Below are positions 1 to 35,810 of a DNA stretch of 35,810 nt, piece by piece. Source of the DNA: Legionella jamestowniensis (GTDB lineage Bacteria > Pseudomonadota > Gammaproteobacteria > Legionellales > Legionellaceae); contig NZ_LNYG01000013.1 in assembly GCF_001467745.1 (NCBI RefSeq), forward strand, positions 191,252-227,061. Direction: 5' to 3'. Position numbers and translations under genes: made by a program. Position 1 is the stretch's first letter, and each line of letters begins with the position of its first letter. Under the pieces are notes generated by a model. It made no database searches. It worked only from the letters and a program-made list of their open reading frames with translations, and had not been told where the DNA came from.

Positions 1-592
1 CCGCCATAGCAAGACCGATATGGGCGAGTATAGTAATGTCAGCCTCCCCAATCGAACCACCCGATGGAAATACCGGGGTAATATTGTTGTTTAAAAATGC
101 GGCAAACATCTCCACCACAGCGGGTTGGGCCCCCGCATTTCCGAGTAAAAGCGTATTAAGTCTTGCAACCATTGCAGCACGCACCACTTCCCGTGGTGCA
201 TTGGGTCCTACTGCAGCACTGGTAGCATAAATATCATTCATATTAAATTGCTCTGAGTCCTTGTGAGCCTGCGGTGTTAAGACATTTCCCTTGAAAATTG
301 TTTTATCTTTATTTAATCCTACACCACGATTCAGCCCATATACCGGCATGTCTTTTTCTGCAGCCAACAATAATAACTGGTGTGAACGTTTTACTTTTTC
401 TAAGGCAAGAGAATCAATTCTAACGTGGGTATTTAATCGTGCAATTTTAACCACATCCTCCACTGTTAAATTGTGTCCATTAAGAACTATAGGGTGTATA
501 GCTGCGTTATTCTGCGCAAAACCATAAGGTGCTATAAATAGAATTGTGGTAATAAAAAAAATTTTACTGAGAAGCGCAACTGAATATTTCAT
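1..592 (-). CDS. Secreted aromatic amino-acid ammonia-lyase homologue without MIO triad (partial, 3' end outside window)
   Basis: Reading leftward from the ATG at 592, the frame stays open to the window edge (197 codons). An AAGG sequence lies about 10 nt upstream of the ATG. Residues 1-26 form a signal peptide (basic start, hydrophobic core, ending YGFA before QNN), so the protein is probably exported, which is unusual because HAL/PAL enzymes are cytosolic. The lyase core is recognisable: YGLNRGVG matches the family YGxNxGxG segment with the catalytic Tyr, followed by an N/T-rich segment and then GSIGEADITILAH. In normal HAL/PAL this last stretch is GSVGASGDLAPLAH, whose Ala-Ser-Gly cyclises into the MIO electrophile. 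Here it is shortened by one residue and ASG is absent. Family membership is fairly sure. Ammonia-lyase activity is doubtful, and a different or lost function is inferred. Confidence 0.8.
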   Translation of the reverse strand, partial: MKYSVALLSKIFFITTILFIAPYGFAQNNAAIHPIVLNGHNLTVEDVVKIARLNTHVRIDSLALEKVKRSHQLLLLAAEKDMPVYGLNRGVGLNKDKTIFKGNVLTPQAHKDSEQFNMNDIYATSAAVGPNAPREVVRAAMVARLNTLLLGNAGAQPAVVEMFAAFLNNNITPVFPSGGSIGEADITILAHIGLAMA

Positions 593-623
593 GGTTCATA
601 GCCTTGCTAGATAATTTAAGACA

Positions 624-1214
624 TCAAAATCGTTTTACACCTAAATAACAGTCCTTGTCTTTTTCATCCTCAGAGGAAAGTGAATTATTTTCCTCTATTA
701 CAAAACGAATTGCATCGAGCTGAACCTTTACAGTAAGGCTCATGTCATCATGGGTTATAAAGTTATGCCAGTGGATGCTTAAGGGATCTATTTTTACTGA
801 GACGCTTAAATTGTCCAAGGCTGTTACACCTCGTTTTAAAGCGTTGACTTCTTTTTCTGTCCCACTCAACAATAGTTCTCCTTTCTCATCCCTTTGCTCT
901 TTTTCTCCGCCAATAAACGTTAATTCATCCAAATATAGAACGGTATTTTTTTTAAAATTTAAATGTTGTTGCGCATAAATGAAGAAAGTTTCAAGTATTT
1001 CTTCGCCGGTGGGTTGCCTACCGAAACCGGAAAAACCAGACCAATGCCAAACACCACAAAATTTTATGGGACCTCCATGTTCATTATGGAAATTCCCTCT
1101 CATAGCAATTGCAATGCAGGTCGTCACACCATAGGTCTCTAAGAGGTGATTATTTGTGGTAAAAGCAACTTCATCCATACCAAGTTCAATTTTAGTTTGC
1201 TTTGCTCTAAACAT
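624..1214 (-). CDS. CheD-like glutamine deamidase fold candidate (196 aa)
   Basis: The protein has 196 residues, with no signal peptide or membrane segment. I see a CheD-like pattern. Thr27 lies six residues before Cys33 (ETYGVTTC, compare the CheD TxGxxSC pattern), and His57 sits in a CGVWHW segment that resembles GGMxH of CheD. A helix-rich stretch and an FIGG motif near residue 104 follow, comparable to the FGGA end of the CheD core. The loop between Cys and His is longer than in CheD, and a charged C-terminal extension of about 85 residues is added. CheD proteins deamidate glutamines of chemoreceptors; no chemotaxis gene is present in this window. A stand-alone deamidase, possibly aimed at another target, is inference. 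The upstream ribosome site is weak, and Met13 is an alternative start. Confidence 0.6.
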   Translation of the reverse strand: MFRAKQTKIELGMDEVAFTTNNHLLETYGVTTCIAIAMRGNFHNEHGGPIKFCGVWHWSGFSGFGRQPTGEEILETFFIYAQQHLNFKKNTVLYLDELTFIGGEKEQRDEKGELLLSGTEKEVNALKRGVTALDNLSVSVKIDPLSIHWHNFITHDDMSLTVKVQLDAIRFVIEENNSLSSEDEKDKDCYLGVKRF

Positions 1215-1301
1215 AGATGCTCGTCATCGTGTAAAATGAACATACAATATACCACATGATATATTTTTGCACTAATATTTGGATGTTTTATTAAAATTTA
1301 A

Positions 1302-1508
1302 CCTTGTTACAGAAGAGACCATAACCCTATCCTACAATGGTCACTATTTCCCGAATCTGGTATTGCTATTGGTCAATTTTTGAACTATATTTGGGGTATG
1401 GATAGTATTTGTGACACAGCTAACAGCGAATGGTTAGGAGTCCTGATTTGTAGGCATGGTGTGCAACTGTTTAAGCCTAAAATGTCTCGAGAGGTTCCAA
1501 ATTTTTAA
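1302..1508 (+). pseudogene. Possible C-terminal gene remnant
   Basis: An open frame of 68 codons runs from just after a TAA at 1299-1301 to a TAA at 1506-1508 and contains protein-like sequence (segments such as QWSLFPESGIAIGQFLNYIW and WLGVLICRHG). It has no start codon until Met at 1398, which would leave only 36 residues. The amino-acid composition is balanced and not like random AT-rich intergenic DNA, so it may be the tail of a decayed gene. I do not recognise the family. It occupies most of the gap between the two minus-strand genes at 624-1214 and 1542-2753. Confidence 0.3.
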
Positions 1509-1539
1509 GTAACAACTGGATGGCGCAAATACTATCTAT
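1398..1539. repeat. 16-bp imperfect inverted repeats flanking about 110 bp
   Basis: ATGGATAGTATTTGTG at 1398-1413 is the reverse complement, with two mismatches, of CGCAAATACTATCTAT at 1524-1539; the inner 11 bp are perfect. The arms enclose the end of the putative gene remnant. They could be ends of a small mobile element or a chance pairing in AT-rich DNA. No target duplication was identified. Confidence 0.35.
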
Positions 1540-1541
1540 CA

Positions 1542-2753
1542 TTAGCTTCTAGCAGAAAGCAAACTTCCCTCTAATTCTAATTGATTTTCTAAAAAGATAT
1601 CCTGTTTAAATGGACTTAGGTTCTTGACAAAAAAACCAATCACATGCTTACCCAGCCAATTTTCTTTACCATCAAAACGCTTTACTATAGTGGCCTGTTG
1701 CGAGGTACCAATTAATAGTTTATTCACATAACTTAAGCAATCATTTTCCCCAGGCTTCATTTTCAAAACCATGTAGTCTACTGTACATGCATGCGTGACT
1801 TGTAGTTGCTCATGAAAGGCAAGCATTTCAACGATTTTCTCCCCAGACACTATACGGTGCTCTCCTTGTGAAATTGGTCGTTTTAAATCAGACTGGGCAG
1901 TTGAAAATTCCAGGATGAGTGGTGGGCTCTGTTCTTCAATTATAATTTTAATAAACGCATGTTGTCCTAAATAGCCTTCCAGGCTTGGACTAATAAATCG
2001 TGCCCGCAGCGTATTGATCTCATAAGTGATAGATTGATTTTGTAAAAATTTTTTAAATGCAATTTCATCATTTTTAAAATAATCAGTGAGTAACCTTTGT
2101 TTAACTTCCTCTTTGTATTCGTCAATAGACCACATTTTATTTTGCTGCATGGATTCTATGCATTCATACATGCCATCCAAACAAAATTTTAGCTGTCTAA
2201 AAAATTCATTTTTAAATAATTTTTTGGGTATCCTAAAACCAAAGGTTGCCCCTAATAACAGGCCGGTAACCAAGCCTATAGCAAACGAGGAAAAAGGGTT
2301 GTGAAAATTCCAGAGCCCCCTGGCAAACCCTGCAATACTCCCTATTAATCCGCTGGTTATTCCCAAAACCAGGGCCAAGATGCTGGCACCCAAAGTAATT
2401 AAACCGCGAATAATCTTCGCCTGCATGGAGTTTACTTTTGTTATCGCGATTAACCGTTGGTATTGCGTAAGAACCGTTGCCAAAGCGTCTTGTAGTTCTT
2501 CTGTTGGTGATAATTCCAAGTTGACTAAGCGATGAAAATAGTTAAGGAACTGCTGAACTTCTTTTAAAAAGGTTAGTGTAAACGCCGTATTGTTTTCCTT
2601 TAGGGTATTGATAAGCAATAGTAAATGATACTTGATTTCACTGGGAGGCAGACTAGAAATTTGTTGCATGCAAACAAGTAGGGTATTGGTATATTCCGCA
2701 CTTTTCATAGTCTCACTCAATGAGGGATTTTTAATAGGATAGCCAAACCCCAT
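1542..2753 (-). CDS. Hypothetical protein with central membrane hairpin (403 aa)
   Basis: Not recognised. The protein has three parts: an N-terminal region of about 110 residues predicted helical; two long hydrophobic, Gly/Ala/Leu-rich segments at about 114-143 and 155-173 that can cross a membrane, joined by a short aromatic loop (WNFHNPFSSF) and followed by basic residues (PKKLFK); and a soluble C-terminal domain of about 225 residues. There is no signal peptide. A soluble-hairpin-soluble layout of this kind is common among Legionella hypothetical proteins, including type IV effectors, but I see no decisive secretion signal. The start is uncertain: no ribosome site precedes the ATG at 2753, whereas Met16 (ATG ending at 2708) has a purine-rich GAGTGAG just upstream. 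It is transcribed divergently from the plus-strand gene at 2864. Confidence 0.65.
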   Translation of the reverse strand: MGFGYPIKNPSLSETMKSAEYTNTLLVCMQQISSLPPSEIKYHLLLLINTLKENNTAFTLTFLKEVQQFLNYFHRLVNLELSPTEELQDALATVLTQYQRLIAITKVNSMQAKIIRGLITLGASILALVLGITSGLIGSIAGFARGLWNFHNPFSSFAIGLVTGLLLGATFGFRIPKKLFKNEFFRQLKFCLDGMYECIESMQQNKMWSIDEYKEEVKQRLLTDYFKNDEIAFKKFLQNQSITYEINTLRARFISPSLEGYLGQHAFIKIIIEEQSPPLILEFSTAQSDLKRPISQGEHRIVSGEKIVEMLAFHEQLQVTHACTVDYMVLKMKPGENDCLSYVNKLLIGTSQQATIVKRFDGKENWLGKHVIGFFVKNLSPFKQDIFLENQLELEGSLLSARS

Positions 2754-2863
2754 TTAAACTAAAAGGTTTTGTTCGATGCGGAACAGCAACATGCAAAATA
2801 TTATTTCATTGTGATGATAAATTGTATAAAATTGCTTTTTTTTCTTCTTCAAGAATTAATATA

Positions 2864-3592
2864 ATGCAAAAAGAATACTTCAACTTTCATTTTCATTTCA
2901 TTCTTAATCAATGGAACTTCCAAGCGCTGCCTGTTTTAAAGCTTTTTCTTTACCACGTCATTCAGTATTGGAATCCTGAGAATCCTCAAGATGCATTAAT
3001 AATTAAACGGGAGTGGTGTAATTTTGCAAACCTTATTCAGTTGTATCTTAAATACATTGACGATGCAGCGCCCGATGAGCAACTTGACGAAACCCAAAAA
3101 GAATACAAATCAGTTTTCGTTCAACGAATTCATAATGTTTATCAAGAATCACTAGCCATTGCTGAACACACTATTCGTGGTAAAAGAATAGCCGTCTTAA
3201 GAGGATGGGCCGATCAGATCCTCATTCCCCCTCCTGATCTTCCATCCGTTCCTCCCTTAATTGAACACTTACCTCCAAGCCCTCAAATGGAGCATGCGTC
3301 AGTTTCCCAGATTGAAGTCATTTCAAATACAATCCCTCTCTCTTCGTCAATCCCTCCTGAGTTGCCGAATGAGTTACCCTCAACTCTCCCGCAACCGGAA
3401 CCCATTTCAAAAATAGTTATCGAAAATGCCGCCTATTCCGTGTTTTCGTTTTGGCAAAAAGAAACAACGTACCAACCATTTAGCCCAAAAGAGGATGATT
3501 TGCTCTTAGAAATGTTGAAAAGATCCGATATTAATCCACAAGAGCCAGAATGGTCAGAGGCGGATTTAGAGTGTGTTATGAATAGCATCTAA
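2864..3592 (+). CDS. Hypothetical proline-rich protein (242 aa)
   Basis: Not recognised. The open frame begins with a TTG at 2822, but the first ATG is at 2864 and is preferred, because the 14 residues before it add nothing recognisable. The N-terminal 130 residues are aromatic and helical (start MQKEYFNFHFHF). A linker at roughly 135-195 is rich in Pro, Ser and Leu with repeated PP and LP pairs. The C-terminal 50 residues are acidic and end with EWSEADLECVMNSI. There is no signal peptide or membrane segment. A folded domain, flexible Pro linker and acidic tail are compatible with a regulatory or effector protein, but nothing identifies one. A hairpin follows the gene at 3610-3648. Confidence 0.6.
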   Translation: MQKEYFNFHFHFILNQWNFQALPVLKLFLYHVIQYWNPENPQDALIIKREWCNFANLIQLYLKYIDDAAPDEQLDETQKEYKSVFVQRIHNVYQESLAIAEHTIRGKRIAVLRGWADQILIPPPDLPSVPPLIEHLPPSPQMEHASVSQIEVISNTIPLSSSIPPELPNELPSTLPQPEPISKIVIENAAYSVFSFWQKETTYQPFSPKEDDLLLEMLKRSDINPQEPEWSEADLECVMNSI

Positions 3593-3609
3593 AAGCTTTT
3601 TACGGCATC

Positions 3610-3648
3610 ATGGCTCCCTATTTCATTTAAGCACGTGTAGGGAGCCAT
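3610..3648. terminator. Hairpin between convergent genes
   Basis: ATGGCTCCCTA pairs perfectly with TAGGGAGCCAT (11 bp) across a 17-nt loop. It lies between the 3' ends of the plus-strand gene at 2864-3592 and the minus-strand permease. There is no long T tract immediately after either arm, so it may be a weak bidirectional terminator or simply a 3'-end stabilising hairpin. Confidence 0.55.
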
Positions 3649-5093
3649 CAATGGGTTTCAAAGTCAAATTTACATTCCTGCAAATTGATTATCCGTGTTT
3701 TCTTTAGCCATTTATTGCCTAACCATAAGAGTAAAAATAGAGGCAATCCGATATAGGAAATTATTAACCCATACCAATCAATATGGTTATTCATAAAAGC
3801 TGCATAATTTTGACCGCCAATAATAACCAGACATAACCCGAAAGCAAACAAAGGGCCGTAAGGATAGCCTTTGGCCAAATAAGGCAGTTGGTGCAGATCT
3901 TTTCCTTGAGAAATGTAGGCCTTTCGGAAACGATAATGACTTATCGCAATCCCCATCCAGGCAATTAAACCTGCAAGGCTACCAGCATTAAGCAGCCATA
4001 AATAGACAATCCCATTGCCGAATAAGGACGATAGGAAAGCCAGGAAGGAAATAGAACTGGTCACTAGTAAGGCCTGCATAGGCACACCGCGCTTATTCAC
4101 CTTGGTAAAAAGACGTGGTACCTGGCCTTCTTTTGCCATATGCCAAAACAGTCTACTTGCCACGTAAAGTCCTGAGTTTGCCGTGGACAGGATTGCAAGA
4201 AGCACAATTCCATTCATAAACATCGCAGCCAAGGCGGTATCATACTGCTTAAAAACCAGGGTAAAAGGACTCATTGCGATATTAGCATCGTTCAACTGTG
4301 CGGAAGTATAAGGAATTAAAAGACTAATAACGAAGAGGGATAGTATAAAAAAAAGTAAAATACGCCAAAAAACCAACTTAACCGCTTTACTTACATTCTG
4401 CTTGGGGTTTTGGCTTTCGCCCGCTGCAATACCTAACAACTCTGTTCCTTGAAACGAAAACCCTGCCACCATAAAAGCGCCGATGAAACCTAGTAAGCCT
4501 CCGTGAAAAGGCGCATCCCCTATTGTCCAGTATTTAAATCCCACCGGTTTATAACTTGTTACTCCTAAAATCATTGCAAAGCCACTAATAATAAATAAGA
4601 TAATGACCGTCACTTTAAGAAAAGAAAACCAGTATTCCGTTTCTCCAAAGACACGGGTTGATATAGCATTAAACCCAACAATTAGCGTCAAAAATAATCC
4701 ACACCACAACAAGGGTGGGCTGTCAGGAAACCAAAAGCGCATCACTAATGAGGTTGCTGAAATTTCAGAAGCGATGGTTACTGCCCAACTGTACCAATAG
4801 TTCCATCCCAATGCATAGCCTAACGAAGGATCAACAAATTTAGCCGCATAGACACAAAATGATCCCGTTGTTGGCATAAAAGCTGCCATCTCGCCTAAAC
4901 TGGTCATTAAATAATAAACAACGCAGCCCATAATGAGATAGGCAAGTAAGGTACCGCCTGGTCCCGCAAGTGAAAGCGCATTACCACTGGCCAAAAAAAT
5001 ACCGGTCCCAATTGAACCCCCGAGCGTAATCATGCTTAGCATCCGGGCATTCAATTTACGCTGCAACGAAAATTCTTGCGATATTTCGGACAT
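3648..5093 (-). CDS. Amino-acid permease, APC superfamily (AAT family, LysP/AroP-like)
   Basis: An inner-membrane amino-acid:proton symporter of 481 residues, the usual length for AAT permeases. Twelve hydrophobic segments can be traced. The first carries the family signature (MLSMITLGGSIGTGIFLASG, about residues 18-37), followed by the GPGG turn and the TSLGEMAAFMP motif at the end of helix 2. The sequence FSFQGTELLGIAAGESQNP near 215 is typical of AAT members. The substrate cannot be read from the sequence; a cationic or aromatic amino acid is likely by family. It is the last gene of a minus-strand operon, 43 bp after the Rieske oxygenase gene and two genes after the MFS transporter, so it may import the oxygenase substrate or a related compound (inference). 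Confidence 0.9.
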   Translation of the reverse strand: MSEISQEFSLQRKLNARMLSMITLGGSIGTGIFLASGNALSLAGPGGTLLAYLIMGCVVYYLMTSLGEMAAFMPTTGSFCVYAAKFVDPSLGYALGWNYWYSWAVTIASEISATSLVMRFWFPDSPPLLWCGLFLTLIVGFNAISTRVFGETEYWFSFLKVTVIILFIISGFAMILGVTSYKPVGFKYWTIGDAPFHGGLLGFIGAFMVAGFSFQGTELLGIAAGESQNPKQNVSKAVKLVFWRILLFFILSLFVISLLIPYTSAQLNDANIAMSPFTLVFKQYDTALAAMFMNGIVLLAILSTANSGLYVASRLFWHMAKEGQVPRLFTKVNKRGVPMQALLVTSSISFLAFLSSLFGNGIVYLWLLNAGSLAGLIAWMGIAISHYRFRKAYISQGKDLHQLPYLAKGYPYGPLFAFGLCLVIIGGQNYAAFMNNHIDWYGLIISYIGLPLFLLLWLGNKWLKKTRIINLQECKFDFETH

Positions 5094-5136
5094 TTCTTTC
5101 TTCCCTGAAAAAACCGTATCTAGGTTTGGATGTCAT

Positions 5137-6222
5137 TTAATCATTTAGAAATTCACACAATAAACGTTGGAAATGGTGTGTCCCCTGCTCTTTCGTAGGT
5201 GAAAATCGACCTGTGTCATAAAAGCGGGAACGAATACCGCGCTGCACTGATTCCACCACAGCTTCGTCTTCCCGCTCCACCTTATCAAGGTCGCCACCTG
5301 CTCCTTTTCCCAATTTGGTTTCATCCTGTACATAGGTTAAAAACGATACTTTAGTTAACTCAGGGCCAAGTGGTTTAACGACATTCACCGAACAACCCCA
5401 AGGATAAAAATTAAGCATCGTGTTGGGGAATATCCAATAATAGTAAGCAGCCACCTGCTTGCCATAATCTTGTGCATCCCCGGGTAAATTAAAACTTTCC
5501 TCGCCATGGTTGGCCAAAGCCAGTTGAAGGTTACAGTAACGGTACAATTCGGTCGTGTAGGTACTGCAGTCAATCACTTTTCTTAAGGAATGATGGACAA
5601 AGGGAATGTGTAAGGCTTCCAGGTAATTTTCACAGTATAATGCCCAATGCGCTTTCACCAGATAATCACGTGACCGATTGCTATCAAGTCGCATTTTTTC
5701 CATAGGAAACCAAAAAAGGCGTTCTTTAATCTCAGCAAACACGTCATGGAAGGGGATGCGCGGTGATAATGAGGCAAAAATAAAAGGATCAAGGCAGTCA
5801 AAAGGTATGCGGGGAAGATTATCTTTTTCGCTAGGAAAGTTTTCAGTTTTTTCAAACTCTGGCATATGCAAGAACTGGCCGCAGAGTGAGAATCGTCGTC
5901 CATGGTAGGCACATTTTATTTTATTGCCTGTGCACGGGGCGTCTACCAAAAGGTTGCCACGATGGGTACACACATTGCTGAAGCAATGCAACAGATTTTC
6001 TTCGTCACGCACAAACAACAGCGGCTCGTCCAAAAATCCAGGAAGTAATGTGGAAGGCACGAGCTGCCCACTTAGTCTTAGGGCTTCTGTACTTAAACAA
6101 AACTGCCAGGTTTGCGCAAATATTTTTTCTTTTGCGTGCTCATACCAATCGAGGGAAGTATAAAATTCAGAAGGGATAGTAGATGCTTTTTCAATATCGG
6201 GATCAACAAACAGTGATTTCAT
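5137..6222 (-). CDS. Rieske non-heme iron oxygenase, alpha subunit (361 aa)
   Basis: A Rieske-type oxygenase that hydroxylates or demethylates small organic substrates using electrons from a separate reductase, which is not in this window. The N-terminal Rieske domain has Cys85-x-His87 and Cys104-x2-His107 ligands for the 2Fe-2S cluster. The catalytic domain has the facial-triad pair His205-x4-His210 (ENYLEALHIPFVH), and the C-terminus (about 325-355: EDEAVVESVQRG followed by GRFSPTKEQGTHHF) is typical of the choline monooxygenase/GbcA/betaine-demethylase branch rather than of classical ring-hydroxylating dioxygenases. A near-consensus AGGAGG lies 4 nt before the ATG. The substrate is unknown; a quaternary ammonium compound is an inference from the subgroup. 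It is co-transcribed with the MFS gene upstream (37-bp gap) and the permease downstream. Confidence 0.88.
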   Translation of the reverse strand: MKSLFVDPDIEKASTIPSEFYTSLDWYEHAKEKIFAQTWQFCLSTEALRLSGQLVPSTLLPGFLDEPLLFVRDEENLLHCFSNVCTHRGNLLVDAPCTGNKIKCAYHGRRFSLCGQFLHMPEFEKTENFPSEKDNLPRIPFDCLDPFIFASLSPRIPFHDVFAEIKERLFWFPMEKMRLDSNRSRDYLVKAHWALYCENYLEALHIPFVHHSLRKVIDCSTYTTELYRYCNLQLALANHGEESFNLPGDAQDYGKQVAAYYYWIFPNTMLNFYPWGCSVNVVKPLGPELTKVSFLTYVQDETKLGKGAGGDLDKVEREDEAVVESVQRGIRSRFYDTGRFSPTKEQGTHHFQRLLCEFLND

Positions 6223-6259
6223 AATACCTCCTGTAAAACTATCCTAAAGGAGGCTTAAG

Positions 6260-7453
6260 CTATTCATTTTCTGAGTGGCTGTCAACTTTAACGGGAAACT
6301 TTCCAAAACGAAAAAATAAAATATAAAGTAAAACAAAAATAAATAAAAAAATGACGATGGCATAAATCATGGCATCAATACTGCGTGCAAAAGTCGCATT
6401 AATGGCATAAAAAACCATTAAAAGAGTGGAGCTAAACGCATTTCTAAACATATAGAATCCAGCAATTTTATTATGATCCAGGCAATTTTGGCTGATAATT
6501 TGGGAAATACCATAAGACCACGCTGAAGTAATGCCACCTAAAAGTGCCAATACAATGGATAGATAGATAGAGTTTGCATACAGCACAAAAAATAGCATAC
6601 TGGATAATGTAAGGCTAAAACAGATTGTTAAGCTTTTACGATTTGCATTGTTTTGGAACATCCGGCCTACAGACATACCCCCGAGTAAAGAACCTATCCC
6701 ACTTAAGGACAAAATCATCCCCACAAACCACTGGGGATGATTAAGTTTTAAAACAGGAATGATTAAAAAACTAATAAAATTAGTCCAAACTGTCGTTAAC
6801 GAAAACGTTAACAATAAAAGGATGGCTAAAGGGTGGATCTTAAATTCATTTAAACGAAAAACGGCATTACTTAAATTAACGTCAATACGGATATAGTTTT
6901 TATTTAATCGAGCCAAGGGTAATAAATAAAGGAGGATTATCAGTATTGCAAAGATTACAATCATTTCGCTGGCAATTACTTTAAACAGTAAACTGGCAAC
7001 CAGAGGTGATACAATATAACTGAGTGCTGTAGTAGCCAATCCAAGGCTTACGCCCTTCCCTCTTTTTGCTTCAGGCAACAGTAAAACAATCGATTTATCA
7101 AACAGACTGATTTCAGTTGAGCTCATAATGAATAACACGGTAATACTGAGAATAATCCCTATCAAATTTACAGGGTAGTGATTTATCAAAAGGGCAAGAA
7201 TTGCAAGCGTAATGGCTTGAATTAAAAGGACCGTGACAAGGAGTGACTTTATCTCTTTCTTATCCATAAGGCGCGTGATGAAAAATGCTGAAAATACCAT
7301 GGGTAAATTGATCAATATGCCTAGAATTGATAATTCAGCAATCGCAAAGCTTTGCTCAAAAAAGAGGAATAAGAGGGTAAATAAAACAGTTTTTATGCTC
7401 AATACATAAAAAGTTCTGATGGCCCAAATACTATAAAAAAGCGTTTCATTCAA
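6260..7453 (-). CDS. MFS transporter (397 aa)
   Basis: A 12-helix membrane protein of the major facilitator superfamily. Hydrophobic segments are spread over the whole length; the loop between helices 2 and 3 carries the basic motif-A-like RLMDKKEIK at about 62-70, and a longer polar loop in the middle separates the two six-helix halves. The start is a TTG codon at 7453. The next Met is far inside the first helices, and AGGAGG lies about 9 nt upstream of the TTG, so an unusual start codon is well supported. It is the first gene of the operon with the Rieske oxygenase and the amino-acid permease. Substrate and direction are unknown; export of a small molecule or uptake of an oxygenase substrate are both possible. 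Confidence 0.85.
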   Translation of the reverse strand: MNETLFYSIWAIRTFYVLSIKTVLFTLLFLFFEQSFAIAELSILGILINLPMVFSAFFITRLMDKKEIKSLLVTVLLIQAITLAILALLINHYPVNLIGIILSITVLFIMSSTEISLFDKSIVLLLPEAKRGKGVSLGLATTALSYIVSPLVASLLFKVIASEMIVIFAILIILLYLLPLARLNKNYIRIDVNLSNAVFRLNEFKIHPLAILLLLTFSLTTVWTNFISFLIIPVLKLNHPQWFVGMILSLSGIGSLLGGMSVGRMFQNNANRKSLTICFSLTLSSMLFFVLYANSIYLSIVLALLGGITSAWSYGISQIISQNCLDHNKIAGFYMFRNAFSSTLLMVFYAINATFARSIDAMIYAIVIFLFIFVLLYILFFRFGKFPVKVDSHSENE

Positions 7454-7600
7454 GCTCTAGTCCCTCCTATGGACTCTGCAGCATTCGTAGTTGTGGAGAG
7501 AAATTTAGATAAAAGATGCCTGCAAATACTTAGATTTTAGCTAAGATAATAAGTAATTGCCCAAAAACATTGAACTCTATTAGCGAATAAGTTGAAAAGC

Positions 7601-8206
7601 ATGGCTGAAATTAAAATTCATGACACCGTCGCAATTTTTGATTTTGACGGAACAATTACTCAAAAAAATACCACAGTGCCTTTTTTAAAGTTTCTCTGGG
7701 GTTACTATTTTGCATGGAAATTCATGACGAAATTACCTAGCGCCATCGCCTATCAATTACAACTTATTGATATTGATCAATTAAACAGTGCAATAGCGAA
7801 AACGTTTCTTAAAAATTTATCGCGTGATTTTCTCTATACAACCGGTGAACTTTTCTCGAATAGAATTCTTCCTGGCTTGGTAAAACCTTCCGCTTTTTCC
7901 CGCCTACAATGGCACAAAGAACAAGGGCATTACTGTATTTTGGCTACCTCAGCTTACAATATTTATGTGGATTATTGGGCAAGACAAACAGGCTTTGATG
8001 ACATTGCCTCCACTCGAATTGAATTTAATGAATCTAACCAGGCTACTGGACACTTAGAGGGAAAAAGCTGCAATGGTCCAGAGAAATTAAGACGTGTCCT
8101 TGAGCTAATTCCAGAAGCAAAAACCAGCTATGCCTATGGGGATAGCACAGGCGATAAAGAACTTTTAGAGTTTGCTACCTATCCCTACTACAGGGAATTT
8201 AAATAA
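7601..8206 (+). CDS. HAD-superfamily subfamily IB phosphatase (201 aa)
   Basis: A soluble phosphohydrolase of the phosphoserine-phosphatase-like group. Motif I is FDFDGTIT with nucleophile Asp14 and acid/base Asp16; motif II is the Thr/Ser of LATSAYN near 115; motif III/IV is YGDSTGDKELL near 183, followed by the group's usual C-terminal YPYYREF. The length of about 200 residues is normal for this group. I chose the ATG at 7601 rather than the TTG at 7592 because only the ATG has AAG-type purines at a suitable distance. It is convergent with the megasynthase gene. The substrate is unknown; related proteins act on phosphoserine- or lysophospholipid-type substrates. Confidence 0.85.
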   Translation: MAEIKIHDTVAIFDFDGTITQKNTTVPFLKFLWGYYFAWKFMTKLPSAIAYQLQLIDIDQLNSAIAKTFLKNLSRDFLYTTGELFSNRILPGLVKPSAFSRLQWHKEQGHYCILATSAYNIYVDYWARQTGFDDIASTRIEFNESNQATGHLEGKSCNGPEKLRRVLELIPEAKTSYAYGDSTGDKELLEFATYPYYREFK

Positions 8207-8300
8207 CGCTATTCTCAAGATTAAGAGATTTCTCAAACGGAATTGCTGTCTTTTCTTAATGACGTTAGTCTATTGCAAGACTACACTTATGATTAATGGT

Positions 8301-8383
8301 AGTTGCAAATCAGAGGAACAGGATGTTCCGCAAACGATAAGTGCAAGGACGCGCTTAGCCACTGTAAAGTGGGATTTGCAACT
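8301..8383. repeat. Inverted repeat with inner hairpin between convergent genes
   Basis: AGTTGCAAATC (8301-8311) and GATTTGCAACT (8373-8383) are perfect 11-bp complements enclosing 61 nt that hold a second small palindrome, GGAACAGGATGTTCC. A CTTCTTTTTT run follows on the plus strand, so the structure may terminate the HAD phosphatase transcript; it is much larger than an ordinary intrinsic terminator. Confidence 0.5.
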
Positions 8384-8396
8384 TCCAACTTCTTTT

Positions 8397-11300
8397 TTAC
8401 CTTCCCTGCACACCTAAACTGTTACCTAATCGTAGCTCAATTGTTATTTCTTCCAGGATATCATTCAAAAAGTCATCAGCAGTTTTAAGTTCAATTAACT
8501 CATGGTTATAAATCAGTGCTAACAGATCCCCTTTTCCACTGCTTCGCACCATTAAATTTAATTTTTCAGGATTATTATAATTCCAAAGGGAAACTTGCTT
8601 TTGCTGATTAACAATGTTTTCAAGAATATAATCAGCCGAGTAAAAAGGAGGGGTATCCGCTAAAGTCGTATAATGGTTAAAAATAAACTCAGGTTGAATA
8701 TAATGCCCCTGTTGTATATCGTTTAGTAACAAGGGATTTTGAAAACGTTGTATAATATCAAGAATCATTATCTGCACTTTTTGCAGTTGGCTGGCAAAAT
8801 CAACGTTTAACTCCACAGGAATAACTACAGGGATATTATCAGCATAATATCCAATCATATCATCGGACTTAAGCTTGCCCCTATTCGACTTCACAAGGCT
8901 TACATACACTTCTTTATTATTGAAGGTTTTTGCAATGGCGCGACTGAACATATAAAAATAAAACACATATTTTGAAATTTTGTTTTTACGGCATACATTC
9001 TCAATTTTCATGGAATTTTCTTTGGAAATTTTTCTATAAATAAAACCACCAATATAATTTTTTTTAGCTGCCTTTATAGTCTGCACACCACTAAATTTTC
9101 GCAATTCATCCCAATATCGGTTGTAATCCTCCAGGTATGCCTGATAATCACTTTGCGAAGCGGCATAACATTCCAAATAAGTTTCATCTTGTGGTTGTTC
9201 AGCCGTTGGATGCCTATAGGCCTTTTGCAATTCTTTTAAAAATAACTCCGAAGAAATCCCGTCACATATAAGGTGATGAAGCCTGATTAGCAAGACAGGA
9301 CGACTTTGAGAATGATAGATAAGATACCACTTTAGTAAAGGGGGCTTATTAATCGCTATAGGATCAGTTAATAATTCCCCTATTGTGTTATACAGCTCAT
9401 TTGTTTTTATTATTTTTAAAGGCGGCACTTCTTTTTGTTTTGATAGAATCAATTGCAACACGTTTTGATCATCAAAATAAGTTCTTAACGCAGGATGTTT
9501 ACGGACACAAATACCCATTGCCTCATTCAAGCGATCGATATCAATATTCACATCGACCTCTTTACAAATAGGAATATAGAATGGCAATCCATCAGGGTGT
9601 CCTTGATAGGATTGCCACAAATTTTGTTGTAAAAAAGAAGCATCTTGCTTATAAAAATTAGATATACTTGTGATGTCTTCCGTTCTTAACTCCTTACTTC
9701 TTTTTTCAATGGCTGCAATCCAGCGATTCAATAGCGCTTCAGCATTCTTTTTAGATACTTTATCGGTTCTATATTTTAATGAAAATTTTAGTGCCTCCTT
9801 GCCTAATAACACTTTGAATGACAGCGTTCGTGGTTCATCCCCCCATAAATAGCTTTGGACATTGCCACTTTTTACCGTAGCCACTTTTAAACTGGTATTC
9901 GCTAAATCCAATTCAGAACTTCTCTGAAAATCAAACGAAACCATAGGCGGTTGGTACCCCATGTCTTTAACCATTTCCATCCGTAAATATTGCTTATCCA
10001 TAAGTGCTAATAGTTGTTGCTGAAGAACTTTTGTCTGTTTGAGAATATTGTCCTCTTTTCTCGCAATAACGATGACATCATTTGTTGTATCGCCAAATAC
10101 GGATGAAAAATGTCCATCTTCCCGTCCTGAAAAAAAGACTACAACCCCCTGCTGTTCTCTGTTAAATTGTTCAAAAAGAATCTCGAATAAATTTGCCAAT
10201 AAATAATTGCTGAGAGAGAGTTTATTTTGTTCAATAGGCTTAATCGCTGAATGCAATGTTTCTAATGGCAACGTAGAAGACACAACCTCAGCCTTTTTTT
10301 CTATGTTCTGAAGGGAACTCTCCCAAAGACGTAGGTCATGTCGAACGTAGTGAGACATCTCCTGATACAAAGGAGATCCCTCACTACGTTCGGGATGACG
10401 GTCGTCTTTTTTGATGTTTTCCACAGTGTGGTTGGTATACTCAGAAGGAACATCCAGAGGGATACCCTTTAATGAATTCATCCAATAGTCACGTAAATTG
10501 GTATCCAATTGATAATGAATGGTATTCCATTGCCAATTCACGTATTGATAATATTGCTTCGTGGATTCTATAGGTTGATTTTCATAATCGAGAATTACTT
10601 CACCGATGAAAGCATTTACAGTATTTCCATCACTAATCAAATGATGGAAAACGAGCAGCCACCGGTATTCGTCTTCAGCGACTTTTATTAACTTTGTACG
10701 TATGAGCGGTGGCATTTTTAAATCAAAAGGCGCGGATAAAAACTCGCTTACTTCTTTTTCATTATAATGGGAACCTATCTCAAGATTAATCACTGCTTGT
10801 TGATGATAATGCTGGCTTACCTGGCCTAAAACCTCATGAAATCCAACTTGGAAAATATCATGGCGTTCGCCCACTTTCTTCACAGAATTTTTAAATTCCT
10901 CTACGTCTAAAGATCCTTTAATAGCCAATTCCATAGGGATTTGATAAGCCCGGTAATCTTGGCAATGTTTAAGAAAATTCCAAATTTCCTGTTGTTGTAG
11001 GGAAAGAGGCGTACTGTTGGGATGAATTTCTTTTGCAATGACGGTCTTTTTTGAAAGCGCTGTTGAATTAATTTTTTGCGCGAGCTCTTCAGCCGTAGAA
11101 TACCTAAAAATGTCTTTTGAAGTAACGACATTTCCTCGACATTTAGTGTTAATTTTATAAACAACTTGAGCGGCTAGAATAGAGTCCATGCCTGCTTCAA
11201 ACCAATTGTCACTTACTGATAATTCATCTGTTGTAAGTTTTAGGATTTGTTGGACGATTTTTAAAATATCCGCCGCGACACATTGGGACTCCAGGACGTT

Positions 11301-14300
11301 TTCTTCATCAGACTCTACAACAGTGCTTTGCGCTGAATGCCCCTCTTCTTCTATCGCATTGATATCACCATTAAATTGGGCAATGATAATATTATTTTCT
11401 TTTTCCTGCGCCCCTAAAATCAATTTAATAATTTCAGGATCTAAAGGTTCAATGCCTTGCATCGCTAGATACTCAGTCAGTTTTTCTTCATTGTTTTTAA
11501 ACAAACCAGTCTTTGTAACTGGCCCTAAGATTAAATTAAAACTTGGTTTACCTTCTGCCTTTCGCTGCTCACCTAAGGCGTCGAGGAAGGCATTGGCTGC
11601 TGCATAAGCGGCTTGGCCTTGATTGCCTAAAACACCTGAGATGGATGAAATACAAATGAATTCTTTTAAGGGATGATTAGCCGTTGCCAAGTGCAAATGT
11701 AGAGCACCCAGTGCTTTACCAGCAATAATAGCCTTGATCTCCTCATTGCTGGTTGCAAGCCATGGTTTATCAATTGTAATCCCTGCAGCATGGATAATTA
11801 CCCCTAAAGGAGGCAATTCATGTTCAATTTCAGCAATTAATTGGGTAACCTGTGCCGATTGACTAACATCACATTGTTGATAATGAACCTGCGCTTCTCC
11901 CTTCTGTAAAAAGGATTGAATAGACGTTGACCAAGCTGCAGGGGTTTTCTTACGACCCACAGCAACAATGTGTTTTACCCCTAATTCCAACAGGGTTTCA
12001 ATTAATATTTGTCCAATGCCGCCACAGGCTCCTGTAACCAGGTAGGTATTTTCTGGGTAAACTTGCCGGTTTCCCGTCAATAAATTTGGCTCGAGTGGGA
12101 GAATTTGACGTCTATAATAGGCCTGATTTTCATACCTTAGTACCCAATGCCCATTGATTGTATTTTGCAGGCTATGCACCCACTGAGGATTATCGTTTAG
12201 GAAATCCCCTTCCAAATACCGTACCTGCCAGACAGGGTATTCTTGTTTAATTGATTTTAATAAAGCAAGCGAGGCACGCCCGGTTTTTGAAATTGCATCC
12301 CGAGGTTGATTATTTAAAAAAACAAAAGGTTTTTCTGGGGTATTTTCAAGTAAGAATCTCGTTACTAACCCTATGTTATTAAACTCTGTTTCAACCTCAT
12401 CGTCGTTCGCATTACAAAAATAAACCAGGGCTTCAGCTTCGTTAATTTTCTGCAAAAACTCAGGTTTGACGAAGCGGTCCGGAGTGATAAAATTTATGGT
12501 TTTATAGTGGTTTCTTAAAATCAGTAACAAGGGTGCTTCAGAAGAAATAGCAGGACTAATAATGGTCAATTCTTTATTTTGATAATTACCTGTCGCAGGC
12601 TTCTCTGTCAATTGACGCCAACCAAGCTTATACAAATTTTTCCTCCAGGAATAGCTTAAATTTGCAGGTTTATTTTTAGGGGTTGGCAGCCAGTATTCTT
12701 TACCAAAAAACGGATATTTAGGAAGTGTATATTTGGTCACATCTGAAAGGGGGTTTAAAAGATTCCACTGGAGATCTACCCCTTTTAAATAAAGGATACC
12801 CAAGCTTTCGCACAAAGAGGGCCAAGGCTCCTTCGGATCGCGAATAGAAGGTACAATCAAAAAATTACATGCATCTTGAGCTTGGGCAGTTAAAACTGCT
12901 TTAGGGCCAATTTCCTGCACCAAGGTTATATTTTTTTCTGCCAAAGTCTGCAAACCTTTGTGGAATTCGACTGTTTTGGTCAGATGTTCGCACCAATAAG
13001 AGGCATCAATTGTATGGGATAATTCAACGCCGGTCACATTGGAAATGATAGGGATCTTTGCAGGTTTATAATCAATCGATTGTGCCTGTTGATAAAATTT
13101 ATCAACAATGGGAATCATTAATGAAGAATGAAACGCATGCGAAGTTGCAATTTTTTTACAACGCAGCTCCTGTTGCAGGCAATAATTTTGCAAAGCGTCT
13201 ATCGCTTCTTTAGTTCCTGAAACAACGGTTTGCTGCGCACTGTTTTTAACTGAAATGGTTAATTCGGGAAAATGAATTAACAAGGTTTCAACCTCATTTG
13301 CCGATGCTGCAATGGCAAGCATTGCCCCATTGTCTGGCAATGTATTAATCAGTTGTGCCCTTAAACAAACTAATTGCAAAGCCTCTCGTAAAGACATTAC
13401 TTCCGCCACACAGGCAGCCACATATTCACCGAGGCTATGACCAAGCAATAGCGCAGGCTGAACTCCTAACGAAAGAAACCATTTCGCCAGGGCATATTCA
13501 AAAACAAATAGGGCAGGTTGGGCAAAGTGTGTATGATTGATATCTACCTGAACCGGTGTATGGAGTAAAACATCTCGTAATTTATAGTCCAATAAAGGTT
13601 CTGTGATAGCACAACACTCATCGATGATTGCCGCAAAAGCAGGCAATGTATGATAGAGGACGGCAGCAACGTCAGGTTCAAGGCAGCCCTGCCCGGTAAA
13701 TAACCAGGCTACCTTATTTTTTTCATTTGCTTTTCCCTGTTGCCACTCCTTTGTAGTCAATGCCTGTGCCCAATCCTGGCAATTTTTCGCGACAATAAAA
13801 GCTCGATGAGAAAAATGGGTCCTTTCTGTCAGCGATTTCTGGCTAATAGCAGCAAAATCACAACCAGTGAGGGATTGACTGTAATCACAATAGGTTTGTA
13901 GGTAGTGTTTCAGCGTTTCCTCATCGCGTGCGCTAACAACCCAAAGGTAATGGGAGCGAGATTGTTTTTCTTCAGTGGCGGTTTCCTCTCTATTAAAATT
14001 ACCGAGGATAATATGCGCATTGGTTCCGCTAAAACCAAATGAACTAACGCCTGCATAACGATATTTCTCCTGCCAGGGCAATAATTGAGCAGGAACTTGC
14101 ATCCCTTCTTGCTGGGTAATTTTTGGATTAAATTGTTTTAGGTGCAGGTGGCCTGGGATTTGACCGTATTGAGTAGCAAGTACCGTTTTTATAAAACCGG
14201 CTACCCCTGCTGCTGCTTCTAAATGACCAATACGCGTTTTTAAAGAGGTGATATAAAGCGGCTTTTTACGTGCGCTGGCATAAACACGGCGTATACCTTC

Positions 14301-17294
14301 CCATTCAATAGGATCACCTAAGGATGTTCCTGTGCCATGGGCTTCCACATGGGTGATCTGATCAGGCGTTAGATTTGCCGATTTAATAGCAGATTCCATG
14401 ACTTCAATTTGAGCCCCCACGTTAGGGGCGGTTAAGCCATTACTGGCTCCATCCTGATTGACGCTGCTGCCATGAATAACCGCGTAAATTTTATTATTAT
14501 CGCGCAATGCATCGGCTAAACGCTTTAAAATAACAATACCGCACCCTTCACCCCGGACATAACCATCAGCTTCCGCATCAAAGGTGCTGCAACGATTTTT
14601 AGGCGACAACATGGCGCTTTTGCAGAAAATAATATTTCCTTCAGGTGATAGAATAAGATTAACCCCGCCGGCAATGGCTAGATGGCAATCCCTGTCTTGT
14701 AAAGCACGGCTAGCCTGATGAATGCTGACCAATGAAGAAGAACAGGCCGTATCAATGGCCATACACGGACCATGGGTTCCTAAAAAATAGGCTATTCGGC
14801 CTGCAGCCGTTGCAAAGCTTGTTCCCGTTGCCTGGTAAGTGTTTAATTCCTCCAGCGGGACTTGTTTTTGAATTAGCGCATCATAATCGTGAGTACTTAT
14901 CCCTAAGTATATTCCTGTTTTACTGTCTTTAAGCTGTTGCGGAACAATTCCGGCATCTTCAAGGGCATTCCAGGTCACCATTAACGCCAGACGTTGTTGG
15001 GGATCAAGATACTCCGCCTCTCTTGGCGAAATATTAAAAAATTTAGCATCAAACCGTTTCACGTCGGCTAAAAAACTACCAGCCGTGGTATACATCATCC
15101 CTTTTTTATCCGGATTTGGATCATAATATTGTCGAATATCCCAACGTTCCTGAGGTATTGGTCGAATACTATCGCTTTCGGTCTGCAAAAACCTCCAAAA
15201 CGCTTCTATTCCAATCAAATTGGATTGTTCATCACAAGGAATTCGGCAATCCATTCCAATTACCGCAATGGGTTCATAAGTTTGCTGCGGCTGGCAAGAG
15301 GTCACTTGCAAGTGATTAGTAAGGCGTTGGGTTAACGCATGAATGTTTGGAAACTCCCAGGCCATTAAAGGATCTAAATCCTGCTGAATATATTGCTCAA
15401 GCTCACTCATCATAGAGACAAGTTTTACCGAGCTAAGCCCGTATTCCGAAAAGGGGCGATGTTCGTCAATGTGGTTATAATCAATTTGAGTATTGATAGA
15501 CAACCATTGCTTCAACCAATGAGAAACGACGTCTTGTTCACTTTGCGTAAAATCAATGGTCTGCGTTTTTGGAATGTCTTTGCTAGCTTGTTTTAATCGG
15601 GCTATAATGGAAAACTCTTCATTCAAATAAGCTTGCTTGCAAGCATTCCTTTGAACTTTTCCACTGCTTGTTTTTAGTAAACGCTTAGGTGGAATAAGCA
15701 CAATATCCGTAGGGATGATATCTTGGGCTTGAAATACATTATCTTGAATTTTTGCGAGAATGTCTTTATAGACTGCAGCATCAAGGTGATTTTTTACTTC
15801 AGCAACAATGATGCATTCTTCAGATATTTCCCCTGGAATTGAAAATGCAGCAGCTCCGTCAATAATCAAATGACTATCAGAAGTATAACAAGCTTTTTCA
15901 ACGTCCTGAGGGTAAATATTGCGTCCATTAATAATCATTAAATCCTTAAGGCGTCCAGAAATTATTAAGTAACCTTCGTCATCAATAAACGCTAAATCTC
16001 CGGTACGCAAAAAAGGCCCTTCACCATTGGCGGTGAATGCATTAAATATTGAAGCTGTTTTTTCTTCATTACGATAATAGCCTTTGGCAATACAAGCTCC
16101 CTGAATCCAAATTTCGCCTACGCATCGCTTAGGCAACTTCTTATTAGTATCCGGATCAACAATCCTTAAAGTGAATGGACTGGCAACCTTGCCGCAACGC
16201 ACAACTTCGATGGCATTCCCTGTTTGATCAGGTACCGCCCTCCCTAAAGCAAGTTCATCTTTATTAATCAACAACGTTCTCGAGTCTGCAGACTCATCAA
16301 CATGCACAGAAATGACTAAGGTCGCCTCAGCCATTCCATAGCCCGGTCTCACCGCACCAGAGCGTAACCCATAAGCACTTAAAACTTTTTCAACGCGTTT
16401 AATCGTTTCTGCTTTTACGGGTTCTGCACCATTAATTAAATAATTTACATGCGACAAATCCAACTCAGGAATAGATTTTTGCTGTTCCAAAGAGGTGATG
16501 GCCAAATCATAAGAAAAATTAGGTGCCATTGTGTAAGTACATTTTTCTTCACTAATTTTTTGCAACCAAAAGAAAGGTTTTTTTAGAAAAGTCAGTGGCG
16601 CCATAAATACACAGGTTCCACCAGCATAAAGAGGTAATAAGGTGTTCCCTATTAACCCCATATCATGAAAAATAGGCAACCAGGATACACAAGTATTTAC
16701 TGACTCCATCCCAACATAGTCAATGGATAATTCTAAATTACGAACAATGTTTTGTTGTGTAACCACTACTCCTTTGGGTGCTCCGGTAGAACCAGAGGTG
16801 TATTGCAAAAAAGCAATATCCTCAGGAGCAGCTGTTGGAATAATTAAGTTTGATTTTTCCAACTCTAACTCATCAACACAAATTAGTGGCGCAGTGGGAA
16901 ACTCAAAGTGATTAATTTCGCAATACTTTTTTATCTTTGCAGTGGTTAGTACTATTTTAGCGTGAGAATCTTCAACAATTTTTAATAAACGCTGTAAATG
17001 ACGCGTTTGTCGAGGTGGATATGCGGTTACGGCAATATTGTTAGAATGAAGTATTGCTAAAAAAGAAACGATATAATCAAGACTTGATTCAAACAGTAAT
17101 AAAATAGGTTGCTGCACCTCTTTATTGTTTAAAGTAAAAATCGTGGTTGCTAACGTGTCAATCTTTTCGGTCAATTGCCGGTATGTTAATTCTTGAGAGT
17201 TTTTAAAGTTACCTTCTAAAAATTTTAGAGCTATTTTATTAGGATTACTCTTGGCATGATGATATATTTTCTGTAATAAAAGTTCATTAACCAT
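8397..17294 (-). CDS. FAAL-PKS-NRPS hybrid megasynthase (2965 aa): FAAL-ACP-KS-AT-KR-ACP-C-C
   Basis: Domain order (residues from the ATG at 17294): fatty acyl-AMP ligase about 1-570, with TAYPPR and TSGSTGAPKG at about 166; ACP with phosphopantetheine Ser621 (EYGLSS); ketosynthase about 673-1100 with Cys851 (DTACSSS), His986 and His1024; acyltransferase about 1190-1500 with GHSLGEY (Ser1287) and HAFHS, a malonyl-CoA signature; ketoreductase with TGACGGIG at 1754 and Ser1884/Tyr1897; second ACP Ser2038 (GMDS); condensation domain 1 with HHLISDG at 2217; condensation domain 2 with HHLICDG at 2673. No DH, ER, adenylation or thioesterase domain is present. Expected chemistry: activation of a fatty acid, one malonyl extension, reduction to a 3-hydroxyacyl thioester, then transfer by C domains to an amine or alcohol acceptor (inference). 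GGGAG 5 nt before the ATG supports this start over the TTG at 17306. It lies 37 bp downstream of the phosphotransferase gene, same strand. Confidence 0.93.
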   Translation of the reverse strand: MVNELLLQKIYHHAKSNPNKIALKFLEGNFKNSQELTYRQLTEKIDTLATTIFTLNNKEVQQPILLLFESSLDYIVSFLAILHSNNIAVTAYPPRQTRHLQRLLKIVEDSHAKIVLTTAKIKKYCEINHFEFPTAPLICVDELELEKSNLIIPTAAPEDIAFLQYTSGSTGAPKGVVVTQQNIVRNLELSIDYVGMESVNTCVSWLPIFHDMGLIGNTLLPLYAGGTCVFMAPLTFLKKPFFWLQKISEEKCTYTMAPNFSYDLAITSLEQQKSIPELDLSHVNYLINGAEPVKAETIKRVEKVLSAYGLRSGAVRPGYGMAEATLVISVHVDESADSRTLLINKDELALGRAVPDQTGNAIEVVRCGKVASPFTLRIVDPDTNKKLPKRCVGEIWIQGACIAKGYYRNEEKTASIFNAFTANGEGPFLRTGDLAFIDDEGYLIISGRLKDLMIINGRNIYPQDVEKACYTSDSHLIIDGAAAFSIPGEISEECIIVAEVKNHLDAAVYKDILAKIQDNVFQAQDIIPTDIVLIPPKRLLKTSSGKVQRNACKQAYLNEEFSIIARLKQASKDIPKTQTIDFTQSEQDVVSHWLKQWLSINTQIDYNHIDEHRPFSEYGLSSVKLVSMMSELEQYIQQDLDPLMAWEFPNIHALTQRLTNHLQVTSCQPQQTYEPIAVIGMDCRIPCDEQSNLIGIEAFWRFLQTESDSIRPIPQERWDIRQYYDPNPDKKGMMYTTAGSFLADVKRFDAKFFNISPREAEYLDPQQRLALMVTWNALEDAGIVPQQLKDSKTGIYLGISTHDYDALIQKQVPLEELNTYQATGTSFATAAGRIAYFLGTHGPCMAIDTACSSSLVSIHQASRALQDRDCHLAIAGGVNLILSPEGNIIFCKSAMLSPKNRCSTFDAEADGYVRGEGCGIVILKRLADALRDNNKIYAVIHGSSVNQDGASNGLTAPNVGAQIEVMESAIKSANLTPDQITHVEAHGTGTSLGDPIEWEGIRRVYASARKKPLYITSLKTRIGHLEAAAGVAGFIKTVLATQYGQIPGHLHLKQFNPKITQQEGMQVPAQLLPWQEKYRYAGVSSFGFSGTNAHIILGNFNREETATEEKQSRSHYLWVVSARDEETLKHYLQTYCDYSQSLTGCDFAAISQKSLTERTHFSHRAFIVAKNCQDWAQALTTKEWQQGKANEKNKVAWLFTGQGCLEPDVAAVLYHTLPAFAAIIDECCAITEPLLDYKLRDVLLHTPVQVDINHTHFAQPALFVFEYALAKWFLSLGVQPALLLGHSLGEYVAACVAEVMSLREALQLVCLRAQLINTLPDNGAMLAIAASANEVETLLIHFPELTISVKNSAQQTVVSGTKEAIDALQNYCLQQELRCKKIATSHAFHSSLMIPIVDKFYQQAQSIDYKPAKIPIISNVTGVELSHTIDASYWCEHLTKTVEFHKGLQTLAEKNITLVQEIGPKAVLTAQAQDACNFLIVPSIRDPKEPWPSLCESLGILYLKGVDLQWNLLNPLSDVTKYTLPKYPFFGKEYWLPTPKNKPANLSYSWRKNLYKLGWRQLTEKPATGNYQNKELTIISPAISSEAPLLLILRNHYKTINFITPDRFVKPEFLQKINEAEALVYFCNANDDEVETEFNNIGLVTRFLLENTPEKPFVFLNNQPRDAISKTGRASLALLKSIKQEYPVWQVRYLEGDFLNDNPQWVHSLQNTINGHWVLRYENQAYYRRQILPLEPNLLTGNRQVYPENTYLVTGACGGIGQILIETLLELGVKHIVAVGRKKTPAAWSTSIQSFLQKGEAQVHYQQCDVSQSAQVTQLIAEIEHELPPLGVIIHAAGITIDKPWLATSNEEIKAIIAGKALGALHLHLATANHPLKEFICISSISGVLGNQGQAAYAAANAFLDALGEQRKAEGKPSFNLILGPVTKTGLFKNNEEKLTEYLAMQGIEPLDPEIIKLILGAQEKENNIIIAQFNGDINAIEEEGHSAQSTVVESDEENVLESQCVAADILKIVQQILKLTTDELSVSDNWFEAGMDSILAAQVVYKINTKCRGNVVTSKDIFRYSTAEELAQKINSTALSKKTVIAKEIHPNSTPLSLQQQEIWNFLKHCQDYRAYQIPMELAIKGSLDVEEFKNSVKKVGERHDIFQVGFHEVLGQVSQHYHQQAVINLEIGSHYNEKEVSEFLSAPFDLKMPPLIRTKLIKVAEDEYRWLLVFHHLISDGNTVNAFIGEVILDYENQPIESTKQYYQYVNWQWNTIHYQLDTNLRDYWMNSLKGIPLDVPSEYTNHTVENIKKDDRHPERSEGSPLYQEMSHYVRHDLRLWESSLQNIEKKAEVVSSTLPLETLHSAIKPIEQNKLSLSNYLLANLFEILFEQFNREQQGVVVFFSGREDGHFSSVFGDTTNDVIVIARKEDNILKQTKVLQQQLLALMDKQYLRMEMVKDMGYQPPMVSFDFQRSSELDLANTSLKVATVKSGNVQSYLWGDEPRTLSFKVLLGKEALKFSLKYRTDKVSKKNAEALLNRWIAAIEKRSKELRTEDITSISNFYKQDASFLQQNLWQSYQGHPDGLPFYIPICKEVDVNIDIDRLNEAMGICVRKHPALRTYFDDQNVLQLILSKQKEVPPLKIIKTNELYNTIGELLTDPIAINKPPLLKWYLIYHSQSRPVLLIRLHHLICDGISSELFLKELQKAYRHPTAEQPQDETYLECYAASQSDYQAYLEDYNRYWDELRKFSGVQTIKAAKKNYIGGFIYRKISKENSMKIENVCRKNKISKYVFYFYMFSRAIAKTFNNKEVYVSLVKSNRGKLKSDDMIGYYADNIPVVIPVELNVDFASQLQKVQIMILDIIQRFQNPLLLNDIQQGHYIQPEFIFNHYTTLADTPPFYSADYILENIVNQQKQVSLWNYNNPEKLNLMVRSSGKGDLLALIYNHELIELKTADDFLNDILEEITIELRLGNSLGVQGR
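10335..10399. repeat. 65-bp palindromic interspersed repeat inserted in frame in the megasynthase gene
   Basis: The arms GTCATGTCGAACGTAGTGAG and CTCACTACGTTCGGGATGAC are inverted repeats with 18 of 20 positions paired; inside them ATCTCCT and AGGAGAT form a second stem. The element is read through by the megasynthase and supplies about 23 residues including HPERSEGSPLYQEM, located in the variable linker of condensation domain 1 (about residues 2299-2321), 75 residues after HHLISDG. The peptide HPERSEGS is, to my knowledge, a recurrent translation of REP-like palindromes in many bacterial genomes, comparable in behaviour to Rickettsia palindromic elements. Confidence 0.85.
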
Positions 17295-17331
17295 AGTCAC
17301 TCCCAATACCCTCGGTGAAATAATTTTAGGA

Positions 17332-18342
17332 TTACTTCAACATCACTAATTCTTTTTCATTAATGATGCATTCGATATAAGTAATTGCTTCTTTAATCAG
17401 GGCTAATTGTTGAAAAACTAAAACAGGGTGTCGCAGGCTTTTTGCAATACAGAAATATAACCAGAAATACCATTTTATTAGCACCAAATAGACACTTAAC
17501 TGGAGTTCTTCACGCATCAAGGGATAAGCCTCCTGAAAAGCACGTGCTTTATTAGGATTTAAGAATAATCGATTGTTTGAATACTCTGCGGACCAAGCTA
17601 TCAATGTATCTAGATAATCAATTTTATAGTCAAATTCGGAAGCTGTTTCCCAATCAAGAATCCAAAAATCATTGTTTTCCGTTGTCCATAACACATTCTT
17701 TGGTTTTAAGTCGTTATGACATAGCGCATTTAAAGAAGCCTCTTGTAGCGCCTGAAAAAATAATACCTGATTGCAGACTAAAAAATTTGCTATGCTTTTT
17801 AGCCGGGGGAATAAGTGAGTAGTTTGCGATAATTTACTGAATAAAGTCCACCATTTGCTCATGATCAATTGTTCAGCGATGGTATAATATTTCTCTCCTT
17901 TCTGTTGGGCAAACGCTTTGTCATAATTTTCTTGTGTATGATGTATTTCATTCAATTTAGCAGCGATAAGTGAAACCATTCCTGTTTTAATTTTTTCATT
18001 TGCTAAAATTTGGCCATTCCTATAAGGGTATAAAAGGAACACGTTGTCTTTATTTTCCAGGAAAACCCCTTTCTTTCCTTCAACAGCACAAACCACATTC
18101 CCATGTTGATTTTTTGCAACATTCTCTACGAAGGTCAGTGATTGCAGCAGCTCTTCCCGATTTGTTTGATAATCTTTAATATACTGCATGATATTAATAT
18201 CTTTGATAACACATTTGCCCAGTGAGGTATTCGCAAGGAAACTTTTATTCGTATCACCACCTGATAAATTTCTTAAACTCTCTTGATTAATTTGAAGATC
18301 CCAAAATTGTTCTATTTGACGAATTATAGTTGTCGTTATCAT
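17332..18342 (-). CDS. Aminoglycoside phosphotransferase/choline kinase family protein (336 aa)
   Basis: A protein-kinase-like small-molecule phosphotransferase. The N-lobe has a Gly-rich loop (LSGGDTNKSF, about 24-33) and a Lys in CVIKDI. The catalytic loop CHNDLKPKNVLW carries the HxDxxxxN Brenner motif, and ILDWETA supplies the metal-binding Asp. The length of 336 is normal for the family. I place the start at the ATG at 18342 because GAGGA lies 6 nt upstream; the open frame extends to a GTG at 18378. It directly precedes the megasynthase gene on the same strand and is almost certainly co-transcribed. It may phosphorylate the lipo-polyketide product or its acceptor, or give self-protection; the substrate is unknown and it should not be read as an antibiotic-resistance gene from this evidence. 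Confidence 0.85.
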   Translation of the reverse strand: MITTTIIRQIEQFWDLQINQESLRNLSGGDTNKSFLANTSLGKCVIKDINIMQYIKDYQTNREELLQSLTFVENVAKNQHGNVVCAVEGKKGVFLENKDNVFLLYPYRNGQILANEKIKTGMVSLIAAKLNEIHHTQENYDKAFAQQKGEKYYTIAEQLIMSKWWTLFSKLSQTTHLFPRLKSIANFLVCNQVLFFQALQEASLNALCHNDLKPKNVLWTTENNDFWILDWETASEFDYKIDYLDTLIAWSAEYSNNRLFLNPNKARAFQEAYPLMREELQLSVYLVLIKWYFWLYFCIAKSLRHPVLVFQQLALIKEAITYIECIINEKELVMLK

Positions 18343-18535
18343 AACTTCCTCATCTGGCATTATCGTTACTGATATCACTACAGAGATGACTCTTGAAATT
18401 CAACACTAAGCTATTGTTAATATTCAATTGTCTTTTATCACACAGCATTGTTCAGTATAGTACAGGTTAATTCTTTTTGATTATTTTTTAATCAAAAATA
18501 TTATTTTTTGGGATGAGGGGATATAAAAAGAACTA

Positions 18536-18562
18536 AAGCCTGGGAGAACAATCCAGGCTTTG
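18536..18562 (-). terminator. Intrinsic terminator of the esterase gene
   Basis: AAAGCCTGG and CCAGGCTTT form a 9-bp stem with a 9-nt loop. Read on the minus strand it is followed within 4 nt by CTTTTT, and it lies 32 bp beyond the stop of the esterase gene at 18595. Confidence 0.8.
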
Positions 18563-18594
18563 ATTCGTAGAGTTTTCTAGTATCTATAGTGAAA

Positions 18595-19554
18595 TTATTG
18601 ATTAAATGCTTTCTTCAAAGCATAACTTGAAGTCGCATAAGCCAATAACGCAGCATCATAATGCGAGGGCAATGCACAAAAATCGTGAAGAATCCCACCA
18701 CATTCCATGAATTGAGCCTCATTACCTGCATCCACCAATTGTTGGAAATATTTTTTCGCATCATCATGGATGGGATCGCATTCTGCAGCAATGATTAATG
18801 CGGGGGGCAAGTTACTAAAATCTTTCTGAAACTGGGGATTGGCGATGGGATCTTTCTCGTCTTCGGGTTTGGATAAGTATTGCTTTCTCATCCAGTGAAG
18901 CGTCGCTGTTTCAAGAAAATAACCACTCTCAAACGTTTTATCGGAAGGCATAGTATTGTTTAAATCAGCCCATGGATAATAAAGTAATTGAAAGCAAATA
19001 TCCAAATCTTTGTTCTTTTTGGCAAGATGACAAATACTTGCGGCAATATTACCACCCGCACTGTCTCCACCAACAGCGAGCTTACCATTGCAACCAAATT
19101 CACTCGCATGTTTTTGCACATAGCGAGCTACATGGTAGCAATCCATATGGGCAGTCGGGAATTTATGTTCCGGGGCGCGGCGAAACCCTACAGCAACCAC
19201 CAGACAATGTGCCCCTTCGCAAAGGGCTCGGCAAGCATAATCCAGAAAATCAAGTTCACCAAATACAAATCCACCCCCATGGCAGTAAACCAGTGCAGGC
19301 AAATGTGTTGCCTCTTTTTTGGGTTTATATAAACGGACTTGAAGTGTTGTCCCTTCAATATCAAGTGTCTTCTCTTCAACGTGGACATCGATTGGTTTTA
19401 ATTTTCCTGAAACCGGTGCTGTCAATTGATTGAAAGCCTTTCGTCCCTCCTTTGGCGGCAACTCAAGAAGGTTACTGCCATTTAAAGCTGTTTTTGCCCG
19501 TTCATTCAAACGTTCAATAAATGCCTTTGAATCGGGGTGAAGTGGTCTGTTCAT
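18595..19554 (-). CDS. Alpha/beta hydrolase, hormone-sensitive-lipase (GDXG) family esterase (319 aa)
   Basis: A cytosolic carboxylesterase/lipase of family IV. The oxyanion-hole motif HGGGFVFG is at 92-99, the nucleophile elbow GDSAGG puts Ser165 at the active site, and Asp260 (AECDPIHDD) and His290 (GILHDF) complete the triad with normal spacing. There is no signal peptide. The 319-residue length matches the family. AAGGA lies about 10 nt before the ATG. It stands as a single gene, ending in a clear terminator 190 bp before the phosphotransferase/megasynthase operon on the same strand, so a link to that pathway (for example hydrolysing an acyl product) is possible but unsupported. Confidence 0.9.
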   Translation of the reverse strand: MNRPLHPDSKAFIERLNERAKTALNGSNLLELPPKEGRKAFNQLTAPVSGKLKPIDVHVEEKTLDIEGTTLQVRLYKPKKEATHLPALVYCHGGGFVFGELDFLDYACRALCEGAHCLVVAVGFRRAPEHKFPTAHMDCYHVARYVQKHASEFGCNGKLAVGGDSAGGNIAASICHLAKKNKDLDICFQLLYYPWADLNNTMPSDKTFESGYFLETATLHWMRKQYLSKPEDEKDPIANPQFQKDFSNLPPALIIAAECDPIHDDAKKYFQQLVDAGNEAQFMECGGILHDFCALPSHYDAALLAYATSSYALKKAFNQ

Positions 19555-19643
19555 GATAGGATCCGTCCTTAGAAATTATTGGAATGAGGCCTGGTATCAA
19601 CTTAAAAATAGCAGAAAAAAACAATGTTGTAATAAAAATTTAA

Positions 19644-20954
19644 CTAACTTTTTCCTACTGCAACTTCGTTATTTTTAGGGCATTCGACTGCTGCTGTATT
19701 ACGATGAAAACGCATGAGTGTGTAGTTGGCACGGCTAACAGCATTATCAATTGCTATTTTAGGCAATAACATACCAGAGAATATTGCTTCCAATGCTTCG
19801 TCATTAATAGCCCTTATCAAATTTTGCGGTCCGACGTGCACTTTTGTATTAACATGCTGATTTGTTAATTCATCGTATGCAAGCTTAATTACAGGATGCT
19901 CATTTTCTTCAGCAAGTACACTGTATATCCCAGAGAGGCCCAAGGGTAAATACCCTGTATGATGGTGCCATTGTTGCTGTATGGCAGGCTGGGCCAGGTA
20001 AGCGAAAAATTTGGCTACCCCTCGGTATACAGTGGGTGTTTGCCCAGCAACAGCCCACAGGGCGGCACCTCCTGCGATATTATTATGACGTAAAGCACTC
20101 GTTTCCGTATCTAACGGGAGTGCAGCCACCCCTAATTTAAATTTTACTAACCCCGATAAACTGTTATAACTTCCGGAAGATTGACTAAACAAAGGGCAGC
20201 GACCACTGGTAAATAGGATGGTGGCATCACTCGCGCGTCCACCATATTCGAAATAGTGTTTTTTTTGCCAATCCTTAAGGCGCGTCAGATGCTTGACAAT
20301 AGCCCCATTGTTATAAGTTGCCGTGGATAAGGTGGGGTTTGTCATTGGTAAGCCATGAATTGCAGAAAATGCTTCAATCTGTATCCAGGCAGGGTAGGCA
20401 GTGGTGTAAACACAAGTAAAACCAGCTTTGCGCAAATCTGCTGCTAAAGTCTCCATTTCTTGCCAGCTGCGGGGAAAATATTCCCTGGGGTAGCCAATCT
20501 TCGCCAAAGCCTCAGCATTATAAAACATGACAGGTATTGAAGTATTAAAAGGCATGGCCATTAACTGTTCATGATCACTATAAAACGAGCGTATCGCAGG
20601 AAGAAAACTTTCTTTGGGTAATCGCATGCCTTGTTCTTTCATAATTTCATCCACAGGCTTAATAATGCCTTTGGGAAATAGCATGGTTGTTGTACCCACT
20701 TCAAAAATCTGCACAATGGCGGGAGGTTGTTTGGCCCGAAACGCTGCAGCAAAACTTGTCATTGCTTCCGTGTATTCACCTTTATAAACGAGCTTTACTG
20801 AATACTCATTTTGACTTTTATTAAATCCTGCAACCAATTGCCTAACTTCACTACCCAGATGACCTGCCATGGAGTGCCACATTACAATTTCGACAGGCTT
20901 CGCCAAAAGGCTAGATCCTAGAAAGAAAAAGATAAAGAAAAAGAAAAATCTCAT
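19644..20954 (-). CDS. ugpB: Periplasmic glycerol-3-phosphate-type substrate-binding protein (UgpB-like, 436 aa)
   Basis: A family 1 extracellular solute-binding protein of the sn-glycerol-3-phosphate/glycerophosphocholine importer. A very Phe-rich signal peptide spans residues 1-18 (ending SSLLA before KPVEI). The mature start VEIVMWHSMAGHLG is characteristic of UgpB, as are the later PFNTSIPVMFYN and WPS/SWQEME-type segments. Length is as expected for UgpB (about 435). The ATG overlaps the last bases of the upstream glycerophosphodiesterase gene by 4 bp, indicating translational coupling. The membrane and ATPase components (UgpA, UgpE, UgpC) are not in the window, so the importer must be completed elsewhere or the protein works differently. 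Confidence 0.88.
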   Translation of the reverse strand: MRFFFFFIFFFLGSSLLAKPVEIVMWHSMAGHLGSEVRQLVAGFNKSQNEYSVKLVYKGEYTEAMTSFAAAFRAKQPPAIVQIFEVGTTTMLFPKGIIKPVDEIMKEQGMRLPKESFLPAIRSFYSDHEQLMAMPFNTSIPVMFYNAEALAKIGYPREYFPRSWQEMETLAADLRKAGFTCVYTTAYPAWIQIEAFSAIHGLPMTNPTLSTATYNNGAIVKHLTRLKDWQKKHYFEYGGRASDATILFTSGRCPLFSQSSGSYNSLSGLVKFKLGVAALPLDTETSALRHNNIAGGAALWAVAGQTPTVYRGVAKFFAYLAQPAIQQQWHHHTGYLPLGLSGIYSVLAEENEHPVIKLAYDELTNQHVNTKVHVGPQNLIRAINDEALEAIFSGMLLPKIAIDNAVSRANYTLMRFHRNTAAVECPKNNEVAVGKS

Positions 20955-21685
20955 GACAACAGGTCAGGGTAATCGCTAAATACGGCATCCACACCCCAGT
21001 CAAAAAGCTTTTTAGCCTGCCGCCTACGATTCACTGTATATACAAGCAATTTATAACCTTGCCCTTTAATTTCCTTCACGCGTGCTGCTGTAAGGGCGCG
21101 TTTATTGCAATGAACGGAATAACAAGCCAACTCTTTAGCTTTTTCTAACCAATCTTTATCCCATTGATCAAGTAAAAGACCTAAGGGCATCTCCGGAGCA
21201 AGACTTCTGCATAAGGTTAATGCAGCTAGATCGAAACTGGATATTAATGGTAAGGGTTTATTTTGTGGCCAGTAGCGGTTGATATGTGACAAGACAGCCA
21301 CAGTAGTTTGCTCTGTTGTTCCTGGATAAGGTTTAATTTCAATATTGGCCTGTACATTTGAGAAGGTCAACCATTCCAATGCCTCACGAAAATGGGGAAT
21401 TTTTTCACCACGGTAGCGGCGTGAAAACCAACGTCCAGCGTCCAACGATTGCAAATACTCAGCAGTCACCAATCCAATTTCACCCCGCCCATCAGTTGTG
21501 CGTTTCAATGTTTCATCGTGAAACACAAAGGGTTCACCATCAGCACTCACCATAACATCAAACTCAAGATAACGACAACCAAGTGCTAGTGCTTTATCAA
21601 AGGCAGCTAACGTATTTTCGGGCGCATAGGCCGAAGCACCCCGATGACCAATTATTTTTTCAATTGTTTGTGACTGTTGCTGCAT
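20951..21685 (-). CDS. ugpQ: Glycerophosphodiester phosphodiesterase (UgpQ-like, 244 aa)
   Basis: Hydrolyses glycerophosphodiesters to sn-glycerol-3-phosphate and an alcohol. The GDPD signature is clear: GHRGASAYAPENT with catalytic His and Glu near 13-24, then YLEFDVMVSADGEPFVFHDE with metal-binding Glu/Asp and the second His. The C-terminal VYTVNRRRQAKKLFDWGVDAVFSDYP is also typical. There is no signal peptide, so the cytosolic UgpQ type is more likely than periplasmic GlpQ; the length of 244 also fits UgpQ. The start lies inside the end of the preceding gene, with GAGGG 6 nt before the ATG. The pairing with UgpB points to use of host- or phospholipid-derived glycerophosphodiesters as phosphate or carbon source. 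Confidence 0.92.
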   Translation of the reverse strand: MQQQSQTIEKIIGHRGASAYAPENTLAAFDKALALGCRYLEFDVMVSADGEPFVFHDETLKRTTDGRGEIGLVTAEYLQSLDAGRWFSRRYRGEKIPHFREALEWLTFSNVQANIEIKPYPGTTEQTTVAVLSHINRYWPQNKPLPLISSFDLAALTLCRSLAPEMPLGLLLDQWDKDWLEKAKELACYSVHCNKRALTAARVKEIKGQGYKLLVYTVNRRRQAKKLFDWGVDAVFSDYPDLLS

Positions 21686-22382
21686 TACTACCCTCTTCTC
21701 GATTTGAAGCTACCTCAACAATAGCATTCATCATCAACTCGTTACTAACAGTCAATGAGGGGGCTGGAGAAGCAGCAACCTCAGTGGCTAACATCATTGT
21801 ATTCTTTGCCCGATAAGCTTGTGGTTGTATAGGAGTAGGCTCACCCTCAGTTACTATTAATGAGTTTAGGCTGTACTTCTGTGTGGGATAAACGTTGTTC
21901 AATCTACCAATTTCATCGTTGACAAGTTTATATAAACGCTCCCGGAGTTGTCCTTTAACTTGCTGTACCTCTTCCAAGCTCGGCTTGAATTCCACCCCGT
22001 TAATGGTGTATGTAGCGCCGGGTTTACTTACGTCTTTCGCACTTTGATAAATGTTGGTTAAACTGGCTTGGGGAACCCTCGCTTCAGCAGCCACAAATAA
22101 TTTTTCCAATCCAGAGCTGTCTTGAGACCGATCAAACTGAGTCAGGTGCCAATCGCCTGGTGCTATTTTTGCGAGAGTGCTCATAATGTCGGCTCTTGCT
22201 TTTACTAGATCAGCATTGGATAAAGTAGCATTGACATTCACAGTGAGCAATGCCGTTTGAGTGGTAACCCATTGTCTTGCAGAAATTTGAAACATGACCT
22301 TATCGAGTATCGGCTTAGGCTGGGCAGCAATTGATAGTGAACTGCTGATTCCAAGGAGAAGCAAAGCTGTCAATTTTTTCAT
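21660..22382 (-). CDS. Secreted hypothetical protein (240 aa)
   Basis: Not recognised. Residues 1-20 form a signal peptide (MKKLTALLLLGISSSLSIAA). The mature protein is mainly polar with a regular helix/strand mix: a beta-like QISARQWVTTQTALLTVNVNAT at about 32-53, helices rich in Lys/Glu near 135-165, and a low-complexity tail rich in Ser, Ala and Asn. It has no cysteine and no lipobox. GGAGA lies 8 nt before the ATG. The last 26 bp overlap the start of the glycerophosphodiesterase gene, so it is probably the first gene of that three-gene operon. The repeated N-terminal TTQTALLTVNV pattern loosely suggests a SIMPL-type fold; this is weak. Confidence 0.75.
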   Translation of the reverse strand: MKKLTALLLLGISSSLSIAAQPKPILDKVMFQISARQWVTTQTALLTVNVNATLSNADLVKARADIMSTLAKIAPGDWHLTQFDRSQDSSGLEKLFVAAEARVPQASLTNIYQSAKDVSKPGATYTINGVEFKPSLEEVQQVKGQLRERLYKLVNDEIGRLNNVYPTQKYSLNSLIVTEGEPTPIQPQAYRAKNTMMLATEVAASPAPSLTVSNELMMNAIVEVASNREEGSNAATVTNN

Positions 22383-22687
22383 TCAAATGTCTCCATCGCG
22401 TTTGTAGTCAGTTTACACCAAGAGAGGAAGGCTTCCAATTTTTTAGCCATGTCAGTCAGGAAAAATAGCCAGTAGCAAGTAACAAATAGCTGACGGAGCA
22501 GCTGAATTCTACTAGCAAAGGGTAAAAAATTAACAACGGGACGAATAAAAGTGAATACCTTAAAATCATTTTTTACGAATAATATACAAAAAAAGAGATA
22601 GACTGTTAATAAGGACTATTATCACCATTGATTTACTTATTGAATGGGTCTATAACATGTGCACGAGAAATTCTTGGAGCTTTACCA
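22383..22687. other. Divergent intergenic region
   Basis: About 305 bp between the secreted-protein gene and leucine dehydrogenase. It is AT-rich and carries no convincing gene. It holds the dehydrogenase promoter (next entry) and a short GGAAGGCTTCC palindrome followed by AATTTTTT near 22426-22443. I see no repeat or mobile element. Confidence 0.6.
22628..22656 (+). promoter_or_regulatory. Sigma70-like promoter of the leucine dehydrogenase gene
   Basis: TTGATT and TATAAC are separated by 17 bp, close to consensus. Transcription would begin near 22663, leaving a leader of about 25 nt with GGAG at 22676-22679 and ATG at 22688. This placement argues against the longer open frame beginning at 22628. 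Confidence 0.65.
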
Positions 22688-23764
22688 ATGATGTCTGTTG
22701 ATCTAATCAAAAAAAATGAAACCAGCACCCTAGTTCAAGATGATTTTCTTGATTATGCACTTTCTCATGGATTTGGCGATTTACATTTTAAAGTGGATTG
22801 CGAAACAGGAATGAAAGCCATCGTCGCTATACACAGTACCAAGCTTGGACCAGCTCTGGGCGGCTGTAGATTTATTGAATACCCCAGTACTGCAAGTGCT
22901 ATCAATGACGCAATGCGCCTTGCAAGAGGCATGAGCTATAAAGCAGCCTCTGTTAACCTACCACTCGGTGGTGGCAAAGCAGTGATTATCAAACCCAACA
23001 AGCCTTATGATCGTGAAGCTTATCTTCATGCTTTTGGTCGCTTTGTTAATGATTTAGGCGGCCGGTATATCACCGCTTTGGACAGTGGCACACAATTAAG
23101 TGATATGGATATTATCGCGCAGCATACTCCTTATGTCGCCAGCTTGTCCCGGCATAATGGCGATCCTTCACCTTATACTGCAAAGGGCGTTTTAAGAGGC
23201 ATTGAAGCAGCGGTCGAATTTAAACTCGGGAAAAATCAATTAAATGGCCTTCATATTGCCATTCAAGGTCTAGGTCATGTGGGCTATTTACTGGCCTCTC
23301 ATTTACATGAGTTGGGTGCCAAATTAACGGTGGCGGATATTAATCCCCGTGCTGTTCAACGTGCTGTGGAAGAATTCGGAGCTACGGCCGTGTCAACAGA
23401 CATGATCCATCGGGTTCCCTGTGATGTGTTTGCCCCTTGTGCTCTAGGTGCAGTTATTAATGATATTAGCATTAATCAGCTACAAACGACGATTGTTGCA
23501 GGGGCTGCCAACAATCAATTGGCTCACACTTATCATGGCCCCATGCTTCATGAAAAAGGGATTCTTTATGCAGCGGATTATGTCATTAATGCCGGTGGCT
23601 TAATTTTTGCCGCAAGTAAATATTATGACACCCCAGAAGCGCAGGTTAACCAGCAAATCGATGGCATTGGTACTTCTCTTTTAGAAATTTTTATTCGCTC
23701 CCGGAAAGAAAACCGCCCCGAAAGTGAAATTGCTGATACTCTGGCTCAAGAGAAACTAGCTTAA
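22688..23764 (+). CDS. Leucine dehydrogenase family (Glu/Leu/Phe/Val dehydrogenase, 358 aa)
   Basis: NAD-dependent oxidative deamination of branched-chain or aromatic amino acids to 2-oxo acids. The N-terminal substrate domain has GPALGGCR and the catalytic-Lys segment LPLGGGKAVI at about 90-99. The Rossmann domain has IQGLGHVGYLLASHL near 195-210 followed by VADINP, whose Asp favours NAD. The length of about 358 matches leucine/valine dehydrogenases and is shorter than glutamate dehydrogenases. The start at 22688 is chosen from GGAG 8 nt upstream and the promoter position; ATG 22691 is also possible. Leu, Val or Phe preference cannot be read. It is followed after 50 bp by an O-methyltransferase. 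Confidence 0.92.
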   Translation: MMSVDLIKKNETSTLVQDDFLDYALSHGFGDLHFKVDCETGMKAIVAIHSTKLGPALGGCRFIEYPSTASAINDAMRLARGMSYKAASVNLPLGGGKAVIIKPNKPYDREAYLHAFGRFVNDLGGRYITALDSGTQLSDMDIIAQHTPYVASLSRHNGDPSPYTAKGVLRGIEAAVEFKLGKNQLNGLHIAIQGLGHVGYLLASHLHELGAKLTVADINPRAVQRAVEEFGATAVSTDMIHRVPCDVFAPCALGAVINDISINQLQTTIVAGAANNQLAHTYHGPMLHEKGILYAADYVINAGGLIFAASKYYDTPEAQVNQQIDGIGTSLLEIFIRSRKENRPESEIADTLAQEKLA

Positions 23765-23778
23765 TTAACGAATCAATA

Positions 23779-23796
23779 CCCTTTGATATCAAAGGG
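23779..23796. repeat. Perfect 18-bp palindrome
   Basis: CCCTTTGATATCAAAGGG equals its own reverse complement. It lies in the 50-bp gap between leucine dehydrogenase and the O-methyltransferase gene, 18 nt before the latter's ATG. There is no T tract, so an operator or mRNA-processing hairpin is more likely than a terminator. Confidence 0.5.
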
Positions 23797-23814
23797 CATA
23801 CTAAAGGTGGTAGG

Positions 23815-24477
23815 ATGAAACAACATTTAAATCTAACGCCAGAGCTCTATAGTTATATGTTGGATATTTCTTTACGAGAAAATCCTGTTCTGCAAGCATT
23901 GCGGGAAGAAACCTCAACGTTGCCCCTTAGCAATATGCAAGTTGCGCCAGAGCAAGCTCAATTCCTGCAATTTCTAATTCGTGCAATTGGCGCCAAAAAA
24001 ATACTGGAATTAGGCACCTTCACAGGATACAGTGCCCTAGCTATGGCTCTGGCCCTGCCTGAAGATGGACAGTTAATTACTTGTGATATTAACACTGAAT
24101 GGACCTCCAAAGCCCATCCGTACTGGCGTGAAGCCAAGCAAGAGAAGAAAATTGAGTTACGCCTAGGCCCTGCCTTGACGACGTTACAGAATTTACTGAC
24201 AGAAGGCCACGCCCATAGTTTTGATTTCATCTTTATTGATGCCGACAAAACTAATTATGTAAATTACTATGAATGTGCCTTGCAGCTCATTAGTCCTTGC
24301 GGAATCATTGCAATTGATAATATTTTTTGGGATGGCAATGTAATCAATAAAGAGGATACGAGTGGGCAAACTCGGGAAATAAAACGTTTGAATGAAATTA
24401 TAAAGCAAGACAATCGAGTGGATGTAAGCTTGTTAGCTATCGCTGATGGACTTTTTCTCATCAAAGCTCGCCCTTGA
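23815..24477 (+). CDS. SAM-dependent O-methyltransferase, caffeoyl-CoA OMT family (220 aa)
   Basis: A class I methyltransferase of the small cation-dependent O-methyltransferase family, acting on catechol-like hydroxyl groups. SAM-binding motif I is LELGTFTGYSALAMALA (about 63-79), followed by ITCDIN with the ribose-binding acid. FDFIFIDADKTNYVNYY (about 137-153) carries the metal-binding Asp, and IIAIDNIFWDGNV (about 164-176) supplies the further Asp/Asn ligands. The length of 220 is normal. GGTGG lies 6 nt upstream of the ATG. Position between amino-acid dehydrogenase and tyrosine-degradation genes suggests an aromatic substrate, for example a catechol or homogentisate-like compound (inference). 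Confidence 0.92.
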   Translation: MKQHLNLTPELYSYMLDISLRENPVLQALREETSTLPLSNMQVAPEQAQFLQFLIRAIGAKKILELGTFTGYSALAMALALPEDGQLITCDINTEWTSKAHPYWREAKQEKKIELRLGPALTTLQNLLTEGHAHSFDFIFIDADKTNYVNYYECALQLISPCGIIAIDNIFWDGNVINKEDTSGQTREIKRLNEIIKQDNRVDVSLLAIADGLFLIKARP

Positions 24478-24511
24478 TTGCCAGCCACTGCAAAAAACAA
24501 GGATTTTAAGC

Positions 24512-24581
24512 AGGCAATGATCTCATTAAACTGGTCACTTTCTTACTAAGTGACCATAAAATTAATGAAACATCATTGCCT
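24512..24581. promoter_or_regulatory. Long two-part hairpin in the leader of the HPPD gene
   Basis: An inner perfect stem GGTCACTT/AAGTGACC (24533-24555) with a 7-nt loop sits inside an outer stem AGGCAATGATCTCATTAA paired with TAATGAAACATCATTGCCT (three bulged bases). The whole 70-nt structure lies between the O-methyltransferase and HPPD genes and ends about 35 nt before the HPPD ATG. There is no T run, so it could be a regulatory leader, an mRNA stabiliser or an interspersed palindrome. Confidence 0.6.
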
Positions 24582-24615
24582 TAATTGGTTTACAAGACAA
24601 TAAGGGAGTGTACAC

Positions 24616-25683
24616 ATGAACAATCATAGTATAAGCCATCCCGGCAGCAACCCTTGCGGGTTGGATGGTTTTGCCTTTTTGGAATTTTCAGGCCCTGACA
24701 AATCTGTTTTACACCAACAGTTTAAAGAAATGGGTTTTCAACTCGTTGCCACCCATAAAGAGCAAGATATCGCTCTTTATCAGCAAGGGGCTATTCAGTT
24801 TATCGTTAATGCCGCAAAAGACTGTCAAGCTGAACGACATGCCACAACACATGGTGCGGGAGCCTGTGCCATGGGTTTTCGCGTTAAAAATGCTGAACAA
24901 GCCTACAAATATGCACTTGCACACGGTGCAGTTGCTTTTCAGGATTGTAAACATGCCGATCATGGTTTATTAGCTATCGATGCGATAGGTGGCAGTGTTA
25001 TTTATTTTGTTGATGAGAATAATCATCCTTTTGCTGACCATTGGCAGCGCCAGCAAAATTCAAACCCCACTGATTGCGGCTTAACCTTTATCGATCATCT
25101 GACTCATAACGTCTATCGAGGCAATATGGACAAATGGGCCAGATTTTATGAAACCATTTTTAATTTCCATGAAATAAGATTCTTTAACATTAAAGGTCAG
25201 ATGACAGGATTAATTAGCAGAGCTTTATCAAGCCCGTGTGGAAAAATCAAAATTCCTTTGAATGAATCGAAAGATGATGTATCACAAATTGAAGAATTTT
25301 TACACGAGTATCACGGTGAGGGTATTCAGCATATCGCTCTAAATACCGAGGATATTTATTACACGGTTAATACTTTAAGAAAAAATAATGTTAAATTTTT
25401 AGACGTACCTGATACTTACTATGAAATGATTGATCATCGTATCCCCTGGCATAAAGAGCCTTTGGCCAAATTACAACAAGAACGCATTTTAATTGATGGT
25501 GAACGCGAACCGAGCGCTGGCTTGTTATTGCAAATTTTTACTGAAAATATTTTTGGGCCAGTCTTTTTTGAAATTATCCAGCGCAAAGGTAATCAAGGAT
25601 TCGGGGAAGGAAACTTCCAGGCTCTGTTTGAAGCCATCGAACGCGATCAAATTAAGCGTGGAACGTTACAAGAAACCCATTAA
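24616..25683 (+). CDS. lly: 4-hydroxyphenylpyruvate dioxygenase (legiolysin-type)
   Basis: Converts 4-hydroxyphenylpyruvate to homogentisate in tyrosine degradation. The 355-residue protein has two VOC-fold halves. The Fe(II) ligands are His161 (FIDHLTHNV), His239 (GIQHIAL) and Glu319 (VFFEI), almost the same numbers as in Pseudomonas HPPD. The C-terminal GNQGFGEGNFQALFEAIERDQ is the conserved gating-helix region. In Legionella this enzyme is legiolysin, responsible for brown melanin-like pigment and fluorescence by way of homogentisate oxidation. GGGAG lies 9 nt before the ATG. It is followed by fumarylacetoacetase and maleylacetoacetate isomerase genes; homogentisate dioxygenase is not here, so homogentisate use depends on a gene elsewhere. 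Confidence 0.96.
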   Translation: MNNHSISHPGSNPCGLDGFAFLEFSGPDKSVLHQQFKEMGFQLVATHKEQDIALYQQGAIQFIVNAAKDCQAERHATTHGAGACAMGFRVKNAEQAYKYALAHGAVAFQDCKHADHGLLAIDAIGGSVIYFVDENNHPFADHWQRQQNSNPTDCGLTFIDHLTHNVYRGNMDKWARFYETIFNFHEIRFFNIKGQMTGLISRALSSPCGKIKIPLNESKDDVSQIEEFLHEYHGEGIQHIALNTEDIYYTVNTLRKNNVKFLDVPDTYYEMIDHRIPWHKEPLAKLQQERILIDGEREPSAGLLLQIFTENIFGPVFFEIIQRKGNQGFGEGNFQALFEAIERDQIKRGTLQETH

Positions 25684-25697
25684 AGACTATCGTTAAT

Positions 25698-25740
25698 CTG
25701 AAGGTGCGTATCACTTAAAACAAACCTTTCACACCTTCAG
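25698..25740 (+). terminator. Hairpin downstream of HPPD gene
   Basis: CTGAAGGTG and CACCTTCAG form a perfect 9-bp stem with a 25-nt loop, 15 nt after the HPPD stop; flanking ACTAT/ATAGT can extend it. The following sequence is A/T-rich without a pure T tract. It may attenuate transcription between HPPD and fumarylacetoacetase. Confidence 0.5.
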
Positions 25741-25794
25741 ATAGTAAATAAATTATTAATTTACCCAACACGCTATCTATTAGGGGAAATAGCA

Positions 25795-26784
25795 ATGAAA
25801 CTTGCGAGTATGAAATCAGCGAACTGCAGAGATGGTGAGCTTTGTGTGGTAAATCAGCAATTAACGAAAGCTGTGAAAGTTCGACAAATCGCTGAAACAT
25901 TACAACATGCCCTCGATCATTGGCAAGAAGTTGAAAATAAATTAAAAGAAGTTTATTTAGCTCTCAATGAGGAACAGATAAAAGAGAGCTTCCCCTTCGA
26001 TGCCAAACAATTTACTTCTCCTCTGCCAAGGGCTTATCAATGGGCTGACGGGAGTGCCTATGTAAACCATGTGGAGTTGGTCCGTAAAGCACGTGGTGCT
26101 GAAATGCCAGCTGACTTTTGGACAGACCCCTTGATGTATCAAGGCGGCTCTGACAGCTTTTTAGGCCCCAGAGAACCTATTTTAGTTGCCGATGAAGCGT
26201 ATGGCATTGACTTTGAAGCTGAAGTAGCCATTATTACTGACGATGTGCCTATGGCCATTACAAATAAACAGGCGACAAAGCATATAAAACTTATTTTATT
26301 GGTAAATGACGTTTCGCTACGCAATTTAATCCCTACGGAAATTGCCAAAGGTTTTGGTTTCTTCCAATCGAAACCGGCCAGCAGTTTTTCACCAGTAGCA
26401 GTAACACCAGATGAGTTAGGAGCATCGTGGGATGGAGAGCGAGTGCATTTACCGTTATTAAGTTATCTAAATGGCCAGTTATTTGGTCAACCTAATGCGG
26501 GGATAGACATGACCTTCTCTTTTCCGCAATTAATTGCCCATGCCGCAAAGACAAGATTTTTGACAGCAGGAACAATTATAGGTTCAGGAACCGTTTCAAA
26601 TATTGATCGGAGCAAAGGATCTTCATGTATCGCGGAAAAACGCATGTTGGAGATTCTTGCTGACGGCAAACCTAAAACACCCTACATGGCTTATGGAGAT
26701 ACCATTCGCATAGAGATGCTTTCCCCACAAGGACAATCCTTGTTCGGTGCCATCGAACAAACTGTTACCCGCTATGAGGTCTAG
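25795..26784 (+). CDS. fahA: Fumarylacetoacetate hydrolase family protein (329 aa)
   Basis: Cleaves fumarylacetoacetate to fumarate and acetoacetate, the last step of tyrosine/homogentisate breakdown. The catalytic FAH domain occupies about 80-325. The segment GIDFEAEVAIITDDVP (about 141-156) supplies acidic metal ligands; LILLVNDVSLRNL and GFGFFQSKPASSFSPVAVTP follow as in the family; and GTIIGSGTVSNID is the usual FAH C-terminal motif. The length of 329 matches the short bacterial FAH form. GGGGAAA lies 7-13 nt before the ATG. The isomerase gene begins one base after its stop, so the two are translated together, and the product of that isomerase is this enzyme's substrate. Confidence 0.93.
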   Translation: MKLASMKSANCRDGELCVVNQQLTKAVKVRQIAETLQHALDHWQEVENKLKEVYLALNEEQIKESFPFDAKQFTSPLPRAYQWADGSAYVNHVELVRKARGAEMPADFWTDPLMYQGGSDSFLGPREPILVADEAYGIDFEAEVAIITDDVPMAITNKQATKHIKLILLVNDVSLRNLIPTEIAKGFGFFQSKPASSFSPVAVTPDELGASWDGERVHLPLLSYLNGQLFGQPNAGIDMTFSFPQLIAHAAKTRFLTAGTIIGSGTVSNIDRSKGSSCIAEKRMLEILADGKPKTPYMAYGDTIRIEMLSPQGQSLFGAIEQTVTRYEV

Positions 26785-26785
26785 C

Positions 26786-27415
26786 ATGAAACTCTATGAC
26801 TATTATCGCTCAACTGCCTCTTACCGTGTGCGTTTGGCGCTTAATATTAAAAATATTAGCTATGAAAAAATTCCTGTGCATCTAACTGGCCACAACGGTG
26901 AACAACACAGTTCCGAATACTTAACGATTAATCCGCAAGGATTAGTTCCCACCCTTGATGAAAATGGCCATATCCTTTCCCAATCATTGGCTATTATTGA
27001 ATATTTAGATGAAATAAATCCTACGCCTCCTCTGCTACCCCCTACTCCTTTGGGTCGTGCTCAGGTCAGAAGTATGGCTTTAACCGTTGCTTGTGACATG
27101 CATCCCTTGAACAATTTGCGCGTTTTAACGCGTCTGAGGGATCAATTTCAGGCGAGCGAAGAACAAGTAATGGATTGGTACCATCATTGGTTAAAGTTGG
27201 GCTTTGATACGCTGGAAAGAAAATTACAATCACTACATCCCAAACATATGTACTGCTACGGAAGTGAACCTACATTGGCGGATATTTGTCTCATACCTCA
27301 GGTGTTTAATGCTTATCGCTTTGGTTTCTCTATGGAGGCCTACCCTTTAATCAATGACATCAATGCGCATTGTTTGACGTTAACAGCGTTTAAAGACGCA
27401 GCACCGCAAGAATAA
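26786..27415 (+). CDS. maiA: Maleylacetoacetate isomerase (zeta-class GST, 209 aa)
   Basis: Glutathione-dependent cis-trans isomerisation of maleylacetoacetate to fumarylacetoacetate. The N-terminal thioredoxin-like domain starts MKLYDYYRSTASYRVRLAL; the STASYRVR stretch is the zeta-class SSxSxR glutathione-activating motif. NPQGLVPTLDENG with the cis-Pro and SLAIIEYLDE follow. The all-helical C-terminal domain contains DMHPLNNLRVL and the conserved PTLADICLIPQVFNA. The length of 209 is standard. An upstream in-frame Met at 26747 lies inside the previous gene; the ATG at 26786 is chosen because GAGG precedes it by 6 nt and it matches the family start. Confidence 0.95.
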   Translation: MKLYDYYRSTASYRVRLALNIKNISYEKIPVHLTGHNGEQHSSEYLTINPQGLVPTLDENGHILSQSLAIIEYLDEINPTPPLLPPTPLGRAQVRSMALTVACDMHPLNNLRVLTRLRDQFQASEEQVMDWYHHWLKLGFDTLERKLQSLHPKHMYCYGSEPTLADICLIPQVFNAYRFGFSMEAYPLINDINAHCLTLTAFKDAAPQE

Positions 27416-27428
27416 TGGACCAAACAAA

Positions 27429-27463
27429 GGCTTCATGCCCTTTGAGAAACATGGCATGAAGCC
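27429..27463. terminator. Bidirectional terminator
   Basis: GGCTTCATGCC and GGCATGAAGCC form a perfect 11-bp stem with a 13-nt loop between the convergent isomerase and membrane-protein genes. CCTTTAACCCTTT follows on the plus strand and TTTGTTTGG on the minus strand. Confidence 0.8.
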
Positions 27464-27473
27464 CTTTAACCCT

Positions 27474-27905
27474 TTAGAGCCCTGGGAAATCGCCCAGCTC
27501 TGGATAAAATCGATAAAAGCCTTTAGAAATTAATACAATACCCAGGATGGCCAAAATAGCTACAACAATATAATAGCCTGCTCCCAAATATACCCGTTTT
27601 GAAAAAGCCGCCATCGTATCTGGAATAGAAAGCCATAAAATTGATTTTATCAAAATTAACCAACCGACAATGGTAACAATTAACACATGCGGTTCAAGAA
27701 TCCAAAAATTATGGGTCACAACAATGAGTAAGCCCACAGCTAACCCAAACGAAGCAGAAACCAATATGGTTCCATAGTCAGCGGTTAATGTGGCAAAGAA
27801 TCGTCTATAGAAATTGACTCGCGCCAAAAGGACAATTGCCATAATGAGAAAATAAAATCCCAGGACTTGCGCGAACAAATAAGAATGAAAAAAAGTTGAA
27901 AACAT
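27474..27905 (-). CDS. Small four-helix membrane protein (143 aa)
   Basis: Not recognised at family level. Four hydrophobic segments lie at about 10-28, 45-65, 73-93 and 108-128, with short loops; helices 2 and 3 are joined by NFWILEPH. There is no signal peptide beyond the first helix and no catalytic motif. The C-terminus is short and ends PELGDFPGL. The ribosome site AAGGAG lies 5 nt before the ATG, and TATACT about 35 nt upstream could be a -10 box. Probably a standalone inner-membrane protein. Confidence 0.75.
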   Translation of the reverse strand: MFSTFFHSYLFAQVLGFYFLIMAIVLLARVNFYRRFFATLTADYGTILVSASFGLAVGLLIVVTHNFWILEPHVLIVTIVGWLILIKSILWLSIPDTMAAFSKRVYLGAGYYIVVAILAILGIVLISKGFYRFYPELGDFPGL

Positions 27906-27966
27906 GTTTGCTCCTTAAAGCTTGTCTTCATATTAATAGTATAGTACTACTATTCCCCTTACGATA

Positions 27967-28527
27967 TTAAAACCAAGCCTTCGCAACCAATGCGGTTGAA
28001 ACTCCTGAAGGTGTGCGTTGTAAAATACTCCATTCCGTCCTACAACGCTGGAGACGACCTAATAAAATGGCCTTTGTGTCACATTGATAATGTATAGGTA
28101 AATTATCATAAATACCACCCCCATCAACAGCCTGGCATTTTTCTCCTGTAATTAACTCAATAGCCCAGGGATATGTTTCTGCCATATTCAATGGCGCATG
28201 CTGGCTGTTATCAACGGCAGAAGACAAACTTATTTTTACACTTTCACCTTCCCACGGGGATTGAGGGCAAACTGCCTCTCTATGAGAACCATACGGTTTA
28301 ACAAAACAAGGATCGTATACTTTACCTGCAGCAATACAACGCCAGGCATCTTCTCGTTTGATTCGTTGCGACTGCTGAAAACATTGGCCCGTCACTTCTT
28401 CCTTAATGACAACAGGAGCCTGTTGAACGGCTTCACCAAAGGGACGATAAAGCTTAAGTTCTGTATCTTGGGCAAACGCAGCATATGATGTCATCCCTAT
28501 ACCAAATAGTGCAATTATTATTCGCAT
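27967..28527 (-). CDS. Secreted cysteine-containing hypothetical protein (186 aa)
   Basis: Not recognised. Residues 1-19 form a signal peptide (MRIIIALFGIGMTSYAAFA before QDTEL). The mature part has eight cysteines spread as C48, C62, C73, C88 and four nearer the C-terminus, suggesting disulfide bonding in the periplasm or outside. Short motifs such as EDAWRCIAAGKVYDPCFV and AICPQSPW-like VCPQSPWEGES resemble secreted proteins with a cysteine-paired loop. AGGAGA lies 5 nt before the ATG. The gene is separate from the small membrane protein downstream (61-bp gap, same strand), which could be co-transcribed. Confidence 0.7.
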   Translation of the reverse strand: MRIIIALFGIGMTSYAAFAQDTELKLYRPFGEAVQQAPVVIKEEVTGQCFQQSQRIKREDAWRCIAAGKVYDPCFVKPYGSHREAVCPQSPWEGESVKISLSSAVDNSQHAPLNMAETYPWAIELITGEKCQAVDGGGIYDNLPIHYQCDTKAILLGRLQRCRTEWSILQRTPSGVSTALVAKAWF

Positions 28528-28643
28528 TAACTCTCCTATGCTAATCCAGATTGCTATTAAACTTATTGTTTATGTAATACTGTAGCAGGGTTTCCTTACC
28601 GTTAAGAGATCTTTTAAAAAATTTGCAGGCATCAATACTCAAA

Positions 28644-29216
28644 TTATGGAGAAATGAGTTCCCCATCCCAAATATCGTTATTTTTCGTAAACCTTATTGC
28701 TTCAGAAAAAGTAGTTGAACCTACCGTATAAAAAAGAAAGGTTTCAGGAGTAAAGCGGAATCCACAATAATCATCACTCATGGGTATATTTTTATTCGCA
28801 AAATACAACTCCAGTTCCCCTTTCCTTTCCTCCAATACCTTTAAACTCGTTATAGGCTGCCCAGAGGTTGGCGCATAAGCGGAAAAACGCAGTTGTCTTT
28901 CTCTTGGCAAGTTAATCCAATATTGCTCATTCTCTTCACGTGTGAGCAATTCTACAGCACCTTCCAAAACAATTTGTCGCTGCTGTATTGTCAAGAAAAA
29001 ATTCATTGACGCAACAGGATTACTTAACAGATCAGCGACTTTTCTGGTTTTTCGTTGCGTAAAAAAAATGAAAGAACCGTTTTTAATTTCTCGTATAGCC
29101 ACAACACGGCTGTGCGGGAATCCAGTGGGTGAAATCGTCGATAGAACTGTATTATTAACTTCCAATCCCAGTTCTTTCTCTTGATTAAACCATTCATTTA
29201 ATTTATTAAAAGGCAT
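28644..29216 (-). CDS. PdxH-like pyridoxamine 5'-phosphate oxidase family protein (190 aa)
   Basis: An FMN-binding split-barrel protein. The N-terminal WFNQEKELGLEVNNTVLST, the SRVVAIREIKNGSFIFFTQRKTRK block (about 37-60, FMN phosphate binding) and QRQIVLEGAVELL (about 78-90) align with PdxH, as does the Ser/Gln segment SAYAPTSGQPITS. However, the C-terminal pyridoxal-phosphate-binding part is altered: where PdxH has EFWQG and RLHDR, this protein has FLFYTVGSTTFSEAIRF. The length of 190 is shorter than E. coli PdxH (218). It is probably a paralogue with another substrate, for example a PhzG-like flavin oxidase, rather than the main PdxH. The start has only an AAGAAA ribosome site. Confidence 0.8.
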   Translation of the reverse strand: MPFNKLNEWFNQEKELGLEVNNTVLSTISPTGFPHSRVVAIREIKNGSFIFFTQRKTRKVADLLSNPVASMNFFLTIQQRQIVLEGAVELLTREENEQYWINLPRERQLRFSAYAPTSGQPITSLKVLEERKGELELYFANKNIPMSDDYCGFRFTPETFLFYTVGSTTFSEAIRFTKNNDIWDGELISP

Positions 29217-29346
29217 GACATTTTCTTGTTTTAAAAATCGTAAGTATAAACTACTCTATCCGTGTTATATACAAGCTTGACATACTTTTCATGTTCTAGC
29301 CTATATACCTCAAGAGTAAACAAAGTAATATACCAAAATGTCAACG

Positions 29347-29368
29347 TTCCGCGCTTGTATGCGCGGAA
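29347..29368. repeat. Perfect 8-bp GC-rich hairpin
   Basis: TTCCGCGC, a 6-nt loop TTGTAT, and GCGCGGAA. There is no T tract on either side. It lies 131 bp upstream (with respect to the minus strand) of the PdxH-like gene start and about 180 bp upstream of the asnS promoter. Confidence 0.6.
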
Positions 29369-29546
29369 TTCAGCACTTGCTTTGAATAAGATCGTATGGA
29401 TGTCGTGCATAAAGCACGGCAAGTAAGCAAAGAAGAGGCAACGATCGTCATGCGGCTTAACGCATTCTGAATGATGACAGCGGATATTTTTGCAGTTCTA
29501 GCCTATAGTCCTAAATAATACCCCAGCAAGGCATCGCAGCCTTATA

Positions 29547-29574
29547 TTGAACTAGGGTTATTTAGTGTTATCAT
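29547..29574 (+). promoter_or_regulatory. Sigma70-like promoter of asnS
   Basis: TTGAAC and TATCAT are separated by 16 bp. Transcription would start near 29581, giving a leader of about 72 nt before the asnS ATG at 29653, which has GGAG at 29643-29646. Confidence 0.55.
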
Positions 29575-29652
29575 CGCATTTTATTTGCCCGCATTCATTT
29601 CAGATTGAAAGGGCCTTGTGACCGCTAAAAATAGTCGTTTTCCGGAGTACAT

Positions 29653-31056
29653 ATGATCGAGGTTTATACAATTAAACAATGTTTAGAAGGTGAAATCAGC
29701 GTCGATGAATCAGTCATTGTAAGAGGTTGGGTTAAAACAAGAAGAGATTCAAAAGCCGGTTTATCATTTATAACCTTACATGATGGCTCTTGCTTTGCGC
29801 CCATTCAAATTGTAGCTACCAATAAATTGCAAAATTACAACAACGAAGTAATAAAATTAAACGCAGGCTGCTCTATTATCGCCCAAGGAAAATTGGTCGT
29901 TTCCCAAGGCAAAGGCCAATCTTTTGAAATTCAAGCCGAGGCTATTGACGTAGTCGGTTGGGTTGAAAATCCTGACACCTATCCTATCCAAGCCAAACGT
30001 CACACACTCGAATTTCTAAGGGAAGTCGCTCATTTGCGCCCCCGTACTAATACCATCAGTGCAGTTACCCGTATTCGTCATTGCCTTGCACAGGCAATTC
30101 ATCGCTTTTTCGATGAACGTGGCTTTTTTTGGGTACACACCCCCATTATAACCTCCAGTGATTGTGAAGGTGCGGGTGAAATGTTTCGCGTAAGCACGCT
30201 TGATCTTTTAAATTTACCCAAAACACCCCAAGGAGAAATTGACTTTTCCAAAGACTTCTTTGGCCGCGAAGCATTTCTCACTGTTTCTGGCCAGTTAAAT
30301 GTTGAAGCCTATTGTTTGGCCATGTCTAAAGTATATACCTTTGGTCCCACTTTTAGGGCAGAAAACTCTAACACAAGCAGACATCTGGCGGAATTTTGGA
30401 TGATAGAACCTGAAATTGCCTTTGCGAACCTTCAGGATATCTGTCAACTCAGTCAGGAAATGTTACGCTTTCTCTGCAAAACAGTGCTGGAAGAGCGGGC
30501 TGATGACATGGCTTTCTTTAATCAATTTGTAGCACCAGGCTGCATTGAGCGGTTAGAACATATTATTGAAACTGACTTTGAGGTTATGTCTTACACCGAT
30601 GCTATTAGTGCACTCGAAAAAGCCGATCGTAATTTTGAATATCCGGTGAGCTGGGGGCTTGATTTACAATCTGAGCATGAACGTTATCTTGCAGAAGAAC
30701 TGTGTAAAAAACCGGTTATCCTGACTGACTATCCTAAAGACATTAAAGGGTTTTATATGCGTCTGAATGACGATGGACGTACGGTAGCAGCCATGGATGT
30801 ACTGGCTCCCGGAATAGGTGAAATTATTGGAGGTAGTCAACGCGAGGAGCGTTTGGAAATTTTGGACAAGCGCATTGACGAATGTAATCTGGATCGAAAC
30901 TACTATCAGTGGTATCGCGATTTACGTCGTTATGGTTCTGTCCCGCATGCCGGTTTTGGCTTGGGCTTTGAGCGATTAATTAGTTATGTAACGGGGATTA
31001 ACAACGTGCGTGATGTCATTCCATTCCCACGCACGCCTGGACATGCTGACTATTAA
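29653..31056 (+). CDS. asnS: Asparaginyl-tRNA synthetase
   Basis: Charges tRNA-Asn with asparagine in the cytosol. The N-terminal OB-fold anticodon-binding domain covers about 15-110 ([23 protein letters not shown]). The class II catalytic core follows: [17 protein letters not shown], the AsnS-specific [19 protein letters not shown], motif 2 [21 protein letters not shown] near 237-257, and motif 3 [10 protein letters not shown] near 436-445. The length of 467 is identical to the usual gammaproteobacterial AsnS. GGAG lies 7 nt upstream of the ATG and a promoter is visible at 29547. The neighbouring gene at 31057 is convergent, with adjoining stop codons. Confidence 0.98.
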
Positions 31057-31266
31057 TTATATAGCCAGGGTGATATCTCTTTGCTCTGGCTTTTCTCTTC
31101 TGCCCTCTTTCAATTTGCCATTGCCCAAGCTAAAGAAGCCTAAGGTAGTGGTTCCTTTCCCTTCTCCTAACGTGTTTTGCTGTAGTCTTTTTTCTGCCAA
31201 CTTAACATTACTTATTGTTTTATTATTTATTTTTCTGATAACGACGTCGCTTTTTTTAATGGTCAT
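31057..31266 (-). CDS. Small basic hypothetical protein (69 aa)
   Basis: A short frame beginning at an ATG preceded by GAGG at 8 nt (AAAGAGGTATTACAT), which distinguishes it from the longer in-frame extension to 31338. The product is basic and polar (Lys/Arg/Asn/Gly-rich), with no signal peptide or hydrophobic segment; a central glycine-rich stretch reads NTLGEGKGTTTLGFFSLGNG. Its stop codon abuts the asnS stop. I do not recognise a family; coding status rests on the ribosome site and length alone. A plus-strand frame over the same bases is weaker because it lacks a ribosome site. Confidence 0.45.
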   Translation of the reverse strand: MTIKKSDVVIRKINNKTISNVKLAEKRLQQNTLGEGKGTTTLGFFSLGNGKLKEGRREKPEQRDITLAI

Positions 31267-31407
31267 ATGTAATACCTCTTTGTTGTTATGATTTAGCCAT
31301 AAACCATCAGCATTTTTTATTGTTTCAACAGAGTACAAAGTTTTTTCTTTAAAAGAAAGTTATATTTCGACCCTTGACATTTCGATATCCAATAAGGACA
31401 TTCAGTG

Positions 31408-31449
31408 ATGACAATCAATGAATCTGATGAGGTATTAATAGTAGGTTAA
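31408..31449 (+). other. 13-codon leader-like ORF followed by strong hairpin
   Basis: ATG at 31408 follows AAGGA at a good distance and encodes MTINESDEVLIVG, then a stop. TTGACA lies at 31374-31379, and the perfect palindrome at 31454-31480 begins 4 nt after the stop. It resembles a leader peptide unit or the N-terminal stub of a lost gene (DEVLIVG recalls nucleotide-binding N-termini). Coding is unproven. Confidence 0.3.
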
Positions 31450-31453
31450 GGGG

Positions 31454-31480
31454 AAGATTCTGATCAATGATCAGAATCTT
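31454..31480. terminator. 27-nt perfect palindrome, terminator-like
   Basis: AAGATTCTGATCA pairs perfectly with TGATCAGAATCTT around a single A; in RNA the inner bases would open to form the loop. AAAAATTTTT follows on the plus strand. It lies just beyond the stop of the minus-strand csbD gene and just after the short plus-strand frame, so it may serve either. Confidence 0.7.
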
Positions 31481-31488
31481 AAAAATTT

Positions 31489-31692
31489 TTAATGCCAATA
31501 TTGGCGTTGAAAGTCTTTTACAGCGCGTTCAGCTTCTTGACGTGAATAGCCGTAATGTTTTTGGAGTTTGCCATAAATCTCTTCTTGATTACCTTCTAAT
31601 TCCCTTAAATCATCATCGGTTAACCAACCCCAAAATTGCTTCATTTTACCTTTGGTTTCTTCCCATTTGCCTTCGAAAATGTCCCTATTCAT
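31489..31692 (-). CDS. CsbD-family stress response protein (67 aa)
   Basis: A small hydrophilic protein of the CsbD/YjbJ family, abundant under general stress in many bacteria; the molecular role is unknown. The sequence starts MNRDIFEGKWEETKGKMKQFWG, the characteristic family opening, followed by LTDDDLRELEGNQEEIYGKLQ with the DDDL/EG repeats and a Tyr/Arg-rich end. The length of 67 equals typical CsbD (about 65-69). The ribosome site AGGAGA lies 6 nt before the ATG. Confidence 0.93.
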   Translation of the reverse strand: MNRDIFEGKWEETKGKMKQFWGWLTDDDLRELEGNQEEIYGKLQKHYGYSRQEAERAVKDFQRQYWH

Positions 31693-31784
31693 AGCTATCT
31701 CCTATAAACAATGAATTTTTATCGACCTAATAGTGTGGTCGGACTCTAAGCATAGTAGACAAATTTAAATTTCGCAAAATGGAC

Positions 31785-32462
31785 TTAGCTGGATAATAAA
31801 CCATCTTGAATGGTAAAAATTTTATCCATTTTTTCTGCCAATTGAATATCGTGCGTCACAATAACTAAGGCTGTATTTAAGTTCACATTTAAACCTAACA
31901 TAAGCTCAAATATTTTTAATGCCGTAGCGTGATCCAAATTTCCTGTTGGCTCATCCGCCAATACACATTGTGGTTGATGCACCAAGGCTCTTGCAATCGC
32001 AACACGTTGCCTTTCTCCCCCGGACAATTGAGAGGGTTTATGATGCAAACGTTGAGCAAGCCCTACTTGTTGTAAAATATTTTCCGCTTTGGTTTGGGCC
32101 CCGGCAATGGATTGCTCCCCCAAGACAAGGGGTATAGATACATTTTCCAGTGCGGTAAATTCGGGTAATAAATGATGAAATTGATAAACAAAACCTAACT
32201 GTCGATTACGGAGTTGGCAGCGCTTTTTTTCAGAGAGGCTTTGCCAATTAACACCATCTATTAGCACCTCCCCCGCTGTGGCTTTATCCAATCCACCCAG
32301 TAAATGCAACAAGGTACTTTTTCCAGAGCCTGAAGGGCCAATAATTGCTATACGTTCCCCCGGCTGGATAGCAAAATCAATTCCTCTCAGAACCTCAACT
32401 GAATTCGTCCCATCATGGTAGGATTTGCTCAGGTTTTGACATTTTAAAATCGAATTACTCAT
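31785..32462 (-). CDS. lolD: Lipoprotein-releasing system ATPase LolD (225 aa)
   Basis: ATPase of the inner-membrane LolCDE complex, which extracts outer-membrane lipoproteins and passes them to LolA. Walker [15 protein letters not shown] at about 43-56, Q-loop QFHHLLPEF, signature [15 protein letters not shown] near 146-160, Walker [13 protein letters not shown] near 166-177 and the H-loop THD are all intact. The length of 225 is that of LolD/MacB-type ATPases. I chose the ATG at 32462 because GGAGG precedes it by about 9 nt; the frame extends 6 codons further. It overlaps the lolC 3' end by 8 bp, so the pair is translationally coupled. Confidence 0.96.
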
Positions 32463-33699
32463 AATGTAAGGCCTCCGCAATAACCGTCTTTGAGGCTCGC
32501 CATGCCGGATAGATTGTCGCTAGGAAACTCATTAACAAGGCCATTGCACACACTTGCCATAGATCACTTATTAAAATTTTCGAGGGTAGATAATCCACGA
32601 AATAAATGTTGGATGATAAAATCTGCGTATTAAATAGTGATTGCAATTTATTGACTATTGTTGTGGCATTTGAAGCCAGTATTAAACCACCGATAAGCCC
32701 TAATAAAGTGCCTATAATCCCCACCATCATACCTTGAACAATAAATATCCAGAGAATTTTGGCAGGTGTTGCGCCAATTGTCCGCAAAATGGCAATTTCG
32801 GCTTGTTTGTCATTTACTACCATAACCAGCGAAGAAATAAGGTTAAAAGCTGCAACCGCAATAATTAGCAATAAAATAAGAAACATCATGGTCTTTTCCA
32901 TTTTAACAGCCTGGAAAAATGCGCCAAATTGTTGAGTCCAGTTCCCAACATCATAGTTTTCACCTAATTTTGCAGCAAGCTTATCAGTCATGGCTGGAGC
33001 ATTATAAATATTATCTATTTTCATCTTAAGGCCGGTTACATCCTTACCCAGCTGGATTAATTTCTGCGCGTCATTAAGATTAATAAAAGCGAGTTTGGTA
33101 TCAAAATTAAATCCAGCCCCTGCCGAAAATACACCTACCACGGTAAAGCGTTTAAAGCGAGGAACCATGCCCGCGGGCGTCACTGTCGCTTGCGGGATCA
33201 TTATTGTTACTTTATCCCCTAGCATTAAACCTAAATTATCAGCAAGCCCCCTACCGAGGATAATGCCAAAATCTTTCAGTTGGGCCAGATCACCTGCAAG
33301 CATTTTTTCATTAAGATGGGTGACGGTTTGTTCTTGCACAGGATCAACACCCGTTAAAACAATCGGTAATACTTGTCCTTCATGCGTTAATAAACCCTGC
33401 CCTCCTACATAAGGTGCAACTGCTTTAACGCCTGGCGTAGTTCTTAACTCTTTTTCAAGCGTTTGCCAATTAGTGATTCTGCCGTTTTTACCACTGACCG
33501 TAATTTCCGGCGCCATGCCAAAAAAACGCTTATGGATTTCCTCATCAAACCCATTCATCACCGACAGGACAGTAATCAGTACCATAACACCCAAGCCAAT
33601 ACCAAGCATGGAACTTAGCGATATAAAAGAGACAAAATGATTTTTCTTCTTGGCTCGCGTATAGCGTAACCCGATAAACAATGCCAGTGGCTTAAACAT
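32455..33699 (-). CDS. lolC: Lipoprotein-releasing system transmembrane protein LolC/LolE (414 aa)
   Basis: Inner-membrane subunit of the lipoprotein exporter. The start [27 protein letters not shown] and the first helix [23 protein letters not shown] are diagnostic. A large periplasmic domain (about 50-265) follows, then three C-terminal helices (FtsX/DUF214 type) near 275-300, 318-345 and 375-400. The length of 414 is normal. The frame is open a further 32 codons upstream to 33795, but the family start is at 33699. Only one such gene is present, so a single LolC/E-like protein may form a homodimer (LolF arrangement), as in several bacteria. It is directly upstream of lolD. Confidence 0.95.
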
Positions 33700-33812
33700 G
33701 AGTGGTCTATTTTTGCTAAATAGCCTTATTGTAGTGAAATTTAGCGGTGCATGATAGCCATAATGGCAAATCTCTTTATTTTGAAACTTCATCATCAGCT
33801 AATGCACACAGT

Positions 33813-33833
33813 TATCCACAGAATCTGTGGATA
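33813..33833. promoter_or_regulatory. Palindromic pair of DnaA-box-like sequences
   Basis: TATCCACAGA-A-TCTGTGGATA is a perfect 10+10 inverted repeat. It contains TTATCCACA (33812-33820), identical to the consensus DnaA box, and on the opposite arm TGTGGATAG, one mismatch from its complement. It lies 113 bp upstream of the lolC start. A perfect TGTCGCGACA palindrome follows at 33843-33852. Confidence 0.6.
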
Positions 33834-33935
33834 GTAAGTCGGTGTCGCGACATGTTTTGTTCACAAAATAATCGATAAATCCTAATCTAACACCTTAACG
33901 CCTGGCTAAAAACAGAGTGAACCCATCCATCTCAA

Positions 33936-34325
33936 TCACGTCAATTGTATGCTCATTTTTTCGATAATATTTGCATTATTTGCTGCAATATTATTCACCA
34001 CATCAACTTTTGGACGTACCTCGCCTGCAAGACAACGAGTCAGCTGCCTTAAATTGAATCCAAATACAGCAGCGTAACCCACGCTTTTGATGGTTTCATC
34101 AGATTTCATACGGCTTCTACCCAATTGACCGCTATGTCTCGCAAAAGGTCTGCCTATCCACCAATGTTTTTTGTCGGTATGCTGTAAATCAGGCAATACT
34201 AATTGTAGCATCTCATCCCAGGTGAATTTCTGAGCCAGCTTAATCAGGCGATGGTTGTTGTCGACTGTAATCATAATAGAGCCACCTGAAACCTGCTCAT
34301 CAAAACCATTTACATCCAAAATCAT
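33936..34325 (-). pseudogene. Internally deleted IS transposase
   Basis: A 129-codon frame that joins two ends of a DDE transposase. Residues 18-60 (NNHRLIKLAQKFTWDEMLQL and KKHWWIGRP) match the N-terminus of IS5/IS1182-type transposases that begin with a short helical DNA-binding region. The sequence then jumps to GRSRMKSDETIKSVGYAAVFGFNLRQLTRC, which looks like the C-terminal tail of the same kind of enzyme. The central catalytic core of roughly 250 residues, with the DDE residues, is missing. The reading frame survives the deletion, but the product cannot be active alone. The exact IS family is uncertain. Terminal inverted repeats were not identified. Confidence 0.65.
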
Positions 34326-34412
34326 TATTTACTCACATCCTCTTTATCGCACTGTTCTTTGTTTTGCCACCAATTTGGCACATCCCCCACTGAAAAACAT
34401 CAGATTCCACCA

Positions 34413-34690
34413 CTAGATGGATAAGTGCTTTTTGAGCATGCCTTTTCTTAGGCGATACGTCTGGTAATGACTTAAAATCCCAATATAAGAGTTGATAGAA
34501 TATAAAAAGGCCATTTGCTCTTCTTTCGTGGGTTTATGGTCTTTGACAACCAAATTATGCCTTATGATGGCGTTATAAAAATTCCCTTTGATGCGACGAC
34601 CGGCATGGATACAGTGTGGTTTTGAGCATCACTTCAAGAAACAGGACGCCACCAGCTGGTAACTGTCCTTGTAAGCCGGTAACTCTGTCT
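34413..34690 (-). pseudogene. C-terminal remnant of a DGR-type reverse transcriptase, frameshifted
   Basis: On the minus strand, 34628-34413 is open for 71 codons and ends in TAG. It reads KPHCIHAGRRIKGNFYNAI, then after about 20 residues INSYIGILSHYQTYRLRKGM. The NSYLGLLxHxxTYxLR pattern and a preceding RRxxGNF segment are what I know from the C-terminal end of diversity-generating-retroelement reverse transcriptases. Just upstream, in a frame shifted by one base, GGVLFLEVMLK supplies the expected FLG-vikP segment, so a frameshift near 34612-34632 interrupts the gene. The catalytic YxDD region and everything before it are gone. It lies directly downstream of a DUF1566 variable-protein gene on the same strand, the usual place for a DGR reverse transcriptase. 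Confidence 0.6.
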
Positions 34691-34736
34691 AGAAAGCCAT
34701 TCACCAAAATCCAACTCATTCGTTTTTTAAAGAATT

Positions 34737-34755
34737 GAGGCAGCGAAACTGCCTC
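34737..34755. promoter_or_regulatory. Hairpin 21 nt beyond the variable-protein stop codon
   Basis: GAGGCAG and CTGCCTC form a perfect 7-bp stem with a CGAAA loop (TTTCG on the coding strand). No T tract follows on either strand, which speaks against an intrinsic terminator. Hairpins or cruciforms with GNRA-like loops immediately after the variable repeat are required for retrohoming in some DGRs (Bordetella phage type), and the position here fits. Confidence 0.55.
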
Positions 34756-34776
34756 GAAAGAAAAGGGATAAAGGGG

Positions 34777-35810
34777 CTAAGGAGTAAAAGTCCGAACGCA
34801 CCTAACCCGAAGACTGTTGTCCTTGCTTTCGCCGGCCTGGGAGCCATTTGAGAAGTTCTGGCGCCAGGCGAGGTTTGTAGGAATGCTGGAAGACTCGGTA
34901 GAACTCCAGTAGATGAAATTGGTAAAATTACCTAAATTATTCGTATGCAGCGTTATATATAAGTTGGGGTTGGTAGTGCCACAACCAGCATTAGAACCCA
35001 TACCTACAAATCGTCCCAACTCGCAAATCGCTGGCATGAACCAGTCAGTAAAGCCCTGGTCATTCTTGTTTAGACAGGCTTGCGCTGCCGGATATTGGGG
35101 GGTTGCAAGGGCATTAGTATTGCTAAATCCATCTGTGATACTGTCCGCTGCTGTGTCATCGAATACTGTCGACCACTGAAGATTTGGCTCATCCGTCAAT
35201 GCGGCCACTTTCCCACCGATACTTCCGGTATTGGAGGTGGAGTCATCAACAGAAAATAAAAACCCGCCTTGATAGATACAGCCGTATCCTAATATCAGGA
35301 CATTGATATCTGTGGAAGGCGCATTATCAGCACTGACCGTGACAACAGTGGGCACGGGTTCAGTTCCTGGTGATGTGGTGCAGGCATTAGCACCGTTATC
35401 GGGGCTAGCCGTACTACCCGGGGTGATGGTAATGTCGCAGGTGGAGCCCGCATTGAGTGTACCCATACAGGTATTATTGGTTATTAAGGTGCCAGTTGGA
35501 AATCCGGAAGTACTGACCTGTACGTTGTTTGCGGATATTGAACCTGTATTTTCTATGCGGATGATGCGTGGATTGCCTGTCAATGCAGGGTCGGCTCCTG
35601 GGCTATTAATTGACAGCGCCAGGTTTTGACTGAGAGGAGACAGTGTTGCCTGGCCAAAGGTCACCGCTACGGTATGATTAGCCTGGATATTGTTCAGCTG
35701 AAAGGTAGTACCGCCATTTTGCACCACATTGCCATCCAGCAACCACTGATTGACCCCGAAACCGGTATTGGGTGTTGCCGTAAACGTCAGGCTGCTGCCA
35801 GCATTAACTC
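34777..35810 (-). CDS. DUF1566/C-lectin-like variable surface protein, DGR target type (partial, 5' end outside window)
   Basis: The frame is open from the right edge of the window to the TAG at 34777 (344 codons visible). The visible N-terminal part is a beta-rich InlB/bacterial-repeat module (GSSLTFTATPNTGFGVNQWL). A second beta-sandwich like the choice-of-anchor/ASH type follows (IRIENTGSISANNVQVS, NTCMGTLNAGSTCDITITPG). The C-terminal about 165 residues are a DUF1566 domain: GGFLFSVDD, WFMPAICELGRF, IYWSSTESSS, AWRQNFSNGSQ and a terminal RVRCVR. This domain has the formylglycine-enzyme/C-lectin fold used as the variable target of DGRs, with the variable repeat at exactly this C-terminus. 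It is probably exported and surface-exposed. Downstream lie a hairpin and a reverse-transcriptase remnant. Confidence 0.85.
   Translation of the reverse strand, partial: VNAGSSLTFTATPNTGFGVNQWLLDGNVVQNGGTTFQLNNIQANHTVAVTFGQATLSPLSQNLALSINSPGADPALTGNPRIIRIENTGSISANNVQVSTSGFPTGTLITNNTCMGTLNAGSTCDITITPGSTASPDNGANACTTSPGTEPVPTVVTVSADNAPSTDINVLILGYGCIYQGGFLFSVDDSTSNTGSIGGKVAALTDEPNLQWSTVFDDTAADSITDGFSNTNALATPQYPAAQACLNKNDQGFTDWFMPAICELGRFVGMGSNAGCGTTNPNLYITLHTNNLGNFTNFIYWSSTESSSIPTNLAWRQNFSNGSQAGESKDNSLRVRCVRTFTP

What the first reader, a model, noticed from the sequence alone, without database searches (positions are those of the whole stretch)
34413..35810. Decayed diversity-generating retroelement: variable-protein gene, hairpin and reverse-transcriptase remnant
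A DUF1566 target-type protein ends with the YWSSTE...RVRCVR segment where DGR variable repeats sit. Twenty-one nt after its stop is a hairpin with a GAAA-containing loop, and then a frameshifted piece with the NSYxGxxxHxxTYxLR signature of DGR reverse transcriptases. No template repeat and no complete RT are visible, so the cassette appears to have lost cis-activity, freezing the variable repeat or leaving it dependent on a DGR elsewhere. Legionella is known to carry DGRs with lectin-fold lipoproteins.
Basis: partly seen in the sequence, partly recalled or inferred. Interest (0 to 1): 0.8.

Follow-up and report, generated by a model that had tools for sequence, protein, structure and literature searches.

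The report
Dead copy of a mutator transposon
The spot holds the wreck of a jumping gene that carried a complete protein-diversifying machine (a diversity-generating retroelement); relatives in sister bacteria sit in up to five places in one genome and mutate a surface-protein gene in place, while here the machine is gone and its last protein variant looks frozen.

Summary
The 71-residue piece is the C-terminus of a roughly 400-residue DGR reverse transcriptase (RT), 84-88% identical to relatives, and is the only RT match found in this genome. The target gene keeps its variable repeat (VR) and hairpin; against relatives' template repeats (TR) the VR mismatches are enriched at adenines. Two clean deletions removed TR, most of avd and RT, and the middle of a transposase. 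In intact relatives, target, hairpin, avd, TR, RT and an IS5/ISNCY-like transposase lie together between terminal inverted repeats with 6-bp target duplications. One Legionellaceae genome has three near-identical 7,502-bp copies; another has five, identical outside the VR except for two insertions and one repeat array, and four distinct VRs that differ only at template adenines. So the DGR is cargo of a dedicated insertion-sequence-type transposon; the window holds a dead copy, right end at 33838. Loose DGR-transposon links were known; a compact, multicopy DGR transposon with copy-by-copy diversification was in no paper I found. Caution: the target's 5' half lies beyond a scaffold gap that seems to join two different insertions.

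The parts
33832..33837 (.). Target-site duplication next to the right end (TTACTA in element orientation)
   Evidence: Sequence; the matching TTACTA lies at the left end of the copy on contig C7 (L017:7388-7393), not at the left end to which the scaffold joins this half.
33838..33854 (-). Right terminal inverted repeat (GTCGGTGTCGCGACATG read inward)
   Evidence: No mismatch to the family pattern GTCGNTGTCGCNANATG, and aligned end-to-end with the right ends of relatives.
33936..34325 (-). Transposase remnant: N-terminal 61 and C-terminal about 66 residues fused in one 129-residue frame, middle deleted
   Evidence: no Pfam hit for the 129-residue frame.
34141..34144 (.). Junction of deletion 2 (about 1.07 kb of transposase missing; G009 element 6126-7198)
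   Evidence: blastn against the G009 element.
34347..34643 (-). DGR reverse transcriptase remnant, residues 301-399 of 399, with one TGA and one TAG in frame
   Evidence: E 1.9e-53 and 6.3e-51; open 71-residue part 34416-34628.
34646..34650 (.). Junction of deletion 1 (about 1.54 kb with most of avd, TR and 300 RT residues missing; G009 element 4086-5624)
   Evidence: blastn against the G009 element.
34651..34699 (-). First about 50 bp of avd, no longer an open reading frame
   Evidence: Alignment to the G009 element across the avd start.
34737..34755 (-). DNA hairpin behind the VR, 7-bp stem, 5-nt loop
34785..34927 (-). Variable repeat (VR) aligned to relatives' template repeats
   Evidence: TR of G021: A mismatches 17 of 44, other bases 11 of 99.
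34777..35808 (-). Target gene, 3' part (343 codons, intact): InlB-like repeat (below cut-off) and Lcl_C domain with the VR; the 5' part lies beyond a 10-N scaffold gap that starts at the base after the window's end

Best explanation
The window holds an immobile, dead copy of an insertion-sequence-type transposon whose cargo is a complete DGR. Shown by sequence comparison: in relatives the element reads left terminal inverted repeat - outer-membrane barrel gene - secreted target gene with VR - hairpin - avd - TR - RT - DDE-type transposase - right terminal inverted repeat, with 6-bp duplications of the target site. Inferred: the transposase moves the whole unit, often into intergenic TATCCACA...TGTGGATA palindromes; after arrival the RT copies TR RNA with errors at adenines and mutagenic retrohoming writes the copy into the VR of its own or a sister copy, so one genome collects paralogous surface proteins with different binding faces. 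In the window's genome the unit inserted upstream of lolC; two internal deletions then removed TR, avd/RT and the transposase core. The target frame stayed open and its body looks under purifying selection, so the likely present role is a fixed surface protein with a frozen variable face.
For: RT remnant 84-88% identical to relatives' RTs. RVT_1, bAvd/DivGenRetAVD and a transposase (best IS5/ISNCY models, all below their cut-offs) in the G009 unit; the RT profile's only PDB hit at E<=1e-10 is 8ub7 'Reverse transcriptase' (that this is the Bordetella phage DGR RT is recalled). Own TR vs own VR in 9 relatives: 15-24 adenines changed against 1-4 other bases. G009: three copies of 7,502 bp at three sites, two identical, the third with 2 substitutions, each with its own perfect 6-bp duplication. 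G072: five copies identical outside the VR except two insertions and 5 versus 9 units of a 7-bp repeat; four distinct VRs, 18-24 of 45 TR adenines changed and the same 2 of 112 other bases in all five. Perfect 6-bp duplications at 8 of 8 complete elements outside G072. Transposase directly behind the RT in 18 of 22 near-full-length RT loci of the family. Window deletions and right end map base by base. Empty site in G008. dN/dS against G003's target: first 170 residues 0.16; VR 2.4 with low dS 0.14.
Against: The window VR also differs from TRs at 11-14 of 99 non-adenines (G021, G009), so its adenine excess is moderate: of 9 TRs tried, p 0.0002-0.006 for the four with full-length alignments, 0.03-0.12 for four aligned over 54-91 nt, 1 for the one aligned over 13 nt. 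No TR of its own survives to compare with. Its own target-site duplication does not match within the scaffold (TACCTT against TTACTA). The left half lies beyond assembly gaps. No movement or mutation has been observed, only inferred from sequence. 4 of 22 RT loci lack the transposase next door (one at a contig end).
Confidence: 0.88

Rival explanations
1. A plain decayed DGR that merely lies next to an unrelated insertion sequence; the transposase did not carry it.
For: DGR loci in other bacteria are often littered with transposons (passages of PMC10907252). A related transposase exists alone as a 1,702-bp insertion sequence with the same ends in G126.
Against: In 13 elements with both flanks the inverted repeats enclose DGR and transposase together; 8 of these have perfect 6-bp duplications at the outer ends; whole units stand at three and five sites of two genomes.
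Confidence: 0.06
2. The window VR is not frozen but still diversified in trans by a DGR that was missed or is gained from time to time.
For: VR and hairpin are kept; G072 shows that several VRs can coexist with identical TRs. Orphan VR genes occur in genomes without an RT match (G003, G020, G008).
Against: Only one RT match in a genome rated 100% complete; 11 of 99 non-adenine mismatches to the nearest TR tried suggest long drift.
Confidence: 0.08
3. The variable-looking end is ordinary divergence of a DUF1566/Lcl_C gene family and the RT piece is a chance neighbour.
For: Lcl_C genes without VR similarity occur elsewhere in the genome (six Lcl_C places in all).
Against: VR dS 0.14-0.15 with dN 0.29-0.35 while the body has dS 0.28-0.82 and dN 0.04-0.12; colinear remnants of avd, RT and transposase in DGR order.
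Confidence: 0.02

Closest known systems
Diversity-generating retroelements, e.g. Bordetella phage BPP-1 and the Legionella pneumophila ldtA DGR (Arambula 2013; recalled, paper not held)
   Same: Target with C-terminal VR, hairpin behind it, avd, TR, RT, adenine-specific differences.
   Different: Here the DGR is enclosed in an insertion-sequence-type element with its own transposase and exists in several copies; the recalled L. pneumophila one sits in a genomic island and its relation to this family was not tested.
DGRs associated with transposons (Vibrio Tn7 region, Shewanella plasmid: passages of PMC3521204; Thiohalocapsa: passages of PMC10907252)
   Same: DGR mobility by hitch-hiking; duplication and decay of DGR loci; VR genes left without RT.
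   Different: In the passages seen no compact unit with own inverted repeats, target duplications and near-identical multiple copies is described.
IS5/ISNCY-type insertion sequences (NCBIfam transpos_IS5_1, transpos_ISNCY_1)
   Same: Transposase similarity (155 and 108.9 bits, below the cut-offs 275 and 325); a solo 1,702-bp relative with the same ends in G126.
   Different: The element here is 5.1-7.5 kb without later insertions and carries a DGR plus an outer-membrane protein gene.

Membership tests
DGR (window copy) | VR at the 3' end of a target gene, adenine-biased against a TR | tested here: met
   Only relatives' TRs available; best A 17/44 vs other 11/99, p 2.4e-4; 9 TRs tried.
DGR (window copy) | Template repeat in cis or in the genome | tested here: not met
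   Two other VR-like places only, both further decayed target copies.
DGR (window copy) | Functional RT | tested here: not met
   C-terminal 99 residues with two stops; no other RT match. So it is a DGR remnant, not a working DGR.
DGR (relatives G009, G072 and others) | RT, Avd, TR/VR pair with adenine-specific differences | tested here: met
DGR | C-type-lectin fold of the variable domain | tested here: inconclusive
   Lcl_C match; structure model of low confidence, mean pLDDT 44, not searched further; no PDB sequence match at E<=0.1.
IS-type transposon (relatives) | Terminal inverted repeats | tested here: met
   13 elements with both ends and flanks; 22 bp perfect in G072, 15 of 17 in G009.
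IS-type transposon (relatives) | Target-site duplication | tested here: met
   6 bp perfect at 8 of 8 outside G072; in G072 5 bp at 3 of 5 (a group II intron took the sixth base) and a reciprocal swap in the other 2.
IS-type transposon (relatives) | Transposase inside the repeats | tested here: met
   486-residue gene 18 nt behind RT in G009; no test of activity.
IS-type transposon (window copy) | Both ends with duplication | tested here: inconclusive
   Right end intact; left end beyond scaffold gaps with unmatched flank; matching duplication found at the C7 copy.

The most novel reading that the evidence does not exclude
Legionellaceae carry a family of self-spreading DGR transposons: each jump plants a new target gene together with the machinery that rewrites it, so a genome builds a repertoire of individually diversified surface proteins (G072: five copies, four variants). 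When a copy loses RT and transposase, the target stays as a fixed, selected variant; the window is one of these fossils. Copies may also edit each other's VRs, since their TRs are identical.
Probability: 0.6. Interest if true: 0.85.

Novelty: new variant of a known kind. Interest (0 to 1): 0.75.

Why it matters
DGRs are usually discussed as single resident loci, with mobility guessed from patchy phylogeny. A unit with defined ends, target duplications and near-identical copies makes mobility readable from sequence, and the five G072 copies give an internal clock: no point change in about 6.2 kb outside the VR, against up to 22 adenine-site changes inside it. It suggests how bacteria could turn one diversifier into a family of variable surface proteins, and what remains when the diversifier is lost.

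Tried and rejected
Fragment against PHROGs, plasmids and phages: nothing useful. Whole RT and transposase against plasmids at E 1e-60: no match. Structure model of the variable domain: too weak to use. Rfam on the window: nothing at gathering scores. I considered a composite transposon built on the IS481 gene in the G009 element and dropped it: the G009 unit is bounded by the repeats shared with elements that lack it in my ORF list (G072). I first counted G128's transposase as standing without an RT; its upstream side is cut by the contig end, so it is not counted; the one clear solo case is G126. I also first took the three G009 copies as identical; a recount shows 2 substitutions in one.

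Full report
What is there. The window is G000:C13:191252-227061 of a 3.34-Mb genome in 13 contigs. The genome's family is Legionellaceae: contigs G034:C16, G139:C61 and G030:C261 have the lengths and positions of named records 'Legionellaceae bacterium' (two) and 'Legionella sp. 2055-AUS-E'.

The RT piece. The open 71-residue frame matches RT genes in 3 of 21 other genus genomes: G009 (three places), G011 and G021. The G009 gene is a 399-residue RVT_1 protein with YVDD, behind an Avd gene (bAvd, E 7.3e-21) and a TR. The best NCBIfam hit of that RT is the group II intron model at 96.4 bits, far below its cut-off of 300; the DGR assignment rests on Avd, TR and VR. In the window genome the remnant is the only RT match.

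The VR. Own-TR/own-VR controls in nine relatives change 15-24 adenines and 1-4 other bases of 140-157 (the base-by-base counts for G083 are 22 of 34 A and 4 others, for G058 21 of 45 A and 4 others). The window VR against TRs: G021 A 17/44, others 11/99, p 2.4e-4; G009 17/44, 14/99, p 0.0014; G072 17/45, 18/112, p 0.0038; G058 17/45, 19/112, p 0.0057; G077, G011, G036 and G034 aligned only over 54-91 nt, p 0.032-0.12; G083 over 13 nt, p 1. No correction for nine trials was made. With other genomes' VRs as reference instead of TRs the adenine excess disappears (for example G021 VR: A 3/20, others 29/123). The orphan in G003 shows it more sharply: A 21/44, others 4/104 against G021's TR. Codon comparison, window against G003: residues 1-170 dN/dS 0.16, residues 171-294 0.48, VR 2.4 with dS 0.14; window against G072: 0.14, 0.21 and 1.9 with dS 0.15. 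Low dS with high dN in the VR is what retrohoming from a conserved TR would leave.

The transposon. In G009 three copies of 7,502 bp stand at three sites; two are identical, one has 2 substitutions. All begin GTCGGTGTCGCTAAATG and end CATTTCGCGACAGCGAC, with duplications GAGATA, CCCTTA and GAGTTA. Contents in order: an IS481 transposase gene, a barrel-type outer-membrane protein gene (OMP_b-brl, below cut-off), the target (TIG domain), hairpin, avd, TR, RT, and a 486-residue transposase 18 nt behind the RT. In G072 five copies with a 6,308-bp core stand at five sites with 22-bp perfect ends. L101 and L104 were compared with L103 over their whole length: 22 differences each, all within core positions 2616-2715, plus 28 bp of a 7-bp repeat in L104 (5 against 9 units). 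L100 differs from L103 at 2 VR positions, L102 at none; L100 carries a 3.8-kb and L102 a 2.4-kb insertion. Each VR departs from the common TR at 18-24 of 45 adenines and at the same 2 of 112 other positions. So all VR differences among the copies lie on TR adenines.

Flanks. Six-base duplications are perfect in all 8 complete elements outside G072 (G009 three, G083, G058, G077, G036, G029). In G072 a 1.9-kb group II intron (500-residue RT/maturase) sits at one end of every copy; beyond it 5 bp match in L103, L100 and L104, while L101 and L102 have exchanged flanks (GAGAT and AAGTT), as recombination between two copies would leave. Of 16 sites seen, 10 have TATCCACA within one mismatch next to an end (no shuffled control made).

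Spread. In 143 family genomes the RT query (E<=1e-40) matches 19, the transposase (E<=1e-60) 22, the right end (E<=0.001) 23. Of 22 near-full-length RT places, 18 have the transposase directly behind (in G058 decayed, in G037 cut by the contig end); G034, G139 and G094 do not, and in G108 the contig ends. Of 20 near-full-length transposases at 66% identity or more, 18 follow an RT; G126 is a solo 1,702-bp insertion sequence with the same ends, its flanks GGCTTA and AGGTTA agreeing in 4 of 6; G128 is cut. A solo insertion sequence gaining a DGR is one reading of that; the direction was not tested.

The window copy. Against the G009 element the window reads 3807-4085, then 5625-6125, then 7199-7502 to the last base at 33838: two deletions of about 1.54 and 1.07 kb. 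Left of the window the scaffold holds a left end, a barrel-gene remnant and the target's N-terminus, but across two 10-N gaps, the nearer starting at the base after the window. The duplication at the window's right end, TTACTA, matches the left end of the C7 copy instead, and G008's empty site upstream of lolC aligns on both sides to C7-left plus window-right. So these two halves are the ends of one insertion, parted by recombination or by the scaffolder. The third copy (C13:1591122) keeps VR, hairpin and an avd piece.

Literature. Passages seen in PMC3521204, PMC10907252, PMC8144416, PMC8867640, PMC12875486 and PMC10680173; listings only for the rest. DGRs 'hitch-hiking' on transposons is stated in PMC3521204, and PMC10907252 cites transposon-linked transfer of a DGR between Gammaproteobacteria. 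Searches for DGR with transposon, transposase, inverted repeat, target site duplication, identical copies and Legionella listed no paper that, by its listing or the passages read, describes a compact multicopy DGR transposon. The library lacks most subscription papers, and three likely sources were not held, so it may be in print elsewhere.

Noticed in passing
window 35810 / G000:C13:227062-227071: The window ends at a 10-N scaffold gap inside the target gene; flank evidence suggests the scaffold joins halves of two different insertions (or a recombination did).
   Followed up: partly
L104:12331-12393 (G072): 7-bp repeat ATTGCTG, 9 units in one copy and 5 in the other four, upstream of the barrel gene: a possible phase-variation tract in the transposon.
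   Followed up: partly
L101 and L102 (G072): Two opposite-facing copies have swapped flanking target duplications, as an inversion between them would leave.
   Followed up: no
L100-L104 (G072): A 1.9-kb group II intron sits at one end of every DGR transposon copy.
   Followed up: no
L107:2629 and 4750 (G077): Two left ends in a row, each preceded by GAGTTA, with a partial second barrel gene between: a nested or tandem partial copy.
   Followed up: no
L277 (G126): Solo 1,702-bp insertion sequence with the same ends and a 67% identical transposase, on a contig with a ParA-like gene.
   Followed up: partly
window 8397-17306, minus strand: 2,969-residue hybrid polyketide/peptide synthase (AMP-binding, KS, AT, KR, carrier, condensation domains).
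   Followed up: no
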